A DNA stretch of 64,000 bases from Oscillospiraceae bacterium. Lineage in GTDB: Bacteria > Bacillota > Clostridia > Oscillospirales > Oscillospiraceae. The position numbers and the translations under genes were made by a program. The DNA is taken from contig AP025582.1 of NCBI GenBank assembly GCA_022846075.1, forward strand, positions 3,162,001 through 3,226,000, given 5' to 3'. Shown here one piece after another: positions 1 to 64,000 of the stretch (the stretch's first letter is position 1; each line of letters begins with the position of its first letter). The notes beneath the pieces were generated by a model that did not search any database, was not told the origin of the DNA, and saw only the letters and a program-made list of their open reading frames with translations.

Positions 1-204
1 GATGTAGATGTGCCCCTCGTCGGGCAGGTAGATGCCGGCGATCATGTTCATGAGGGTGGTCTTGCCGCTGCCGTTCTCCCCCAGCAGGGCCAGGATCTCC
101 CCCCGGCGGACCTCCAGGTCCACCCCGTCGTTTGCCACCACCGAGCCGAACCGCTTGGTGATGCCCTTGAGCCGGATGCCGCTGATAGTTTCCAAGGCTA
201 TCAT
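1..204 (-). CDS. ABC transporter ATP-binding protein, N-terminal fragment (BMP/nucleoside-type)
   Basis: The first 68 codons are visible; the rest lies beyond the left edge. The protein starts at an ATG just after a GGAGAGAGG ribosome site. A Walker A loop (GENGSGKTT) lies at residues 42-50, preceded by the usual [16 protein letters not shown] strand. It would power import of the ligand bound by the BMP-family lipoprotein encoded just upstream on the same strand. Such systems usually use a long ATPase with two nucleotide-binding domains and import nucleosides or sugars; the ligand cannot be read from this fragment. A TATAAT-like hexamer (about 238-245) lies before the start, so it may be partly transcribed independently of the lipoprotein gene. 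Confidence 0.85.
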
Positions 205-330
205 CCTCTCTCCCCCCACCCGGGGGATTCTTCGGGTCCATTATACCACAGGCGCGAAGCGCCGTCGCGGCTTATCTTTTCCATCCGCCGAAGCCGCCGG
301 GGAAAGCCGCCCCGGCCTCCGCCCTACGGC

Positions 331-363
331 GAGAGCGGGCCGCGCTGCGCGCGGCCCGCTCTC
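331..363 (-). other. Strong intercistronic hairpin between BMP lipoprotein and ABC ATPase genes
   Basis: A perfect 14-bp GC-rich stem (331-344 with 350-363) with a 5-nt loop follows the lipoprotein stop codon. No T-run follows it on the transcribed strand. It is better read as an mRNA-stabilising or partly attenuating hairpin, which would favour high expression of the binding protein, than as a full terminator. Confidence 0.55.
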
Positions 364-386
364 GATTTTCCCGGGGAATACCCCAG

Positions 387-1631
387 TCACTCCTCGGTGA
401 TGCCGTCGATGATCCAGTAGAACTGGGGCGCGGAGGGAGCCCCGGCGGCCACGTTGGACTCGTCGTAGAACTCGCCCTCGGCCATGGTCTTGGTGTCGGG
501 AGCGTCGGCGCCGAAGGCGGTGCCGATGCCGGTCCAGGGACCCTGGAAGGGGTGGATGGTGCCGTCGGCGATCTGCTTCTCCACCTCGGCCACCTTCTCG
601 GCGGTGCCGGGGGCGGCGATCTTCTCATTGAGCTGGGTCAGCACCACGGCGCCCTCGCCCATGCCTGCGGTCCAGTCGGAGGCCAGCTGGCCCCCCTCGG
701 CCACGGTCTTGATGCAGTACTCGAAGTACACGCTCCAGTCGATGCGGGTGGACACCAGGCTGGCGTCGGGCGCCACGCCGGTCATGTCGTTGTTGTAGCC
801 GCAGTGGAAGGCCCCGGCGGACTGGGCGGAAGTGGCGGGAGTGGTGTTGTCGGAGTGCTGGGAGATGAGCTTGCAGCCCTCGTCGGCCAGGGCGCTGGCG
901 GCGTTGGCCTCCTTGGGGGCGTCGGACCAGGAGTTGACGTACTTCACCCGCATGGTGGCGCTGGGGCACACGCTCTTGGCGCCCAGATAGAAGGAGGTGA
1001 AGCCGGAGACCACCTCGGAGTAGGGGAAGGCGCCCACGTAGCCGATGAGGGCCTCGTTCTCCTTGATCTCCCCCTCGTCGATCATCTGCTGGAGCTTCAT
1101 ACCGCCCACCACGCCGGCCAGGTAGCGGCCCTCGAAGATGTTGGCGAAGGCGTTGTGGGTGTTGTCCAGATCGTCCAGGGCGGACATCATGTTGGTGCAG
1201 GAGACGAACTGAATGTCCTTATAGTCGGGGGCCACCTTCAGCATGAAGGGCTCGAAGCCGTAGGAGGTGTTGATGATCAGCTCGCAGCCCTCGTCGGCCA
1301 GCTCGATGTTGGCGTCCTCGCAGGAGGAGTCCTCGTTGATGTTGTTCTTGACCACCCACTCCACATTGATGCCCTGGTCGGCCAGCAGCTTGGTGGCCTC
1401 CTCCTTGCCCCGCATGAAGTTGTAGGTGTAGCCCTGGTCGTTCTCGTCGCCGATGTTGATCATGCCCACCTTGATGGTCTTGCCCTCGGGGGCGGCGGAT
1501 TCCGCCGCGGCGGACGGGGCGGGAGCGGACGCCTCGGGGGTCTTGGACTCTTCGGCGCCCTGCCCGCCGCAGGCGGCCAGGGACAGAGAAAGGGCCCCAG
1601 CCAGGAGCAGCGACAAATACTTCTTTTTCAT
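387..1631 (-). CDS. BMP-family substrate-binding lipoprotein
   Basis: This 414-residue secreted protein begins with a lipoprotein signal ending in LAAC, with Cys21 as the predicted lipidation site. An acidic, Ala/Pro-rich linker follows, then a basic-membrane-protein (BmpA/Med) fold beginning around TIKVGMINIGDENDQGY. BMP proteins bind nucleosides, or occasionally other small ligands, at the cell surface and feed an ABC permease. The divider stretches typical of the family are visible (ELADEGCELIINTSYGF, LADEGCKLISQHSDNT). The gene is upstream of and co-oriented with the ATPase fragment, as in a binding protein-ATPase-permease operon. The AGGAGG site sits 8 nt before the ATG. The specific ligand is unknown. 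Confidence 0.9.
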   Translation of the reverse strand: MKKKYLSLLLAGALSLSLAACGGQGAEESKTPEASAPAPSAAAESAAPEGKTIKVGMINIGDENDQGYTYNFMRGKEEATKLLADQGINVEWVVKNNINEDSSCEDANIELADEGCELIINTSYGFEPFMLKVAPDYKDIQFVSCTNMMSALDDLDNTHNAFANIFEGRYLAGVVGGMKLQQMIDEGEIKENEALIGYVGAFPYSEVVSGFTSFYLGAKSVCPSATMRVKYVNSWSDAPKEANAASALADEGCKLISQHSDNTTPATSAQSAGAFHCGYNNDMTGVAPDASLVSTRIDWSVYFEYCIKTVAEGGQLASDWTAGMGEGAVVLTQLNEKIAAPGTAEKVAEVEKQIADGTIHPFQGPWTGIGTAFGADAPDTKTMAEGEFYDESNVAAGAPSAPQFYWIIDGITEE

Positions 1632-2180
1632 TTCATTTTCCTCCTCATGAATCTTCCGTTGTGGTTGGGTTTGTTATATAAACGGCCCCATCGCCGGAAT
1701 TTCCGCTGTGGAAAAGCAGAAAAGAAGGGCCGCCGCTCTGGCTCGCCCTTTTCTCATCCACTCATCACGACCTGAACCAGGCCGCCTGTGGCAGCAAAAA
1801 ATCTTGTCCCGCGCGAAACGCGCTCAGCAGAAGGTGACACCCTCCGTCTCACTCATACTCTCAATCCGGGCCAGGGATCTCCCCAACCGGCTCCCGCCGG
1901 CCGGGGACCCCCTCAGGATTTCACATACTCGGTCGGCTTCGTCGTCGCAAAGTCCGCTCTCCTCCGTTTTTGCCAATGGCAAAAACTCCAGACGCTCCCT
2001 TGCTCCTCCTCTCCCCAGCAAAACCATGGTTTTGCCGGGGCCCCCTTTACCCTGCGCAATCCTGGCCCAGGCCACTCTCTCTTGCTCCTTCGGAGCAATT
2101 CACCTTGTCCGCTTCGCTCCGAATTTACGGCGCTCCCGCGCCGGGGGTGGAATCCCTGGTCCCGTTCCTTTGGCTTCTTC
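1632..2180. other. Spacer holding element E-A with a repeated xpt gene end
   Basis: This 549-nt gap separates two genes on the minus strand. Next to the lipoprotein start (1632-1700) is its AGGAGG site and an AT-rich TTATATAA patch that may be its promoter. From 1823 to 2180 lies a GC-rich, hairpin-filled element ending in a second copy of the last 17 codons and stop of xpt (see the repeat entry and findings). The far copy is followed by a small GCGCG/CGCGC hairpin and a run of Ts (read on the minus strand), which looks like the native xpt terminator. Confidence 0.7.
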
Positions 2181-2235
2181 TCAGCAGAAGGTAACGCCCT
2201 CCGTCTCACTCATGCTCTCGATCCGGGCCAGGGAT
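1823..2235 (-). repeat. Gene-end-duplicating element E, copy A (xpt)
   Basis: The last 56 nt of xpt through its stop (2180-2235) recur at 1823-1878 with four differences. All four fall at third codon positions and are silent. Between the copies lie about 300 nt with at least two hairpins of the form CCCCGG-stem-TTGGGG, a GGGGAGAGGAGGAGC box, and GC-rich modules shared with copies B (after minD) and C (after pta). The two stops are 357 nt apart. Read in the xpt frame the element encodes LGRGGARER, SGLCDDEADR and related strings, interrupted by one in-frame TGA. The same strings in the same phase occur in copies B or C. Confidence 0.8.
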
Positions 2236-2756
2236 TCCACCCGGATGCCCTGCCCGCGGATCAGATCCCCGCCGGGCTGGAAGGCCTTCTCCACGCAGAT
2301 ACCGGCCCCCACCAGGGTGGCCCCGGCGCTCTTCACCACCTGGATCAGCCCGTTGAGGGCGGAGCCGTTGGCCAAAAAGTCGTCGATGAGGAGCACCCGG
2401 TCCTCCGGCCCCAAAAACTCCCGGGCCACGATGATATCGTACACCTTCCCGTGGGTGAAGGACTCCACCTTGGAGGTGTAGACGCTGCCGTCGATGTTCT
2501 TGGTCTTGCTCTTCTTGGCGAAGATAACGGGCACGTCGAAGTACTGTCCGGCGATGCAGGCGATGCCGATGCCGGAGGCCTCGATGGTCAGGATCTTGGT
2601 GACCTTCTCGTCCCCAAAGAGCCGGAAGAACTCCTTGCCGATCTCGTTGTACAGCTTCACGTCGATCTGGTGGTTCAAAAAGCTGTCCACCTTCAATACC
2701 GCTCCGCCGTTGCGGATCTTTCCGTCCTTCTGAATGCGCTCTTCCAGCAGTTTCAT
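2181..2756 (-). CDS. xpt: Xanthine phosphoribosyltransferase
   Basis: At 191 residues it has the usual Xpt length. It converts xanthine and PRPP to XMP for purine salvage in the cytoplasm. The PRPP-binding loop VLLIDDFLANGSA is at residues 121-133, and the N-terminal MKLLEERIQKDGKI pattern is typical of Gram-positive Xpt. It is a single-gene unit with its own promoter: -35 TTGCTT at 2815-2820 and -10 TACAAT at 2792-2797, 17 bp apart, minus strand. The leader is too short for a purine riboswitch and I see none. The C-terminal codons are duplicated downstream by element E. Confidence 0.95.
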   Translation of the reverse strand: MKLLEERIQKDGKIRNGGAVLKVDSFLNHQIDVKLYNEIGKEFFRLFGDEKVTKILTIEASGIGIACIAGQYFDVPVIFAKKSKTKNIDGSVYTSKVESFTHGKVYDIIVAREFLGPEDRVLLIDDFLANGSALNGLIQVVKSAGATLVGAGICVEKAFQPGGDLIRGQGIRVESLARIESMSETEGVTFC

Positions 2757-2791
2757 CTCGTGTCCTCCCCAAATCTCTCATCTGTGCTTTC

Positions 2792-2820
2792 ATTGTACAA
2801 GAAACGGCTCGAAAAAGCAA
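2792..2820 (-). promoter_or_regulatory. xpt promoter
   Basis: Minus strand: TTGCTT (2815-2820), 17-bp spacer, TACAAT (2792-2797). It matches a housekeeping sigma-A promoter and lies about 35 nt from the xpt ATG. Confidence 0.7.
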
Positions 2821-2887
2821 TCCCCCCGGGCGGCGGATTTCAAACCCCGCCCCGTCCCCCGGCGGCGGGGAAGTGCCCGGAATCTCA

Positions 2888-2916
2888 TTGCCCTTATGGT
2901 CGAAACCTGTTATAAT
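2888..2916 (+). promoter_or_regulatory. Promoter of the SLH/GH18 gene
   Basis: TTGCCC (2888-2893), 17-bp spacer, perfect TATAAT (2911-2916). An AAGGAG site at 2947-2952 precedes the ATG at 2964. Confidence 0.75.
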
Positions 2917-2963
2917 ACCCCCGTATTCATCCGCCTTCCGCCTGAAAAGGAGATCATAAAACT

Positions 2964-4589
2964 ATGGGCAAACAAAAACGCCGCTTCACCAGCGCCTTTC
3001 TGGCGGCGCTGATCACCCTCACCTGCTCCCCCATCACCCCCGCCGCCCGGGCCTACTCCGACTCCGAAAACACCTGGGCCGCGGAGGTCATCGAAAAGGC
3101 CGGGGCCTACGGCCTCATGAACGGCTATCCCGACGGCCGCTTCGGCGTGGGGGACCCCATGAAGCGGGTGGAGTTCGTCACTGTCCTCACCCGCATGTTC
3201 GACTGGGATGCCGCCGCCCCCGCTTCTCCCACTTACATCGACTGCCCCGCCGACTACTGGGGCTTTTCCGCCATGGAGACCGCCGCCGCCCACGGCGTGC
3301 TGGACCCCGGCGGCTCCATCCGGCCCGAGGATTACATCAGCCGGGCCGAGATGGCCCAGATGCTCGTCCGGGCCCTGGGCTATACCCGCCTGGCCCAATC
3401 CCTGTCCAATACCGCCCTCCCCTTCCCCGACGTCTCCTCGGACAAGGGCTACATCTCCATCGCCTATGACCTGGGCATCATCAACGGCGTGGAGGAAAAG
3501 GGCCAGCTGAAATTCCTCCCCACCTTCTCCGCCCCCCGGGAGCAGGCGGCCGCCATGCTGGTGCGCTGCTATGAGCGGTACACCTCCTCCACTTCCTGGC
3601 TCCACGGCTTCTACGCTACCTCCTCCTTCTCCCAGCTTGACTATACCGACGCCATGGACGCCGTCAGCGTGGGCTGGGCCCGCCTGGAGTACACCGACGG
3701 GGCCCTCACCGTCAACGACACCGCCTCCAACAACAACGACTGGGTGAAGCCCGAGGGCTCTGAACTGGTCACCGGCCGCCTGGCGGCCAACTCCATCCCC
3801 TGCAACCTGAACGTCTTCGCCTCGGCCTCCACCTTCGCCTCCCTGGTGGCCGCCGGGCTCCAGACCGAGGCCGTGAACCGCCTGACCGCCGCCGCCCGGC
3901 CTTACTCCGGCCTTACCATCGACCTGGAGGGGCTCAAGACCGACCAGCGGGAGAACTTCTCCCTCTTCATGGCCTCCCTCCGCTCCGCCCTCCCCGCCCA
4001 GCAGTCCCTCTACGTCTGCGTCCAGCCCGACACCTGGTTCGGCGGCTACGACTACCGGTCCCTGGGCGAGTCTTGCGACAAGGTCATCCTGATGGCCCAC
4101 GACTACCAGTGGTCCTCCATCCCCGACTACTACGTGGGCACGGACAATACATACTGCCCCGTCACCCCCTTCGACCAGGTCTATACCGCCCTCAAGCACC
4201 TCACCGACCCCGCCACCGGGGTCCAGGACCTAAGCCGGGCGGCCCTGGCCGTCTCCTTCAACACCACCGGCTTCCACGTGGACGAAAACGGCCTCCTGCT
4301 GGACACCACCTTCTATCACCCCGGCAAGGACACCATCGCCAAGCGCCTTCAGCAGCCCGACTCCCTCCGGGTCTGGGACGAGGCCAGCCACAACCCCTGC
4401 CTGACCTACACCACCGAGGACGGCGGGCGCTACAAGCTCTGGTACGAGGACGCCCAGAGCGTGGCCGACAAGCTCCAGCTGGCCCGCATGTTCGGCGTCA
4501 CCAGCGTCTCGGTCTGGCGCTTAGGCACCATCCCCGACTACAAGGACATCCCCAACTACGACGTCTGGTCGGTCCTCTCCACCCGCTGA
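2964..4589 (+). CDS. SLH-domain protein with GH18-type glycoside hydrolase domain
   Basis: This 541-residue exported protein has a signal peptide ending near PAARA. Three SLH motifs follow (residues about 35-200; e.g. AGAYGLMNGYPDGRFG and a clear third copy near GIINGVEEKGQLKF), which normally anchor proteins to secondary cell-wall polymer. The C-terminal half resembles family 18 hydrolases of the YaaH/chitinase type. The strand YSGLTIDLEGL (residues about 312-323) matches the DxxDxDxE active-site strand and keeps the terminal D-L-E. Conserved MAHDYQW and closing WRLGT stretches are present. Such enzymes cleave GlcNAc-containing glycans; a role in cell-wall or spore-cortex remodelling is likely, but the substrate is unproven. 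It is a single gene with its own promoter. Confidence 0.85.
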   Translation: MGKQKRRFTSAFLAALITLTCSPITPAARAYSDSENTWAAEVIEKAGAYGLMNGYPDGRFGVGDPMKRVEFVTVLTRMFDWDAAAPASPTYIDCPADYWGFSAMETAAAHGVLDPGGSIRPEDYISRAEMAQMLVRALGYTRLAQSLSNTALPFPDVSSDKGYISIAYDLGIINGVEEKGQLKFLPTFSAPREQAAAMLVRCYERYTSSTSWLHGFYATSSFSQLDYTDAMDAVSVGWARLEYTDGALTVNDTASNNNDWVKPEGSELVTGRLAANSIPCNLNVFASASTFASLVAAGLQTEAVNRLTAAARPYSGLTIDLEGLKTDQRENFSLFMASLRSALPAQQSLYVCVQPDTWFGGYDYRSLGESCDKVILMAHDYQWSSIPDYYVGTDNTYCPVTPFDQVYTALKHLTDPATGVQDLSRAALAVSFNTTGFHVDENGLLLDTTFYHPGKDTIAKRLQQPDSLRVWDEASHNPCLTYTTEDGGRYKLWYEDAQSVADKLQLARMFGVTSVSVWRLGTIPDYKDIPNYDVWSVLSTR

Positions 4590-4932
4590 CCAATTCCCAA
4601 ATGCTCCCCCTCCGGGGCCGCTTCACGGTGCCCTCTTTTGCCCCTTCGGGCCAATACCTTGTGTCCGGCTTCGCCGGACTGAGAGCCCCCCGTCCCCCGC
4701 AGGGCCGTAGGGGCGGATATCATCCGCCCGCCCCTTTGCCTTCCCCTTGGGGTTGGCTGTCCGTTAGCGGCTGCGCCGCTTACGGACAGCTCATGCCCTG
4801 TGGGTAGAAAGTGGCAGCGGTAAAGCCGCTGACGGATGAGGGGAACGCCGAAAGTCCTCCCAAACTCCCTCCATAGGGCCCGCTGTCCCCAGCGGCCCGC
4901 CCCCATCACCTTCCGAATCGAGGTAACCTCCC
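4590..4932. repeat. Repeat-filled spacer (R1, R2, R5 modules)
   Basis: No coding region is evident in these 343 nt. They hold an R2 palindrome (GTAGGGGCGGATATCATCC type, 4707-4730), a 35-nt hairpin (4756-4790, arms GCTGTCCGT/ACGGACAGC), an R1 half-unit ending GACGGATGAGGGG (about 4811-4840) and an R5 palindrome (CCGCTGTCCCCAGCGG, about 4874-4899). None has a T-run, so a conventional terminator for the upstream gene is not obvious. Confidence 0.75.
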
Positions 4933-5790
4933 ATGAACCCAAAACACCGCCTCCACGAATTCGCCCTCATGACCTTAGGCTCCGCCCTGGTGGCGGTGGG
5001 CGTCTACTTCTTCAAATTCCCCAACCACTTCTCCATGGGCGGCGTCTCGGGCCTGTCCATCCTCCTGGGCCAGCTTATCCCCGCCACCGTCGTCACCCCC
5101 GCCGTTATCAACACCGCCATCAACGTCCTCTACCTGATCCTAGGCTTCGCGGTCCTCAACCGGGGCTTCGGCCTCAAGACGGTCTACTGCTCCCTCCTCT
5201 ACTCCGTCCTGGTCCAGGCCTTGGAGTGGGTCTGCCCCCTCAACGGCCCCCTGACGGATCAGAAGATGCTGGAGCTCTTTTTCGCCGTCATCCTCCCGGC
5301 CCTGGGCTCGGCCATCCTGTTCAATTTGGACGCCTCCACCGGCGGCACCGACATCATGGCCATGATTTTAAAGAAGTTCACCGGCCTGGACGTGGGCCGC
5401 GCCCTTCTGATCTCCGACGTCCTCATCGCCGCCGCCGCCCTCTTCATCTTCGACATCGAGACCGGCCTCTTCTCCCTGCTGGGCCTAGCCCTCAAATCCA
5501 TTCTGGTGGACAGCGTCATCGAGTCCCTCAACCGCCGCAAATCCTTCACCGTGGTCACCCACGATCCGGAACCGGTCTGCCGCTATATCACCGAAACCCT
5601 GGGCCGGGGTGCCACCGTCTGGCAGGGCCAGGGCGCCTACACCCACCAGGACCAATACGTGATCCTGACGGCCCTCTCCCGCCACCAGGCGGTCCAGCTG
5701 CGCAACCACCTGCGCCAAACTGACCCCAACGCCTTCATGCTCATCACCAACTCCAGCGAGATTTTCGGCAAAGGCTTCCTTCGGGCGTAA
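4933..5790 (+). CDS. YitT-family membrane protein (DUF161/DUF2179)
   Basis: The 285-residue protein has about five hydrophobic segments in residues 10-190 (YitT_membrane family, including FPNHFSMGGVSGLSILLGQ and LFNLDASTGGTDIMAMILKK). A cytoplasmic DUF2179 domain covers about residues 195-280 (SFTVVTHDPEPVCRYIT...LITNSSEIFGKGF). The family is widespread in Firmicutes; transport or quality-control roles have been suggested but no biochemical function is established. A GAGGTAA site precedes the ATG. The gene stands alone between two repeat-rich spacers. Confidence 0.88.
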   Translation: MNPKHRLHEFALMTLGSALVAVGVYFFKFPNHFSMGGVSGLSILLGQLIPATVVTPAVINTAINVLYLILGFAVLNRGFGLKTVYCSLLYSVLVQALEWVCPLNGPLTDQKMLELFFAVILPALGSAILFNLDASTGGTDIMAMILKKFTGLDVGRALLISDVLIAAAALFIFDIETGLFSLLGLALKSILVDSVIESLNRRKSFTVVTHDPEPVCRYITETLGRGATVWQGQGAYTHQDQYVILTALSRHQAVQLRNHLRQTDPNAFMLITNSSEIFGKGFLRA

Positions 5791-6172
5791 ACACTTGCAC
5801 GGAAAACGCACGTCTTTCTGGAGAATCCGTACTTACCTCGCAGCGGATACGCAACCCCCCTCCCCACCGCGTACTTTCCACGTAGGGGCGGCTACCAGCC
5901 GCCCGAACCCCCGTCCCCCGCAAAAAAAAACGAACCCCGTGGCCGCCACAAAGTGCGGCCACGGGGTCTTCTTACCTTCTTGTGAACAACCCGGGAAAGT
6001 TTCCAAAGGAGGGGGACCGCAGTCCCCCTCCTTTGGTCGTTGAGAGGGGGTCCAGGGGGAGAGAGTCGAAACTCTCCCCTTGGCGTCTTTTCTGGGGGGT
6101 CTGGGGGTGCCATCTTTTCCACGCGGAAAAGATGGTCCCCCAGGCGGCACCACCTCCTAGAGGTGGCCAAAC
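5791..6172. repeat. Spacer holding R4 composite element, copy a
   Basis: An ordered set of modules is visible: R2 palindrome (5881-5905), a perfect 13-bp hairpin with loop CACAAAGT (5934-5967), TTGTGAACAACCCGGG, an AAAGGAGGGGG/CCCCCTCCTTT hairpin (about 6005-6035), GAGTCGAAACTC (about 6063-6075), CTTTTCTGGGGGGTCTGGGG (about 6088-6108), and a GGAAAAGATGG/CCATCTTTTCC hairpin (about 6110-6140). The same order occurs at 10346-10600. No gene is evident. Confidence 0.8.
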
Positions 6173-9100
6173 TCACCCCATCGGATGCATCCGATACCGC
6201 ACCCCGGCGCAGTACCAGCCCCCCTCGGGCTCCCTCTGGTACCCGTACCCGTCGTCCTCGTCAGTCTCCCCGGCCCGGAACCTCAATTCCACAGACGCGG
6301 ACCTGACGGCGTACCCCGCCAGCTCCCCGCTCCCCTCGGCCAAATCCGGGGCACAGGCCTTGGCAACCTCCATCCCCCAAACCGGCCGCAAGGCGTACCG
6401 CAGGGTAAACGTGACACTCTCCTCCCCGTCGACTTCTCCAACCGCCCTCCGGGTCAGCTCCAACAGCCTCACGTCGTCGGCCTGGAGCGGGCTGCCGCCG
6501 TTTTTCCGGCTCCCGCCGTCCCACATCCCGTCTCCCCGCAGCCCGTCCAGATACCGCTCGGCCCAGACCCGGCAGGCCTCGTCCGGGTCCCCCGGCTCGT
6601 TGGCGTACACGTTGAGATAGGAGTAATTCCCGTTCAAAAACTTCTTCCAGCTGTGCTCCATGGCGTCCTGCCAGTCCTCGCTCCCCACCTCGGGGGGCCC
6701 TGGAATCCATTGGATGCCCCCTCGGTCCTTGACCCATACCGGCTCGGTGCCGAAAATATCCACCGTCTGCCGCCGGAAGCTCACGTTGTATTGCAGCAGG
6801 GCGTATCCCTCCAGCTCCCCCTTCCCCACGGGACAGGGGTACCCCTCCGGGAACTGCCCCTCCAGAGCCGCCAGCCCGCCCGCGGGCTTGACGGCGAGGC
6901 CCACGTTGTCCCCGGCGTCGTAGACCACCACGTCGCTGGCCTTCCACGCCGCCCCCTCCGGGAGCGCGTAGAACTGCTGCCCGAACTGGATTGCCCACCG
7001 GGTGGCCAGATCCCCCTTCCCGTCGTCGGGCACGCAGATGATGTCCCCGTCCAGGGTGGACAGGCTCAGCCCCGCCTTGGGCTCCACGTGATAGGGCAGC
7101 GCGATGGCCTCCACCGCCGCGGGCTCCTCCCGGTCGCTGTCCTGGCCCGCCCGCCCCTGGACACAGGTCCAGGTCACCGACCCGTCGTCGTTGTAGCTCC
7201 GCTCCAGCGTCACGTGCCACCGGGTGTCGATTTTCCCGTCATAATAGGTCCTGCCGTTGGTCCCCGGCGCGTATACGTAGGTCCAGTCCGACCCCAGTGC
7301 GTCGGCGGCTCCCTTCTGCCCGTTCACAGGCCGCAGCATCAGCCCCACATCCTCGGTGGCCCCCATCACCGTCAAGGCGGCCCCGGAGCTGGTGACCCGG
7401 CTGGGCGCAAAGCTTGGCCCATAGTTCACCTCCACGCTGTCGCAGTAAAGGGGGTGGTCCTTGGGCAGCCGGTAGAACTGCTGTCCAAACTCCGCCGCCC
7501 ACAGCCCGAACACGGCGTAGCGCTGCCGGGTCTCGTCGGTCCCGGCGGGGAAGGTGACGGAAACCCCCACGGGCTCCACGCCCTTGACCCCTTCCCCCGC
7601 CGCCTCAGGCACGGCGAAGGGCAAGGACAAATCCATCCCGTTGGCGTAATTCTGGGCGTACTGCCCCTGGTACTGGTAGCCGCTCCAAACGATCTTCCCG
7701 TTGTCCGTCCCGCCCCGCCGCAGGGTGACGGCGGCGGTGACGGTCACGTAGTCGCTGTCCTCAAGCCAATAGGCTCCCAAGTAGTTGTCATCCATCTCGT
7801 TGACGAGCCGCGCCCCGGCCCGCTTCCCCCACACGGGACGGAAAGTGTACTCCAAATGGAACATCAGCGCCTCCGGCGTCTCCGACGGCGTCCATCCCAC
7901 CAATTCCATGGTGGTCAGCCTCACGTCGTCGGCCTTGGCGGGGGAACCGTTGTCCGAAGCGGTCAAATGCTGGCGGATATACGCCTCCGCCCACAGCCGC
8001 CCCGCCTCTTCCCAGGCCGCCCGGTCGTCCCCGGCCACCTCGGCGGACACCCGGGCGTCCAGGCTCCACATCTTGACCTGCTCGTCGGTCCAGTCCCGCT
8101 CGTCGGGGGGCAGCGTGACGTTGGCCCGGAGGGCCAAACTGTACTCCTTGTTCCCGTGGGCGTACCACCGCCCGTCCTCCAGCGTCAGGGAGCAGGCCAG
8201 CTCCATCAGCGCGTAGTCCTCAAACTCCCCCGTCCCCCGGGGCAGTCCTCCGTTGTAGAGCGCCGCCACGGCCTCCAGCCTGCCCACGGGCTTCACGGCC
8301 AGGGCCCCGGTCTCCCACACCTCGCGGGTCCTGCCGTTTTTGTGGGGCTCCTGCCCCCAGCCGCCCTGGCGGTCGGGTACACCGGTCCACTCGTACCCCG
8401 TCCCCAGCACCGCCACGTCGGCGGCCTTCCAGGGGGCCCCGTCGGGCAGGCCGTAGAGCCGCTTCCCGTACTCCGCCAGGAACCGCGCGGCCACCTCCCG
8501 GGAGTAGCTGGCCTCGTTCCCCGCCCACTCGAAGTCGGGGATGCTCACCTCGTCCGTGGCCTCCAGATCGAGGGCCGTCACCCCCGGCACAGCTTCCACG
8601 TGAAGGGGCGTCTCGGTCTCCACGCCCCGCTCCACCGCCCCGGTGAAGGTGCACAGCCCGGCCAGCATCGCCAAACACACGGCGGCGGCCACCGCCTTTT
8701 TCCGAATCTTCCGGTACGCGCTCACTTGGATCACCCTTTCCTTGATCTGCCTCGGCCCCTCGGTCATGGCGGTGGAGGCGCTCAGCAGCTCCCCGGCCCG
8801 GGGCCGTCCCGCCGCCACCATCTCCACCAGCGTCCGCCCGTAGGGCACCCGCTCCTCTTCTCCCAGCGCCCGCACGGCGGAAGCGTCGCAGGAGAGCTCA
8901 CAGTCCCGCTTGGAGCACACCGCCGCAATCCACACCAGCGGATGGAACCACCACAGGCACAGACAAGCCGCCCGGACCACCGCCCAAGAATTGTCCCCGT
9001 GCCGCCGGTGCGCCAGCTCATGGGCCAAAATATACTTGAGCCTCTCGGGATGCTCCGCCGCCTCCCGGTTGAGATAAATGGCGGGCCTGAACACCCCCGC

Positions 9101-9868
9101 CAGACAAGGCGAGGCCAAAAAATCCGCCCGGTACACCGGCACGGGACACCCCTCCACGGGATACTCCCTCCGGCTCCGCCTCAGCCTCCCCCACAATCTC
9201 AGATTGGAGACAACGAACCACGCCGCCATCCCCACCACTCCGGCCACCCAAACCATTCTCAGCAAAACGCTTCCCTCCGGGAGATGAAGCCCCGCTATTC
9301 CGTCCCCGTAGGGGCCGCTGTCCCCAGCGGCCCGCCCTCCGTCACCCACCGGGCCGATCCCAGCGTCGCCCCGCACATCGCTGCCAAGGACTCCCTCCTC
9401 CGGGCTGCTGCCAAAGGCTTCCCCCTTCGTGCTGCTGCCAAGGGCTCCCCCCTTCGTGCTGCTGCCAAGGGCTCCCCCCTCCGGGGGGAGCTGTCCGGCG
9501 ACGCCGGACTGAGAGGGGTCCCCCTGAGAAACCCCGCCCCCCATAACCGTCTGCGGAGCTCCCTCCACATCACTGCCAATGCCTTCCCCCTGGGGGAAGG
9601 TGGTCCGCAGGGCCGGATGAGGGGAACCCTCCCCCACCAACCTGGCCTCCCGTTCCAAAAACACCCCAGCGCCGCCAGCCGCTGCCCGGGCTCCCAAATT
9701 CGCCACGCTCACCGCGCTGGCCCCCAGGTTCACCGGCACCAGCAGCCGCACGGCTACTAGCGCCCACAACGCGTACCTGGCCCCCGCCGGAATGCGGTCC
9801 TTCAATACCCCCCGGATAAGGAACACCGCGCACAGCAACACCGTAGCGGACAAAACCACCTCACGCAT
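6173..9868 (-). CDS. BlaR1/MecR1-like M56 metallopeptidase sensor with large repeated C-terminal region
   Basis: The 1231-residue membrane protein has hydrophobic N-terminal helices and a zinc-peptidase motif HELAHRRHGD (residues about 283-292). RDCELSCD follows, as in M56 antirepressors that cleave or inactivate their BlaI partner. A TM segment near residue 385-405 (AVAAAVCLAMLAGLCTFTG) precedes a large presumably extracytoplasmic part. That part holds three copies of a unit like RFLAEYGKRLYGLPDGAPWKA, FGQQFYRLPKDHPLYCDSV and FGQQFYALPEGAAWKASDV, plus two copies of a KADDVRL-containing unit. No penicillin-binding SxxK sensor domain is recognised, so the inducer is unknown. Residues about 75-195 are repeat-derived (27-bp tandem array plus R1/R5 palindromes) and look like inserted DNA. 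The gene overlaps blaI by 8 nt. Confidence 0.8.
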   Translation of the reverse strand: MREVVLSATVLLCAVFLIRGVLKDRIPAGARYALWALVAVRLLVPVNLGASAVSVANLGARAAAGGAGVFLEREARLVGEGSPHPALRTTFPQGEGIGSDVEGAPQTVMGGGVSQGDPSQSGVAGQLPPEGGALGSSTKGGALGSSTKGEAFGSSPEEGVLGSDVRGDAGIGPVGDGGRAAGDSGPYGDGIAGLHLPEGSVLLRMVWVAGVVGMAAWFVVSNLRLWGRLRRSRREYPVEGCPVPVYRADFLASPCLAGVFRPAIYLNREAAEHPERLKYILAHELAHRRHGDNSWAVVRAACLCLWWFHPLVWIAAVCSKRDCELSCDASAVRALGEEERVPYGRTLVEMVAAGRPRAGELLSASTAMTEGPRQIKERVIQVSAYRKIRKKAVAAAVCLAMLAGLCTFTGAVERGVETETPLHVEAVPGVTALDLEATDEVSIPDFEWAGNEASYSREVAARFLAEYGKRLYGLPDGAPWKAADVAVLGTGYEWTGVPDRQGGWGQEPHKNGRTREVWETGALAVKPVGRLEAVAALYNGGLPRGTGEFEDYALMELACSLTLEDGRWYAHGNKEYSLALRANVTLPPDERDWTDEQVKMWSLDARVSAEVAGDDRAAWEEAGRLWAEAYIRQHLTASDNGSPAKADDVRLTTMELVGWTPSETPEALMFHLEYTFRPVWGKRAGARLVNEMDDNYLGAYWLEDSDYVTVTAAVTLRRGGTDNGKIVWSGYQYQGQYAQNYANGMDLSLPFAVPEAAGEGVKGVEPVGVSVTFPAGTDETRQRYAVFGLWAAEFGQQFYRLPKDHPLYCDSVEVNYGPSFAPSRVTSSGAALTVMGATEDVGLMLRPVNGQKGAADALGSDWTYVYAPGTNGRTYYDGKIDTRWHVTLERSYNDDGSVTWTCVQGRAGQDSDREEPAAVEAIALPYHVEPKAGLSLSTLDGDIICVPDDGKGDLATRWAIQFGQQFYALPEGAAWKASDVVVYDAGDNVGLAVKPAGGLAALEGQFPEGYPCPVGKGELEGYALLQYNVSFRRQTVDIFGTEPVWVKDRGGIQWIPGPPEVGSEDWQDAMEHSWKKFLNGNYSYLNVYANEPGDPDEACRVWAERYLDGLRGDGMWDGGSRKNGGSPLQADDVRLLELTRRAVGEVDGEESVTFTLRYALRPVWGMEVAKACAPDLAEGSGELAGYAVRSASVELRFRAGETDEDDGYGYQREPEGGWYCAGVRYRMHPMG
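9306..9640 (-). repeat. Repeat cluster inside the blaR1-like gene, including 4 x 27-bp tandem array
   Basis: An R5 palindrome (about 9307-9336), four tandem 27-bp units (9376-9402, 9403-9429, 9430-9456, 9457-9483; core CTGCCAAGG), an R1-type palindrome (about 9484-9520) and another R1 half (about 9578-9630) lie in frame. The 27-bp unit gives a 9-residue repeat with LGSSTKGGA core. The same palindromes occur in spacers elsewhere in the window. Confidence 0.8.
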
Positions 9869-10256
9869 CCCCGCCGCCTCCTTCCGCCCGGTCCAAAATG
9901 TCCCGGAGCTCCCGCAGCTCCTCCTCCTTCAAATGCTTCCCCTCCACCAGGGAACTGACCATCAGCCCCAGGCTCCCGGAGAATACCCGGTCCAAAAACC
10001 GTTCGGCCTCCTCCCGGGTGGCCTCCTCCCGCACGTAGGCGGGAAAATACTCCTTGGCCCGCCCGTTCTCCCGGTAGGTCACGGCCCCCTTCTTCTCCAT
10101 CCGATTCAAAAAGGAGATGACGGTGTGCTTGCTCCACCCGGTCTCCTCCTCCAGCCCCGCGGTCAGCTGTGTGATGGTCTGGGGCGCCCCGTCCCACAGC
10201 TTTTCCATGACCCGCCACTCCGCCGGGGACAAACTCACATGCTCGTTCATATTCAA
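9861..10256 (-). CDS. blaI: BlaI/MecI/CopY-family transcriptional repressor
   Basis: This 131-residue winged-helix protein carries the BlaI pattern LSPAEWRVMEKLWDGAPQTITQL...TGWSKHTVISFLNRMEKKGAV and a C-terminal dimerisation region. It is expected to bind the palindrome around its own promoter and to be inactivated through the M56 protein encoded immediately downstream, with an 8-nt overlap implying coupled translation. Known targets in this family include beta-lactamase, mecA and copper genes; no such target is in this window. The symbol is a family-level name. Confidence 0.88.
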   Translation of the reverse strand: MNMNEHVSLSPAEWRVMEKLWDGAPQTITQLTAGLEEETGWSKHTVISFLNRMEKKGAVTYRENGRAKEYFPAYVREEATREEAERFLDRVFSGSLGLMVSSLVEGKHLKEEELRELRDILDRAEGGGGDA

Positions 10257-10276
10257 AGCCCTCCATTCAAGGTAAC

Positions 10277-10320
10277 CATTTGCCTACCCCATATATATCA
10301 CCTTGGTAAGCAAATGTCAA
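10277..10320 (-). promoter_or_regulatory. blaI promoter and candidate BlaI operator
   Basis: Minus strand: -35 TTGACA (10315-10320), 17-bp spacer, -10 TATATA (10292-10297). Two inverted 12-bp arms, GGTAAGCAAATG (10305-10316) and CATTTGCCTACC (10277-10288, one mismatch to a perfect palindrome), flank the -10 box with a 16-bp gap. A protein bound there would block the promoter, so autoregulation by BlaI is the natural reading. Confidence 0.75.
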
Positions 10321-10688
10321 CCTCAATCTTTTTCCCCAACACCCACGTAGGGGCGGATATTATCCGCCCGTCCCCCGTAAAACCGAACCCCGCGGCCGCC
10401 ACAACGTGCGGCCACGGGGTCATCCCACCCTCTTGTGAACGACCCGGGGAGGTTTCCAAAGGAGGGGTCCAGGGGGAGAGAGTCGAAACTCTCCTCCTGG
10501 TGCTTTTCTGGGGGGTCTGGGGGGGAGGTCTTTTCTGGAAAAGACCTCCCCCCAGATTTCCCCCGCCTTCCAGGAGGTGGCCAATCCCCCAAGGAAATAT
10601 TTCCCTCTCGACGGCCTTCCCCTTCTTTCCCAAAACAATATGGTAAAATATGGTTATCTAATCCATTTTTCAAAAGAAGGGGATCATT
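10321..10688. repeat. Spacer holding R4 composite element, copy b
   Basis: R2 palindrome (10346-10370), hairpin with loop CACAACGT (arms 10387-10399 and 10408-10420), TTGTGAACGACCCGGG, AAAGGAGGGG, GAGTCGAAACTC (about 10479-10491), CTTTTCTGGGGGGTCTGGGG (about 10502-10522), then a GAGGTCTTTTC/GAAAAGACCTC hairpin. The modules are in the same order as at 5881-6178. The AAGGGG ribosome site of the next gene lies at about 10677-10682. Confidence 0.8.
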
Positions 10689-11492
10689 ATGCCGTTCCTG
10701 CGCAAGAAAGGTCTTTTCGAGAGTAACAAGGTACAATTTCTGCCCGTGGCCTGTCTCGCCCCCAACCCTAACCAGCCCCGCAAACGCTTCTCCCGTGAGG
10801 GTTTGGAGGAACTCTCCGCCAGCATCGCCGAACACGGCATCCTCCAGCCCCTCTCCGTCCGCCGGAACGGGACCGGCTATGAGCTGGTCTCCGGGGAGCG
10901 CCGCCTCCGGGCCGCCCATATGGCGGGCCTCACCGAGGTGCCCTGCATTGTGGTGACGGTGGACGAAAACCAGTCCTCCCTCCTGGCCCTCATCGAGAAC
11001 GTCCAGCGGCGGGACCTGGACTTTGTGGAGGAGGCCCAGGCCCTCCAGGCCCTTCTGGAGGCCACCGGCCTCTCCCAGGAGGCGGTGGCCCGCCAGATCG
11101 GTAAATCCCAGTCCGCCGTGGCCAACAAGCTCCGCCTGCTGAAGCTCACCCCCGAGACCCTCCGCCTGCTCCGGGAGGCGGGCCTCACCGAGCGCCACGC
11201 CCGGGCCCTCCTCCGCCTGGAGCTGCCCGTCCAGCAGGAAAACGCCGCCCGCTATGTCATTGAGCACGGCCTCACCGTAGCCAAGACCGAGGACTATGTC
11301 CAATCCCTCCTTTCCCCCGCCCCCAAGCGCACCAAGCCCACCTTCATCATTAAGGACGTCCGCCTCTTCCTCAACACCGTCACCCGGGGCCTGTCCATGA
11401 TGCAGACCGCCGGCGTCCACGCCGACTGCCAGCGCCGGGACACCGACGAAGCCATTCTCCTCACCATCCGCATCCCCCGCCAGTCCGCCTAA
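10689..11492 (+). CDS. noc: Noc-like ParB-family DNA-binding protein
   Basis: The 267-residue protein has the ParB N-terminal CTP-binding module (PNPNQPRKRFSREGLEELSASI; GERRLRAAHMAGL) and a helix-turn-helix (LSQEAVARQIGKSQSAVANKLRLL). The C-terminal dimerisation domain is short. It lies upstream of a second, canonical soj-spo0J pair, as noc does in Bacillus. Noc spreads from its binding sites and blocks division over the nucleoid. The symbol is inferred from gene order and family; I found no canonical Noc site (ATTTCCCGGGAAAT) nearby, and it could equally be a second chromosome-segregation ParB. Confidence 0.82.
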   Translation: MPFLRKKGLFESNKVQFLPVACLAPNPNQPRKRFSREGLEELSASIAEHGILQPLSVRRNGTGYELVSGERRLRAAHMAGLTEVPCIVVTVDENQSSLLALIENVQRRDLDFVEEAQALQALLEATGLSQEAVARQIGKSQSAVANKLRLLKLTPETLRLLREAGLTERHARALLRLELPVQQENAARYVIEHGLTVAKTEDYVQSLLSPAPKRTKPTFIIKDVRLFLNTVTRGLSMMQTAGVHADCQRRDTDEAILLTIRIPRQSA

Positions 11493-11577
11493 AAGGAGGG
11501 CTTTTTCTTGGGTAAAACGGCGGTGCCGAACACCCGCAAGGGATACAGGGGAAAGTTGTACGTTTATCCCGCCCATT

Positions 11578-11593
11578 TGTTTCACGTGAAACA
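11578..11593. promoter_or_regulatory. parS site 1
   Basis: TGTTTCACGTGAAACA is an exact match to the bacterial parS consensus bound by Spo0J/ParB. It lies 85 nt after the noc-like gene. Confidence 0.95.
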
Positions 11594-11611
11594 TTGAAAA
11601 GTTTATGGTTT

Positions 11612-11657
11612 CAGGGACGGCCTGGATGTTTCACGTGAAACATCCAGGCCGTCCCTG
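11612..11657 (+). terminator. 46-bp palindrome containing parS site 2, probable noc terminator
   Basis: A perfect palindrome is centred on TGTTTCACGTGAAACA (11627-11642), with flanking arms CAGGGACGGCCTGGA and TCCAGGCCGTCCCTG. It is followed by TTTTGTTTGTTCC. As RNA it forms a long stem followed by U-rich sequence, so one sequence can serve both as a ParB nucleation site and as a transcription terminator. Confidence 0.8.
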
Positions 11658-11790
11658 TTTTGTTTGTTCCTTTCCCCCTTTTGTGTCCTTCCGCCGCGCC
11701 ACTCCGGTGGAACAGCCTCCGGAACCTTCGCTGAAAACCCGCCGGTGGCGGGTTTCTTTCTGCTCCGGCAGGCTTTTTTCCCGCTTCTTA

Positions 11791-11819
11791 TTGAAAACCT
11801 TTCTCCTGACGGGTATAAT
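11791..11819 (+). promoter_or_regulatory. soj promoter
   Basis: TTGAAA (11791-11796), 17-bp spacer, TATAAT (11814-11819). It probably drives soj-spo0J and the downstream membrane protein, possibly into serS. Confidence 0.8.
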
Positions 11820-11862
11820 AAGTTTTACGACCCTATTTACTTCACGAGAAAGGCTGTGCGTT

Positions 11863-12621
11863 ATGGTAAAACGAATCGCGATCGTGAATCAGAAGGGCGG
11901 TGTGGGAAAGACCACCACCTGTGTGAATCTGGCCTCCGCCTTGCGCGCCAAGGGACAGCGGGTTTTGGTCTGCGACTTTGACCCCCAGGCCAACGCCACT
12001 TCCGGTTTCGGGATCGATAAGACCACCGCCAACCCCAGCATTTACGAGGTGCTCATCGCCGGCGCCCCCTGCGAAAAGGCGGTCATTTCCACCCCCTACT
12101 GCGACGTGATCCCCGTCAACAAATCCCTGGCGGGAGCGGGGATCGAGATGATCGGCATGGACGACCGGGAACACCTGCTGCGCAAGGCCCTGGACGGGGT
12201 GGCGGACAAGTACGACTATATCCTGATCGACTGCCCCCCCTCCCTGGAGCTGCTCACCCTCAACGCCCTGTGCGCCGCCGACTCCGTACTGGTGCCGGTG
12301 CAGTGTGAGTACTACGCCCTGGAGGGCCTCTCCGACCTGCTGGGCACCGTCCGCATCGTCAAGCGGTCCCTGAATCCCGGCATTGCCATGGAGGGGGTGG
12401 TCCTCACCATGTTCGACTCCCGCACCAACCTGTCCATGCAGGTGGCCGAGGAGGTCAAGCGCCACTTTCCCGGGCAGGTCTATTCCACCGTCATTCCCAG
12501 GAACGTGCGCCTTTCCGAGGCCCCCAGCCACGGCAAGCCCATTGATGCCTACGACCCCTATTCCAGAGGCGCCGAGGCTTACGCCTCCCTGGCGGATGAG
12601 GTCATCGGGAAAAACAGCTGA
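11863..12621 (+). CDS. soj: Chromosome-partitioning ATPase ParA/Soj
   Basis: The 252-residue protein has a deviant Walker A (KGGVGKTTT, from about residue 10), DFDPQANAT and DCPPSLELLTLNAL. It is the ParA ATPase that works with Spo0J at parS for origin segregation and, in Bacillus, controls DnaA. The ATG at 11863 is chosen because the protein then begins MVKRIAIVNQKGGVGKTT, as Soj does; an in-frame upstream extension is not conserved-looking. The preceding ribosome site (AGAAAGG) is modest. Confidence 0.95.
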   Translation: MVKRIAIVNQKGGVGKTTTCVNLASALRAKGQRVLVCDFDPQANATSGFGIDKTTANPSIYEVLIAGAPCEKAVISTPYCDVIPVNKSLAGAGIEMIGMDDREHLLRKALDGVADKYDYILIDCPPSLELLTLNALCAADSVLVPVQCEYYALEGLSDLLGTVRIVKRSLNPGIAMEGVVLTMFDSRTNLSMQVAEEVKRHFPGQVYSTVIPRNVRLSEAPSHGKPIDAYDPYSRGAEAYASLADEVIGKNS

Positions 12622-12675
12622 CTACATAGATAAGGTAGGGGCCCGTCCCCTGCCCCACAGAAAGAAGGAATGAAT

Positions 12676-13569
12676 ATGGCAGTGGAACACGGCCTGGGCA
12701 AGGGCCTGGGCGCCCTGCTGGGCGACGCCGCCCTTCAAAACCAGGGTGAGGGCTCCCTCTCCCTCCCCATCTCTCAGGTTCAGCCGGGGCTGAACCAGCC
12801 CCGGAAGCGTTTCGACGAGGAGGCTCTGGCCGACCTGGCCGACTCCATCCGCACCCACGGGGTCATTCAGCCCCTCACCGTCCGGCGGCTGGCCTCCGGC
12901 TATTACCAGATCATCGCTGGCGAGCGGCGCTGGCGGGCCTCCAAGCTGGCGGGCCTTACCGAGGTGCCCGCGGTGGTCATCGAGGCCGACGACAAGAAGG
13001 TCATGGAGCTGGGCCTCATCGAGAACCTCCAGCGGGAGGATCTGAACCCCATCGAAGAGGCCAACGGTTACAAGGTCCTCATGCACGAGTACGGCATGAC
13101 CCAGGAGGAGGTGGCCCAGCGGGTGGGCAAGTCCCGCCCCGCCATTGCCAACGCCACCCGGCTCCTGGACCTGCCCGACGCGGTGTGCCAGCTTTTGGAG
13201 GAGGGCAAGCTCTCCGCGGGCCACGCCCGGGCCCTCCTGGCCGCCCCCTCCGGCTCCCAACAGCGGAATCTGGCCCAGCGGGTGGTGGAAGAGGGGCTCT
13301 CCGTCCGCCAGACCGAGCAGGCGGTAAAGCGGATGCTCCGGGAGGAGACAGAGGAGACCCCCGCCGCCAAGCCAGGCGACCCCTATAAGATCTACCGGGA
13401 CGCCGCCGCCAAGGAGCTTTCCGACCGGTTCGGCCGCCGGGTTTCCATCGTCCACGGGGCCAAAAAGGGCAAAGTGGAGCTGGAGTACTACGACGACAAC
13501 GACCTCAACACCCTGCTGGACCTTCTGGAACAGGTCAAATCCGTCCCGAAGGGAGGGTCCGTGGGTTGA
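12676..13569 (+). CDS. spo0J: Chromosome-partitioning protein ParB/Spo0J
   Basis: At 297 residues it is a full-length ParB: GLGKGLGALLGD N-terminus for ParA contact, NQPRKRF and GERRWRASKLAGL CTPase boxes, helix-turn-helix MTQEEVAQRVGKSRPAIANATRLL, and a C-terminal dimer domain. It should load on the three parS sites within 4 kb. Start: ATG at 12676 lies 6 nt after the AAGGA site; an ATG two codons earlier (12670) abuts that site and is less likely. It follows soj by 54 nt and overlaps the next gene by 4 nt. Confidence 0.95.
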   Translation: MAVEHGLGKGLGALLGDAALQNQGEGSLSLPISQVQPGLNQPRKRFDEEALADLADSIRTHGVIQPLTVRRLASGYYQIIAGERRWRASKLAGLTEVPAVVIEADDKKVMELGLIENLQREDLNPIEEANGYKVLMHEYGMTQEEVAQRVGKSRPAIANATRLLDLPDAVCQLLEEGKLSAGHARALLAAPSGSQQRNLAQRVVEEGLSVRQTEQAVKRMLREETEETPAAKPGDPYKIYRDAAAKELSDRFGRRVSIVHGAKKGKVELEYYDDNDLNTLLDLLEQVKSVPKGGSVG

Positions 13570-14108
13570 GTGAGCGGAAACACCGGGAAAATCTCCAGCA
13601 CCAGGCGGAGCACACCCGTCCCCGGCGCCGTATGTCTGTGCTGGGATATCTGCTGGTCCTCTTCGCCGTGGCCTTCCTCCTGCTGCTTTTGGCCTATTTC
13701 CAGCAGCAGCGGGCCAACGCCGAGGCCACGGATGCCTTGAAACAGTCGGTCTCCGCCGTGGACACCATTGAAAAGATGATCGCGGAAAACGAACAGCTGC
13801 GGGACCAGGTGGAACAGCTGGAAGCTGAGACGACAACGCTGGGCCAGGAAAACCAGAGCCTAAAGACCCTGACGGACAACCTGACGGCCCGGCTGGAAAA
13901 GACCCAGGCGGCCATGGACTACTTCTGGCAGGTGGACGAGGCCTACGTCCGGGGCCGGTACGGCCTGTGCCGGGACCTGATCCAGGAGATGGAGGACGTC
14001 ACCCAGGGAACCGCCCTGAAGGACTATCTGCCCACGGAGAGCGCCACCGACACCGACCGCTTCTCCCCCGCCCAGCGGTATCAGGAGATCTACGACAGCC
14101 TGTACTGA
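13566..14108 (+). CDS. Single-span membrane protein with coiled coil
   Basis: A 180-residue protein of no named family that I recognise. A basic N-terminus (RPRRRM) is followed by one transmembrane helix (about residues 22-45, LLVLFAVAFLLLLLAYF). A heptad-rich coiled coil covers about residues 60-115 (MIAENEQLRDQVEQLEAETTTLGQEN). A short C-terminal region ends RYQEIYDSLY. The TTG start overlaps the spo0J stop (TTGA) and sits about 9 nt after GGGAGGG, implying translational coupling. The layout resembles septum-associated coiled-coil proteins, but a division or segregation role is inferred only from the operon. Confidence 0.75.
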   Translation: MSERKHRENLQHQAEHTRPRRRMSVLGYLLVLFAVAFLLLLLAYFQQQRANAEATDALKQSVSAVDTIEKMIAENEQLRDQVEQLEAETTTLGQENQSLKTLTDNLTARLEKTQAAMDYFWQVDEAYVRGRYGLCRDLIQEMEDVTQGTALKDYLPTESATDTDRFSPAQRYQEIYDSLY

Positions 14109-14165
14109 TTTGGACCGACCGGTCCCCCCTGCCCCGGCGCAACATTATAATGAGGTGAATTGATT

Positions 14166-15476
14166 ATGCTGGATATCAAGTTTATTCGGGAAAACCCGGA
14201 TGTGGTCAAAGAGAACATCAAGAAGAAATTCCAAGACGAGAAACTCCCCCTGGTGGATGAGGTCATCGCCCTGGACAAGGAGAACCGGGAGACCATCCAG
14301 GCCGCCCAGGACCTGCGCACCGCCCGCAACGCCAAGTCAAAGCAGGTGGGCATGCTCATGGGACAGGCCAAAAAGACCGGGGACGACAGCCTTCTGGCCC
14401 AGGCCGAGACTTTGAAGCAGGAGGTGGCCGCCGACGCCGACACCCTGGCCGCCCTGGAGGCCAAAGAGGACGAGCTGGCCGAGAAGATCCGCAAGATCCT
14501 GCTGGTCATCCCCAACATCATCGACCCCTCCGTGCCCATCGGCCCCGACGACTCCGCCAACGTGGAGGTGGAGCGGTTCGGGGAGGCCGCCACGCCCGAC
14601 TTCCCCATCCCCTACCATACGGAGATCATGGAGAGCTTTGACGGCATCGACATGGACGCCGCCGGGCGGGTGTCCGGGGCGGGCTTCTACTACCTGCTGG
14701 GGGATATCGCCCGGCTCCACGAGGCGGTGCTGGCCTACGGCCGGGATTTCATGATCGACAAGGGCTTCACCTACTGCATCCCCCCCTTCATGATCCACGG
14801 CAACGTGGTGGAGGGGGTCATGTCCCAGACCGACATGGACGCCATGATGTACAAGATCGAAGGCGAGGACCTCTACCTCATCGGCACCTCCGAGCACTCC
14901 ATGATCGGCCGGTTCATCGACCAGATCATTCCCGAGGACAAGCTGCCCCAGACCTTGACCTCCTACTCCCCCTGCTTCCGCAAGGAGAAGGGGTCCCACG
15001 GACTGGAAGAGCGGGGCGTGTACCGTATCCACCAGTTCGAGAAGCAGGAGATGATCGTGGTCTGCAAACCCGAGGAGTCCATGGAGTGGTACGAGAAGCT
15101 CTGGCGGTACTCCGTGGAGCTGTTCCGCAACTTTGACATCCCCGTGCGCCAGCTGGAGTGCTGCTCCGGCGATTTGGCCGATCTGAAGGTGAAGTCCTGC
15201 GACATCGAAGCGTGGAGCCCCCGGCAGCAGAAGTATTTCGAGGTCTGCTCCTGCTCCAACCTGGGGGATGCCCAGGCCAGACGGCTGAAGATCCGCTATA
15301 AGGGTGAGGACGGCAAGACCTATCTGGCCCACACCCTCAACAACACCTGCGTGGCGCCCCCCCGTATGCTCATTGCCCTGCTGGAGAACAACCTCCAGGC
15401 CGACGGGTCTGTGAAAATTCCCAAGGTGCTCCAGCCCTATATGGGGGGCAAGGAAATTCTGGTGCCCAAGGGCTGA
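14166..15476 (+). CDS. serS: Seryl-tRNA synthetase
   Basis: The 436-residue class II enzyme charges tRNA-Ser. It has an N-terminal tRNA-binding coiled-coil arm (residues about 25-105), then motifs including SYSPCFRKEKGSHG, GVYRIHQFEKQEM and the C-terminal HTLNNTCVAPPRMLIALLEN. ATG at 14166 has GAGGTGA at 14152-14158; a TTG two codons upstream is possible but less well placed. A TATAAT (14146-14151) overlaps the ribosome site without a good -35. No T-box is present. It is 57 nt downstream of the parB-linked membrane protein. Confidence 0.96.
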   Translation: MLDIKFIRENPDVVKENIKKKFQDEKLPLVDEVIALDKENRETIQAAQDLRTARNAKSKQVGMLMGQAKKTGDDSLLAQAETLKQEVAADADTLAALEAKEDELAEKIRKILLVIPNIIDPSVPIGPDDSANVEVERFGEAATPDFPIPYHTEIMESFDGIDMDAAGRVSGAGFYYLLGDIARLHEAVLAYGRDFMIDKGFTYCIPPFMIHGNVVEGVMSQTDMDAMMYKIEGEDLYLIGTSEHSMIGRFIDQIIPEDKLPQTLTSYSPCFRKEKGSHGLEERGVYRIHQFEKQEMIVVCKPEESMEWYEKLWRYSVELFRNFDIPVRQLECCSGDLADLKVKSCDIEAWSPRQQKYFEVCSCSNLGDAQARRLKIRYKGEDGKTYLAHTLNNTCVAPPRMLIALLENNLQADGSVKIPKVLQPYMGGKEILVPKG

Positions 15477-15654
15477 TTTCATTTTACCGGGAAGGGTTGT
15501 TAAGAGGCGGAACGTTGGGATACTTCACGCCGCGGCGGTGCCCCCCCCCCTGGTCTTTTTGGCGCAAGCGGAACACCACGGTAAAGCTGCTGGACGGCAC
15601 CAGTGCGGACCTGACGGCACAGCCGGCAGGATGTCATTTTTCTAAAACGCAGAA

Positions 15655-15670
15655 TGTTTCACGTGAAACA
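15655..15670. promoter_or_regulatory. parS site 3
   Basis: TGTTTCACGTGAAACA, an exact parS, lies in the 268-nt spacer after serS, about 4 kb from sites 1 and 2. The rest of that spacer (15477-15744) holds no recognisable gene. Confidence 0.95.
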
Positions 15671-15744
15671 TTATAACGTTATACCTATCCAGGCCGCGGC
15701 GGACGGTGGATCTCCGTCCGCCGCACAATGAATGGAGGGCGAAA

Positions 15745-17394
15745 ATGAAACACGTGGCGGCTGTTTTGCTGGCGGCGGTGCTGGCCCTTCCCTCCCCCGC
15801 CCTGGCGGGGGAGGGGTCGGGGTTTTCCGACGTGGAAGAGGGTGACTGGTTCGCCCCCTATGTGGAAGTGTGCGCCGAAGAAGGGCTGATGATCGGCCTG
15901 GGTGACGGGCGGTTCGACCCCCTGGGGGCCGTGAACACCGACGAGGCCGTGGTGATGGCCGCCCGGGTGCTGTGGCAGGCCGACGGGGGCTCCGGGCCGC
16001 TGCCCAAGGGGCCCAGCGTGGAGGAATTTTCCGCCGAGGTGGGCGAGGACATCAGTAATTTCCCCTTTTTGGACAGCCCGGAGCTGACCCAGGAGTACGC
16101 ATCTTCCTGGAGCTGGGACGGGTATACCTATCTGTTTCGGCGGACCAGGGAGGCCGGGGCCGTCTTTGACGGGGGGCTCATCTACCCCTACTCTGCCGAC
16201 CGGTACGACTTCTTCCACCTGCTGGGCTTTGCGGCCCAAGGGCTGGAGCTGCCCGGACGCAACCGCTTGGACGCAGTGCCCGGGACCCGGGAGGAGGGCA
16301 TTTTGGACCTCTATCGGGCGGGCATTTTAGCGGGCACCGACGGGTACGGGGCCTTTGACGGGCAGAAGGGGCTGACCCGGGCGGAGGCCGCCGCGGCCCT
16401 GGCCCGGATTGCCCGGCCCGAGCTGCGGCTGGCCTTTGAGCCGCTCCCCTTCCCCTATGAGGGGTATACCCTGACGCCGCTGCGGGCGTATCCCGGTTCC
16501 TGCGGCGTGAATTACCCGGTGTTTCCCTTGATGGACGGGGATATTTTGCTACTTGACGGGGGGACAGTGCCCTGGCCGCCCATGGGGTCCATCTCCTCCG
16601 GGCTTTACCGAAACGGGGACTACTGCCACTTCCAGGGCTTTGACCGGGCCACCGAGGACCCCTGGGACACCCTGGTCTGCCTGATGGACCGGAAGGGGAA
16701 CATCCCCGTGCCGCCGGGAGCCTATGAGGACCTGCGGGCCACCGGGGACGGGCACTTGATTGGCATCAAATGGGAGGGGGACACCGCCCGGTGGTTCCAT
16801 CTGAACGCCGCCGGGGAGGCGGAGGCCGAGCTGCCCAGCACCGTGGGCACTCCGGAAAACGACTGGTGGGGGTTCAACCAGTGGGTGTGCCCCTGGCGGG
16901 ACGAGGAGCAGTTCCTCTGGGGCTACAAAAACCAGGCCGGGGACTGGGCCGTCGCGCCCACCTGGGCCGAGGCCCGGCCCTTCCAGAACGGGTACGCCGT
17001 GGTAAGGGACTACGCCACCGGGCTGTATGGGGTGCTGGGGCTGGACGGGGAGCTGGTCCTCCCCTATCAATATAAGTACATCGAGCCGTTTTGGAACTCG
17101 CCGGGGTGCGAGGCGCCCGGGTATTTCGCCGTCACCGACCGGGACGGGCGGGACGGGTGGGTCGCTCCTGACGGGACGTGGTATGACCGGGATTCGGGGC
17201 TGAATGAGATCCCTACCTATCAAAACGGCTACGCCGCCTGCTGGGACGGGGGGTACGACGAGACTTACAGCTACTATCTGGGGCCGGATACCCTGCGCGC
17301 CAGCGAGCGCTTTGACTGGTGCGGGGACATCGGGCCGGACGGGGCCGGGTTCGTGGGAATGGACGGGATGATTTTTAGGATTCAGTTTGAATAA
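15745..17394 (+). CDS. SLH-domain surface protein with WG-type repeats (paralogue 1 of 3)
   Basis: The 549-residue protein has a signal peptide (ending about ALAGEG) and two SLH-like motifs (residues about 30-75, EGLMIGLGDGRFDP; and about 200-240, YRAGILAGTDGYGAFDG). A C-terminal region resembles bacterial WG/KWG beta-repeats (GYKNQAGDWAVAPTWAEARPF; GVLGLDGELVLPYQYKYI). It is likely anchored to cell-wall polymer; the WG region is a ligand-binding propeller-like fold of unknown target. GGAGGG precedes the ATG at 15745; upstream in-frame codons are not signal-like. It is the first of three tandem relatives with similar ends (IFRIQFE/IYRIQFH/IWRIQFE). Confidence 0.85.
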   Translation: MKHVAAVLLAAVLALPSPALAGEGSGFSDVEEGDWFAPYVEVCAEEGLMIGLGDGRFDPLGAVNTDEAVVMAARVLWQADGGSGPLPKGPSVEEFSAEVGEDISNFPFLDSPELTQEYASSWSWDGYTYLFRRTREAGAVFDGGLIYPYSADRYDFFHLLGFAAQGLELPGRNRLDAVPGTREEGILDLYRAGILAGTDGYGAFDGQKGLTRAEAAAALARIARPELRLAFEPLPFPYEGYTLTPLRAYPGSCGVNYPVFPLMDGDILLLDGGTVPWPPMGSISSGLYRNGDYCHFQGFDRATEDPWDTLVCLMDRKGNIPVPPGAYEDLRATGDGHLIGIKWEGDTARWFHLNAAGEAEAELPSTVGTPENDWWGFNQWVCPWRDEEQFLWGYKNQAGDWAVAPTWAEARPFQNGYAVVRDYATGLYGVLGLDGELVLPYQYKYIEPFWNSPGCEAPGYFAVTDRDGRDGWVAPDGTWYDRDSGLNEIPTYQNGYAACWDGGYDETYSYYLGPDTLRASERFDWCGDIGPDGAGFVGMDGMIFRIQFE

Positions 17395-17509
17395 AAGCCG
17401 TCTTTTTAACATGGCCCCCATCAGCCAGCTTCATTGAGCGGACCTTTCCCTCTGGAGGAAGGCTCAGAATAGCGGGGTGGAAGCCATACCAATATTTAGG
17501 AGGCGCGAG

Positions 17510-19162
17510 ATGAAACGAATTGCTGTTTTGACTCTGGTTTTGGCCCTTGCCCTGTCCCCTCCCTCTCTTGCGGCGGAGGGGACGGAGTATTCCGACGTGG
17601 CCGGGGAGGACTGGTTCGCCCCCTACGTGGAGGTATGCGGCCGGGAGGGCCTGATGGAGGGCACCGGCGAGGGCCGGTTTGAGCCGGAGGGGATCGTGAG
17701 CATGGACGAGGCCCTCGTGATGGCGGGCCGGGTGTTCTGGCTGGCGGACGGCGGCACCGGGGCCCTGCCCAAAGGCGGGAGCGTGGAGGAATTCATTTCC
17801 CTGGTCCACGAGAGCCACCCGCTCAGTGATCCGCCCCACGAGGGACAGCGGAAGGTCTACGAGGAGCTGTCCCAAAGCTGGGCCTGGGATGGGATTTTTT
17901 ACCTGACCCGCCGGTTCCGGGAGGAACTGGGGGGCCAGAGCACCATCTACTATACCCGCTCCGGCGCCGCGCCCCGGGAGGCTTTCTTCTCCCTCCTCTC
18001 CGTGGCCGGGCAGGGGCTTGAGCTGGAGCCCCTCAACGAGGTGGAGGCTCTCCCGGACTGTGAGGATCCCGGCATCCTGACTCTCTACCGGGCGGGCATC
18101 CTCACGGGGACGGATGAGTTCGGATCCTTTTCCGGGGCGCGTACCCTGACCCGGTCCGAGGCGGCGGCGGTCCTGGCCCGACTGGTCCGGCCGGAGCTGC
18201 GGACGGCCTTTTCCCCCGCTCCCCTGCCCACCCAGGGCTACACCCTCACCTATCTGATGGACGGAGTGATGGGCATCGGCGTCGATTACCCCGTGTGCGG
18301 CTGGTACGCCGCAGAGGGCCAGGAGAGCGGGTTCGTTACTCTGGAGGGCAAACAGCTCCCCTGGCCGGGGGTGGTGCCCTCCTTTGGGCTGGAGCGGGAT
18401 GGGGAGTACGTCTATTTTGCCGCCTGGAACGAGAATACTGAGGATAACCCTTACGACACGAAAAAGGGGCTAATGGACCGGGACGGAAATTATGCCATCC
18501 CCATGGAGGACTGTGACAGCCTTTATTCCGCTAATGACGGTCATTTCCTGCGCGTGGAGATCGCGGACCCGCTGGCCTCGCCCACCCGCAGCCGGTGGTT
18601 TCTCCTTTCCGCCGACGGGACGGTGGAGGCCGAGCTGCCCGAGACCATTGGGACCCCGGAAAACAACTGGCGGGGGTTCAACGAGGGGGTCTGCCCCTGG
18701 AAGGACGAGGAGAGCGGGCTGACGGGGTACGTGGACCGGACCGGGGCCTGGGCCGTAGCCCCCACCTGGCGTTCCGCCACCTCATTCTACCGGGGGTACG
18801 CCGCCGTGGAAAACGCCGACGGGCTTATCGGCCTCATAGACCGGAGCGGCCGACTGGTGCTCCCCTATCAGTACCGGGAGCTGCAGCACGGCCATGTCAG
18901 CCCCGGCTCCGACGCGCCCCTGCTCTATCAGTTCGCCGACCAGGACGGGCGGAAGGGCTGGATCCAGCCGGACGGCACTGAGGTGTCCGGCCCCCTGGCG
19001 AGCCGGTACCAGAACGGGTATTTTACCCAATCGGGCATCTACTACGACCTGGACGGCAGGCCGGCCAGCCAAAAATTCGACGCCGCCGGGCCCCTGAACG
19101 CCGAGGGGGCCGGGTTCGTGGAGCTGGGCGAAAAGATCTATCGGATCCAGTTTCATCCGTAA
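17510..19162 (+). CDS. SLH-domain surface protein with WG-type repeats (paralogue 2 of 3)
   Basis: The 550-residue protein has signal peptide MKRIAVLTLVLALALSPPSLA and the same plan as its upstream neighbour. SLH-like motifs are at about residues 25-70 (EGLMEGTGEGRFEPEG) and 200-240 (YRAGILTGTDEFGSFSG). WG-like repeats follow (GYVDRTGAWAVAPTWRSATSF; IGLIDRSGRLVLPYQYREL). The close match in domain order, and shared strings such as GTPEN-WGFN, show tandem duplication. An AGGAGGCG site precedes the ATG. Function beyond surface attachment is unknown. Confidence 0.85.
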   Translation: MKRIAVLTLVLALALSPPSLAAEGTEYSDVAGEDWFAPYVEVCGREGLMEGTGEGRFEPEGIVSMDEALVMAGRVFWLADGGTGALPKGGSVEEFISLVHESHPLSDPPHEGQRKVYEELSQSWAWDGIFYLTRRFREELGGQSTIYYTRSGAAPREAFFSLLSVAGQGLELEPLNEVEALPDCEDPGILTLYRAGILTGTDEFGSFSGARTLTRSEAAAVLARLVRPELRTAFSPAPLPTQGYTLTYLMDGVMGIGVDYPVCGWYAAEGQESGFVTLEGKQLPWPGVVPSFGLERDGEYVYFAAWNENTEDNPYDTKKGLMDRDGNYAIPMEDCDSLYSANDGHFLRVEIADPLASPTRSRWFLLSADGTVEAELPETIGTPENNWRGFNEGVCPWKDEESGLTGYVDRTGAWAVAPTWRSATSFYRGYAAVENADGLIGLIDRSGRLVLPYQYRELQHGHVSPGSDAPLLYQFADQDGRKGWIQPDGTEVSGPLASRYQNGYFTQSGIYYDLDGRPASQKFDAAGPLNAEGAGFVELGEKIYRIQFHP

Positions 19163-19177
19163 AGGAGGAACGCTTGC

Positions 19178-20533
19178 ATGCTACGACAGATTTCGACAGT
19201 GGCCCTGACGGCCGCCCTGCTCCTCTCCCCGGTTCTGGCCGCGGAGGAGACGGAGTTCGGGGACGTGGCGGCCGGGAGCTGGTATGAAGAGGGCGTGGGA
19301 GTCTGCGTGGAGGAAGGGCTGATGGAGGGCGTGGGGGACGGGCGGTTCGCGCCGGAGAACAGCCTGTCCGGGACGGAGTGCGCCGTGCTGGCCCTGCGGG
19401 TCCACAGCCTGTTCCACGGCGGAGACGGGACCTTCCCACGGGCCCCGGAGGGGTGGGGGTACGCCACTCTCACCTTTGCCGACAGGACCACGGTGAGCGG
19501 GTATCTGGACGACGAGACCGCATGGGATTGGATCCGGATAAGCCGGGTGGACGACGGGCATATCGGCTTCCGGCTGGACTCGGAGGAGGAGAAGGCCTGG
19601 GGGAAGGCGCTGGACTACCAGAGCGCCCGGGTCACCCTGGACGGGGTGGAGTACCCCGGCACCCTCCATCTCGAGGGGGACTTCTTCCTCTATTTTGAGC
19701 CGGATGATTTCTGGGCCTTTCGGGCGGTCCAGCAGGCCCGCTCCTCCGCGCCAGAGCCGGGGAAGTGGTACCGGGACGCCTGGTATTACGCCCAGGAGGA
19801 GGGCCTGGATGGGCTTTTATCCACCGGCAACGACGACCGGGGGGCGTTTGCCCAGCGGATGGCCGCCGTCACCGAGCTGCCCGCCCTCAATTCCGTCACC
19901 GAGCTGCCGGACACCGCCGACGAGGATGTGCTGGCGCTCTACAACGCCGGGGTGCTGACCGGGAGCGACGCCTACGGGACCTTCCACGGCGGCTCCCGTA
20001 TGACCCGGGCGGAGGCCGCCGCCATCTGCGCCCGCATCCTGCGGCCCGAGCTGCGCGTCGCCTTCTCCCCCGCCCGGCCGGAGACCTATGAGAACTACAC
20101 CCTCACCTATCTCCGGGACGACGCGGAACGGCCCTATGGGCCGTACATGCCCCTTCAGAGCGAGATCCTTCTGGCCCCGGGGGACGGCACCCTGCTGCGC
20201 CTGGACGGCGCGGTCCTCCCCCTGCCCAAGGGCTACGAGGTGGTGAGCGTGGAGGGCGGACAGGCCGGGGTGTGGAGCGAGAGCGCCTTCACCTACGGCA
20301 TCGTGGACAGCCAGGGGAACTTCCGGGCCTCCACCCAGGAGGAGGCTTACGCCCTCAATTCCTACGTCCATACGGACGGGGAGCTCTATCACGGCTACGC
20401 CGCCCAAGGCTGCTACCGCAACGCCGACGGGGTACAGGTCACAGAGGCGTTCCAGTGGGCCGGGCCGGTCAGCGAGGATGGGGCGGCGTTTGTGGAAAAA
20501 CAGGGGAAAATCTGGCGTATTCAGTTTGAGTAG
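19178..20533 (+). CDS. SLH-domain surface protein (shorter paralogue 3 of 3)
   Basis: The 451-residue protein has signal peptide MLRQISTVALTAALLLSPVLA and SLH-like motifs near residues 27-70 (EGLMEGVGDGRFAPEN) and 245-285 (YNAGVLTGSDAYGTFHG). The C-terminus (VEKQGKIWRIQFE) matches the two upstream paralogues, but the WG-repeat block is mostly missing. A unique insert (residues about 85-200) replaces it. It starts 15 nt after paralogue 2 with AAAGGAGGAA, so the pair is probably cotranscribed. Confidence 0.82.
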   Translation: MLRQISTVALTAALLLSPVLAAEETEFGDVAAGSWYEEGVGVCVEEGLMEGVGDGRFAPENSLSGTECAVLALRVHSLFHGGDGTFPRAPEGWGYATLTFADRTTVSGYLDDETAWDWIRISRVDDGHIGFRLDSEEEKAWGKALDYQSARVTLDGVEYPGTLHLEGDFFLYFEPDDFWAFRAVQQARSSAPEPGKWYRDAWYYAQEEGLDGLLSTGNDDRGAFAQRMAAVTELPALNSVTELPDTADEDVLALYNAGVLTGSDAYGTFHGGSRMTRAEAAAICARILRPELRVAFSPARPETYENYTLTYLRDDAERPYGPYMPLQSEILLAPGDGTLLRLDGAVLPLPKGYEVVSVEGGQAGVWSESAFTYGIVDSQGNFRASTQEEAYALNSYVHTDGELYHGYAAQGCYRNADGVQVTEAFQWAGPVSEDGAAFVEKQGKIWRIQFE

Positions 20534-20624
20534 ACGCAGGGGATTGCCGCCCATGGGCGAGCGGCCCCACAGGCACATGAGGGGGCCTTCCCGTATAAAA
20601 AGACAGAAAACGGAGGACGAGCGC

Positions 20625-21029
20625 ATGAAAGAGAAAACCGGCGGCTTTATCGCCGAATTTAAGCAGTTTATCGCACGGGGGAACGTGATGGACATGGCCG
20701 TGGGCGTTATCGTGGGCGGCGCGTTCAAGGCCATCGCCGACTCCCTCACCGCCGATATCATCATGCCGGTCATCGGCATCTTTGTAAAGGAAAACTCCTT
20801 TGCGGATTTGAGCGTCACCGTGGGGTCGGCGGTCATCACCTACGGCAACTTTATTAACGCCGTGCTCAACTTCCTCATCATGGCGCTGGTGGTGTTCTGC
20901 CTCATCAAGGGCATCAACTCCTTCCACCGCAAGAAGGAGGAGGCGCCGGCGGCGCCCCCCGCGCCCTCCAACGAGGAAGTTTTGCTCACGGAAATCCGGG
21001 ACCTTTTGAAGGAGAAAGCCGATGCCTGA
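20625..21029 (+). CDS. mscL: Large-conductance mechanosensitive channel MscL
   Basis: At 134 residues it is typical MscL length. The signature FKQFIARGNVMDMAVGVIVGGAFKAI contains TM1, and TM2 is ALVVFCLIKGINSF. The C-terminal helix ends EVLLTEIRDLLKEK. It forms a pentameric emergency valve for hypo-osmotic shock. CGGAGGA precedes the ATG at 20625. Its end overlaps the next gene by 8 nt. Confidence 0.96.
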   Translation: MKEKTGGFIAEFKQFIARGNVMDMAVGVIVGGAFKAIADSLTADIIMPVIGIFVKENSFADLSVTVGSAVITYGNFINAVLNFLIMALVVFCLIKGINSFHRKKEEAPAAPPAPSNEEVLLTEIRDLLKEKADA

Positions 21030-21372
21030 GGAGAAAAACTTGGAAAATGAGACGCCGAAAGAGGAGATCGTGTACGCCTCGCCCATGAAGCGGGTGTGGG
21101 CCTGGGTAGGGGTGGTGTACATGGTCATTTTGGTGCTGCTGATGACCTACGGCCTCGCCTCCGGGGGGTATCTGAACGGCATCGGGCCGCTGATGCTCTC
21201 CCCCGCTCTGGCGGGGATGGGGGCCTCCGCCATCGTGCGGTACCGCTCCGGGGAATGGCGGGGCGGGCTGGTCACCTGCGTGCTGGTGGCCGGGGCCGGG
21301 TTCTTTCTGGCGGTGCTGAACGTGGTGCGCTCCATTCCCGCCATCGTCAGCCAGGTGGGGGCCATCGGATGA
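21022..21372 (+). CDS. Small membrane protein between mscL and rsmG
   Basis: The 116-residue protein has an acidic N-terminus (MPEEKNLENETPKEE) and three hydrophobic segments (about residues 27-47, 52-75, 84-105). I do not recognise a family. It overlaps mscL by 8 nt and rsmG through ATGA, so it is translationally coupled to both. The operon does not define its role. Confidence 0.75.
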   Translation: MPEEKNLENETPKEEIVYASPMKRVWAWVGVVYMVILVLLMTYGLASGGYLNGIGPLMLSPALAGMGASAIVRYRSGEWRGGLVTCVLVAGAGFFLAVLNVVRSIPAIVSQVGAIG

Positions 21373-22217
21373 GAGAGATTTTGAACGAGGGGCTGGAACA
21401 GTTGGGGCTGACGGCCCCCGAGGGGGCCGTGGAGCGGCTGGAAATCTATGCCCGGCTGCTGGTGGAGCAGAACAAGGTCATGAATTTGACCGCCATTACC
21501 GAGCCGGAGGCCGTGGCAAGGCTGCACTTTTTGGATTCGGCGGCGGTGCTGGGGTATTTGAGGGGGGACGGGGAACCCCTCTCAGTCAGGCTTCGCCTGA
21601 CAGCTCCCCCCGGAGGGGGGAGCCTTGCCCTGCGGGGGGACGAGGGGCGGGCGGATGATATCCGCCCCTACGGAGACGGGGGTGACGCCCCGCAAGGGGA
21701 GCCCGCTGGGGGATTGCGGGTCATTGACGTGGGGACTGGGGCCGGGTTTCCGGGACTGGTGCTGAAGATTTTGGAGCCCTCCCTCTCTTTGACGCTGCTG
21801 GATTCGCTGGGGAAGCGGGTGAAGTGGCTGGAGACGGTTTGCCGGGAGCTGGGGCTGGAGGGAGTGACCTGCCTCCACGCCAGGGCGGAGGAGCAGGCGT
21901 TGGAGCCGGGGTTCCGGGATTCCTTCGACGCGGCCGTGTCACGGGCGGTGGCCTCCCTTCCCCTGCTCACCGAGCTGTGTCTGCCCTATGTGCGGCCCGG
22001 CGGGACCTTCCTGGCCATGAAGAGCGTGGAGAGCGGCCAGGAGATCCTCTCCGCCCAAGGGGCCGTGAAGCGGCTGGGAGGGCGGCTGGAGGAGCCGGTG
22101 GACTACGACGTGCCCGGCGCCGGGGTGACCCACCGGCTGGTGCGGGTACGGAAAATCTCCAACACGCCCAAGGGGTATCCCCGGAAGTGGGCGAAAATCA
22201 AAAAGGAACCGCTGTGA
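21369..22217 (+). CDS. rsmG: 16S rRNA (guanine-N7) methyltransferase RsmG with in-frame repeat insertion
   Basis: The protein has 282 residues, whereas RsmG is usually about 210-240. The N-terminal NKVMNLTAITEPEAVARLHFLDSAA and SAM motif VIDVGTGAGFPGL are intact, as are SRAVASLPLLTELCLPYV and the basic C-terminus. It methylates G527 of 16S rRNA. Between LGYLRG and RVIDVGTGAG lie about 50 extra residues (about 66-116), encoded by an R1 palindrome and an R2 palindrome identical in type to the intergenic repeats. The start is the ATG overlapping the upstream stop (ATGA). Confidence 0.93.
   Translation: MREILNEGLEQLGLTAPEGAVERLEIYARLLVEQNKVMNLTAITEPEAVARLHFLDSAAVLGYLRGDGEPLSVRLRLTAPPGGGSLALRGDEGRADDIRPYGDGGDAPQGEPAGGLRVIDVGTGAGFPGLVLKILEPSLSLTLLDSLGKRVKWLETVCRELGLEGVTCLHARAEEQALEPGFRDSFDAAVSRAVASLPLLTELCLPYVRPGGTFLAMKSVESGQEILSAQGAVKRLGGRLEEPVDYDVPGAGVTHRLVRVRKISNTPKGYPRKWAKIKKEPL
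21564..21717 (+). repeat. R1 + R2 palindromic repeats inserted in frame in rsmG
   Basis: The R1-type palindrome (CAGTCAGGCTTCGCCTGACAG core, about 21580-21620) and the R2 palindrome (21648-21672, GGCGGATGATATCCGCC core) sit side by side within the coding sequence. A second short inverted repeat (CCCCGC...GGGG, about 21686-21702) follows. The reading frame passes through without a stop. Confidence 0.85.
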
Positions 22218-22440
22218 GGGCGGGGGGTGGAAGCGAAGCTGGAGGTTCCCCTCATCCGGCCCTGCGGGCCACCTTCCCCCAGGGGAAGGCTTTTGGGGGA
22301 AGCGTTCTGGGGAAGGCTTTTGTCCTGGGGGAGCGTTCTTTTGTGGAAATCGCATTACGAAGCCCATTTTGGGACCCTGTTTTTATCCATTCTCACACAA
22401 GAGAAGGAGAAAAGTTATTGAACTGCCTTTCCTGGCATGT
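22218..22440. repeat. Short R1-repeat spacer upstream of minD
   Basis: An R1 half-unit (CCCCTCATCCGGCCC...CCAGGGGAAGG, about 22247-22287) is followed by two imperfect copies of GGGGAAGCGTTCTGGGGAAGGC-like sequence. No gene is evident. The minD promoter follows. Confidence 0.7.
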
Positions 22441-22446
22441 TATAAT
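22418..22446 (+). promoter_or_regulatory. minD promoter
   Basis: TTGAAC (22418-22423), 17-bp spacer, TATAAT (22441-22446) with an extended -10 TGT. A GGGAGG ribosome site follows at about 22456. Confidence 0.8.
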
Positions 22447-22470
22447 AGGATATCTGGGAGGTTTTTCATC

Positions 22471-23208
22471 ATGGCAACTGTGATCGCCGTCACCTCCGGC
22501 AAGGGGGGGACGGGAAAGACCTCTTTCACCGGGGCTGTCTCCTCTTGTCTGGCGGCCCTGGGACACCGGACCCTCTGCATCGATATGGACGTGGGGCTGC
22601 GGAACCTGGATCTTTCCCTGGGGCTGGCCGACCGGGCCCTGATGGACTTCACCGACGTGGTCCAGGGGCGCTGCTCTTTGGAGCGGGCGGTGGTGGAGCA
22701 CCCAGACATCCAGGGGCTCTATCTGCTCACCGCCCCCCTCACCCTGCCCCAGGGGATTCCCGAGCCCGCTATGCGGGACCTGCTGCGGCAGGCCAGGGAG
22801 AAATTCGACTACATCCTGCTGGACGCCCCCGCCGGACTGGGGGAGGGCTTCCGGCTGGCGGTATGCGGGTGCGACCGGGCGGTGGTGGTATCCACCAACG
22901 ACGCCTCCGCCCTGCGGGACGCCCAGCGGACCGTCACCGAGCTGATGGCCCGGGTGGACCAGATCCACCTGGTAGTTAACCGGGTCCAGCCCAAGCTGCT
23001 GCGGCGGCTGCACACCACCATCGACGACGCTATGGACGCCGCGGGGCTGCCCCTTTTGGGGGTGGTGCCCGAGGACAGCCGGGTGATGCTCTCCGCCAAT
23101 CAGGGGAAGCCGCTGATCCTCTGCGCCAACAAGGGCGCGGCGGTGGCGTATCTGAATATTGCCAGACGCATTGACGGGCAGAAGGTGCCGTTGATGAAAA
23201 TCAGATAG
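22471..23208 (+). CDS. minD: Septum-site determining ATPase MinD
   Basis: The 245-residue ATPase has deviant Walker A KGGTGKTS, DMDVGLRNLDLSLGL, DAPAGLGEGF and VVNRVQPKLL, all MinD signatures. MinD binds membrane as an ATP dimer and positions the MinC inhibitor of FtsZ. No minC or minE is adjacent. The C-terminus (DGQKVPLMKIR) does not look like the usual KKGFLxRLFGG amphipathic helix. This same C-terminal peptide is repeated 144 nt downstream by element E. mgsA follows, a gene often linked to min genes in Clostridia. Confidence 0.9.
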   Translation: MATVIAVTSGKGGTGKTSFTGAVSSCLAALGHRTLCIDMDVGLRNLDLSLGLADRALMDFTDVVQGRCSLERAVVEHPDIQGLYLLTAPLTLPQGIPEPAMRDLLRQAREKFDYILLDAPAGLGEGFRLAVCGCDRAVVVSTNDASALRDAQRTVTELMARVDQIHLVVNRVQPKLLRRLHTTIDDAMDAAGLPLLGVVPEDSRVMLSANQGKPLILCANKGAAVAYLNIARRIDGQKVPLMKIR

Positions 23209-23352
23209 CGGGGTCCCCGGCGAAACCGTCAGGTTTCGTTGGGGAGAGGAGGAGCAAGGGAGCGGGCGGAGTTTTCCCCGCAGGGGGAAACGGAGCCAAG
23301 CGGACTTTGCGACGACGATGGGCAGAAGGTGCCGCTGATGAGGATTCGGTGA
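23173..23352 (+). repeat. Gene-end-duplicating element E, copy B (minD)
   Basis: The last 11 codons and stop of minD (23173-23208) recur at 23317-23352. Nine nucleotide differences give DGQKVPLMRIR for DGQKVPLMKIR: five codons differ silently, one Lys/Arg swap occurs, and TAG is replaced by TGA. Between them is the compact element: a GGGGTCCCCGGCGAAACC-loop-GGTTTCGTTGGGG hairpin, GGGGAGAGGAGGAGC, a TTTCCCC/GGGGAAA hairpin, and GCGGACTTTGCGACGACGA. The last is identical to copy A (after xpt). Read in the minD frame it encodes SLGRGGARER and SGLCDDD, in the same phase as copy A. Confidence 0.85.
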
Positions 23353-23857
23353 GGCGCCTTGCGGAAGAGTTTGGGCGTTTGAATGTTAAGTGCTTGCACG
23401 TCAAACGTGCGTGTTTCTGGGGGACGTTTCTTTTCCCGAGGAAAAGAAATGCCGCCCCAGACCCCCAAAGAAAAGTCTCTTGTGCTAACTTGCTCGCAGA
23501 TTCCCTTTTTAGTAGAAGGTCTACTGCCCGTTGATAGGGGTATAAGCACGGGAGCGTCTGTGCGACACGTGGCACTTCTTGCGCCGCTCGGCCGCTGATG
23601 TGTGCTTGACAGACGGTTGGTCTTTCGCCTTCCCCTTGGGGGGAGGTGGCAGCCCGAAGGGCTGGCGGATGAGGGGAACTGTGGATATGGAAAAGGTTCT
23701 GCTAAAGAGATAAGTTCCCCTCATCAGTCTCGCTTCGCTCGACAGCTTCCCCTAGGGGAAGCCTTATTTCGGGGTTGCGGCACTGGATTGGCCGCTTGCT
23801 TTGTGAACGGCGGTTTTTGAGTTTTTGAAGTCTCCTGAGAAAGAAGGGTCATAGGAT
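23353..23857. repeat. R3 composite repeat, copy a, followed by paired R1 units
   Basis: The R3 copy (about 23395-23620, plus orientation) holds an ACGT-flanked hairpin with GGGGGACGTTTCTTTTC, the CCCCAGACCCCCAAAGAAAAG box, the core ATTCCCTTTTTAGTAGAAGG...TCTACTGCC, and TTGCGCCGCTCGGCCGC. An R1 pair follows (23626-23765): CAGCCCGAAGGGCTG half, then AAAGAGATAAGTTCCCCTC half. No gene is evident in this roughly 500-nt stretch. Confidence 0.8.
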
Positions 23858-24274
23858 ATGAACATCGCGCTTTTGAGCCACGACAGGAAAAAGGAATTGA
23901 TGGTCCAGTTCTGCATCGCCTATTCCGGCATCCTGTCCAAGCACCATATTTGCGCCACCAATACCACCGGGCGGCTGGTGAGCGAGGCCACCGGGCTGCC
24001 GGTGACCCTCTACCTCTCCCATGAGCACGGCGGCAGCCAGCAGATCGGGGCCAGGATCGCCTACAACGAGATCGACATGGTCCTCTTCTTCACCGATCCC
24101 CAGTCCCACGAGCTGGATCAAGACCTGGACTATATCACCCGGCTGTGCGACCAGTACAACATCCCCATGGCCACCAACGTGGCCACGGCCGAGATGCTCA
24201 TCCTAGGTCTGGCCCGGGGCGACCTGGATTGGCGCGACATCATCAAGCCGGGAGCGGCACCCTTTCCCACTTGA
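23858..24274 (+). CDS. mgsA: Methylglyoxal synthase
   Basis: At 138 residues it is a full-length MgsA, converting dihydroxyacetone phosphate to methylglyoxal and phosphate, a glycolytic overflow bypass. Family signatures are present: ALLSHDRKK, ATNTTGRLV, GSQQIGARI, FFTDPQSH and NIPMATNVATAEMLI. The catalytic Asp corresponds to that in FFTDP or GDLDWRD; I did not assign it rigorously. It lies downstream of minD, separated by repeats. Its stop overlaps the promoter of the hisS leader. Confidence 0.95.
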   Translation: MNIALLSHDRKKELMVQFCIAYSGILSKHHICATNTTGRLVSEATGLPVTLYLSHEHGGSQQIGARIAYNEIDMVLFFTDPQSHELDQDLDYITRLCDQYNIPMATNVATAEMLILGLARGDLDWRDIIKPGAAPFPT

Positions 24275-24299
24275 CAGGCCCCGGTTTTTGGGATAAGAT
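24271..24299 (+). promoter_or_regulatory. hisS leader promoter
   Basis: TTGACA (24271-24276), 17-bp spacer, TAAGAT (24294-24299). The -35 box overlaps the mgsA stop codon. Confidence 0.8.
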
Positions 24300-24304
24300 T
24301 GCCT

Positions 24305-24575
24305 CAGTTTGACCGCGCAGAGCGGGCATGAGTAGCCGACACACCGCCGGACAGAGAAAGACCCCTGGGGCTGGAAGGGTCTGCGGCAAGGCGTCGGGGA
24401 AAGACGGCCCGGGAGCGGGGGCGGAGACGCCCACGGCCCGCCTCCCCGTAACAGGAGGCCAAAGGGCGGCGCTGGAAGGTCTTCCAGCGCCCGCTGAACA
24501 TGGGTGGCACCACGAAGGCAGGAGCTTTCGTCCCGTGACTGGGATGGAATCTCCCGCCTTTTTTGCGATTTACAA
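24305..24575 (+). promoter_or_regulatory. T-box leader of hisS
   Basis: The conserved T-box TGGGTGGCACCACG is at 24501-24514. Stem I landmarks lie upstream (GAGTAGCC; ACAGAGAAAG). The terminator is formed by GGCAGGAG (24517-24524) with CTCCCGCC (24551-24558), followed by TTTTTT. Uncharged tRNA binding would favour the antiterminator and so hisS expression. Histidine specificity is inferred from the downstream gene; I could not place the specifier codon with confidence. Confidence 0.9.
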
Positions 24576-24594
24576 CAGGAAGGAAGCGACGAGA

Positions 24595-25950
24595 ATGGAA
24601 CACGTGAAAGCACGGACCCTGTCCGGGTTCATGGAGCTGCTGCCCGCGCAGCAGAGTCAGTTCGAGCGGGTGCGGGAGGTGCTGGCCGGGACCTATGAGC
24701 TGTACGGCTTCACCCCCCTGGACACCCCCATTATCGAGGCCAGCGAGGTCCTGCTGGCCAAGGCCGGCGGGGAGACCGAGAAGCAGATCTACCGCTTTAC
24801 CAAGGGGGACAGCGACCTGGCCCTGCGGTTCGATCTGACGGTGCCCCTGGCCAAATATGTGGCCCTTCACCACAACGAGCTCTCCTTCCCCTTCCGGCGG
24901 TACCAAATCGGCAAGGTCTACCGGGGGGAGCGGGCCCAGCGGGGCCGGTTCCGGGAGTTCTACCAGGCCGACATCGACGTGATTGGGGACGGGAGCCTGG
25001 ACATCATCAACGAGGCGGAGATCCCCGCTATCATCTACAAGACCTTTACCGGCCTTGGGCTGGAGCGGTTCCGCATCCGCATCAACAACCGGAAGATCCT
25101 GAACGGACTGTTTGCCATCCTGGGCCTCACCCAGCAGGCCGGGGACGTGATGCGGACCATCGACAAGCTGGAGAAGATCGGCCAGGAGAAGGTGAAGGCC
25201 ATCCTGGTGGAGGACTTCGCCGTCCCCGGCGAGGCGGCGGACAAGCTGCTGGCCGTGCTCCAGTCCGCCGATCCCCTGGCGGCCCTGGAGGAGTTCCGAG
25301 GCCGGGACGAGGGCTTCGACCGGGGTGTGGAGGAGCTGACCACGGTGGTGCGCTATCTGGGGGCCTTCGGGGTGCCCGGCGACCACTTCGCCGTGGACCT
25401 GACCATCGCCCGGGGGCTGGACTACTACACCGGCACGGTGTACGAGACGGTGCTGCTGGACCACCCGGAGGTGGGCTCGGTGTGTTCCGGGGGCCGGTAT
25501 GATAACTTAGCGGAATATTATACCGACAAACAACTGCCCGGAGTGGGGATTTCCATCGGTCTGACCCGGCTGTTCTATGTTTTGCAGGAGCAGGGGATGC
25601 TGAATCCCGACCTGCCCACCGCCCCCGCCGACGTGCTGGTGCTGCCCATGACGGAGGACCTCTCCCCCGCCATTGCCTTCGCCACCGCCTGCCGGGCGGG
25701 AGGGGTGCGGGCCCAGCTGTACACCGAGCCCAAGAAGTTCAAGGCCAAGATGAACTACGCCGACAAGATCGCCGTGCCCTTTGTGGCCTTCCTGGGGGAG
25801 GACGAGGTGGCCAACGGCGTGGCGTCGCTGAAGGATATGAGGTCCGGAGCGCAGGAGAAGGTGGCCCTGGACCAGGCGCCCGGGTGGCTGAAGGAGAAAA
25901 TTGCCGCCCTGGGGGCGGGGACGCCCATTCGGGAAACCGGCCGGGAGTAA
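24595..25950 (+). CDS. hisS: Histidyl-tRNA synthetase
   Basis: The 451-residue class II enzyme has motif 1/2 regions (LRFDLTVPLAKYVA; YRGERAQRGRFREFYQADIDVIG), the histidine-binding GLDYYTGTVYE, and C-terminal motif 3 (PGVGISIGLTRLF) with an anticodon-binding domain. The start codon follows AGGAAGCGACGAGA; MEHVKARTLSGFMELLP begins the family alignment. It is a T-box-regulated single gene; the R5 palindrome (about 25963-25989) follows the stop. Confidence 0.96.
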   Translation: MEHVKARTLSGFMELLPAQQSQFERVREVLAGTYELYGFTPLDTPIIEASEVLLAKAGGETEKQIYRFTKGDSDLALRFDLTVPLAKYVALHHNELSFPFRRYQIGKVYRGERAQRGRFREFYQADIDVIGDGSLDIINEAEIPAIIYKTFTGLGLERFRIRINNRKILNGLFAILGLTQQAGDVMRTIDKLEKIGQEKVKAILVEDFAVPGEAADKLLAVLQSADPLAALEEFRGRDEGFDRGVEELTTVVRYLGAFGVPGDHFAVDLTIARGLDYYTGTVYETVLLDHPEVGSVCSGGRYDNLAEYYTDKQLPGVGISIGLTRLFYVLQEQGMLNPDLPTAPADVLVLPMTEDLSPAIAFATACRAGGVRAQLYTEPKKFKAKMNYADKIAVPFVAFLGEDEVANGVASLKDMRSGAQEKVALDQAPGWLKEKIAALGAGTPIRETGRE

Positions 25951-26060
25951 GGATGCGCCGGAGGGCCGCCGGGGACAGCGGCCCCTGCGGGGGCGTCCCT
26001 TACAGGGGTTCGCCTTGCGGTGCCGCTGTGGGAAGGCAGCGATAAAAAGGAGGCTGCGTT

Positions 26061-26753
26061 ATGGATAGGGCTGAATTTCAAGCCATTGAGGGCTATATGC
26101 TCCAGCAGATGGCCGACATGGCCCACGACGCCCAGCACGTCTACCGGGTGTTCTATACCGCCCTGGACATCGCGGGGCGGGAGACGGAGGCCCGCCGGGA
26201 CATCGTGGCCGCCGCGGCCCTCCTCCATGACGTGGGGCGGGCGGCCCAGGCCAGGGACCCCGCCCTCTGCCACGCCCAGGTGGGGGCGGAGATGGCCTAC
26301 CGGTTCCTCACCCGTGAGCTGGGCTGGGACGAGGGGCGGGCCGGGCACGTGAGGGCCTGCGTCCTTACCCACCGGTTCCGGTCCGACCGGCCGCCGGAGA
26401 GCCTGGAGGCCAAGATCGTCTTTGACGCCGACAAGCTGGATGTCACCGGGGCCATTGGAGTGGCCCGGACCCTGATGTACGGCGGCCAGGTGGGCCAGGG
26501 GCTCTACCGGCTGGACCAGGACGGAAGGGTCCTGACGGAGGCGGAGACCGCCCCCTCCTTCTTCCGGGAGTACAACTTCAAGCTGCGGGGCATCGCCGGG
26601 GGGCTGTACACCCGGCGGGCCAGGGAGCTGGCCCGGGGGCGGCAGAAGGCTGCCGACGCCTTCTACGACGCCCTGCTGGAGGAAGTCACGGGGTGCCTGG
26701 AGCGGGGACGGCCGGCGCTGGATGGATTGCTGAGAGAAACGGGGGATTTTTGA
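26061..26753 (+). CDS. HD-domain phosphohydrolase
   Basis: The 230-residue protein has HD-superfamily metal ligands: H in MAHDAQHVYRV, the paired HD in AALLHDVGRAAQ, H in CHAQVGAEMA, and D in VFDADKLDV. It resembles the YedJ-type branch of predicted phosphohydrolases or nucleotidases; the substrate is unknown. A strong AAAAAGGAGG site precedes ATG 26061. It is followed after 1 nt by the Mrr gene, so the two are cotranscribed. Confidence 0.85.
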   Translation: MDRAEFQAIEGYMLQQMADMAHDAQHVYRVFYTALDIAGRETEARRDIVAAAALLHDVGRAAQARDPALCHAQVGAEMAYRFLTRELGWDEGRAGHVRACVLTHRFRSDRPPESLEAKIVFDADKLDVTGAIGVARTLMYGGQVGQGLYRLDQDGRVLTEAETAPSFFREYNFKLRGIAGGLYTRRARELARGRQKAADAFYDALLEEVTGCLERGRPALDGLLRETGDF

Positions 26754-26754
26754 C

Positions 26755-27660
26755 ATGGCTGTGCCGAAGTATGACCAGATGTATGAGGACTACCTGCGGG
26801 TGCTGGAGGACGAGCGGGAGCGGTCCAACCCGGAGATCCGGACCGTGATCGCCCAGGTCAGAGCCCTTTCCGAGGAAGATCTGGCGGAGACCTTCACCAG
26901 CGGGGAGCAGGTGTTTCGGAACCGGGTGGCCTGGACCTGTGAGTTTCTCTTGAAGGCCGGGCTCATTCAGCGGGTCCGGCGGGGTGTCTACTCCATCACG
27001 GCGGAGGGGCAAAAAGCCCTTCGGGAACATCAGGGGCACATCGACACGGCTTTGCTGCGGAGGTATCCCTCCTTCCGGGCGTGGGACGCCCCCGCCAAAA
27101 AGGCCGCCCAAAAGGAGAAACCGGAGATCGCCGCCGGGTCCGACGCCACGCCGGAGGAGGCTATTGAAGCCGCCTTCCGGGAGGTGAACGACGCCCTGGC
27201 CGAGCAGCTCATGGCGGAGATCATGGCCCAGGACCCCGCCTTCTTTGAGCGGATGGTGGTGCGGCTCCTCCTCAAAATGGGGTACAGCTCCACCGGGGAC
27301 GGCCACGTCACCGCCTACTCCGGCGACGGCGGCATCGACGGGATCATCAGCGAGGACCGGCTCGGGTTGAGCCGGCTCTACCTCCAAGCCAAGCGGTGGG
27401 CCCCCGACCAGACCGTGGGACGGCCCGAGATCCAAAAGTTTTCCGGGGCCCTGCGGGATGTGGGCGGGACCAAGGGGCTGTTCATCACCACGGCCCGCTT
27501 TTCCAAAGAGGCCCAGGAATCCGCCCGGCGGCAGAACATCGTGCTGGTGGACGGAGGACAGCTCACCCGGCTGATGATCGAATATGGGCTGGGGGTATCT
27601 ACCGTGGCCACCTATGAGATCAAGCGGCTGGACAGCGACTTTTTCAACGACGAAGAATGA
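26755..27660 (+). CDS. mrr: Mrr-family restriction endonuclease
   Basis: The 301-residue protein has an N-terminal winged-helix Mrr_N domain (residues about 3-95) and a C-terminal PD-(D/E)xK-like Mrr_cat domain. The catalytic strand is GDGGIDGI...LYLQAKRW, with the Q-x-K variant usual for Mrr (residues about 190-215). Such enzymes cut methylated foreign DNA (type IV). No methyltransferase or specificity gene is adjacent. The N-terminal MAVPKYDQMYEDYLRVLED is typical. It is coupled to the HD gene. Confidence 0.9.
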   Translation: MAVPKYDQMYEDYLRVLEDERERSNPEIRTVIAQVRALSEEDLAETFTSGEQVFRNRVAWTCEFLLKAGLIQRVRRGVYSITAEGQKALREHQGHIDTALLRRYPSFRAWDAPAKKAAQKEKPEIAAGSDATPEEAIEAAFREVNDALAEQLMAEIMAQDPAFFERMVVRLLLKMGYSSTGDGHVTAYSGDGGIDGIISEDRLGLSRLYLQAKRWAPDQTVGRPEIQKFSGALRDVGGTKGLFITTARFSKEAQESARRQNIVLVDGGQLTRLMIEYGLGVSTVATYEIKRLDSDFFNDEE

Positions 27661-27714
27661 AACGCAGATGTGCGAGCCGCAGTGCGCTGAACTCCGGGCG
27701 CTGAAAGGAAATTT

Positions 27715-28743
27715 ATGATAAAAAAACGATTGACCGCGCTGGTTTTGGCCGGCGTTCTGACCCTGACCCCCGCCCTGGCGGCGGACAGCAATTATCGGAT
27801 TATGGAATATTTTCCCTCCACAGCCGAATATCCCGGCTATCCCGACGTGGCGGAGGGCGACTGGTTTTACGAAAACGCGAAGCTGTGCTATGAGGTGGGG
27901 CTGATGACCGGCACCGAGGCGGGGTTCGAGCCGGCGGGGCGGTTTTCCCAGGGGGAGATCGTGGTCATCCTGGCCCGGATGCACGCCCGGCTGAACGGCC
28001 GGGAGCTGCCCCAGCCGGGGCCGGGGGACCCCTGGTATGGCCCGGCGGCGGAGTATCTGACGGCCCAGTTCCAGGCGGGGGCGCTCCCCTCGTCCTATCT
28101 CATCGGCACCTTGGACCAGTTGGCCGTCATGCCGGAGTACGCCGGTTATGGCTGTACCCGGGCCGGTTTCGCCTCCTCCCTGGCCAGCGTGGTGCCCGAC
28201 CAGCTCCTGACCCCCATCAACGCCATCGAGCGGCTGCCGGACACCGACGACGAGGACGCGCTGCGGCTCTACAACGCCGGCATCCTCACCGGCACGGACG
28301 ATTACGGCACCTTTCACGCCGACGGGGCCCTCACCCGGGCGGAGGTGGCCGCCATGCTCTCCCGGGTGGTCCGGCCGGAGCTACGTATGCACTTTGTGCC
28401 CGCCGACTACTCCCCCTTTGCCGCCGCCGGGATGACGCCGGAGACGGAGGTGTTTCCCGGCGTCAGCGCCGGGGCCTTTCTGAACGCCGTCAACGGGGCC
28501 ATCTACAACTACGAGGTGAGCCTGCGGCGGGCCGGGGTGGAGTTCAACTGGCACTACGTGGACGTGGACGAAAAGACCGTGTTGGATGGTGTAAAGGAAC
28601 AAACCTTGTCGAATTTAGGGGTTTCCGCTGAGGCGGGGACCGAGGCTTATCGGGACTTTGACTACCAGGTCTATTACAGCCGGCTCATCGATCTGATGGG
28701 CGGGCCGCTAGGGGCGGAGGAGGCCCCCGGGGCCGGGGCGTAA
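27715..28743 (+). CDS. SLH-domain exported protein
   Basis: The 342-residue protein has a signal peptide ending LTPALAADS. SLH motifs are at about residues 42-95 (YEVGLMTGTEAGFEPAG) and 180-225 (YNAGILTGTDDYGTFHADG). A C-terminal tail of about 110 residues has no recognisable domain and ends in a Gly/Ala/Glu-rich stretch. The second SLH unit is nearly identical to that of the downstream parvulin protein (LPDTD-DALRLYNAGILTGTDDYGTF), indicating recent duplication. AAAGGAAA precedes the ATG. Confidence 0.82.
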   Translation: MIKKRLTALVLAGVLTLTPALAADSNYRIMEYFPSTAEYPGYPDVAEGDWFYENAKLCYEVGLMTGTEAGFEPAGRFSQGEIVVILARMHARLNGRELPQPGPGDPWYGPAAEYLTAQFQAGALPSSYLIGTLDQLAVMPEYAGYGCTRAGFASSLASVVPDQLLTPINAIERLPDTDDEDALRLYNAGILTGTDDYGTFHADGALTRAEVAAMLSRVVRPELRMHFVPADYSPFAAAGMTPETEVFPGVSAGAFLNAVNGAIYNYEVSLRRAGVEFNWHYVDVDEKTVLDGVKEQTLSNLGVSAEAGTEAYRDFDYQVYYSRLIDLMGGPLGAEEAPGAGA

Positions 28744-29511
28744 GGGGTTATTATTCGCTTTTTGCCTTGTAGCGGGTGCGGGTCCCTTTTTGCCTTTCCT
28801 CTTGCTTGTTGAGAGGAGGGCGGGCGGCTGATAGCCGCCCCTACAGGGAAAGTACAAGTTATGATGGGTGGTGCCGCGGGGCCGTCCAAGGGAAGCCCAG
28901 ATTGTGGGCAGTACCGCGTAACCGTTGCGAGGAAAGCCCGGGGTGTAGGCGGTGCCGCGGCACCGTTGTGAGGGGCCGCGTGTTTGTAGGGGCGGATAGT
29001 ATCCGCCCGGGGCTGCCCTTCAATTAAGAATATGGCTGCGGGACCCCCTCTCAGTCCGGCAAAGCCGGACAGCTCCCCCCAAAGGGGGGAGCCCTTGGCA
29101 ATGGCAAGAACATGGCAGCGGCCGAGCGGCGCTAGGGGGACCACAGGTTGACAGACGCACCCGTGCTTGTACCCCTAGCAACGGGTACTAGACCTTCTAC
29201 TGGAAAGGGAAGCTGTGTGCGTCAGCGCACCAGAGACTTTTCTTTTCTAGTCCCGCTTACGAACGCAGTGAGTTAGAGGGACTTGATGCAGGGCCGCGCA
29301 GCGGCATCGTTGGGGGTCTGGGGCCGCAGCGTTGAGAAAATGCGCCGGTGGCGCATTTTTAGCGCAGGCTGGCCGGCTATGCCGGCCAGGTCACCCTTTC
29401 CTGAGACCGAAAAGAAATGTCCCCCAGAAAAGCGCACGTTTGACGTGCTCGCAAGTATGATAAATAGTAATATTTGAGTCAAATAATACGATTTGGAGAT
29501 GGAGAACGATT
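28744..29511. repeat. Long repeat-only spacer: R2-R6-R2 array, R1 unit and R3 copy b
   Basis: Over 768 nt I see no gene. R2 (28821-28845) and R2 (28986-29009) bracket an R6 tandem of three roughly 40-nt units (about 28866-28980; GAGGAAAGCCCGGGG core). An R1 palindrome (about 29048-29095) follows. R3 copy b (about 29105-29440, minus orientation) is interrupted by an extra stretch around 29250-29310. A perfect 15-bp palindrome TATTTGAGTCAAATA (29471-29485) lies just upstream of the next gene and may be an operator. Confidence 0.8.
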
Positions 29512-31122
29512 ATGAAACAGCGAATAATGGCCGCCGCGCTGGCCCTGGCCCTGCTGGTCCCCCCCGCTTTGGCCGCCGAGGGGGACCTCTTCCCCGCCGC
29601 AGGGGAGATGCCCGCCTTTGCCGACGTGTCCCCGGCCGGGCCGGGGGCCGGAGATGCCTGGTACGACTACGAGAGCGTCAAGGTCTGCGTGGAGGCCGGG
29701 CTGATGAAGGGCACCGGGGAAGGCTTCCAGCCCGGCGGCGGCCTCACCATCGCCGAGCTGGCCACGGTCTGCGCCCGCATCCACGAAAAGCAGGGCGGCA
29801 TGGCCCTCCCCGAGCCGACGGTGGGGGAGGACTGGTACCGCCCCGCCATCCGGGTCATGGACGAGCTGGGCATCGACACCGGGGCCGACCCCCTGGCCAG
29901 GGCCACCCGGGACGACTTCGCCCGGATGCTCTCCACCGTCTGCGCCGGGGACACCCTGAAGGCCATCAATTCCATCTCCTCCCTGCCTGACACCGACAGC
30001 GCCGACGCCCTGCGGCTCTACAACGCGGGCATCCTGACCGGGACGGACGACTACGGCACCTTCTCGGGTGCGGGCAGCTTGAGCCGGGCCGAGGCCGCCG
30101 CCATGCTGGCCCGGGTGGTCCGCCCCTCTCTGCGCAGGCAGTTCGTCCCGGCGGAGAGGCCCGCCGGGGGGGAGGACCCGGCCATGCTGATTTTGGGCGT
30201 GAGCGGGGATACCACCCTTCTCACCGTCAACGGCAGGGACGTGCCCGCCAAGGAATACCTCTACTTCCTGGCGGGCGGCGTCACGCGGATCGGCCGGTAC
30301 TTCGGATCGGCGGCCGACATCGACTGGGACGCCACGATGTACGGGATACCCCTGGCCCAGTACCTCAAGGAGGAGGCGCTGGATACGGCGGTGCTCTTCT
30401 CCGTGGTGGAGGCCGAGGCCGACAAGGCGGGGGTGACCCTCACCGCCGAACAGACCGCCGAGCTGGACAGCTACCACGCCTACGCCGTGGAGACCCTGGG
30501 CGGCGAGGAGGCCTACCAGGCCTATCTGACGAGCCAGTGCATCGACGAGGCAGGCCTGCACCACCTCCAGTCCGTGGGCAGGCTGTGCGAAAACCTGGAG
30601 GATCACCTCTTCCCCGCCCCCGACCAGAAGGAGCTGGACGCCTATTTGAAGGAGACCGGCATCCTACGGGCCAAGCACATCCTAGTGAGCGACAAGGCTT
30701 TGGGTGAGGAGATCCTCGCCCAGCTCAAGGCCGCAGGGAACAGCGAAGAGAAATTTGACGAGCTGGCCGAGCTGTACAGCGAGGACGGCCGGGACAGCGC
30801 GGGGCATCTCGCCGCCCCCGACGGCTACGTCTTTAAGCCCGGGGAGATGATAGAGGAATTCGAGGACGGCGCCAAAGCCCTGGCGGTGGGCCAGGTCAGC
30901 GGGCTGGTGGAGAGCGAATTTGGCTACCACATCATCCTGCGCCTCCCCGTCGCCGCCGGCGACGAGCTGTCCATCGATGGCATGAGCGTCCGGGAGGAGT
31001 GGGCCGAGACCCGGATGGACGCCCTGCTCCAGCCCAAACTAGACGCCGCCGTGGTGGAGACCACCGCCCCCTATGACAATTTGGACGTGGAGGCCTTCTG
31101 GCTGCTGATGCTGGGCCTGTAA
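29512..31122 (+). CDS. SLH-domain protein with parvulin-type peptidyl-prolyl isomerase domain
   Basis: The 536-residue exported protein (signal MKQRIMAAALALALLVPPALA) has two SLH motifs (residues about 38-90 and 160-205) and then a SurA/PrsA-like segment. A helical chaperone region (about 225-380) is followed by a parvulin domain (about 385-480): ILRAKHILVSDK, GRDSAGHLAAPDGYVFKPGEMI and SEFGYHIILRL. It probably assists folding of secreted or S-layer proteins while held in the wall. Unlike PrsA it carries SLH anchors and no lipobox. GGAGA precedes ATG 29512. The two parts are clear; substrates are unknown. Confidence 0.87.
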   Translation: MKQRIMAAALALALLVPPALAAEGDLFPAAGEMPAFADVSPAGPGAGDAWYDYESVKVCVEAGLMKGTGEGFQPGGGLTIAELATVCARIHEKQGGMALPEPTVGEDWYRPAIRVMDELGIDTGADPLARATRDDFARMLSTVCAGDTLKAINSISSLPDTDSADALRLYNAGILTGTDDYGTFSGAGSLSRAEAAAMLARVVRPSLRRQFVPAERPAGGEDPAMLILGVSGDTTLLTVNGRDVPAKEYLYFLAGGVTRIGRYFGSAADIDWDATMYGIPLAQYLKEEALDTAVLFSVVEAEADKAGVTLTAEQTAELDSYHAYAVETLGGEEAYQAYLTSQCIDEAGLHHLQSVGRLCENLEDHLFPAPDQKELDAYLKETGILRAKHILVSDKALGEEILAQLKAAGNSEEKFDELAELYSEDGRDSAGHLAAPDGYVFKPGEMIEEFEDGAKALAVGQVSGLVESEFGYHIILRLPVAAGDELSIDGMSVREEWAETRMDALLQPKLDAAVVETTAPYDNLDVEAFWLLMLGL

Positions 31123-31166
31123 GCGGAAAACCGATCTCACTTTTTACGAAATGGAGTGCTGAAACT

Positions 31167-32951
31167 ATGGAATGTCAAACCTTTTACCGCAGCCACACCT
31201 GCGGGGAGCTGCGGATGGCCCAGGCGGGCCAGAGCGTGACCCTGGCCGGGTTTTTGGACAACTTCCGGGAGGTGGGCGCGGGCCTGGGCTTCGCCGTCCT
31301 GCGGGACTTCTACGGCACCACACAGGTGGTGTGCGAGAGCGAGGAGATGGTAAAGACCTTCAAGGGGCTGAACAAGGAATCCACCGTCCAGGTCACCGGC
31401 GTGGTGCGGGAGCGGGACTCCAAGAACCCCAAGCTGCCCACCGGCGACATCGAGGTGGTGCCCAAGGCCGTCGCCGTGCTGGGGCGGTGCCGCCACAACG
31501 AGCTGCCCTTCCAGGTCAACCGCAGCCGGGAGGCCGACGAGGCCGCGCGGCTGAAGTACCGTTATCTGGACCTCCGGAACCCCGAGGTAAAGAAGAACAT
31601 CGTCCTGCGGTCCCAGGTGGTGGCCGCCCTGCGCTCCGCCATGATTGACCACGGCTTTATGGAAATCACCACCCCCATTTTGACCGCCTCCTCCCCCGAG
31701 GGGGCGCGGGACTACCTAGTGCCCTCCCGGAAGCACCCGGGCAAGTTCTACGCCCTGCCCCAGGCCCCCCAGCAGTTCAAGCAGCTTTTGATGGCCTCCG
31801 GGTTTGACAAGTACTTCCAGGTTGCCCCCTGCTTCCGGGACGAGGACGCCCGGGGGGACCGCTCCCCCGGCGAGTTCTACCAGCTCGATATGGAGATGGC
31901 CTTCGCCGGGCAGGAGGACGTGTTCGCCGTGCTGGAGGACGTGCTGCCGCCGGTGTTCGCCAAGTACGGCGCCTATGACGCCGCCTCCTCCGCCCCCTTC
32001 CTGCGCATCCCCTATGCCGAGGCCATGGAGAAATACGGCACCGACAAGCCCGATCTGCGCATCGACCTGACCGTCACCGACGCCACCGGGCTTTTGGCGG
32101 ACTGCGGGTTCGAGCCCTTCGCCGGGAACACGGTGAAGGCCGTGGTGGTGTCCGGCTTCGAGGGCACCCGCAAGCAGATTGACAAGCTGTGCGCCGACGT
32201 GGAGGTCCAGGCCGGGAACAAGGCCTACTGGTTCCGGCTGGACGAAAACGGCGAGCTGGTGGGCGGCATCGCCAAGTTCGTCCAGGAGAAGAAGGAGGCC
32301 GTCATCGCCGCCCTGGGGCTGGAGCCCGGGTGCTTCGTGGGGCTCTCCGCCGGGAAGAAGGGGGCGGCCCAGAAGACCGCCGGGGTGCTGGTGAAGGCGC
32401 TGGGGGCCTTCTGCCCCAACCACTTCAAGAAGGAGCAGTACGCCTTCTGCTGGATTGTGGACTTCCCCATGTACGAGATTGGGGAGGAGAGCGGCGCGCT
32501 GGAGTTCTGCCACAACCCCTTCTCCATGCCCTCCGGCGGGCTGGAGGTGCTGAGGAAGGCGGCCGCGGGGGCCGTGGACCCGCTGGCCATCACCGCCGAC
32601 CAGTATGACCTGGTGTGCAACGGCGTGGAGCTCTCCTCCGGGGCCGTGCGGAACCACGACCCGGAAATCATGGTGGAGGCCTTCCAGCTGGTGGGCCTGG
32701 GCGAGGAGGACGTGAAGGCCAAGTTCCCCGCCATGTACAACGCCTTCACCTACGGTGCGCCCCCCCACGCCGGCATCGCGCCGGGGGTGGACCGGATGGT
32801 GATGCTGCTGGCCGGGGAGGAGAGCATCCGGGAGATTATTCCCTTTCCCATGAACAAGAACGCCCAGGATTTGATGATGGACGCGCCGGGGGTGGTGACT
32901 GAGGCGCAGTTGGAGGAATTGCATATCAAGGTCACTGAGGTGGAGGAGTAA
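31167..32951 (+). CDS. aspS: Aspartyl-tRNA synthetase
   Basis: The 594-residue enzyme is a bacterial-type AspRS: N-terminal OB-fold anticodon-binding domain (residues 10-110), class II motifs (RYLDLRNP; QLDMEMAFAGQ; GIAPGVDRMVMLLAG), and the GAD insertion domain typical of bacterial AspRS. It may be non-discriminating (Asp/Asn) as in many Clostridia; the sequence alone does not decide. No T-box is seen in the 44-nt gap to the parvulin gene. Confidence 0.96.
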   Translation: MECQTFYRSHTCGELRMAQAGQSVTLAGFLDNFREVGAGLGFAVLRDFYGTTQVVCESEEMVKTFKGLNKESTVQVTGVVRERDSKNPKLPTGDIEVVPKAVAVLGRCRHNELPFQVNRSREADEAARLKYRYLDLRNPEVKKNIVLRSQVVAALRSAMIDHGFMEITTPILTASSPEGARDYLVPSRKHPGKFYALPQAPQQFKQLLMASGFDKYFQVAPCFRDEDARGDRSPGEFYQLDMEMAFAGQEDVFAVLEDVLPPVFAKYGAYDAASSAPFLRIPYAEAMEKYGTDKPDLRIDLTVTDATGLLADCGFEPFAGNTVKAVVVSGFEGTRKQIDKLCADVEVQAGNKAYWFRLDENGELVGGIAKFVQEKKEAVIAALGLEPGCFVGLSAGKKGAAQKTAGVLVKALGAFCPNHFKKEQYAFCWIVDFPMYEIGEESGALEFCHNPFSMPSGGLEVLRKAAAGAVDPLAITADQYDLVCNGVELSSGAVRNHDPEIMVEAFQLVGLGEEDVKAKFPAMYNAFTYGAPPHAGIAPGVDRMVMLLAGEESIREIIPFPMNKNAQDLMMDAPGVVTEAQLEELHIKVTEVEE

Positions 32952-33510
32952 GGGAATTTTCCTTGCCATCTTGTTGGGTTTGGATTGCGCACGTCCTGCG
33001 TGCGGGAAGTCCTGGGGGGAGGTCTTTTCTGGAAAAGACCTCCCCCCAGACCCCCCAGAAAAGCACCCGGAGGGGGATTTCGATTTCCCCCTCCGGGACC
33101 ACCCCTTAAAACGACCAAAGGAGGGGCGCCCGCAGGCGCCCCTCCTTTGGAAACCTCCTCGGGATGTTCACAAGAGCGTGGGAGGACCAAGCCGCCGCAC
33201 TTCGTGGCGGCGGCTTGGTTCGGTGGGAGGGCGGGCGGATGATATCCGCCCCTACAGAGTTGGGGAAGTTGGGCGTTTTAGCGGAGGCGTGGGGGTGTGG
33301 GAATGGCGCAAACGTTGTACGTTTTTGTACAACGAACGGGATAATTTTTGCGGAGGCCCTTGGTATTGGCGGGGGTCTGCCCTCGTACCGCCCACGTAGG
33401 GGCGGCTATCAGCCGCCCGAACCCCCTTCCCCGCGGAAAAGGTGAGAGAGAAAAAGGAAAAACGCCCGTCCCCGCCTGTGGGCGGGGGCAGCTTTTATGA
33501 GGAGAGAGCT
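32952..33510. repeat. Spacer with R4 copy c and R2 repeats
   Basis: R4 copy c (about 33000-33256) runs in the minus orientation: GAGGTCTTTTC/GAAAAGACCTC hairpin, GGGGGGTCTGGGG complement, a CCGGAGGGGGA hairpin, an AAAGGAGGGGCG hairpin, GATGTTCACAAGA, a hairpin with loop ACTTCGTG (arms 33187-33198, 33207-33218), then R2 (33232-33255). A GTTGTACGTTTTTGTACAAC hairpin (about 33314-33333), a second R2 (33395-33419) and a GC-rich hairpin with TTTT (about 33467-33497) precede the next gene. No CDS. Confidence 0.8.
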
Positions 33511-34242
33511 ATGAAAGAAAACAAATACGACGACCCCGCGTTTTTTGACGCTTACAGCCGCTTCCCCCGCTCGGTGGAGGGGCTGTCCGCCGCCGGGGAG
33601 TGGCACGCCCTGCAAAAGTTGCTGCCCGACTTCCGGGGAAAGCGGGTGCTGGACCTGGGCTGCGGCTTCGGCTGGCACTGCAAGTACGCCGCCGACCACG
33701 GGGCCGCCTACGTGCTGGGCACCGACCTGTCGGAGAAGATGCTGGACGGGGCCAGGGCGCGTAACGGTGGGGACCATATCGAGTACCGGCGGCTGGCCAT
33801 GGAGGATGTGGATTTCCCGGAAAATAGTTTTGACGTGGTGTTGTCCTCCCTGGCCCTCCACTACGTGGAGGATGTGAAGGCCGTGTTCGGGGCCGTGCAC
33901 CGGTGCCTCTCCCCCGGCGGGGCTTTCGTCTTTTCCTGCGAGCACCCGGTGTTCACCGCCTACGGCAACCAGGACTGGTACCGGGACGGCGGGGGGAACA
34001 TCCTCCACTGGCCCGTGGACCGGTACTTCCTCCCCGGGCCGCGGCAGGCCGTGTTTCTGGGGGAGACCGTCACCAAGTACCACCGGCCTTTGACCGACTA
34101 TGTCTCCGCCCTGCTGGGGGCAGGCTTCGCCCTCACCGGCCTGGTGGAGCCCCGGCCCGACCCCCGGCTCATGGACGTGCCCGGCATGGCCGACGAGCTG
34201 CGGCGGCCCATGATGCTGATTTTGGCTGCGGAACGGAAATAA
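33511..34242 (+). CDS. Class I SAM-dependent methyltransferase
   Basis: The 243-residue protein has the Rossmann motif I VLDLGCGFGWHCKYAAD (residues about 47-63), the acidic motif II GTDLSEKML, and SFDVVLSSLALHYVED of the Methyltransf_11 family. The C-terminal half (FSCEHPVFTAYGNQDWY; RPLTDYVSALLGAGF) matches small-molecule or quinone-like methyltransferases of Firmicutes. The substrate is unknown. GAGGAGAG precedes ATG 33511; upstream in-frame codons come from a GC-rich hairpin. Confidence 0.87.
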   Translation: MKENKYDDPAFFDAYSRFPRSVEGLSAAGEWHALQKLLPDFRGKRVLDLGCGFGWHCKYAADHGAAYVLGTDLSEKMLDGARARNGGDHIEYRRLAMEDVDFPENSFDVVLSSLALHYVEDVKAVFGAVHRCLSPGGAFVFSCEHPVFTAYGNQDWYRDGGGNILHWPVDRYFLPGPRQAVFLGETVTKYHRPLTDYVSALLGAGFALTGLVEPRPDPRLMDVPGMADELRRPMMLILAAERK

Positions 34243-34327
34243 TGTCATTTTTTCTTAATGATTTCCCTATTTGCACCAGCCCGCTTTCCTGATAAACTGG
34301 AGACACTAGCTTGAAAGGAGTTTGTTC

Positions 34328-36688
34328 ATGAAACAGACGAAAAAGCGCTTCCTGGCGGGGCTGTCCGCGGCCGCTCTGGCCCTGACCCTCTCCCCCGCCG
34401 CCTTCGCCGCCGAGGGGGACGCCCTCACCCGGGGCGAGGCCCGGGACACCCTGCTTACCGCCGCCGGGGACTACAACGCTGGCGTGGCCGCCGCCGACAT
34501 CCTCAAGGGGGACGAGACCGGCGCCCTCCACGAGGATCGTGAGCTGACCCGGGCCGAGGCCCTGGTGATGCTGGAGCGGGCCTTCGGCGGCCTGCCCACC
34601 CCCGTGGGGGCCAACGCCCGCAGCGCCTTCCCCGCTGAGACCTTCACCGACGTGCCCCAGTGGGCCGGGGAGGAGCTGGCCGGGGTCTTTGCCGCGGGCA
34701 TCGTGGCGGGCACCGGGGAGGGGCTTTTCTCCCCCGAGGCCCCCATCACCGCCGGGGAGCTGGACACCCTCATCCGCCGGGTGTACGCCCTGGAGGGCAC
34801 CAACCTGAAGGACGACTTCTACGCCGCGGTCAACAAGGAGTGGCTGGACGCCGCCACCCTCCCCGCCGGGCGGACCGTCCGGGGCACCATGTACGATCTG
34901 ATGGACCAGGTGGACCAGGAGGTGGCCGGGCTCATCACCGAAATTGCCGCCGGGACCCACAAGAAGGGCACCGGGGAGCAGAAAATCGCCGACCTCTATC
35001 ACAACGTGATGGACTGGGACGCCCGGAACGAGGCGGGGCTTACCCCCCTCCAGCCCTACCTGGACGCAGTGGACGCCGTGGAGACCCAGGACGACCTGAT
35101 CGCCGCCCTGGAGACCATCAACAACGAGCTCCACACCAGCCTGATGCTGGGCTTCGGCCTCACCATCGACCTGAAGGACTCCACCAAGTACGCTGTCGTC
35201 TTCGGCGCCATGGCGCCGTCCATGACCAAGGACTTCTACACCGGCGGCACCCAGGCCCAGCAGGACGCCTACATGACCTACCTCACCACCCTGGCCAAGC
35301 TGGGGGGCGCCGACGAGGCCGCCGCCCAGCGGCAGGCCGGGAACCTCTATGAGCTGGAGAAAACCTTGGCCGCCGCAATGCTGAACCCCCAGGAACAGAA
35401 TGACGTGGACAAGATCTACAACCTCTACACCATGGCCGAGCTCCAGAAGGTGTTCCCCAAGGTGGATATGGACAAGGTCTACGCCATGTCCGGGCTGAAG
35501 AAGGAGGACACCATCGGCGTCACCGACGTGGGGCTGATCGAGGCTGCCGCCGGGTTCTTTAACGGTGAGCACGTGGAGCAGCTTCGGGACGCCCTGCGGT
35601 TCTATCTCCTCATGAACTACGGCGGGCTGCTGAACAAGGAGTTCACCGAGGCCTCCAACGCTTTTAACCAGGCCTACATGGGCATGGAGGGCAGCCAGAC
35701 CGACGAGCAGCTGGCCGCCGCCCAGGTCCAAAGCCTGATGAGCGGCTACCTGGAGCAGGCCTACGTGGAGAAGTATTTCTCCGCTGAGGCCAAGGCCGAC
35801 GTGGAGGCTATGATCGCCGATTTCATCTCCATCTACAAGGAGCGCATCCAGAAGCTGGATTGGATGAGCGCCGAGACCAAGGCCATGGCCGTGAAGAAGC
35901 TGGACACCATGCAGGTGAACGTGGGCTATCCCGACAAATGGGACAACAGCCTGGACAAGGTGGAAATCAAGGGCGTGGCCGACGGCGGCTCCTTCTTCGA
36001 CAACGTGATCGCCCTTTCCGAGGCCAGCCGGGAGAAGCTCTTGTCCTACCAGGGCAAGCCGGTGGACAAGGGCGAGTGGATTTTCCCCGCCTTCACCGTC
36101 AACGCCGCCTATATGGACAGCAACAACTCCATCACCTTCCCCGCCGGCATCCTCCAGGCCCCCATGTACGACGTGGAGGCCAGCCGGGAGGAGAATTTGG
36201 GCAAAATCGGCTACGTCATCGCCCATGAGATCACCCACGCCTTTGACAACAACGGCGCCAAGTTTGACGAGAACGGCAACGCCGCCAACTGGTGGGCCGA
36301 GGCCGACTACGCCGCCTTCCAAGCCCTGTGCGACGGGGTGGTGGCCTGGTACGACGGGCAGGAGAGCGCCCCCGGCATCACCTGCAACGGCGCGCTGACC
36401 ATCTCCGAGAACGTGGCCGACCTGGGGGCCGCCGCCTGTGTCACCGAGGCCGCCGGGCGGGAGGAGGATCCCGATTACGAGACCCTCTACCGCTCCATGG
36501 CCGAGTGCTGGGCCTTCTCCGCCAACCGGGCCTATCAGGAGGTCGTCGTGATGATGGACGTCCACGCCCCCGATAAGCTGCGGGGCAACCGGGTGCTGCA
36601 GACCTTGGATCAGTTCTATGAGACCTTCGACATCCAGCCCGGGGACGGGATGTGGGTGGAGCCCGAGGCGCGGGTCAGTATTTGGTAA
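34328..36688 (+). CDS. SLH-domain M13-family zinc metallopeptidase (PepO/neprilysin-like)
   Basis: The 786-residue exported enzyme has signal peptide MKQTKKRFLAGLSAAALALTLSPAAFA and SLH-like motifs in residues about 30-155 (DILKGDETGALHEDRELTRAEA; GIVAGTGEGLFSPEAPI). A complete M13 peptidase follows. Zinc ligands are HEITH (633-637) and the Glu of ENVADLG (694-700); the substrate-binding motif NAAYMD is also present. It ends RVSIW rather than the CxxW of mammalian relatives. M13 enzymes cleave short peptides. Fusion to SLH implies a wall-anchored peptidase. ATG 34328 follows AAAGGAG by 7 nt; a probable promoter (TTGCAC 34271-34276, TAAACT 34293-34298) lies upstream. Confidence 0.93.
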   Translation: MKQTKKRFLAGLSAAALALTLSPAAFAAEGDALTRGEARDTLLTAAGDYNAGVAAADILKGDETGALHEDRELTRAEALVMLERAFGGLPTPVGANARSAFPAETFTDVPQWAGEELAGVFAAGIVAGTGEGLFSPEAPITAGELDTLIRRVYALEGTNLKDDFYAAVNKEWLDAATLPAGRTVRGTMYDLMDQVDQEVAGLITEIAAGTHKKGTGEQKIADLYHNVMDWDARNEAGLTPLQPYLDAVDAVETQDDLIAALETINNELHTSLMLGFGLTIDLKDSTKYAVVFGAMAPSMTKDFYTGGTQAQQDAYMTYLTTLAKLGGADEAAAQRQAGNLYELEKTLAAAMLNPQEQNDVDKIYNLYTMAELQKVFPKVDMDKVYAMSGLKKEDTIGVTDVGLIEAAAGFFNGEHVEQLRDALRFYLLMNYGGLLNKEFTEASNAFNQAYMGMEGSQTDEQLAAAQVQSLMSGYLEQAYVEKYFSAEAKADVEAMIADFISIYKERIQKLDWMSAETKAMAVKKLDTMQVNVGYPDKWDNSLDKVEIKGVADGGSFFDNVIALSEASREKLLSYQGKPVDKGEWIFPAFTVNAAYMDSNNSITFPAGILQAPMYDVEASREENLGKIGYVIAHEITHAFDNNGAKFDENGNAANWWAEADYAAFQALCDGVVAWYDGQESAPGITCNGALTISENVADLGAAACVTEAAGREEDPDYETLYRSMAECWAFSANRAYQEVVVMMDVHAPDKLRGNRVLQTLDQFYETFDIQPGDGMWVEPEARVSIW

Positions 36689-36714
36689 AGTATTGCCTGT
36701 TGTAAGAAATCAAA

Positions 36715-36752
36715 AAGGCCCGCCGACGTCATGCCGGCGGGCCCTTTTTTAT
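36715..36752 (+). terminator. Terminator of the M13 peptidase gene
   Basis: GGCCCGCCG and CGGCGGGCC form a strong stem followed by CTTTTTTAT, about 25 nt after the stop codon. Confidence 0.9.
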
Positions 36753-36769
36753 GGAATTTCCCTCTGGAG

Positions 36770-36980
36770 TGCAGGGGAAAGATGGGAAAACCCCGTAGCC
36801 GTACTTTGTGACGGCCACGGGGTTCGTTTTTACGCAGGGCGGGAGACCAACGGCGGGCGGCTGATAGCCGCCCCTACATGGAAAACCCAAAGCATGGGCG
36901 GTACCGTGTATCCGTTGTGAGGAAAGCCCGGGGCATACGCGGAACCACATATTCGTAGGGGCGGATAGTATCCGCCCGCG
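36770..36980. repeat. R4 partial copy d and R2-R6-R2 array
   Basis: A hairpin with the constant loop ACTTTGTG (arms 36789-36802 and 36811-36824), R2 (36854-36878), an R6 unit (GAGGAAAGCCCGGGG, about 36919-36935) and R2 (36954-36978). This R2-R6-R2 order repeats that at 28821-29009. Confidence 0.8.
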
Positions 36981-37016
36981 CTCTCCCATCCACCAAGCGC
37001 ACGCTCCGACGGACAG

Positions 37017-37163
37017 TCAGTCCTCGAATGCTTCCCCTTTGGCGCAGCGATACCCCGCCTCGAAGGCTTTTTGGAGCATATTCATCTCATAGATGGCCAG
37101 CCGTTGATAGGCGTCGCTCTCCAAATAGAGAGACCAGGCCCGATAAATCTCTTCCTCCGTCAT
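37017..37163 (-). CDS. Very small acidic protein, divergent from an RHH protein
   Basis: A 48-residue ORF on the minus strand (MTEEEIYRAWSLYLESDAYQ start; ends CAKGEAFED). It has a promoter (TTGACA 37205-37210, TAAATT 37182-37187, 17-bp spacer) and GGGGTGAT before the ATG. It looks helical with many acidic residues, and I recognise no family. It is divergent from the ribbon-helix-helix gene, and both promoters overlap a shared inverted repeat. Such a pair could be a small regulator and partner, or a toxin-antitoxin-like unit; that is inference. Confidence 0.65.
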   Translation of the reverse strand: MTEEEIYRAWSLYLESDAYQRLAIYEMNMLQKAFEAGYRCAKGEAFED

Positions 37164-37197
37164 AGCGATCACCCCGTGACCAATTTACACTAATTAT

Positions 37198-37233
37198 CAC
37201 GAATTGTCAAACTTCATTCGTGCAACATAGTAT
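37198..37233. promoter_or_regulatory. Overlapping divergent promoters with inverted-repeat operator
   Basis: Arms CACGAAT (37198-37204) and ATTCGTG (37216-37222) are a perfect inverted repeat. Within it lie the minus-strand -35 TTGACA (37205-37210) and the plus-strand -35 TTGTCA (37204-37209; -10 TAGTAT 37228-37233, 18-bp spacer). A dimeric repressor bound here would shut both genes. Confidence 0.65.
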
Positions 37234-37255
37234 TATCTCCTGGAGAGGTGACGTG

Positions 37256-37411
37256 ATGAAACCGTTGAAGAAATCCATCAGCATCGTACTGGACGAGCCG
37301 GTGCTGGAGGCCGTCCGGAAGCTGGCTGAATATGACGACCGCTCCGTCTCCAGCTATATCAATCTGGTCCTCAAGGCCCATCTGGAGCAAAAAAACGCCG
37401 CCGGGAAGTGA
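37256..37411 (+). CDS. Small ribbon-helix-helix-type DNA-binding protein
   Basis: The 51-residue protein MKPLKKSISIVLDEPVLEAV... has the beta strand followed by two helices of Arc/CopG-like proteins (SISIVLDEPVLEAVRKLAEYDDRSVSSYINLVL). GAGAGGTG precedes ATG 37256. It is divergent from a 48-residue ORF and shares its control region. The stop codon lies inside the loop of the terminator. It may autoregulate by binding the CACGAAT/ATTCGTG repeat. Confidence 0.75.
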   Translation: MKPLKKSISIVLDEPVLEAVRKLAEYDDRSVSSYINLVLKAHLEQKNAAGK

Positions 37412-37433
37412 CCCGGCGGCGTTTTCTTATTTT
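37396..37433. terminator. Bidirectional terminator containing the RHH stop codon
   Basis: CGCCGCCGGG (37396-37405), loop AAGTGA holding the RHH TGA, CCCGGCGGCG (37412-37421), then TTTTCTTATTTTA. On the other strand the stem is followed by seven Ts, so it also ends glyQS transcription. Confidence 0.92.
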
Positions 37434-37436
37434 ATT

Positions 37437-38858
37437 TTAAAAGGCAATACGCTGGGCGATATAGTCCTTGAGCTCCGCCATGGGGATGCGCACCTGCTCC
37501 ATGGAGTCCCGCTCCCGGACGGTGACGCAGCCGTCGGCCGGCTCGGTATCGCTACCCACGGACTGGAAGTCCACCGTGACGCAGAAGGGGGTACCGATCT
37601 CGTCCTGGCGGCGGTAGCGCTTGCCGATGCTCCCGGCGTCGTCAAAGTCCACCATGAAGTCCTTCGCCAGCTCCTCGTAGAGCTTGCGGGCGGGCTCGGA
37701 GAGCTTCTTGGACAGGGGCAGGATGGCGCACTTGAAGGGGGCCAGGGCCGGGTGGAGGCGCAGAACGGTGCGCACGTCGTTCTTCTCGGCGTCCACCACC
37801 TCCTCGTCGTAGGCCTCCACCAGGAAGGCCAGGGCCATCCGGTCGGCGCCCAGGGACGGCTCGATGACGTAGGGGATATAGTGCTCGTTCTTCTCCTGGT
37901 CGAAGTAGGTCAGGTCCTTGCCGGAGTGCTCCTGGTGCTGCTTGAGGTCGTAGTCGGTGCGGTCAGCCACGCCCCACAGCTCGCCCCAGCCGAAGGGGAA
38001 CATGAATTCGAAGTCGGTGGTGGCCTTAGAGTAGAAGGCCAGCTCCTCCGGCTCGTGGTCCCGCAGGCGCAGGTTCTCCTCCTTGATGCCCAGGCTCAAC
38101 AGCCAGTCGTGGCAGTAGGAGCGCCAGTACTGGAACCACTCCAGGTCGGTGCCCGGCTGGCAGAAGAACTCCAGCTCCATCTGCTCGAACTCCCGGATGC
38201 GGAAGATGAAGTTGCCCGGGGTGATCTCGTTGCGGAAGGACTTGCCCACCTGGCACACGCCGAAGGGCAGCTTCTTGCGAGTGGTGCGCTGGATGGCGGG
38301 GAAGTTGACGAAGATGCCCTGGGCCGTCTCGGGCCGGAGGTAGACCTCGGTGGAGTTGTCCTCGGTGACGCCCTGGTGGGTCTTGAACATGAGGTTGAAC
38401 TTGCGGATGTCGGTGAAGTCGGACTTGCCGCAGCCGGGGCAGGTAACGCCGTTGTCCCGGATGAAGGCCACCAGCTCGTCGTTGGTCATGGCCTCGATGT
38501 TCACCTCGTCCGTTTTGCCGTTCTCGGCGCACCAGTTCTCGATGAGCTTATCGGCCCGGTGGCGCATCTTGCAGGCCTTGCAGTCGATGAGGGGGTCGTT
38601 GAAGGTGGAGACGTGGCCGGAGGCCACCCACACCTCGGGGTTCATGAGGATGGCGGCGTCGAGGCCCACGTTATAGGGGCTCTCCTGGACGAACTTCTTC
38701 CACCAGGCCCGCTTGACGTTGTTCTTGAACTCCACGCCCAGGGGGCCGTAGTCCCAGGAGTTGGCCAGGCCGCCGTAGATCTCGCTGCCGGGGTAGACGA
38801 AGCCGCGGCCCTTGCACAGGGCCACGATCTGGTCCATGGTCTTTTCGGTGTTTTTCAT
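37437..38858 (-). CDS. glyQS: Glycyl-tRNA synthetase (single-chain, dimeric type)
   Basis: The 473-residue class II enzyme of the eukaryote/archaeal-like homodimeric type has [24 protein letters not shown] at the N-terminus, [28 protein letters not shown] as motif 2, and [21 protein letters not shown] as motif 3. Start: ATG at 38858 lies after AAAGGAG. Longer in-frame sequence upstream belongs to the T-box leader. Regulated by that leader. Confidence 0.96.
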
Positions 38859-38887
38859 GGGGGGACACTCCTTTTCCAAATTGGGCC

Positions 38888-39122
38888 GACAAAAAACGCC
38901 CCGAGCCGGTTGGCTCAGGGCGAACGTCAGTCCGTGTTTCCACCTGAATTCGGGGGATGCTCCCCCGCTCTCGAAGGCCGGTAACGGCGGCTTCCGGCGG
39001 GGCATTTCCGCCCCGCGGCTCACGGGCGCCTTCCCCGTGCCCCAGGGAGCCTCGCACCGTACGGCTCCTCTCTTCTGCTGGGGCGGGCGGGTACTCCTCC
39101 CGGTCATCGCCTTGGTATCGTG
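38888..39122 (-). promoter_or_regulatory. T-box leader of glyQS
   Basis: On the minus strand the T-box motif AGGTGGAAACACGG lies at 38932-38945, and Stem I landmarks GGAGTACC and AGAGAGG lie near 39066-39095. The terminator stem (38897-38907 with 38912-38922) is followed by a T-run (38891-38896). It should sense uncharged tRNA-Gly; the specifier codon was not placed with certainty. Confidence 0.88.
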
Positions 39123-39126
39123 TGGT

Positions 39127-39155
39127 ATTCTATCATCTTTCCACGGGAACGTCAA
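39127..39155 (-). promoter_or_regulatory. glyQS leader promoter
   Basis: Minus strand: TTGACG (39150-39155), 17-bp spacer, TAGAAT (39127-39132), immediately upstream of the T-box leader. Confidence 0.8.
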
Positions 39156-39259
39156 GGGGTGGGTGTTACCCCTTGTTCCCATTTGTCACCAAAAAAGGGG
39201 GGATTTTTCCCTTGGGGCGTGTTAAGCTGGGGCAAATTGAGAAGAAAGCGGTGTTTGGT

Positions 39260-40498
39260 ATGAAAAAACGGTGGTTGGCGCTCTGCCTTGTCCTGGCGGC
39301 GGCGCTGGGGGCCCTCTCCCCCGCCCTGGGGGCGGAGGGGGAGATGCCGGTGGACCTCACCCTCAACGGGTACGCTCTTGAGGTGCCCGCCCTGGCGAGC
39401 GGGGGGACCACCCTGGTGCCGGCGGAGGCCTTTCTGGACGCCCTGGGCGGGCCGGTGGTTACCAGCTACCGGGACGGGAAACCCCTGTCCGGCGGGGTGC
39501 TCTACCGGTGGGGGGAGGACGGCGGGCACACGCTGACCGTCCAGTGGTATGACAAGTCCTTTTCCTTGACGCCCGGAGAGGCCGGGTCGGAGCTGCGGGA
39601 CGGGGTGCTCTGGGTCCCCCTGCGGCCCCTGGCGGAGGCTCTGGGGCTGACGGTGGAGTGGACGGGCCGGGTGGAGCTCGCTTACCCCAAGCGGCGGGTG
39701 GAGGTGGACAGCCTGAAGGACCTCTTCCTGGCCATCGCCCCGGACACGGAGATCGTCTTAAAGCGGGGGGACTACTCCTTCGCGGACCTGGACCCCAAGG
39801 AGCTGGAGGGCATCGACAGCCCGTATTTCTATGTGGACTATGACCTCTTCGACACCGACGTGGGAGAATGGGGCCTTGGGACGGTCTATCAGGTGGTCAT
39901 TCGTGACGTGCGGGACCTCCACATCCTGGCCGGGGACTGCCGGGTGGCCACCCCCTGGTCCTACGCCGATGTGTGGCCCTTCGAGAACTGCCGCCGGGTG
40001 AAGCTGGAGGGGGGCACCGCCGTCCATGACGTGGAGCCGGGGTACTGCACGGGCGCCTGCGTCTATGTTGACGACTGCGCGGACATGGAGCTGAGCAGCG
40101 TGGTGCTGGACGGCAGCGGCATCTACGGCCTTTCGGCCAATGACAGCCGGAACGTGCGGCTGTCAAACGCCCAGATCACCCACTGCACCTACGGAGCTGT
40201 GGCCCTCAGCGGGTGCGAAAACGTGACGGTGGCCAGCAGCCACATCTACCAGAACGAGGGCCTCTTCTCCCTGTTCTCCCTCTACCGGTGCGCCGGGGTG
40301 CGGGTGACGGACTGCCTCATCGAGGAGAACTCCGCCGGGTCCCTGGCCTCCTGCGACGGCTCCCGGGAGGTGGTGTTCGACGACTGCGCCTTCTCAAGCA
40401 ACTGGTTTGGCGTCGTCAACGAGTACGGCTGGCAGGGCTCCGGCGGGGCGGTGTTCGTGGACTGCTCCCCCTGGGGCGGCGGCGCCTTCCCGGAATAA
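39260..40498 (+). CDS. Secreted parallel beta-helix protein with copper-amine-oxidase-like N-terminal domain
   Basis: The 412-residue exported protein has a signal peptide ending ALGAEG. The first domain (about residues 28-145; VPLRPLAEALGLTVEW) is of the copper-amine-oxidase N-terminal type common in clostridial wall proteins. The C-terminal half has right-handed beta-helix rungs (LEGGTAVHD, MELSSVVLDGSGIYGLS, NVRLSNAQITHC, NVTVASSHIYQNEGL), as in NosD/pectate-lyase-like folds. Catalytic residues were not identified. The ribosome site (GAGAAGAAAG) is weak, so the exact start is less certain. Confidence 0.75.
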   Translation: MKKRWLALCLVLAAALGALSPALGAEGEMPVDLTLNGYALEVPALASGGTTLVPAEAFLDALGGPVVTSYRDGKPLSGGVLYRWGEDGGHTLTVQWYDKSFSLTPGEAGSELRDGVLWVPLRPLAEALGLTVEWTGRVELAYPKRRVEVDSLKDLFLAIAPDTEIVLKRGDYSFADLDPKELEGIDSPYFYVDYDLFDTDVGEWGLGTVYQVVIRDVRDLHILAGDCRVATPWSYADVWPFENCRRVKLEGGTAVHDVEPGYCTGACVYVDDCADMELSSVVLDGSGIYGLSANDSRNVRLSNAQITHCTYGAVALSGCENVTVASSHIYQNEGLFSLFSLYRCAGVRVTDCLIEENSAGSLASCDGSREVVFDDCAFSSNWFGVVNEYGWQGSGGAVFVDCSPWGGGAFPE

Positions 40499-40501
40499 GA
40501 C

Positions 40502-40542
40502 GACCCGGCCCTCTCCAAACAGGAGAGGGCCGGGTTTCCTTT
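40502..40542. terminator. Terminator between convergent beta-helix and GNAT genes
   Basis: CCCGGCCCTCTCC-AAACA-GGAGAGGGCCGGG followed by TTTCCTTT. It ends the plus-strand gene and lies at the 3' end of the minus-strand GNAT gene. Confidence 0.9.
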
Positions 40543-41032
40543 ATGTACGCTTGGGAAACTTCTCCATCCAGTAGTGGTCGTTCTCCTCCAGGACGGGGAC
40601 GCCGTTTTCGTACTCGTAGCCCAGCTTCTTGTAGAAGGGGTGGGCGGTGATGGAGGCGGAGACCACCACCCGGCCGGCGTTCAGGAAGGCCGGGTCGGCC
40701 TCCAGCACGGCCATCATCTCCCGGCCCAGGCCCTTCCCCTCCAGGTCGGGGCGGACGTAGACCGAGCGGATCTCCTGGGCGCCGGGCTTGTCCTCCGCGG
40801 GGGCCACGGCCCCGCAGGCGGCCAGGGCGCCGTCGTAATAGCCCACGTAGAAGTGGCAGTCGGGGCTGTCGGCAAAGGCGGCCAGCTCGGCGGTGTCGTA
40901 GCGCTTGACGTACTCCAGCAGGTAGTCCCGGTCATAGTCCTTGATGTTCACTTCCAGCATGACCCGCTTGATGAGCTCCACCACCGCGGGATACTCTTCC
41001 CGCCGGACGGGGCGGATGGTCAGGTTATCCAT
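40541..41032 (-). CDS. GNAT-family N-acetyltransferase
   Basis: The 163-residue protein has acetyl-CoA-binding motif A around IRSVYVRPDLEGKGLGREMM and a terminal FYKKLGYEYENGVPVLEENDHYWMEK. The YPAVVELIKRVMLEVN start and KDYDRDYLLEYVKRYD region suit a small-molecule or protein acetyltransferase of unknown substrate. It overlaps the upstream YihY gene by 8 nt, so the two form an operon. Confidence 0.88.
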   Translation of the reverse strand: MDNLTIRPVRREEYPAVVELIKRVMLEVNIKDYDRDYLLEYVKRYDTAELAAFADSPDCHFYVGYYDGALAACGAVAPAEDKPGAQEIRSVYVRPDLEGKGLGREMMAVLEADPAFLNAGRVVVSASITAHPFYKKLGYEYENGVPVLEENDHYWMEKFPKRT

Positions 41033-41915
41033 GTTCCTCTTCCTCCTTACGAATCTCTTTATCCAGATAGCGGCGCTTTTTCCGGCCGTACCAGACCCGG
41101 TTGACGGCGTTGCCCATGATGACGATGTTGCCGCAGAGGTAAAGCCACACCAGCAGGATCACCACCGAGGCCAACGACCCGTACACCAGGGAATACCGGG
41201 AGGACAGGCCGATGAAATACGAGAAGATCACCGAGGCCCCCACCAGGGCCGCCGAGGCCAGCACGGCCCCGGTGAAGATGGGCGGGCGGGGCCGCCCCCG
41301 GGGGGCGGTGGCCCGGTAGAGCAGCATGACGAAGAGCAGCACCAGGCAGAACAGGATGAGAAAGCGCATCCACTGCCACTCCCAGGGCAGGGTGACCTCC
41401 GCCAGCCGGGGGATGCGGCGCAGCAGGTCCTCCAGCAGGTGGAAGAACCAGTTGCCCGTGAGGACCACCACCAGGGACAGGTAGATGGTCAGCAGGAACA
41501 GCACCGAGAAGGCCACGCTGGCCACCACCTGCCAAAGGCCGGTGTAGGTCTTGCGCTCGTAGATGTCGTCCATCACGTTCATCAGCGAGCGCATGGCCGC
41601 CGAGGCCGAGAACAGCATCATGACGATGCCGCCCAGCAGGAGGGCGTGGGAGTTGTTGCTGGTGATGTAGCCCACGTACTCGGTCAGCACCGCCTGGGCC
41701 CCCGCGGGGATGATGAGGGCCGCCTCCTCCAAAAGGGAGGTCACGTCCAAATCCAGGGTGCCGATGACGGCGTTGATGCAGATGAGGGCGGGGAAAAAGG
41801 AGAGCACCAGGAAATAGGCCAGCTCCGCCGCCGAGCGGGAGACCCGCTTGGTGAAATAGAGGTCCACGATCTCCCAGACGAAGCTGAAAAAGCCGCTCTT
41901 CCGCCGTGGTGGCAA
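41025..41915 (-). CDS. YihY/BrkB-family integral membrane protein
   Basis: The 296-residue protein has about six membrane helices and family strings SAAELAYFLVLSFFPALI, GGIVMMLFSASAAMRSLMNVMDDIY and SLASVVILLVWLYLCGNIVIMGNAVN. Once annotated as ribonuclease BN; that activity is not accepted for this family, and its role is unclear. The start is a TTG after GGGGGAGGG with short spacing, so the exact start is uncertain. It lies between the rpsT terminator and the GNAT gene. Confidence 0.85.
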   Translation of the reverse strand: MPPRRKSGFFSFVWEIVDLYFTKRVSRSAAELAYFLVLSFFPALICINAVIGTLDLDVTSLLEEAALIIPAGAQAVLTEYVGYITSNNSHALLLGGIVMMLFSASAAMRSLMNVMDDIYERKTYTGLWQVVASVAFSVLFLLTIYLSLVVVLTGNWFFHLLEDLLRRIPRLAEVTLPWEWQWMRFLILFCLVLLFVMLLYRATAPRGRPRPPIFTGAVLASAALVGASVIFSYFIGLSSRYSLVYGSLASVVILLVWLYLCGNIVIMGNAVNRVWYGRKKRRYLDKEIRKEEEEHG

Positions 41916-41939
41916 AGGCCCTCCCCCCTTTCCGCAAAA

Positions 41940-41972
41940 TACAAAAAACCGCCTGCAGCGCAGGCGGTTTCA
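41940..41972 (-). terminator. rpsT terminator
   Basis: On the minus strand AACCGCCTGCGCTGCAGGCGGTT is followed by TTTTGTATTTT, shortly after the rpsT stop. Confidence 0.9.
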
Positions 41973-41991
41973 GGGACTCCCGAAAACAAGC

Positions 41992-42255
41992 TCAGGCCAG
42001 CTTGTTCAGCTTCAGGGTCATGCCGCTCTTCTTGTGCGCGGCGTTGTTTCTGTGCAGGATCCCGTGGACGACGGCCTTGTCAACGGCCTTGACGGCCACT
42101 TTGTAAGCGCCCTCGGCCTCGCTGCGGTTGCCTTCCGCCACCAGGGCCTCGAACTTCTTGATGTCGGTCTTCAGCGCGGACCGGGCGGCCTTGTTCTGCA
42201 GGGCCTTCGCCTTGTTCACCAGAACCCGCTTCTTGGCAGACTTAATGTTCGGCAA
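41992..42255 (-). CDS. rpsT: 30S ribosomal protein S20
   Basis: The 87-residue protein begins (L/M)PNIKSAKKRVLVNKAKALQNK and ends GILHRNNAAHKKSGMTLKLNKLA, as S20 does. It is a primary 16S rRNA binder. The start is a TTG at 42255, 8 nt after GGAGGTG; UUG starts are common for S20 and linked to autoregulation in other bacteria. It is divergent from gpr, the same neighbourhood as in Bacillus. Confidence 0.95.
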   Translation of the reverse strand: MPNIKSAKKRVLVNKAKALQNKAARSALKTDIKKFEALVAEGNRSEAEGAYKVAVKAVDKAVVHGILHRNNAAHKKSGMTLKLNKLA

Positions 42256-42451
42256 ACCTAACACCTCCTCCGAATGACGATTTTTGGACATGATATGTCC
42301 GTGCAGGTATCTATTTTAACAGACCATCCTTCAAATTGCAAGATTTATTTTGAAATTTTCCGGCTTTTTCGTATAGGGGCCGCATTTGGGCTAAAAATAG
42401 TACCGCAGAGCTTTTGATAACACCATATCTTGGGGCAAGGAGGACTGGGCA

Positions 42452-43351
42452 TTGCTGAAACGACGGACGGATCTGGCCCTGGAGGCCAGAGAACTGCTGG
42501 GGAAGGAGGCGGAGGGCCTGCCGGGGGTGACCTGTGAGGAGACCTCCGCGGGGGGCTTTCCCCTCACCACGGTAAAGATCACCTCCCCGGAGGGGGCCAA
42601 GGCCCTGGGGAAGCCGGAGGGGACTTACCACACCCTGGACCTGGCGGGGCTGGCCCGGCGGGAGCCGGAGGCCTTTCCCCGGGCGGTGACCGCCCTGGCG
42701 GGGCTCCTGGCCCCCCTGCTGGGGCAGGAGACGGCCGAGGACGTGCTGGTGGTGGGGCTGGGGAACCGGGCCATTACCCCCGACGCGGTGGGGCCCAAGG
42801 CCGCCGACCGGACCCTTGTGACCCGCCACATGGTCCGCATGGCCCCCGAGCAGTTCGGCTCCTTCCGGCCCGTGGCCGCCCTGGCGGCGGGGGTGCTGGG
42901 CACCACCGGCGTGGAGAGCGGGGAGATCGTGAAGGCGGTGGCCGGCAGCATCTCCCCCAAAAAGATCATCGCCGTGGACGCCCTGGCCTCCCGGAGCCTG
43001 GACCGGCTTTGCTCCACGGTCCAGGTGTCCGACACGGGCATCTCCCCCGGCTCCGGGGTGGGGAACCACCGCTTTGCCCTGAACGCCGAGAGCCTGGGGG
43101 TACCCGTCATCGCCGTGGGGGTGCCCACGGTGGTGGACGGGGCCACCCTGGCCGCCGACGTGCTGGAGGAGGCGGGCAAGGGGGAGTTCGACCCCGCCGC
43201 CCTGACCGGGGGCGCGGGGGCCGCGCTTATGGTGACCACCCGGGACATTGACGAGCGGGTGGAGGACATGGCCAAGGTGATCGGGTATGCCGTCAGTTTG
43301 GCCCTCCAGCCGGGGATGGAGCTGAGTGAGCTGGAGATGCTGGTGGAGTGA
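42452..43351 (+). CDS. gpr: Spore germination protease GPR
   Basis: The 299-residue A25-family protease cleaves small acid-soluble spore proteins at germination. Recognisable stretches: RTDLALEARELL (zymogen N-terminus), VGLGNRAITPDAVGP, RHMVRMAPEQFGSFRPVAALAAGVLGTTGVES, VDALASRSLDRLCSTVQVSDTGISPGSGVGNHR and VIAVGVPTVVDGATL. The TTG start at 42452 has AAGGAGG 8 nt upstream. It should be expressed in the forespore; I could not define a convincing sigma-G promoter. Its presence argues for a spore-forming host. Confidence 0.95.
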   Translation: MLKRRTDLALEARELLGKEAEGLPGVTCEETSAGGFPLTTVKITSPEGAKALGKPEGTYHTLDLAGLARREPEAFPRAVTALAGLLAPLLGQETAEDVLVVGLGNRAITPDAVGPKAADRTLVTRHMVRMAPEQFGSFRPVAALAAGVLGTTGVESGEIVKAVAGSISPKKIIAVDALASRSLDRLCSTVQVSDTGISPGSGVGNHRFALNAESLGVPVIAVGVPTVVDGATLAADVLEEAGKGEFDPAALTGGAGAALMVTTRDIDERVEDMAKVIGYAVSLALQPGMELSELEMLVE

Positions 43352-44024
43352 GGGCGGTGGGTTTTTATGGCCGTTGACTCGGGCTTTGAGGTAAGATGCG
43401 GCGGGCCGCTGGGGACAGCGGCCCTTACGGGGTGGGGGGCCTGAGAAGAAGGCTTCCCCTGGGGTCTAGTGGCCCTTAGCGATAGCTTTAGGGCCACTTG
43501 ATGCAAGCGAAGTCGTTGAAGCTGGCTGCGAAGCAGACTGATGAGGGGGATGTATCACTTTGGTAGAGCCTTTTCTGTTATCCCTAGTTCCCCTCATCCG
43601 TCAGCCCTTTGGGCTGCCACCTTCCCCCGAGGGGAAGGCTAAAGACCACCCCTTTGTCAAGAACACGTTAGCGGCCGAGCGGCGCAAGAGGGACCACGGG
43701 TCGTACAGACGCACCCGTGCTTTTCCCCCTTTCAACAAGCAGTAGACCTGCCACTAAAAAGGGAATCTGTGAACAGGGCTACACCAGAGACTTTTCTTTG
43801 GGGGTCTGGGGCCGCAGCGTTGAGAAAATGCGCCGGTGGCGCATTTTTAGCGGAGGCTGGCCGGCTATGCCGGCCAGGTCACCCTTCCCTGAGAACGAAA
43901 AGAAACATCCCCCACAAGGGCGCACCTTCCGAGGTGCAGTCAGGCATCTGCCCTTTCTAGGAACCGCCGTCCGCGCAAAAAAGCGCCGGGAGAAATATTC
44001 TCCCGGCGCCTGTTTTGATTCCAT
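43352..44024. repeat. Repeat-only spacer: R5, R1 and R3 copy c
   Basis: R5 (about 43403-43430), a hairpin TAGTGGCCCT/AGGGCCACT (about 43467-43500), an R1 half (CATCCGTCAGCCC...GGCTGCCACC, about 43574-43640) and R3 copy c (about 43640-43930, minus orientation). R3 copy c carries the TTTCTTTGGGGGTCTGGGG box, the ATGCGCCGGTGGCGCAT hairpin, the CTGGCCGGCTATGCCGGCCAG hairpin and GAACGAAAAGAAACATCCCCC. A terminator-like CGCCGGGAGAAATATTCTCCCGGCG (about 43984-44008) followed by CTGTTTTG serves the convergent M23 gene. No CDS. Confidence 0.8.
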
Positions 44025-45512
44025 TCAGGGCAGATAATTGTACGGATTTACCGTCTCGCCGTTCAGCTTCACCTGGAAATGACAGTGGTTTCCGGTGGCC
44101 CGGCCGGTAGCGCCCACCCGGGCGATGGTCTGGCCCTTGTACACCCGGTCCCCGGCGCTGACGTTTACGCTGGAGCAGTGGGCGTAGATGGTCTGGAGTC
44201 CGTTTTCATGGTCGATGAGCACGTAGTTGCCGTAGCTCCAATAACTGCCGGTGCCCCGGCCGGCAAAGACCACCCGGCCGCCGTCGGCGGCGGCGATGGG
44301 AGCGCCGTAGGAGCCCGCGATGTCCAGGCCGGTGTGGAAGCTGTAAGAGCCGAAGATATAACGGGAGCCGTAGCTGGAGTTGATGCGCCCGTAGAGCGGC
44401 CACTGGAAGGAGCCGGTGGCCATGGTACGGGGCCGCTCCTTGGTGCCCACCGCCACCACCTGGGTCACAGGCTCGGTGATCACCGTGGAGGAGTTGATGT
44501 TCCGCTGCTGCTCCACGCCGTTGAGGTAGGTGATGTCCGCGTTGTAGGTGGCCACGCCCTCCACGCCGGGGGTCAGCACTTTGGTGTCCCCCTGGTACAT
44601 GGAGTCGTTGGGGACCTCCTCCACGGGGTAGGCCACGGGGCCGTCGTAGGTCAGGTTATCCACCGTCCGCACCGACAGGAAGGGCACCGCCTGGCTGATG
44701 GTGAGGGTCTGGCCCACCCACAGCTTGTTGATATCCACCTCCGGGTTTAGGGCCTGGAGGTCCGCCATGCGCATGTCGTGGCTGTTGGCGATGCCGGAGA
44801 AGGTATCGCCGGCCTGGACGGTGTAGTCCACCTGCTCCATGCTGTTGGCGGTGAGGACCTGCCGCATGGACGCCACGTCCTTCAGGGCGCTGGTGGAGGT
44901 ATACTCCTTGGTCACCACCACCGGCTGGGTAAACTCGGCGGAGATGGTGTTGTCGTTGACGTAGGGGGCCTTCAGAGAGTCCAGCAGAGTGGTGAGGGCG
45001 GCCTCGTCGTCGGCGGCGCCGATCATCTGGCCGTTCACCGTCAGCACGGAGGTCTTCATCACCTCGCCGATCTGGTCGAAGAGGTAGGTCTCCACCCTGG
45101 CCACCGGGATCAGGTCCTCCCGCAGGGAGATGCCGAAATCGTAGCTCACGGTCTGCTCCAGGGTGTAGGGGTGGTCCAAAATGCTGGAGGCCCGGGCCTC
45201 CACCCGGTGGATGGCGCTTTCCACCACCTGGCGGTTGTTCACCCGGCCCAGGCTCACGCCGTCCACCGACACCTCGTAGCTGGGGCAGTAGAGGCTGCCC
45301 AGAACGGCGGAGGAGGCGATGGAGAGGGCCGCGATGAGGTAGACGGCCGGGTCCAGGCCGGACCGGCGCTCCAGAAAGTTGGGCCGGGGAAGGGCCTGCA
45401 GCCGGTCTTTCCAGGTAATCCGGACATGGCTGCGGCGCCGGCGGGGGAGGTCCATCGTCGCGGCCGGAACCATGACACGTTCCGGCTGGGGATAAGGCAG
45501 GATCTCATCCAC
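44025..45512 (-). CDS. Membrane-anchored LysM-G5-M23 cell-wall peptidase
   Basis: The 495-residue protein has a cytoplasmic basic N-terminus (MDLPRRRRSHVRI), one TM helix (about residues 56-75) and an extracytoplasmic region. A LysM domain (about 228-272, VQAGDTFSGIANSHDMRMADLQALN) binds glycan. A G5 domain (about 275-350) follows, then an M23/LytM peptidase with metal ligands in FHTGLDIAG (about 391-395) and HCHFQV (about 475-478). These enzymes cut peptidoglycan cross-bridges; the layout resembles clostridial spore- or division-associated M23 proteins. The GTG start has GAAGG upstream. Confidence 0.9.
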   Translation of the reverse strand: MDEILPYPQPERVMVPAATMDLPRRRRSHVRITWKDRLQALPRPNFLERRSGLDPAVYLIAALSIASSAVLGSLYCPSYEVSVDGVSLGRVNNRQVVESAIHRVEARASSILDHPYTLEQTVSYDFGISLREDLIPVARVETYLFDQIGEVMKTSVLTVNGQMIGAADDEAALTTLLDSLKAPYVNDNTISAEFTQPVVVTKEYTSTSALKDVASMRQVLTANSMEQVDYTVQAGDTFSGIANSHDMRMADLQALNPEVDINKLWVGQTLTISQAVPFLSVRTVDNLTYDGPVAYPVEEVPNDSMYQGDTKVLTPGVEGVATYNADITYLNGVEQQRNINSSTVITEPVTQVVAVGTKERPRTMATGSFQWPLYGRINSSYGSRYIFGSYSFHTGLDIAGSYGAPIAAADGGRVVFAGRGTGSYWSYGNYVLIDHENGLQTIYAHCSSVNVSAGDRVYKGQTIARVGATGRATGNHCHFQVKLNGETVNPYNYLP

Positions 45513-45607
45513 TGGGAAAACCTTCTTTCTGCTTCATCGTCGTATGATCTATTCCGCCCCGATTGTTACGGAGGGGAAACAAAAGATTACAAATGGTTAC
45601 AAAGGTG

Positions 45608-45636
45608 ATGATACACGTTTTCGTCCCGTTCGTCAA
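45608..45636 (-). promoter_or_regulatory. Promoter of the M23 peptidase gene
   Basis: Minus strand: TTGACG (45631-45636), 17-bp spacer, TATCAT (45608-45613), about 95 nt from the GTG start. Confidence 0.75.
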
Positions 45637-45705
45637 GACATTTCACCTTTTTCGGCAGTTTTGCCCATCTAAGATTTGGGTTATCGCTACATGTTGTGGC
45701 CGTAT

Positions 45706-45740
45706 AAAAAGCCGCCCTCCAGATGGAGGGCGGCTGGTGC
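45706..45740 (-). terminator. Terminator of the HPr-like gene
   Basis: On the minus strand GCCGCCCTCCATCTGGAGGGCGGC is followed by TTTTTATACGG, about 55 nt after the HPr-like stop. Confidence 0.88.
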
Positions 45741-45795
45741 CGGCGGTTTGTCTGCGGCCCTTCCGGCCGCTGAACGGTGTCCCACCAGGGGCGTG

Positions 45796-46038
45796 TCACA
45801 TGGCCTGGGCGTCGTGGCGGCGGGCGGCCTGCTCCAGGCGGCGGATCACATAAAGGGAGTCGGTGACCACCTTCACGGGCTTGGAAAAGTCCACAGAGAA
45901 GAGGCCCAGGAAGGTGCGGGCGTCCACCTGGAGGCTCTCGTCCTCGGAGGACAGGTAGACGGGGGCGTCGGCGGCGTTCGCCAGCTTTTGGAGCGCCTCC
46001 AGATCGGCGAGGGAATCAAACTTGACGTGCATGACCAT
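45796..46038 (-). CDS. HPr-like protein lacking the phospho-histidine
   Basis: The 80-residue protein has the second half of an HPr fold: VDARTFLGLFSVDFSKPVKVVTD matches the HPr region KSIMGVMSL, with a Thr where HPr has regulatory Ser46. The region that normally carries GIHARPA reads SLADLEALQ, with no active-site His. It therefore cannot act as a normal PTS phosphocarrier and is more likely a regulatory or structural relative. The ATG at 46038 follows AAAGGAG; a second in-frame ATG lies two codons on. It has its own promoter and terminator. Confidence 0.7.
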   Translation of the reverse strand: MVMHVKFDSLADLEALQKLANAADAPVYLSSEDESLQVDARTFLGLFSVDFSKPVKVVTDSLYVIRRLEQAARRHDAQAM

Positions 46039-46122
46039 ATGTATCGTGTTCTCCTTTTTGAAGCGGTATGTTTTGTCGGGTTTGTCCCGGAGGGAAATCC
46101 TCCCTCTGACAGGACGCTTCGC

Positions 46123-46151
46123 AGTATATAACAGCGGGAGGGCCATTGCAA
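46123..46151 (-). promoter_or_regulatory. Promoter of the HPr-like gene
   Basis: Minus strand: TTGCAA (46146-46151), 17-bp spacer, TATACT (46123-46128). A GGGAGGATTTCCCTCC hairpin lies in the leader. Confidence 0.72.
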
Positions 46152-46225
46152 TATGCAACTTCCACAACATTTCCGTCTCCGAAGGATAAAAACATATCAC
46201 CCGCCTGACGGCGGAAAACCCCCAT

Positions 46226-46264
46226 AAAACAAGGACAGCCCCGTTTAGGGGCTGTCCTTGTTTT
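46226..46264. terminator. Terminator beyond element E-C (native pta terminator)
   Basis: A 17-bp perfect stem AAAACAAGGACAGCCCC/GGGGCTGTCCTTGTTTT is T-rich on both strands. It lies 12 nt beyond the second (distal) copy of the pta gene end, which suggests the distal copy is where pta originally ended. Confidence 0.9.
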
Positions 46265-46275
46265 ATATTCGTCTC

Positions 46276-46534
46276 TCAGCTCAGGGCGGCGGTGATAATG
46301 GCCATGGAGCAGCTCCCCGCAAAGCAAGCTTTGCGGGGGACCCCTTGAATTTCAAATGCTCGGTCGGCAAAGCTTCCCTGCGCGATTTTCCGCCGCTTTG
46401 CGGCTCCAAATCCACGGCGCATTCGCGCCGGCCCCGCCTCCGGCGGGGCGGAGGTCTCCTCCCCCAAAGCCGCGGGTGCCGGTCAGAAATCCCGCTTTCC
46501 TCAGCTCAGGGCAGCGGTGATAATGGCCATGGAG
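46276..46534 (-). repeat. Gene-end-duplicating element E, copy C (pta)
   Basis: The last 10 codons and stop of pta (46501-46534) recur at 46276-46309 with one silent change (GCT/GCC). Stops are 225 nt apart. The roughly 190-nt core shares modules with copy A (after xpt), read in the host gene's direction: GGCGCG-CGCC followed by ATTTGGAGC, GCGCAGGG, GCCGACCGAGCATTTGAAAT and GGGGTCCCC-hairpin-GGGG. In the pta frame it encodes PARMRRGFGAAKRRKIAQG and ADRAFEI. These correspond to PARERRKFGAKR, IAQG and ADRVCEI in copy A. Confidence 0.82.
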
Positions 46535-47487
46535 TAGACCTCCTGGGCGTTGCAGCCCCGGGAGAGGTCGTTGACGGGGGCGTTCAGGCCCAGCAGGATG
46601 GGGCCGTAGGCGTCGAAGGAGCCAAGGCGCTGAGCGATCTTGTAGCCGATGTTGCCGGCGTTGATGTCGGGGAAAATGAAGGTGTTGGCGTAGCCGGCCA
46701 CCTTGGAGTCGGGGCACTTGGTGGCGGCCACCCGGGGGGAGACGGCGGCGTCGAACTGGAGCTCGCCGTCCACGTCGAAGTCGGGGTTGGAGGCCACCAG
46801 CTTCTCGTAGGCGTGGCGGACCTTGTCCACGTCCTCGCCGGAGCCGGAGCCGTGGGTAGAGTAGGAGAGCATGGCCACCTTGGGCTCGATGCCGAAGACC
46901 CGGCCGCAGGCGGCCACCTCGGTGGCGATCTCCACCAGCTCGTCCTCGCTGGGCTTGATGTTGATGGCGCAGTCGCCCATGGCCAGGACCTCCCGGTCGC
47001 CGGTGGCGGAGGGGCGGACCAGGATGAAGCAGGAGGAGACGATCTTGTTGCCCGGCTTGGTCTTGATGAGCTGGAGGGCGGGACGGACGGTGTCGGCGGT
47101 GGAGTAGGTGGCGCCGCCCAGCAGGCAGTCGGCCTCCCCCATCTTCACCAGCATGGTGCCGAAGTAGTTGGCCTGCATGAGCTTCTTGCGGCACTCCTCC
47201 TCGGTCATCTTGCCCTTGCGCAGCTCCACCATCTTGGCCACCATGGCGTCCATGCCCTCGTAGGTGGCGGGGTCCAGCACCCGGGCGCCCCGGATGTTGA
47301 AGCCCTCCCGCTCGGCGGCGGCGTGGACCTCCGCCTCCTTGCCCACCAGGACGGGGGTGAGCCAGGTGCCGGCCAGCAGGCGGGCGCTGGCCTCCAGGAT
47401 GCGCTCGTCGGTGCCCTCCGTGAACACAATGGTCTTGGGGGCCTTTTTCAGTTTTTCGATCATCGTGCCGAATCCGAACTTTTCCAT
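46501..47487 (-). CDS. pta: Phosphate acetyltransferase
   Basis: The 328-residue short-form Pta interconverts acetyl-CoA and acetyl phosphate for acetate fermentation. Signatures: LLGGATYSTADTVRPALQLIKTKPG, SSCFILV, MGDCAINIKPSEDELVEIA and NTFIFPDINAGNIGYKIAQRLG. No ackA is adjacent. GGAGGATC precedes the ATG. A TTGATAC/GTATCAA palindrome lies in the leader (47511-47528). Its 3' end is duplicated by element E copy C. Confidence 0.95.
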   Translation of the reverse strand: MEKFGFGTMIEKLKKAPKTIVFTEGTDERILEASARLLAGTWLTPVLVGKEAEVHAAAEREGFNIRGARVLDPATYEGMDAMVAKMVELRKGKMTEEECRKKLMQANYFGTMLVKMGEADCLLGGATYSTADTVRPALQLIKTKPGNKIVSSCFILVRPSATGDREVLAMGDCAINIKPSEDELVEIATEVAACGRVFGIEPKVAMLSYSTHGSGSGEDVDKVRHAYEKLVASNPDFDVDGELQFDAAVSPRVAATKCPDSKVAGYANTFIFPDINAGNIGYKIAQRLGSFDAYGPILLGLNAPVNDLSRGCNAQEVYSMAIITAALS

Positions 47488-47510
47488 TTTTGATCCTCCA
47501 AATATACATT

Positions 47511-47569
47511 TTGATACTTAGGTATCAACATTGTCCCATATTATACACCTGATGATGGGGAAAACTCAA
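47511..47569 (-). promoter_or_regulatory. pta promoter and leader palindrome
   Basis: Minus strand: TTGAGT (47564-47569), 18-bp spacer, TATAAT (47540-47545). Downstream, inverted arms TTGATAC (47511-47517) and GTATCAA (47522-47528) lie at or after the start of transcription and are a candidate operator for a dimeric regulator, possibly the divergent XRE protein. Confidence 0.65.
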
Positions 47570-47604
47570 CGGAGGGGGAAGGATTTTTTCATAAAATTTT
47601 TAGC

Positions 47605-47633
47605 TTTACAAGAAGTATTGTTTTCTCTATACT
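47605..47633 (+). promoter_or_regulatory. Promoter of the XRE regulator gene
   Basis: TTTACA (47605-47610), 17-bp spacer, TATACT (47628-47633). GGAG at about 47660 serves the ATG at 47674. Confidence 0.75.
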
Positions 47634-47673
47634 ATACTTACTGTTTTGAAACCCAAACTGGAGTGTGTGTGAT

Positions 47674-48387
47674 ATGGAAACAACCAACGATTTTGCCCGG
47701 TCCCTCTCCCTGCTGCGGCAGGAAAAACGGGTGAGCCAGCGCTCTGCCGCCAAGGATCTGGGCATCAGCCAGGCCCTTCTGTCCCACTATGAAAACGGGG
47801 TGCGGGAGCCTGGGCTGGCCTTTGTCCGCCGGGCCTGCGATTACTACCGTGTATCGGCCGACTTCCTGCTGGGCCGGACCCTGAGCCGGGACGGCACCAC
47901 CATTGGGGCCGAGGAGCTCTACGACTACTCCAACGAAAAGGACAACGTCCTCCACGGCAGCATCATGGCCACCCTGAACAAAAAGCTGCTGGTGAACTCG
48001 GTGGGGGTGCTCTTCGACCTGCTGGGCAAGCTGGGGAACAAGGCGGCCATCCAGGCCGCCTCCAACTACCTCTCCACCGCCGTCTATAAGCTGTTCCGGT
48101 ACTTCTACCGGGCGCCGGGGACCCAGAACGAGGACTTTTTCTCCATTCCCACCGCCCACTTCGTCACCGGGTGCTCCAACGCCGACATGATCTACTCGGA
48201 GACCGATTACGTGGATGCCCTGGCCGAGCAGGTGAAGGAGAAGGGAAAGGAATCCTTCCCGCCCATGAACAACGACGCCCTGGCCCAGGCCTATCCGGGG
48301 CCTTACCAGTCCCTTTTGCAGATCATCCACTCCACCGGGGAGCGGATCAACTACAATATGGCCCAGCGGTGGACGGGGAAAAAGTGA
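47674..48387 (+). CDS. XRE-family transcriptional regulator
   Basis: The 237-residue protein has an N-terminal helix-turn-helix (residues about 8-62: LRQEKRVSQRSAAKDLGISQALLSHYENGVREP) followed by YYRVSADFLLGRT. The C-terminal portion of about 160 residues, helical and of no family I recognise, presumably dimerises or senses a ligand. It is divergent from pta, with about 190 nt between the starts. ATG 47674 is preferred over a GTG three codons upstream. Confidence 0.85.
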   Translation: METTNDFARSLSLLRQEKRVSQRSAAKDLGISQALLSHYENGVREPGLAFVRRACDYYRVSADFLLGRTLSRDGTTIGAEELYDYSNEKDNVLHGSIMATLNKKLLVNSVGVLFDLLGKLGNKAAIQAASNYLSTAVYKLFRYFYRAPGTQNEDFFSIPTAHFVTGCSNADMIYSETDYVDALAEQVKEKGKESFPPMNNDALAQAYPGPYQSLLQIIHSTGERINYNMAQRWTGKK

Positions 48388-48889
48388 GGGGTGTGCAGGC
48401 GTTGAGGGCGGGTCTTGGCTCTTTGAAATGGGGCCTTTTGCCTTGGCGGGCAGTTCCCCTCATCCGTCAGTGCTTTGGGCTGGGGCGTTTGTCTTAGCTG
48501 TCCGTTCCCCTCATCCGTCAGCGGCTTCGCCGCTGCCACCTTCCCCCGAGGGGAAGGCTAAGAACCCCCCTCTATCAAGCACGTGTCAGCGGCAGCGGCG
48601 CAAGAGGGACCACGGGTCGTACAGACGCTCCCGCGCTTATACCCCTTCTTCGGGCAGTAGACCTTCTACCGGGAAGGGAATCTGCGAGCAGGGCTACTCT
48701 AAAGACTTTTCTTTGGGGGTCTGGGGCCGCAGCGTTAAGAAAATGCGCCGGTGGCGCATTTTTAGCGGAGGCTGGCCGGCTATGCCGGCCAGGTCACCCT
48801 TCCCTGAGAACGAAAAGAAACATCCCCCAGAAGGAAGCACGCCTCGACGTGCAATCAGTGAACAATATTAAGAACCACGGAGGTTTTTT
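48388..48889. repeat. Repeat-only spacer: R1 units and R3 copy d
   Basis: Two R1 fragments (about 48447-48480 and 48505-48560, CATCCGTCAG...GCTGCCACC) and R3 copy d (about 48565-48850, minus orientation). The R3 copy carries the CTTTTCTTTGGGGGTCTGGGG box (about 48705-48726), the ATGCGCCGGTGGCGCAT and CTGGCCGGCTATGCCGGCCAG hairpins, and GCACGCCTCGACGTGC. Sequence from 48705 to 48830 is nearly identical to R3 copy c (43790-43910). The lepA ribosome site (GGAGG) closes the spacer. Confidence 0.8.
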
Positions 48890-50701
48890 ATGGCCGACCA
48901 ATCGAAGATCAGGAACTTTTCCATCATCGCCCACATCGACCACGGAAAGTCCACCCTCTCCGACCGGCTCATCGAGCTGTGCGGGGCGGTGGAGCAGCGG
49001 GAGATGGAGAGCCAGCTTTTGGACAACATGGACCTGGAGCGGGAGCGGGGCATCACCATCAAGGCCCGGGCCGTGAAGCTGTCCTACAAGGCCCTGGACG
49101 GGGAGACCTATGAGCTGAACCTCATCGACACCCCGGGCCACGTGGACTTCAACTACGAGGTCAGCCGGTCCCTGGCCGCCTGCGAGGGAGCCGTGCTGGT
49201 GGTGGACGCCGCCCAGGGCATCGAGGCCCAAACCCTGGCCAACACCTACCTGGCCATGGAGCACGACCTGGAGATCCGCCCGGTGGTGAACAAGATCGAC
49301 CTCCCCGCCGCCGACCCGGCCCGGGTGAAGCAGGAGATCGAGGACGTCATCGGCCTGGAGGCCCAGGACGCCCCGGAGATCTCCGCCAAGATGGGCATCA
49401 ACATCCAGGCGGTGCTGGAGGACGTGGTCCACCACGTCCCCGCCCCCGACGGGGACCCCAAGGCCCCGCTGAAGGCCCTCATCTTCGACAGCCAGTACGA
49501 CGCCTACCGGGGGGTCATCGTCTTTTTCCGGGTGATGGAGGGCACGGTGAAGACCGGCATGCCCATCCGCATGATGGCCTCCGGGGCCCAGTACGAGGTC
49601 ATCGAGTGTGGCCACCTGCTCCCCCTGGGCATGGAGCCCTGCAAGGAGCTCATCGCCGGGGAGGTGGGCTACCTCACCGCCTCCATCAAGAACGTGAAGG
49701 ATACCCGGGTGGGCGACACCATCACCGGGGTGGAGCGCCCCGCCGGGGAAGCCCTGCCCGGCTACCGGCCCGCCCAGGCCATGGTCTACTGCGGCATCTA
49801 CACCGAGGACGGCTCCAAGTTCCCCGACCTGCGGGACGCCCTGGAAAAGCTCCAGCTCAACGACGCCTCCCTCTCCTTCGAGCCCGAGTCCTCCGCCGCC
49901 CTGGGCTTCGGCTTCCGGTGCGGGTTTTTGGGGATGCTCCACATGGAGATTATCCAGGAGCGGCTGGAGCGGGAGTTTGATCTGGACCTCATCACCACCC
50001 TCCCCTCCGTCATCTACCAGATCACCAAAACGGACGGCACGGTGGTGATGGTGGACAACCCCCACAACTACCCTGACGTGGGTTCCATCGCCACGGCGGA
50101 GGAGCCCTACGCCAAGGTGTCCATCATCGCGCCGCCGGACTACGTGGGCAACATCATGCCCCTGTGCCAGGACCGGCGGGGGGAGTTCAAGGACATGCAG
50201 TATTTGGACACCAACCTGGTGGAGATCCACTACTCCATGCCCCTGGGGGAAATCATCTACGACTTCTTCGACACCCTGAAAGCCCGGACCAAGGGCTACG
50301 CCTCCCTGGACTATGAGCTCTCCGAGTACCGGCCCAGCGAGCTTGTGAAGGTGGACCTGCTGCTGAACGGCGACCAGGTGGACGCCCTGAGCTTCATCGC
50401 CCACCGGGAGAAGGCCTATCCCCGGGCCCGCAGGCTGTGCGAAAAGCTCAAGGACAACATCCCCCGCCAGCTCTTCGAGGTTCCCATCCAGGCCGCCATC
50501 GGGGGGAAGGTCATCGCCCGGGAGACCATCAAGGCCATGCGCAAGGACGTGCTGGCCAAGTGCTACGGCGGCGACATCACCCGGAAGAAGAAGCTGCTGG
50601 AGAAGCAGAAAGAGGGCAAGAAGAAGATGCGCTCGCTGGGGAGCGTGCAGATCCCCACCGAGGCGTTCATGGCGGTGCTGAAGCTGGACGAGGAGAACTG
50701 A
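48890..50701 (+). CDS. lepA: Elongation factor 4 (LepA GTPase)
   Basis: The 603-residue protein is standard LepA: G1 [10 protein letters not shown]2 ERGITIKA, G3 DTPGHVDF, G4 NKID, EF-G-like domains, and the C-terminal basic domain ending [34 protein letters not shown]. It is a ribosome-associated translational GTPase that promotes back-translocation or 30S maturation. gpr, lepA and spoIIP occur in one region here as in Bacillus, though with other genes between. Confidence 0.97.
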
Positions 50702-50766
50702 TCCCACCGGCGCGGCCGGGCGGGGGCCCGCGGCAAAAAATTGTAGCCTAACGGCCCCCTTTGGGT

Positions 50767-50772
50767 TATAAT
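50767..50772 (+). promoter_or_regulatory. Probable -10 box of the darA operon
   Basis: A perfect TATAAT lies 56 nt upstream of darA. I see no good -35 at normal spacing (TTGTAG is 20 bp away). A small GGCGTGTGCGCC hairpin lies in the leader. Confidence 0.5.
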
Positions 50773-50827
50773 AGAAGAGAAGACATAGAGGCCGGCGGCG
50801 TGTGCGCCGGTCCATGGAGGGATACCT

Positions 50828-51151
50828 ATGAAGCTGATCCTTGCTATCATCAACCATGACGACGCCGGCAGCGTGACCCAGAGCCTGACCAAAAAGGGGT
50901 TCTCCTCCACCAAGCTGGCCACCACCGGCGGCTTCCTCATGGCGGGGAACGTCACCATCCTGGTGGGCGTGGACGAGGAGAAGGTCCAGACCGTCATCGA
51001 CATCATCAAGGAGCACTCCCACTCCCGCAAGCAGATGATCCCCACCACCACCGAGATGAGCTACGGGTACTACCCGTCCATGCCGGTGGAGGTCACCGTG
51101 GGGGGCGCCACCATCTTCGTGGTGGACATCGAGCGCTTCGAGCGGGTGTGA
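50828..51151 (+). CDS. darA: Cyclic-di-AMP receptor protein (PII-like DarA/PstA)
   Basis: The 107-residue protein is full length. The DarA/PstA signature covers MKLILAIINHDDAGSVTQSL, KKGFSSTKLATTGGFLMAGNVTILVG and the C-terminal VTVGGATIFVVDIERFERV. It is a trimeric PII-like receptor that binds c-di-AMP between subunits; its downstream partner is unsettled. The darA-holB-ricT order matches Bacillus yaaQ-holB-yaaT. GGAGGG precedes the ATG. Confidence 0.93.
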   Translation: MKLILAIINHDDAGSVTQSLTKKGFSSTKLATTGGFLMAGNVTILVGVDEEKVQTVIDIIKEHSHSRKQMIPTTTEMSYGYYPSMPVEVTVGGATIFVVDIERFERV

Positions 51152-51152
51152 C

Positions 51153-52127
51153 ATGCGCCTGGACACCCTGGCGGGCAACCATGCCCTGAAGCGCCAGCTC
51201 TCCGCCCAGGCGGAGGGCCGGGGGCTTTCCCACGCCTATCTCATCAGCGGCCCCGCCGGGTCCGGGAAGCGGACGCTGGCGAGGCTCCTGTCCGCCGCCT
51301 TCGTCTGTACGGGCGGGGGGGAGACGCCCTGCGGCGCCTGCCCCGGCTGTAAAAAGGCCCTGGCGGGCATCCACCCCGACATCATCACCATCGGGGACGA
51401 CGGCAAGGACATCACCGTGGCCCAGAGCCGCCAGATCCGCTCCGACGCCTATATCCGGCCCAACGAGGCCGACCGGAAGGTGTACGTGGTCCAAAACGCC
51501 CAGACCATGAACGCCAGCGCCCAGAACGCCCTCTTAAAGCTTTTGGAGGAGGGGCCGGCCTACGCCGCCTTCCTCCTGCTCACCGACAATCCCGCCGGGG
51601 TTTTGCCCACCATCCGCTCCCGGTGCGAGGCCCTGGCCCTCTCCCCCGTCACCCAGGCCCAGGCGGAGGAGGTCCTCCTTTCCCGCTTTCCCGACCGGGA
51701 CCCGGGGCAGGTCCGCTCCGCCGCCGCAGACTGCGGCGGGCTTCTCGGCCGGGCCGTGGCCCAGCTGGAGGGGAGCCAGGCGGGCGAGGAGGCCAGACAG
51801 GCCGCCGGGACCCTTTTTTCCTTTTGGGCCAAGGGGGACGAGCTGGGCATGGCCCAGTTCTGCGTCAGCTTGGAGAAGTGGGACCGGGAGGCCCTCACCG
51901 GCCTGTTCGACCAGGCCGTGACCCTGCTGCGGGACGCCCTGGCCCTCCAGACCGGGGCGGAGGCCGGCGGGCCGCCGGTGGTACAAGCCCTGGCCCAGCG
52001 GCCCCGGAAGGCCCTATTGGCCGCCGTGGGGGTCCTGGAGTCCCTGCGCTCCGCCGCCGGGTTCAACGTGGGCGCCGGGCACCTGTGCGGGGCCCTGTGC
52101 GCCGGACTCAGCCAGGCCGGGCAGTGA
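51153..52127 (+). CDS. holB: DNA polymerase III delta-prime subunit
   Basis: The 324-residue AAA+ clamp-loader subunit has GPAGSGKRTLARLLSAAF as the P-loop region, zinc ligands in CGACPGCKKAL, VYVVQNAQTMNASAQNALLKLLEE and the sensor-1 region PTIRSRCEAL. It helps load the beta clamp. It starts 1 nt after darA stops, so it is translationally coupled. Confidence 0.93.
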   Translation: MRLDTLAGNHALKRQLSAQAEGRGLSHAYLISGPAGSGKRTLARLLSAAFVCTGGGETPCGACPGCKKALAGIHPDIITIGDDGKDITVAQSRQIRSDAYIRPNEADRKVYVVQNAQTMNASAQNALLKLLEEGPAYAAFLLLTDNPAGVLPTIRSRCEALALSPVTQAQAEEVLLSRFPDRDPGQVRSAAADCGGLLGRAVAQLEGSQAGEEARQAAGTLFSFWAKGDELGMAQFCVSLEKWDREALTGLFDQAVTLLRDALALQTGAEAGGPPVVQALAQRPRKALLAAVGVLESLRSAAGFNVGAGHLCGALCAGLSQAGQ

Positions 52128-52177
52128 CGCCTGAAATCACCGCGCGGCGCGGTTTCTCATAAAGTAGGAGGTTCCAC

Positions 52178-53377
52178 ATGACAGAGATCATCGGGGTCCG
52201 CTTTAAAAACGGCGGAAAGGAATATTACTTCGACCCCAAGGGCATCGAGGCCCACGTGGGGGACGAGGTCATCATCGAGACCGCCAAGGGCCCTGAGTTC
52301 GGGGTCTGCTCCAAGGCCAACGCCCAGGTGCCCGACGAGGCGGTGGTCCAGCCCTTGCGGCCGGTGCTGCGGCTGGTCACCGACAAGGACCGGGCCGTCC
52401 TCCAGCGCAACAGGGAAAAGGAGGACAAGGCCCTCAAGGTCTGCCAGGACAAGATTTTGGAGCACAAGCTGGACATGAAGCTGGTGCGGGTGGAGTGCTC
52501 CTTCGACGGCAACAAGCTCCTCTTCTTCTTCACCAGCGAGGGCCGGGTGGACTTCCGCTCCCTGGTGAAGGACCTGGCCTCCACCTTCCACTCCCGCATC
52601 GAGCTGCGGCAGATCGGCGTGCGGGACGAGTCCAAGATGCTGGGCGGGCTGGGCATCTGCGGCAGGCCCTTCTGCTGCAACGCCTTCCTTGACCAGTTCC
52701 AGCCCGTGTCCATCAAGATGGCCAAGACCCAGGGCCTCTCCCTCAACCCGGCCAAGATCTCCGGGGCCTGCGGGCGGCTGATGTGCTGTTTGAAGTACGA
52801 GCAGGGGGCCTATGAGGACGCGGTGAAGCGGCTGCCCAAGAACGAGTCCTTCGTGGAGACCCCCGACGGGGCGGGCACGGTGAACGCCGTGGACTACCTG
52901 CGGGAGACCGTAAAGGTCCGGCTGGAGGACAGCCCCGAGACCCCCCAGGTCTACGCCGGGGACGAGATCAACGTGGTCCGCAGCGGCAAGGGCCGCCGGC
53001 CCGAGGGCTATGTGGCTCCGCCCCGGTCCGAGCTGGAAAAGCTGCGCAAGACCACCCCGCCCCCCGCGCCCCCCGAGGGGCGGCCCCTGGCGGGGAGCAT
53101 CGACGCCGCCCTGTCCTCCCTGGACGGGGCCGAGCGGCCGGGCCGCCGGGGGAACGACGGCCGGCGGCGGGGGGACAAGCCCCGGCAGGAGGGGCGGCCC
53201 CGCCCGGAGAACCGGCCCAAGCAGGAGCCCAAGTCCCGGCAGGAGGGCAAGGGGAAGGATTCCCCCAAGCCCAAGGCCCCCGAGGGGGCCAAGGAGGGCC
53301 AGAGCCGGAACCGCCGCAGGCGGCGGGGCGGCGGCAAGCCCAAGGAGGGGGGCGCCCCCCAGGCCCCCAAGGCATAA
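52178..53377 (+). CDS. ricT: RicT/YaaT (PSP1-domain) protein with extended basic tail
   Basis: In this 399-residue protein, residues about 1-270 are the PSP1/YaaT domain (IIGVRFKNGGKEYYFDP; ECSFDGNKLLFFFTSEGRVDFRSLVKDLA), with cysteines in GICGRPFCC and GACGRLMCCLKYE that ligate an Fe-S cluster in the Bacillus Ric complex. That complex affects RNase Y processing and sporulation. The last 130 residues or so are Pro/Arg/Lys/Gly-rich and look disordered (RRRRRGGGKPKEG), unlike the shorter Bacillus protein. The third gene of the darA-holB-ricT operon. A terminator follows. Confidence 0.92.
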   Translation: MTEIIGVRFKNGGKEYYFDPKGIEAHVGDEVIIETAKGPEFGVCSKANAQVPDEAVVQPLRPVLRLVTDKDRAVLQRNREKEDKALKVCQDKILEHKLDMKLVRVECSFDGNKLLFFFTSEGRVDFRSLVKDLASTFHSRIELRQIGVRDESKMLGGLGICGRPFCCNAFLDQFQPVSIKMAKTQGLSLNPAKISGACGRLMCCLKYEQGAYEDAVKRLPKNESFVETPDGAGTVNAVDYLRETVKVRLEDSPETPQVYAGDEINVVRSGKGRRPEGYVAPPRSELEKLRKTTPPPAPPEGRPLAGSIDAALSSLDGAERPGRRGNDGRRRGDKPRQEGRPRPENRPKQEPKSRQEGKGKDSPKPKAPEGAKEGQSRNRRRRRGGGKPKEGGAPQAPKA

Positions 53378-53390
53378 CAGACACCCATCC

Positions 53391-53424
53391 GGACAGCGGC
53401 CCTTCGGGGCCGCTGTCTTTTTGG
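53391..53424 (+). terminator. ricT terminator
   Basis: GACAGCGGCCC/GGGCCGCTGTC stem followed by TTTTTGG, just after the ricT stop. The stem sequence matches the R5 palindrome family, so an R5 unit serves here as a terminator. Confidence 0.85.
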
Positions 53425-53495
53425 CAAAGGCCGGGTTAAGATTTCGTTATGAACTTCTATTATTTACAAATTCTTCTTCCTTTTTGTTTCGGACA

Positions 53496-53504
53496 TGCTA
53501 TAAT
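53496..53504 (+). promoter_or_regulatory. Extended -10 promoter of the ytvI-like gene
   Basis: TGC followed by TATAAT (53499-53504) forms an extended -10. No strong -35 is visible in the AT-rich stretch upstream. Confidence 0.6.
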
Positions 53505-53617
53505 AGCCGCACTCGCATATGGCCCGCCAGAGGCGGGCCGCGAAGGGGCGCTGCCGCTTTCCGCACCTTGGGCGGCACGGTCCCCCGCGGTCTCAATCAA
53601 CCTGTAAGGAGGACGCT

Positions 53618-54814
53618 ATGGATCAAAAGGAACTGTCCTGGCACGACCGGGGACGGCTGTGGCTGCGGCTTGGGGTGCGGCTCATTCTGCTCCTGCTGGG
53701 GCTGTGGGCCGCCGTCCGGCTGGGGCCCCCCTTCATCTCCCTTTTCGCCCCCTTTCTGCTGGCCTTTCTCATGGCCTGGCTTCTCACGCCGCTGGTGAAG
53801 TGGCTCAACGCCAAGCTCCGCCTGCCCCGGAAGATGCTCTCCCTCCTCCTCCTGCTGCTGGTCTTTGTGGGCCTGGGGGCGGCGGTGTGGGCGCTGACGG
53901 TGGGGGTCGTGGGGGAGATCATCTCCCTGGCCTCCGACTGGGAGGGGCTGGTGGCTGGCTTTGAGGCTACCGTCACCCTGGTGGGCGAGAGCTTTTCCCG
54001 GGTGATGGAGCTGCTGCCCCAGTCGGTGCAGGCCACGGTGAACAACCTGGTGGAGCAGCTCTTCCAATGGCTTCAGACCGCCATCCCCCGCATCCTCTCC
54101 ATGGCGGTGGACACCGTCACCGGCGTGGCCAAGGGCATGCCCTCCTTCTTCGTGGCCACGGTGGTCTTTGTCATGGCCTCCTACTTTATTACCTCCGACT
54201 ACCCCCGCCTGCGCGCCTCCTTCACCGACCGCCTGCCCCAGGGGCCCAGGGTCTTTTTCAGCCAGGTGAAGCGGGCGGCCGCCGCCGGGTTCGGCGGGTA
54301 TGTGAAGGCCCAGATCATTCTCTCCATCGGCGTCTTTTTCATCCTGCTGGGGGGCTTCCTCCTCATCCGCCAGCCCTACGCCCTCCTGCTGGCCCTGGTG
54401 CTGGCGGTGCTGGACTTCATCCCCATCGTGGGCTCAGGCACCGTCATGGTGCCCTGGGCGGTGGTGGAGCTGTTCACGGGGAACTTCCGCCACGCAGTGG
54501 CCCTCATGGTGGTGTGGGGCCTTGTCTCCCTCTTCCGGCAGATCGGGGAGCCCAAGGTCCTGGGCAACCAGACCGGCCTGTCCCCCATCCTGTCCCTGGT
54601 CAGCGTCTACGTGGGCATGAAGGTGGCCGGGGTGGCCGGGATGATCTTTGGTCCGGTGCTGTGCCTGGTGGTCCTCAACGTGGGCCGTTCCGGGGTGATG
54701 GACAACGTGATCCGGGACGTGAAGCTGGCGGCGCTGGACATCTCCGCCATTTTGAGGAGCGGCCGGCCCGAGCCGTCGGAAGAGGACGCTCCAGAGGGCT
54801 CCGAAATTGAATAG
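53618..54814 (+). CDS. ytvI: AI-2E/PerM-family membrane protein, sporulation YtvI-like
   Basis: The 398-residue protein has about eight hydrophobic segments and family strings FAPFLLAFLMAWLLTPLVKWL, YFITSDYPRLRASF, GYVKAQIILSIGVFFILLGGFLLI, LDFIPIVGSGTVMVPWA and LGNQTGLSPILSLVSVYVGMKVAG. It resembles Bacillus YtvI, a sporulation integral membrane protein, within the AI-2 exporter/PerM superfamily. Transport substrate is unknown. AAGGAGG precedes ATG 53618; the acidic tail ends EEDAPEGSEIE. Confidence 0.83.
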   Translation: MDQKELSWHDRGRLWLRLGVRLILLLLGLWAAVRLGPPFISLFAPFLLAFLMAWLLTPLVKWLNAKLRLPRKMLSLLLLLLVFVGLGAAVWALTVGVVGEIISLASDWEGLVAGFEATVTLVGESFSRVMELLPQSVQATVNNLVEQLFQWLQTAIPRILSMAVDTVTGVAKGMPSFFVATVVFVMASYFITSDYPRLRASFTDRLPQGPRVFFSQVKRAAAAGFGGYVKAQIILSIGVFFILLGGFLLIRQPYALLLALVLAVLDFIPIVGSGTVMVPWAVVELFTGNFRHAVALMVVWGLVSLFRQIGEPKVLGNQTGLSPILSLVSVYVGMKVAGVAGMIFGPVLCLVVLNVGRSGVMDNVIRDVKLAALDISAILRSGRPEPSEEDAPEGSEIE

Positions 54815-55130
54815 AGTTCAAAAAAGTGTTGATTTTTCTTCATTTTCTGGACACAATTCCAGGGTATCCTAAGAATCGTTCCAAGACATCCCCTGGTGCG
54901 GGGCGGATCCGCCCGGCCGTCTCCCAAAGGCGTGCTGGCGGCGTTCTCGTCCTCGCCGGGCGACAGCCCGTCTCGTCCCGCGACCTGGCCCTGTTTTCGG
55001 CAAGGCGGACGGCGGCGGGCAGGCGCCCGCTCAGGAGGACAACGCGGCCAGAGGCACGGCCAGCCCCCGGAAAACCGCATCTGCCCCACATCTGCGGATG
55101 CCGAACATCAACACGAAGGAGCGAGCAGTT
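54815..55130. other. Spacer between ytvI and htrA
   Basis: 316 nt with an AT-rich start (GTTGATTTTTCTTCATTTTC) followed by GC-rich sequence. GGGGCGGATCCGCCC resembles a shortened R2 palindrome (about 54900-54915). AAGGAG before the htrA ATG. I see no clear terminator, promoter or gene. Confidence 0.6.
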
Positions 55131-56441
55131 ATGTATTACAATGACTATAACCGGATGAACGAGGAGCCCATCGTCACCGACGCATACAAGGTAGAAGCCG
55201 TCCCCAAGAAGAAGGCCAAGGGCGCCGGCGGCAGGATCGCCGCCCTGTGCCTGGCCTGCGCCCTGGTGGGCGGCGCCATGGGCGGCGCCGCCGTCCACTT
55301 CGCCGGGGGCTGGGGCAGGAACAGCACCGTCCTCTACGAGGGCACCCACGAGCCCGTGGCCGTGACCATGTCCAACGTAAAGACGGGGCAGCCCATGACC
55401 GGCGCCCAGGTCTACGCCGCCAATGTGGGCTCCACCGTGGGCATCACCACCGAGCTGGTCACCACCAACTACTGGGGCCAGACCGTGAAGGGGGCCGCCG
55501 CCGGCTCCGGCTTCGTGGTGACCCAGGACGGATACATCCTCACCAATTACCACGTCATCGACGGCGCCTCCTCCATCAAGGTGGCCTTCGTGGACGGCAC
55601 CACTTACGACGCCAAGCTGGTGGGCGGCGAGGAGGCCAACGACATCGCCGTGCTGAAGATCGAGGCCACCGGCCTCACCCCCGTGACCCTGGGCGATTCC
55701 GACAACCTGGTGGTGGGCGAGCAGGTCTGCGCCATCGGCAATCCCCTGGGGGAGCTGACCTTCACCTACACCTCCGGCTCCGTCTCCGCCAAGGACCGGG
55801 CCATCACCATGGAGAACGGCGAGATCATGAACATGCTCCAGACCGACACCGCCATCAACTCCGGCAACTCCGGCGGGCCCCTGTTCAACCTGTACGGCGA
55901 GGTCATCGGCATCACCTCCGCCAAGTACTCCTCCTCCGCCTCCTCCTCTTCCGCCTCCATTGAGGGCATCGGCTTCGCCATCCCCATCAACGACGTGAAG
56001 GACATGGTCACCTCCATCATGGAGCACGGCTACGTCACCGGCAAGCCCAACGTGGGCATCCTGATGAACGATGTCTCCAGCGAGGCCACCCTGCGCTACG
56101 GCATTCCCTCCGGCGCTTACGTGGAGTCCGTTCTGGAGGGCTCCTGCGCGGATAAGAGCGGGCTGAAGGCCGGGGACGTCATCACCGCCGTGAACGACAC
56201 CGCCGTCACCTCTTCCAAGCAGCTCTCCTCCGCCGTGAAGAACTACAAGGCCGGGGACACCGTCACCTTCACCGTCTACCGGGAAGGGCAGAACCAGACC
56301 ATCTCGGTCACCCTGGATGAGGCCACCCAGGAGCGGGCCGACGCCATGGCCAAGCTCCAGGAGAACTACAAGCAGGTCCAGCAGCAGCAGTCCACCCAGC
56401 CCCAGGGCGGCTCCTCCTGGCCCTTCAGCTTCGGCTGGTGA
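55131..56441 (+). CDS. HtrA/DegP-like membrane-anchored serine protease
   Basis: The 436-residue protein has a cytoplasmic N-terminus, one TM helix (about residues 37-60), a trypsin-like domain with catalytic His141 (NYHVIDG), Asp171 (ANDIAVLKI) and Ser247 (GNSGGP), and one PDZ domain (about residues 300-395, LEGSCADKSGLKAGDVITAVND). A Ser-rich loop (SSSASSSSAS) lies in the protease domain. It probably handles misfolded envelope proteins. ATG 55131 follows AAGGAG. Confidence 0.93.
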   Translation: MYYNDYNRMNEEPIVTDAYKVEAVPKKKAKGAGGRIAALCLACALVGGAMGGAAVHFAGGWGRNSTVLYEGTHEPVAVTMSNVKTGQPMTGAQVYAANVGSTVGITTELVTTNYWGQTVKGAAAGSGFVVTQDGYILTNYHVIDGASSIKVAFVDGTTYDAKLVGGEEANDIAVLKIEATGLTPVTLGDSDNLVVGEQVCAIGNPLGELTFTYTSGSVSAKDRAITMENGEIMNMLQTDTAINSGNSGGPLFNLYGEVIGITSAKYSSSASSSSASIEGIGFAIPINDVKDMVTSIMEHGYVTGKPNVGILMNDVSSEATLRYGIPSGAYVESVLEGSCADKSGLKAGDVITAVNDTAVTSSKQLSSAVKNYKAGDTVTFTVYREGQNQTISVTLDEATQERADAMAKLQENYKQVQQQQSTQPQGGSSWPFSFGW

Positions 56442-56471
56442 CCCTGGCGGGAGTACCCTCCCCTTTTCATA

Positions 56472-56510
56472 GAACCCCCGGCGGCCCAAAATGGACCGCC
56501 GGGGGTTCTT
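56472..56510 (+). terminator. htrA terminator
   Basis: AACCCCCGGCGG with CCGCCGGGGGTT, then CTTTTCAT. It immediately precedes the sigma-E-like promoter of spoIIP. Confidence 0.88.
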
Positions 56511-56511
56511 T

Positions 56512-56540
56512 TCATATTCCCGCCCCGGGCCGCATAGAGT
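56512..56540 (+). promoter_or_regulatory. Candidate sigma-E promoter of spoIIP
   Basis: TCATATT (56512-56518), 14-bp spacer, CATAGAGT (56533-56540) fit the mother-cell sigma-E consensus (TCATATT, CATACAnT) with two -10 differences. It lies 38 nt upstream of the spoIIP ATG; spoIIP is a sigma-E target in Bacillus. Confidence 0.72.
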
Positions 56541-56577
56541 GGTGGTGAAACAAAAGAAGAAGGGAAGGGACAAGCAA

Positions 56578-57732
56578 ATGCGGCAAAAAATCAAGTGGGG
56601 ACGGCTCTTCCGGCGGGGCGCCGCCCTGTTTCTGGCCACCATCGCCCTGTGGCTCCTGCTGATGGGGGCGGGGGCCGGGGCGGTCACTGGGGCGGCGGAG
56701 ATCCTGGGGAGCAGCGAGGACTTCGTCACCGCCGCCCTGCGCACCGAGCTGGGGCCCGTCCATGACGGCGCCCTCTCCTTCTGGCAGCGGCTCGCTGTGG
56801 AGCAGTCCCCTCTGCTGGCGGCTAATCCGGCGGGCGGGACCAAACCCGAGGCTCCCCTGGAGAGTCTCCCCGACGCCCAGCCCGCCCCAGACCATGACGA
56901 CATCACCGAGCCGCCCCAGACCACCGCCGCGCCGGGGGACATCGTGGAGCGGACGCTGGTCCCCACCACCACCCAGGGCTACGTCACCGGGGCGGGGCTC
57001 TACCTTTACAACCGGACCGATCTGGTGGTGGACCTGGCCGCGGCGGCCAGCCGGAGCCTCAATATCACCCTCTCCCCCGCCGCCGACGGGCCCCAGATCC
57101 TCATCATCCACTCCCACGCCACCGAGGCCTACACCCCCGACGGCACCGACATCTATACTCCCAGCGACAACAACACCCGGACCCTGGATGAGAACTGCAA
57201 CATGATCCGGGTGGGGGACGAGATGGAGCGGGTATTCACCGAGATGGGGCTGTCCGTCCTCCACGACCGGGGGATGTACGACTATCCCCAGTATAACGGC
57301 TCCTACGGCCGGTCCGGCCCGGCGGTGGAGGGGTACTTACAGCAGTATCCCACCATCAAGCTGGTGCTGGACGTCCACCGGGACGCCCTGATGGGGAGCG
57401 ACGGGACGGTCTACAAGGCCGTCACCACCATCGACGGGGTAAAGACGGCCCAGGTGATGCTGGTGGTGGGCAGCAGCGCCGGGGGCGGGGACCACCCGGG
57501 CTGGGAGGAAAATCTGGCCCTGGCCGCCCGGCTCCAGAAGAGCCTGGACACCCTCTACCCCACCCTGGCCCGGCCCATGACCCTGCGGCAGTCGGTGTAC
57601 AACCAGAATTTGACGCCTGGGTCCCTGCTGGTGGAGGTGGGGAGCCACGGGAACACCCTTCAGGAGGCGCTGGCGGGGGCCAGGCTCTTTGCCCGGGCGG
57701 CGGGGTCGGTGTATCTGTCGCTGGAGGGGTGA
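56578..57732 (+). CDS. spoIIP: Stage II sporulation protein P
   Basis: The 384-residue protein has an N-terminal membrane anchor (residues about 15-42) and a linker. The SpoIIP amidase/endopeptidase domain contains ILIIHSHATEAYTPDG, MGLSVLHDRGMYDYPQYNGSYGRSG, VLDVHRDAL, MLVVGSSAGGGDHPGWEENL and LLVEVGSHGNTLQEAL. It works with SpoIID/SpoIIM to degrade septal peptidoglycan and drive engulfment. The ribosome site (AGGGAAGGGA) is modest. The upstream sigma-E-like promoter supports mother-cell expression. Confidence 0.95.
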   Translation: MRQKIKWGRLFRRGAALFLATIALWLLLMGAGAGAVTGAAEILGSSEDFVTAALRTELGPVHDGALSFWQRLAVEQSPLLAANPAGGTKPEAPLESLPDAQPAPDHDDITEPPQTTAAPGDIVERTLVPTTTQGYVTGAGLYLYNRTDLVVDLAAAASRSLNITLSPAADGPQILIIHSHATEAYTPDGTDIYTPSDNNTRTLDENCNMIRVGDEMERVFTEMGLSVLHDRGMYDYPQYNGSYGRSGPAVEGYLQQYPTIKLVLDVHRDALMGSDGTVYKAVTTIDGVKTAQVMLVVGSSAGGGDHPGWEENLALAARLQKSLDTLYPTLARPMTLRQSVYNQNLTPGSLLVEVGSHGNTLQEALAGARLFARAAGSVYLSLEG

Positions 57733-58198
57733 GGCGCATTTTATCTACTGACGGACGACACCTCGGAGGTGCGGCCTTCTGGGGGAGGTTTCTTTTCCTG
57801 AGGAAAAGAAACCTCCCCCAGACCCCCAAAGAAAAGGCTTTTGGTGCTGACCTGGGGGCAGATTCCCTTTTTGGTAGGAGGTCTACTGCCCGAAGATCGG
57901 GGGATAAGCGCGGGTGCGGCTGTGCGACACGTGGTCCCTCTTGCGCCGCTCGCCGCTGACGTGTTCTTGATTGATAAGTCCCCCATTCGCACATGCCCTT
58001 TGCCTTCCCCTCGGGGGAAGGTGGCAGCCCGAAGGGCTGACGGATGAGGGGAACTGGTGATAACAGCAAAGGCCCTGCTAAAGAGATAAGTTCCCCTCAT
58101 CAGTCTGCTTCGCAGACAGCTTCCCCCAGGGGAAGCCTAAAGGGCCGCGACCTTGGAAAACGCTGCAAAAGGGGACGTAACGTGCATCCATAGAAAAG
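57733..58198. repeat. R3 composite repeat, copy e, with paired R1 units
   Basis: Plus orientation: ACACCTCGGAGGTGCGG, a GAGGTTTCTTTTCC/GGAAAAGAAACCTC hairpin (about 57784-57813), CCCCCAGACCCCCAAAGAAAAG, the core ATTCCCTTTTTGGTAGGAGG...TCTACTGCCCG, CGACACGTGGTCCC, TTGCGCCGCTCGCCGC (to about 57970). Then the R1 pair (58006-58140): AGCCCGAAGGGCTGACGG half and AAAGAGATAAGTTCCCC half. Same order as R3 copy a (23395-23765). No gene evident. Confidence 0.82.
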
Positions 58199-58236
58199 AG
58201 CCCCCGGCCGTGGGCCGGGGGCTCTTTTTGTTTTTC
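58199..58236. terminator. Terminator of the SDR gene
   Basis: GAGCCCCCGGCC/GGCCGGGGGCTC stem with T-runs on both sides (TTTTTGTTTTT on the plus strand, TTTTC on the minus strand). Confidence 0.85.
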
Positions 58237-58237
58237 C

Positions 58238-59008
58238 TCAGGGGCGCAGTCCGCTGCCGCCCTGCATGGTAATGCACTCGCCGGAGATATACTTGGCCCC
58301 CTCGGAGCACAGGAACACCGCCGTGCGGCCGATGTCCAGCTCGGGGTCGCCGAAGCGGCCGGCAGGGATGCCCTTGATGGTCTGCTCGTAGACCGCGGGG
58401 TACTCCTCCTTCCACTTGGCCAGGGCGTCGGTCATCACCAAGGGGCAGATGATGTTGCAGTTGATGCCGTCGGGGCCCCACTCGGTGGCGGCCACACGGG
58501 TCATACCCCGGATGCCCTCCTTGGCGGCGGCGTAGCTGCTCTGGCCGGGCTTGCCGAAGAGGCCCGCGCCGGAGGCGAAGTTCACCACGCTGCCCTTGGT
58601 CTTTTTCAGCTCGGGGTAGCAGTGCTTCATATAGAAGAAGGTGGCGTACAGCCCGGAGTAGACGGCCTGGTCGAACTGCTCCTTGGTGTGCTCGGCCAGG
58701 GGCACGCCGGAGGCGGAGTTCTGGGCGTTGTTGATCACGAAGTCGATGCGGCCGAAGGTCTTGACGGCCTCCTCCACCACGTGGGCCACCTGCTCCTCCA
58801 CGCCGCCGTCGCACTGCATGGCAAGCACCTGGACGCCGTAAAGCCGCTCCAGCTCTTCCTTGGCGTCGGTGAGCTTTTTCACGTTCCGGCCGGTGACCAC
58901 CAGGTTCACGCCCTCCTTAGCAAAGGCGGTGGACAGGCCGTAGCCGATGCCGCCGCCCTTGCCGCCGCCGGTGATGATGGCTACCTTGCCCTTCATGTTG
59001 TAATCCAT
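58238..59008 (-). CDS. Short-chain dehydrogenase/reductase
   Basis: The 256-residue Rossmann enzyme has nucleotide-binding ITGGGKGGGIGYGLSTAFAKEG, NNAQNSASGVPLAEHT in place of NNAG, catalytic Ser in NFASGAGLFG, and YxxxK in SSYAAAKEGIRGMTR. The C-terminal PAGRFGDPELDIGRTAVFLCSEGAKYISGE resembles FabG-like SDRs. The substrate is unknown. ATG 59008 lies 8 nt after AAGGAGGAG; a longer in-frame start exists but lacks a site. Confidence 0.9.
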   Translation of the reverse strand: MDYNMKGKVAIITGGGKGGGIGYGLSTAFAKEGVNLVVTGRNVKKLTDAKEELERLYGVQVLAMQCDGGVEEQVAHVVEEAVKTFGRIDFVINNAQNSASGVPLAEHTKEQFDQAVYSGLYATFFYMKHCYPELKKTKGSVVNFASGAGLFGKPGQSSYAAAKEGIRGMTRVAATEWGPDGINCNIICPLVMTDALAKWKEEYPAVYEQTIKGIPAGRFGDPELDIGRTAVFLCSEGAKYISGECITMQGGSGLRP

Positions 59009-59471
59009 GTGTTTCTCCTCCTTGTGAATTTTCAACAAATAATCGAGGGGTTGCTTGGTTATGTTTTATGGTAGCACACTACCGAAGAAAATACAAGGAA
59101 ACCAGTGGGTTTAATCTGCTGGGATGAGGGATGTTTTCGTTTGGTTGGCTGCTGACTGCATGTTGGGACGTGGGTCCCCTTGCGCCGCTGCCGCTAATAG
59201 CTTCTTGATAGCGACTGGTCTTTTAGCCTTCCCCCTGGGGGAAGGTGGCAGCCCGAAGGGCTGACGGATGAGGGGAACTATGGAAAACACGAAAGGCTCT
59301 GCTAAAGAGATAAGTTCCCCTCATCAGTCTGCTTCGCAGACAGCTTCCCCCAGGGGTAGCCTAAGGGGCGATGAGGTTGGTGCGGAGTACGTTTTCCTGT
59401 TCTTTTGTGGGTGGCCATGGAAGCAATTAAAAAGGGCCACCCGCTGGAAGGCGGGTGGTCCTTACTGTTTC
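59009..59471. repeat. Spacer with partial R3 core and paired R1 units (copy f)
   Basis: A degenerate R3 end (GACGTGGGTCCCCTTGCGCCGCTGCCGC, about 59167-59195) precedes the R1 pair (59228-59366): CCTTCCCCCTGGGGGAAGG, CAGCCCGAAGGGCTGACGG, AAAGAGATAAGTTCCCCTC, TCTGCTTCGCAGACAGC. An AAGGGCCACCCGC/GCGGGTGGTCCTT hairpin (about 59434-59462) ends the ABC gene on the minus strand. No gene. Confidence 0.78.
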
Positions 59472-61508
59472 TCAGTCCAGCTGGAACTGGCCGGTGTAGA
59501 GCTGGTAATACCGGCCCTTTTCCTCCAGCAGCTCGGCGTGGCTGCCCTTCTCCTGGATCTCGCCGTGCTCGATGACCACGATGCAGTCGGCGTTGCGGAC
59601 GGTGGAGAGCCGGTGGGCGATGACGAACACCGTCCGTCCCTCCATCAGCGCGTCCATGCCCTTTTGGATGAGGGCCTCGGTCCGGGTGTCGATGGAGGAA
59701 GTGGCCTCATCCAAAATCATCACCGGGGGATCGGCCACAGCGGCCCGGGCGATGGCAAGTAGCTGCCGCTGGCCCTGGGAGAGGTTTCCCCCGTCCCCGG
59801 TGACCATGGTGTTGTACCCGTCGGGGAGGCGGCGGATGAAGGAGTGGGCCCCGGCGGTCTTGGCCGCGGCGATGCACTCGTCGTCGGTGGCATCCAGGCG
59901 GCCGTAGCGGATGTTCTCCATCACCGTGCCGGTGAAGAGGTGGGTGTCCTGGAGAACGGCCCCCAGGGATTTGCGCAGGTCGTCCTTTCGGATCTCCTTC
60001 ACGTCGATGCCGCCGTAGGTGATGACGCCGCTCTGGATCTCATAGAAGCGGTTGATGAGGTTGGTGATGGTGGTCTTGCCCGCGCCGGTGGAGCCCACGA
60101 AGGCGATCTTCTGGCCGGGGTTGGCGTACACCGTCACGTCGTTCAAAATCTGCTTGCCCGGGACGTAGGAGAAGTCCACGTCCTGGAACCGCACGGCGCC
60201 GGTGAGCTCGGCCAGGGCGTAGCCTTCCCTCCTGGCCACCGCGCCCCGGATGCGGTGCAGGCCTTGGGCCGGGTCCCCCTGGGGGTACTTCCAGGCCCAC
60301 AGGTGGTCCGGAGCGTCCTCGCCGCACTCGGTGAGGGTGCCGTCAGCGGCCTTGACGCAGGGCACCAGTGTCATGCGGGGGTTCTCCGGCACCTTCCAGG
60401 CCCAGCAGTGGGTGCGCTCGCCCTCGGCGGCCTCGGTGATGGTGCCGTCGGCGGCCTTTTTGGCCCGGACCAGGGTGATCTTGCCCTCGTCCACCTCGGG
60501 CTGGGTGTCCATGACCTCAAAGATACGTTCGGCCCCCGCCATGGCGGAGAGGAGAGAGGTCATCTGCTGGGAGATCTGGTTCAAGGGCTGGCCCACCTGC
60601 TTGGAGTAGTTGAGATAGACCACCAGCCCCCCCAGGTCGAAGCCCTGGAGCACGGAGAGGAGGCCCCCCGCCGCCGCGGTGAGGGCGTAGCTGATGTTCA
60701 TCAGGTTGCCCGAGACCGGCATGATCATGGTGGAGTAGAAGTTGGCCTTCTGGGCCGCGTCCCGGTAGGTGTCGTTGAGTTCCTTAAAGTCGGCCTTGGC
60801 CTGGTTTTCATGGGTGAAGGCCTTGACCACCTTGAGCCCCTCGATCATCTCCTGGATGTTGCCGTTGACGGCGCCCAGGGCGGCCTGCTGCTCCCGGTAG
60901 AACCTGCGGCTCTTGCCCCCCAGGTACTTGAAGAGGAGCATGGTCACCGCCAGCACCACCAGGGTGACGAGGAACAGCTTCCAGTTGATGAAGAGCATCA
61001 GCCCCACGAGGCCCACGAACATGAGACAGCTGGACAGGAGGGAGACCACGCTCTGCTCCAGGGCCATCTGGACGTTGTCGGCGTCGTTGGTGAAGCGGCT
61101 CATCAGCTCGCCGTGGGGATGGTTGTCAAAGTAGGCCAGGGGCAGGTCTTGGAGCTTGTCGAAGAGGTCCTTGCGCAGCCGGTTGACCCCCCGCTGGGCC
61201 AGGCGGACCATGGTGGCCGACTGGCCGTAGGTGGCGAGGCAGCCCACCACATAGATGCCGATGAGCTTCAGGATGGCCAGGCCCAGCCCGGCGAAGTCGG
61301 TGCAGCCCGACCAGATGAAGTCGTTGATGATGCCCCGCATCATGTAGGAGCCGCCCAGGTTGGTCAGCACCGACACCAGCAGGCACCCGATCACCAAAAA
61401 CAGGGGCAGGGGGTTGCGGGTCAGGTAGCCCAGCAGGCGGGAGATGGTCTTGCCCATGTTCTTGGGCTTTTGATAGCCCCCTCTGGGGGCGCGGTTCGGT
61501 CCTGGCAT
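59472..61508 (-). CDS. ABC exporter half-transporter (second subunit) with unusual inter-domain insert
   Basis: The 678-residue protein has a six-helix ABC exporter domain (residues about 20-330) and a nucleotide-binding domain (about 430-670) with Walker A STGAGKTT, signature LSQGQRQLLAIARA and Walker B VMILDEATSS. Between them (about 343-424) lie some 80 extra residues with two copies of KAADGT(I/L)TE...WAWK(V/Y)P, absent from ordinary exporters. It starts at ATG overlapping the stop of the partner gene (TAATG), so the two form a coupled heterodimer, probably for drug or lipid export. MarR-controlled. Confidence 0.92.
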   Translation of the reverse strand: MPGPNRAPRGGYQKPKNMGKTISRLLGYLTRNPLPLFLVIGCLLVSVLTNLGGSYMMRGIINDFIWSGCTDFAGLGLAILKLIGIYVVGCLATYGQSATMVRLAQRGVNRLRKDLFDKLQDLPLAYFDNHPHGELMSRFTNDADNVQMALEQSVVSLLSSCLMFVGLVGLMLFINWKLFLVTLVVLAVTMLLFKYLGGKSRRFYREQQAALGAVNGNIQEMIEGLKVVKAFTHENQAKADFKELNDTYRDAAQKANFYSTMIMPVSGNLMNISYALTAAAGGLLSVLQGFDLGGLVVYLNYSKQVGQPLNQISQQMTSLLSAMAGAERIFEVMDTQPEVDEGKITLVRAKKAADGTITEAAEGERTHCWAWKVPENPRMTLVPCVKAADGTLTECGEDAPDHLWAWKYPQGDPAQGLHRIRGAVARREGYALAELTGAVRFQDVDFSYVPGKQILNDVTVYANPGQKIAFVGSTGAGKTTITNLINRFYEIQSGVITYGGIDVKEIRKDDLRKSLGAVLQDTHLFTGTVMENIRYGRLDATDDECIAAAKTAGAHSFIRRLPDGYNTMVTGDGGNLSQGQRQLLAIARAAVADPPVMILDEATSSIDTRTEALIQKGMDALMEGRTVFVIAHRLSTVRNADCIVVIEHGEIQEKGSHAELLEEKGRYYQLYTGQFQLD

Positions 61509-63247
61509 TATTCCGCCACCCCCTCTTGCTGAGACTGGTAAATCTCCTGATAAATGGGATTGCTGGCAAGGAGCTCCTCGTGGGTGCCCTGGCCGGCGAT
61601 GTGGTCGTCGTCCAGCACCAAGATCTCGTCGGCATACTGCACCGAGGAGATCCGCTGGGCGATGATGATGACGGTGGTCCCCGCCAGATTCTTCTGGAAG
61701 GACTCCCGGATAGCCGCCTCGGTGGCCGAGTCCACGGCGGAGGTGGAGTCGTCCAGGATGAGGATGGCGGGCTTGCGCAGCATGGCCCGGGCGATGCACA
61801 ACCGCTGCTTCTGGCCGCCGGAGACATTGACGCCGCCCTGTTCCATGTGGGTGTCGAAGCCATTGGGCAGGGCCATGATGAAGTCGTAGGCCTGGGCGTC
61901 CTTGGCGGCCTGGACCATCTCCTCCTCGGTGGCGTCCGGCCGGCCCCAGAGAAGGTTTTCCCGGATGGTGCCGGAGAAAAGGACGTTGTTTTGCAGCACC
62001 ATGCCGATGCGGGCGCGCAGCTCCTCCAGGGGGTAGTCCCGCACATCCTTGCCGTCCACCAGGATGGCCCCGCCGGTGACGTCGTAGAACCGGGGGATGA
62101 GGTTAACCAGCGACGACTTGCCCACGCCGGTGCCGCCCACGATGGCCACGAACTGGCCGGGCTTCACGGTGAAGCTGATGTGGGAGAGCACGTCGTCCCC
62201 AGTGCCGGTGGCCACGTACTTAAAGGACACGTCCTTAAACTCCACCTGGCCCTTGGGGGCGGGGAGGGCGGCGGTCTGGGCCTCGGGGGAGTCCTCGATA
62301 TCCGGCTCGGTGTTCAGCACCTCGTTGATCCGGTGGGCGCAGGCCTGGGCCCGGGAGAGCTGGAGAAGGGACATGGCCACCATCATCACGCTCATCAAAA
62401 TCTGGAAGATATAGTTGATGAAGGCCTGGAGGTCCCCCAGCAGGAAGGAGCCCTCCATCACCATCCGGCCGCCGAAAAAGACCACCGCGATGGTGGCGCC
62501 GTTCATGCACAGCATCATGATGGGCATGATGGCGATGATCTTCAGCCCCACGTTCAGGGCGGCCTCCATCAGCTCGTCGTTGGCCTTTTTGAACTTGGTG
62601 CGCTCGTAGCCCGCCCGGACGAAGGCCTTCACCACCCGGATGGCCACCAGGTTTTCCTGGAGGGTGTTGTTGAGGCTGTCGATCTTCTTCTGCATGGCCT
62701 CGAAGAGCTTGGTGCACACCTTCATGATGAAGGCGATGATGACGGCCATGACGGGGATGACCACCGCCAGCACCAGGGCCAGCTTGGCGTTGAGGGTGAT
62801 GCTGATGATCAGCGCCGCCACCAGCATCACCGGCGCCCGCACCAGCATCCGCAGGCCCATGGCCAGCATCATGGTCATGGCGTTGACGTCGTTGGTCATC
62901 CGGGTGATGAGGGAGGCGGAGGAAAAGCGGTCGATGTCCGCGAAGGAAAAGGTCTGGACCTTATCGAAGAGGGCCTGGCGCAGGTTGCCGCCGAAGCCCT
63001 GGCTGGCGTAAGAGGCGTATTTGGAGCCCAGGACGCCGCAGGCCATGGAGACGCCGGCCAGCAGCAGCATGGCCCCGCCCAGCTGAAAGATGTAGGTCAC
63101 GTTCCCCGAGGGGATGGCCACATCCACGATCCGGGCCATGACCAGGGGCAGCAGCAGTTCGCAGATGACCTCCAGGACCATCAGGATGGGGGCCCGGACG
63201 GCCACCTTCTTGTAGCCCTGAAGATGGGTGAGAAAGATTTGCAGCAA
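61508..63247 (-). CDS. ABC exporter half-transporter (first subunit)
   Basis: The 579-residue fused membrane and ATPase protein has TM region residues about 15-310 and an NBD with Walker A GGTGVGKSSL, signature VNVSGGQKQRLCIARAML and Walker B ILILDDSTSAVDSATE. Walker B ends in Asp (ILDDS), not the usual catalytic Glu. This marks one degenerate ATP site, as in heterodimeric exporters such as BmrC/D or TM287/288. The TTG start lies after AAGGAGGAAT. It begins 1 nt after the MarR stop codon. Confidence 0.92.
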   Translation of the reverse strand: MLQIFLTHLQGYKKVAVRAPILMVLEVICELLLPLVMARIVDVAIPSGNVTYIFQLGGAMLLLAGVSMACGVLGSKYASYASQGFGGNLRQALFDKVQTFSFADIDRFSSASLITRMTNDVNAMTMMLAMGLRMLVRAPVMLVAALIISITLNAKLALVLAVVIPVMAVIIAFIMKVCTKLFEAMQKKIDSLNNTLQENLVAIRVVKAFVRAGYERTKFKKANDELMEAALNVGLKIIAIMPIMMLCMNGATIAVVFFGGRMVMEGSFLLGDLQAFINYIFQILMSVMMVAMSLLQLSRAQACAHRINEVLNTEPDIEDSPEAQTAALPAPKGQVEFKDVSFKYVATGTGDDVLSHISFTVKPGQFVAIVGGTGVGKSSLVNLIPRFYDVTGGAILVDGKDVRDYPLEELRARIGMVLQNNVLFSGTIRENLLWGRPDATEEEMVQAAKDAQAYDFIMALPNGFDTHMEQGGVNVSGGQKQRLCIARAMLRKPAILILDDSTSAVDSATEAAIRESFQKNLAGTTVIIIAQRISSVQYADEILVLDDDHIAGQGTHEELLASNPIYQEIYQSQQEGVAE

Positions 63248-63248
63248 G

Positions 63249-63731
63249 TTAAGATTCCTCCTTTGCTTCTGGGGGCGGACAGGGAAAATCAGGGGCGCCG
63301 CCCAGGTTTTCCATCATGCGGTGGAAAAACCCGGTGAGCTGGGTCTTTTCCTGGTCGGAAAAGCCCTGGAGCATCTGCTCATCCACCGCCCGGAACAGCT
63401 TGTTGCACTGTTCCACCGCCCGGCGGCCCTTGTCGGTGAGGGCCACCCGGTTGCGGCGGGCGTCCCGCTCATCGGCCCGGCGGCCCACGTAGCCCGAGCG
63501 CTCCAGGGACCGCAGGGAAACCGCCACCGTGGCCGGGGACAGCCGCATGGCTCTGGCCACCTCCCGCTGGGAAAAGTCCACTCCCCGCTGCTCCCCGTGG
63601 AGCAGGACCAGCAGCAGCATGGGGGAGCCCAGGTCGGCCAGCCCCCGAAGGGCCTGCTCCTCCATCACCCGTTTCCGGTGGGCCTGATGAAGCCCGTGGA
63701 AAAAGGCGCTGGGTTCGTCCGCGCAGTACAT
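63249..63731 (-). CDS. MarR-family transcriptional regulator
   Basis: The 160-residue winged-helix repressor has the recognition region FSQREVARAMRLSPATVAVSLRSLERSGYVGRRADERDARRNRVALTDKG. It is the first gene of the operon with the two ABC subunits, so it probably represses its own operon and responds to an exported compound. Promoter 48 nt upstream; ribosome site GGAGATG. Confidence 0.92.
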   Translation of the reverse strand: MYCADEPSAFFHGLHQAHRKRVMEEQALRGLADLGSPMLLLVLLHGEQRGVDFSQREVARAMRLSPATVAVSLRSLERSGYVGRRADERDARRNRVALTDKGRRAVEQCNKLFRAVDEQMLQGFSDQEKTQLTGFFHRMMENLGGAPDFPCPPPEAKEES

Positions 63732-63778
63732 GGTATCATCTCCAATCGTTCGTACCCTGATAATTAGGATGCTTACGT

Positions 63779-63807
63779 AGTATACGCTGATGAAACCGGA
63801 AAATCAA
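63779..63807 (-). promoter_or_regulatory. Promoter of the marR-ABC operon
   Basis: Minus strand: TTGATT (63802-63807), 17-bp spacer, TATACT (63779-63784). AT-rich sequence between it and the start (TACGTAAGCATCCTAATTATC) is where a MarR operator would be expected; no perfect palindrome stands out. Confidence 0.75.
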
Positions 63808-63830
63808 GTCTAAATTGTAAACGAATTCTT

Positions 63831-63870
63831 AGAACAGATGTTTGACATTTTGGTCAATCTGTGATAGGAT
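63831..63870 (+). promoter_or_regulatory. lexA promoter with SOS box
   Basis: TTGACA (63842-63847), 17-bp spacer, TAGGAT (63865-63870). AGAACAGATGTTTG (63831-63844), a one-mismatch fit to the Gram-positive LexA box CGAACrnryGTTYG, overlaps the -35. This is the expected autoregulation of lexA. Confidence 0.85.
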
Positions 63871-63899
63871 ACAACTATCTAAAATAAGGAGGGGTCTCT

Positions 63900-64000
63900 A
63901 TGGCCGCGCCGCTCACCCCAAAGCAGGGAGAAATCTACGACTTCATCCTCCAGTACACCCGCAGCCACGGCTATCCCCCCTCCGTGCGGGAGATCGGGGC
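63900..64000 (+). CDS. lexA: LexA repressor, N-terminal fragment
   Basis: Visible residues MAAPLTPKQGEIYDFILQ...GYPPSVREIG match the LexA DNA-binding domain; the rest runs off the right edge. AAGGAGG precedes the ATG at 63900. An SOS box overlaps its promoter. LexA represses DNA-damage genes and self-cleaves with RecA. Confidence 0.93.
   Translation, partial: MAAPLTPKQGEIYDFILQYTRSHGYPPSVREIG

What the first reader, a model, noticed from the sequence alone, without database searches (positions are those of the whole stretch)
46276..46534. Element E-C: pta gene end repeated, with the native terminator beyond the distal copy
The final 10 codons and stop of pta recur 225 nt (75 codons) away with a single silent change. 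The strong terminator (46226-46264) lies just past the distal copy, so the distal copy sits where pta originally ended and the proximal copy is the newcomer that keeps the protein complete. The core shares PAR-RR-FGA-KR, IAQG and ADR--EI with the xpt element in the same frame. Three loci out of three with multiples of three (about 1 in 27 by chance) and a shared phase point to a mechanism or selection that respects codons.
Basis: partly seen in the sequence, partly recalled or inferred. Interest (0 to 1): 0.85.

Follow-up and report, generated by a model that had tools for sequence, protein, structure and literature searches.

The report
Gene-end-duplicating mobile repeat beside pta
The repeated end of the pta gene is the footprint of a small, hairpin-rich mobile DNA repeat of gut bacteria, which sits at gene ends together with a second copy of the gene's last codons and often a short backwards copy of the spot where it went in.

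Summary
In detail: the last 10 codons and stop of pta recur 225 nt away with one silent change, and a terminator follows the distal copy. The stretch between is a member of a dispersed, structured, non-coding element family without an Rfam match. A covariance model of a related type finds it in 81 of 297 Oscillospirales genomes; 14 of 25 predicted pairs show compensatory change. I read 33 gene-boundary copies: 31 at gene ends in sense, 2 at gene starts in antisense. In 21 of 33 an antisense copy (X') of the target lies just before the element, spanning the insertion junction in all 21; pta itself falls just below the 99% level. Codon phase is refuted: periods mod 3 are 11/11/8 of 30. The 11 congeners read lack the pta repeat. 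Other copies abut tRNA 3' ends or tmRNA 5' ends. Best reading: insertion of a non-autonomous mobile element whose 3' end is joined to a cut inside the gene, with X' guide-like, possibly by target-primed reverse transcription. The insertion is well supported; enzyme and route are inferred.

The parts
46501..47487 (-). pta, 328 aa, intact
   Evidence: ORF, translation
46500..46537 (-). B1, gene-proximal copy of the repeated end (coding part 46501-46534)
   Evidence: direct repeat
46531..46543 (-). target stretch matched by X' (junction X|B between 46535 and 46534)
46450..46462 (-). X', antisense copy (GGAGGAGACCTCC) of the junction, 12 of 13 pairs; score 10.0 against 99% null level 10.2 and 95% level 9
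46313..46449 (-). structured element, type F1 (hairpins; core GCGCAGGG...CCGACCGAGCAT)
   Evidence: dispersed copies, folds
46275..46312 (-). B2, distal copy of the pta end
   Evidence: direct repeat
46224..46266 (-). terminator-like hairpin beyond B2
   Evidence: inverted repeat
1823..2235 (-). same anatomy at xpt: 56-nt gene-end repeats 1823-1878 and 2180-2235 around a composite F1+F2 element, with X'
23176..23341 (+). same anatomy at a MinD/CooC-like gene: repeats 23176-23197 and 23320-23341 around an F2 element; no X' found

Best explanation
The feature is an insertion of a short (about 110-190 nt), non-coding, hairpin-structured, non-autonomous mobile element. SHOWN: the element is dispersed over the order; its 3' end joins target sequence directly, inside a gene or beside a tRNA or tmRNA gene; the codons downstream of that junction occur twice (B1 next to the gene body, B2 after the element), so the gene stays intact; in most of the gene copies read, an antisense copy (X') of the target, spanning the junction, lies just 5' of the element. 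INFERRED: an RNA copy of the element, positioned by X', is written into DNA from a 3' end exposed at the junction on the other strand, as in target-primed reverse transcription, by an enzyme supplied in trans. Inside a gene only insertions in which the rest of the gene is supplied again on the upstream side survive, which would explain why the gene body was upstream of the element in all 33 copies read. For pta this leaves the protein unchanged and puts the element and a spare copy of the gene end between stop codon and terminator.
For: Dispersed family with covarying structure. Exact 3' end: in F2 copies CGACG plus one nucleotide, then B2; 6 of 129 non-redundant F2 copies abut a tRNA 3' end exactly; tmRNA 5' ends abutted exactly in two genomes. 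X' above the 99% null level in 21 of 33 gene copies, 21 of 21 spanning the junction, 15 of 21 beginning 6-9 nt upstream of it; by gene, 15 of 22 gene groups. 31 of 33 copies are gene ends in sense, 2 are gene starts in antisense. Where B1 and B2 differ under X' (L007, L028, L043, read by eye) X' matches B1.
Against: No reverse transcriptase or other enzyme was tied to the element; none recurs next to 109 F2 copies. 12 of 33 gene copies fail the 99% level (pta and L029 pass 95%), and both ychF copies have no X'. 81 of 109 F2 copies show no flanking repeat. The end of the duplicate at the stop codon (16 of 30) is not explained. The low nonsynonymous share between B1 and B2 (15 of 91 changes) is not predicted by a dead B2 unless alleles recombine.
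Confidence: 0.4

Rival explanations
1. DNA-only origin: staggered breakage, snap-back synthesis and template switching, like a miniature tandem-inversion duplication. The free 3' end of the gene end folds back and copies the junction (making X'), then switches to the element.
For: Direct-inverted-direct order of the parts; X' agrees with B1 in the three cases where B1 and B2 differ under it (by eye); the duplicated eno terminator has an inverted loop between its two copies.
Against: An exact element end shared by unrelated sites and the narrow placing of X' ask for a specific enzyme; it does not explain the copies flush with tRNA and tmRNA genes.
Confidence: 0.2
2. Homing cassette: the mobile unit is [B1 - spacer - X' - element], inserted at X|B of the same gene in other genomes, so that B1 may be foreign and B2 native.
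For: 76 synonymous against 15 nonsynonymous differences between B1 and B2 in 21 loci; the same junction in several genera for pgk, in two genomes for ychF and two for tpiA with a shared X' mismatch; tandem units in L109, L115, L232, L233.
Against: In G005 pgk both B1 and B2 are about 75% identical to the empty sister G003, whose gene body is 91-97% identical, so B2 does not look native there; plain vertical descent with losses would also give shared junctions.
Confidence: 0.15
3. Intron-like splicing: [B1 - spacer - X' - element] is removed from the transcript, X' splinting X to B2.
For: X' pairs with both sides of the joined junction; B2 keeps the coding sequence and a stop in the 21 loci (15 of 91 changes nonsynonymous, p = 7e-6 against one free copy).
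Against: B2 is broken or truncated in L043, L051 and L210 (read); gene-start copies in antisense (L005, L031) cannot be spliced from the gene's mRNA; no Rfam intron match; many copies lack X'.
Confidence: 0.12
4. Single-strand DNA transposition by a Y1 (IS200/IS605- or RAYT-like) transposase, X' being an extended guide beside the hairpins.
For: Hairpin ends and a target-pairing stretch next to them resemble what is recalled of IS200/IS605 ends.
Against: Known guides are a few nt and that transposition gives no target duplication (recalled); no such gene recurs near the element; not searched genome-wide.
Confidence: 0.1
5. One reading: insertion or selection that keeps codon phase.
For: The three window loci have periods 225, 357 and 144.
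Against: Periods mod 3: 11/11/8 of 30 loci, 5/3/3 of 11 in this genome.
Confidence: 0.02

Closest known systems
REP/BIME palindromic repeats with RAYT transposases, and bacterial MITEs (properties recalled)
   Same: Short, non-coding, hairpin-forming, dispersed, non-autonomous; often near gene ends.
   Different: Here a long copy of the gene end and an antisense copy of the junction; no element-borne terminal inverted repeat frames it; order-wide covarying structure.
Non-LTR retroelements / SINEs (target-primed reverse transcription; recalled)
   Same: Exact 3' end, variable 5' junction, long and variable target duplication, RNA-like non-autonomous copies.
   Different: Bacterial; antisense target copy at the 5' side; no reverse transcriptase identified.
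Group I and II introns (guide pairing at the splice site; recalled)
   Same: A stretch pairs with both sides of the junction, like an internal guide sequence.
   Different: Two or a few hairpins only, no Rfam match, B2 decayed in several copies.
Integrase-borne islands that restore a gene's 3' end (recalled)
   Same: Gene 3' end duplicated, gene kept intact, tRNA 3' ends used.
   Different: No integrase; repeated blocks differ from gene to gene, so there is no common attachment site.

Membership tests
Rfam 15 families | match at the curated score | tested here: not met
   matches to 7 own-genome loci at E up to 1, each below its gathering score
MITE | terminal inverted repeats belonging to the element | tested here: not met
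   ends are hp1 or hp4 hairpins and CGACGA or GGGGA; inverted match is with the target, not between ends
MITE | short target duplication of fixed length | tested here: not met
   gene-end repeats from 22 to over 100 nt
REP/RAYT | a RAYT transposase in the genome that acts on the repeat | not tested
   only genes near 109 F2 copies were clustered
Non-LTR / SINE-like retroelement | RNA intermediate and reverse transcriptase | not testable with these tools
   no RNA data; no enzyme found near copies
Non-LTR / SINE-like retroelement | exact 3' end with variable-length target duplication | tested here: met
   but 81 of 109 F2 copies show no repeat
Group I/II intron | conserved catalytic core | tested here: not met
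   no Rfam match; F2 is two hairpins
Group I/II intron | splicing of the transcript | not testable with these tools
   needs RNA-seq
Tyrosine-integrase island | integrase gene carried | tested here: not met
   inserts of 130-357 nt periods, no such ORF
Tyrosine-integrase island | common attachment core in all insertions | tested here: not met
   each block is a different gene end; junctions share little beyond T|GG

The most novel reading that the evidence does not exclude
Oscillospirales carry RNAs made of a 5' antisense guide (X'), a hairpin scaffold and a 3' end that is written directly onto DNA at the guided junction: a natural guide-addressed retroelement, in anatomy like a prime-editing guide RNA, which spares its host gene because a second copy of the gene's last codons stands before it.
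Probability: 0.25. Interest if true: 0.97.

Novelty: new variant of a known kind. Interest (0 to 1): 0.8.

Why it matters
The family is common in abundant gut bacteria (81 of 297 Oscillospirales genomes with the model used), has no Rfam match, and nothing like it appeared in paper searches. Its insertions stand at ends of highly conserved genes (pgk, tpiA, eno, groES, rpoD, ychF; names recalled from C-terminal sequence) without breaking them. The junction-spanning antisense copy is a direct clue to how such an element enters a site; if it acts as a guide it would be a new addressable insertion route. It also shows that repeated gene ends in these genomes need not be assembly errors or tandem duplications.

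Tried and rejected
Codon-phase constraint: not met. Simple readthrough into the distal copy: 19 of 30 periods are not multiples of three. Plain tandem duplication: a dispersed element stands between the copies. Coding element: the 63-aa ORF 46276-46467 has no kept counterpart in other copies, which differ in length and phase. Autonomous neighbour gene: clustering of ORFs around 109 F2 copies gave the element itself, a pair of conjugation-like genes in 4 loci and glycolysis neighbours. Element at the apex of an inverted repeat as a general rule: 2 of 109 copies above the null, 0 of 28 with repeat and 2 of 81 without, though copies in G198 and G034 sit in other repeats. Orientation of intergenic copies: ORF calls too noisy to use. 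Earlier X' tests were weaker or had a null containing same-gene pairs: 10 of 25, 10 of 28 with and 5 of 81 without a repeat, 9 of 33; one search leaves same-gene pairs out of the null. Rows dropped: L114, L146 and L166; L028, L029 and L043 (no comparable stop) and the antisense L005 and L031 (L114 was counted there). L056, L127, L148, L112, L081 and L151 were not taken as gene ends; L042, L051, L156, L210, L212, L224, L241, L252 were read but not all entered (L210 only). The 33 loci were picked by eye, not drawn at random, and 16 of them share a gene with another.

Full report
OBSERVATION. pta runs leftwards from 47487 to 46501. Its last 10 codons and stop occur again 225 nt further on, 34 of 35 nt identical, with one silent change and no amino-acid change. 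A 19-nt perfect hairpin followed by a T run stands beyond the distal copy. The coordinates in the finding are right.

A FAMILY. Searching this 3.23-Mb genome with the pta element gave 7 further matches; 5 of them have long flanking direct repeats of their own. The repeats are ends of different genes (by C-terminal sequence, names recalled: smc, groES, deoC, a sensor kinase) and, at L005, the start of a gene on the other strand. The xpt and 23.2-kb loci of the window belong too. There are two related types: F1 (pta), several GC hairpins with a GCGCAGGG...CCGACCGAGCAT core, and F2, hairpin hp4 followed by hp5 (GAGGAGGAGCAAGGGAGCG ... GCGGACTTTGCGACGACGA). The xpt copy is a composite of both. With the xpt element as query 15 of 16 genomes of the genus have a match. 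A strict F2 pattern with up to one mismatch hits 15 of 120 family genomes. A covariance model from 50 F2 sequences (14 of 25 pairs with at least one compensatory change) finds 81 of 297 genomes of the order, 48 of 146 genera, at E up to 1e-4 (copy numbers capped), and 14 matches at E up to 0.01 in this genome. The exact pattern occurs in 12 viral contig stretches; one F2 copy matches 2 phage records and no PLSDB plasmid. No Rfam family reaches its score.

ANATOMY. In transcript order a gene copy reads: gene body - X | B1 - spacer - X' - element | B2 - flank. (a) An F2 element ends CGACG plus one nucleotide and B2 follows. In 129 non-redundant F2 copies GG follows in 47; in genes the junction resembles T|GG. 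(b) B1 and B2 are the rest of the gene. In 16 of 30 loci the identical block ends within 2 nt of the stop codon. In the eno copy of this genome it runs on through the terminator hairpin. In L109, L115, L232 and L233 the identity runs on into X' and the next element, that is, tandem units. (c) X' is an antisense copy of the target. Scored with G-U pairs against 992 pairings of different genes, 21 of 33 loci exceed the 99% level of 10.2 (largest null 12.4, best locus 18.6). All 21 stretches span the junction and 15 of 21 begin 6-9 nt upstream of it. By gene this is 15 of 22 gene groups. pta scores 10.0, above the 95% level only. Both ychF copies have no X'. (d) Of the 33 copies, 31 are gene ends in sense and 2 (L005, L031) gene starts in antisense; the gene body is upstream of the element in all 33 as I read them.

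OTHER SITES. 81 of 109 F2 copies show no flanking repeat. Six of 129 abut exactly the 3' end of an antisense tRNA gene. In this genome four more matches end within 3 nt of a tRNA 3' end and one abuts the 5' end of tmRNA, as does a copy in G105. Some copies sit in other repeats or in each other (G198, G034).

AGE. Of 14 congeners with a pta match I read 11; none has the repeat. Other insertions look older or transferred: pgk copies at one junction share the X' GCCGGGCAGCTCC in L144, L232, L233 and L212, with small changes in L210 and L213; tpiA copies L058 and L351 share an X' mismatch; ychF has the insertion at the same junction in G000 and G004 but not in G008; the fhs-like copies L042 and L043 share X' 15 of 15 while hp5 shows a compensatory change.

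B1 AGAINST B2. Over 21 loci there are 76 synonymous and 15 nonsynonymous differences. If one copy were free of constraint about 38% nonsynonymous would be expected (p = 7e-6). Either B2 is translated (splicing) or B2 is renewed by recombination with other alleles. Against splicing: B2 is broken or truncated in L043, L051 and L210, changed in L351 (read), and the antisense gene-start copy L031 shows the same allele-like divergence. In G005 pgk both copies are about 75% identical to the empty sister G003 while the gene body is 91-97% identical, which points to recombination at the site.

MECHANISM. The 3' junction is the exact event and the 5' side varies, as in target-primed reverse transcription; X' looks like a guide or its copy; survival would explain why the rest of the gene stands upstream. 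The enzyme, an RNA intermediate and the way X' arises are not shown. Snap-back DNA synthesis, homing of a cassette, splicing and single-strand transposition remain as rivals. The end of the duplicate at the stop codon is not explained by the leading model and is the oddest feature left.

Element and terminator: supported. Multiples of three: 11/11/8 of 30 and 5/3/3 of 11 in this genome, so chance. Letters shared with xpt: a conserved structured sequence read in translation.

LITERATURE. Paper searches (listings and abstract openings seen) gave nothing on such an element; most subscription papers are not in that library. Statements on introns, integrases, MITEs, REP/RAYT, IS200/IS605 and prime editing are recalled.

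Noticed in passing
L297:1501-1613 (own genome); L352 574/575 (G105): In two genomes an F2 element ends exactly where the tmRNA gene begins (sense).
   Followed up: partly
L299, L300, L303, L304; L101, L108, L124, L133, L158, L183: F2 elements flush with, or within 3 nt of, the 3' end of antisense tRNA genes, often between neighbouring tRNA genes.
   Followed up: partly
L339, L340, L344 (G198): Element copies nested in the hp5 hairpin of another copy; other G198 copies sit in a repeated CATTGCGAACCAGTGC palindrome.
   Followed up: no
L301 (own genome, eno end): The duplicated terminator's loop is inverted between the two copies (CCTATGG / CCATAGG), as hairpin template switching would give.
   Followed up: no
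L060, L107, L128, L164: F2 copies beside the same pair of conjugation-like genes in four loci.
   Followed up: no
window 23391-23730, 43518-43943, 48428-48871, 57759-58156, 59169-59380: Other long dispersed repeats with GGATGAGGGGAAC / GTTCCCCTCATC motifs, unrelated to this element as far as seen.
   Followed up: no
window 9380-9487: Four tandem 27-nt units starting GCTGCCAAG.
   Followed up: no
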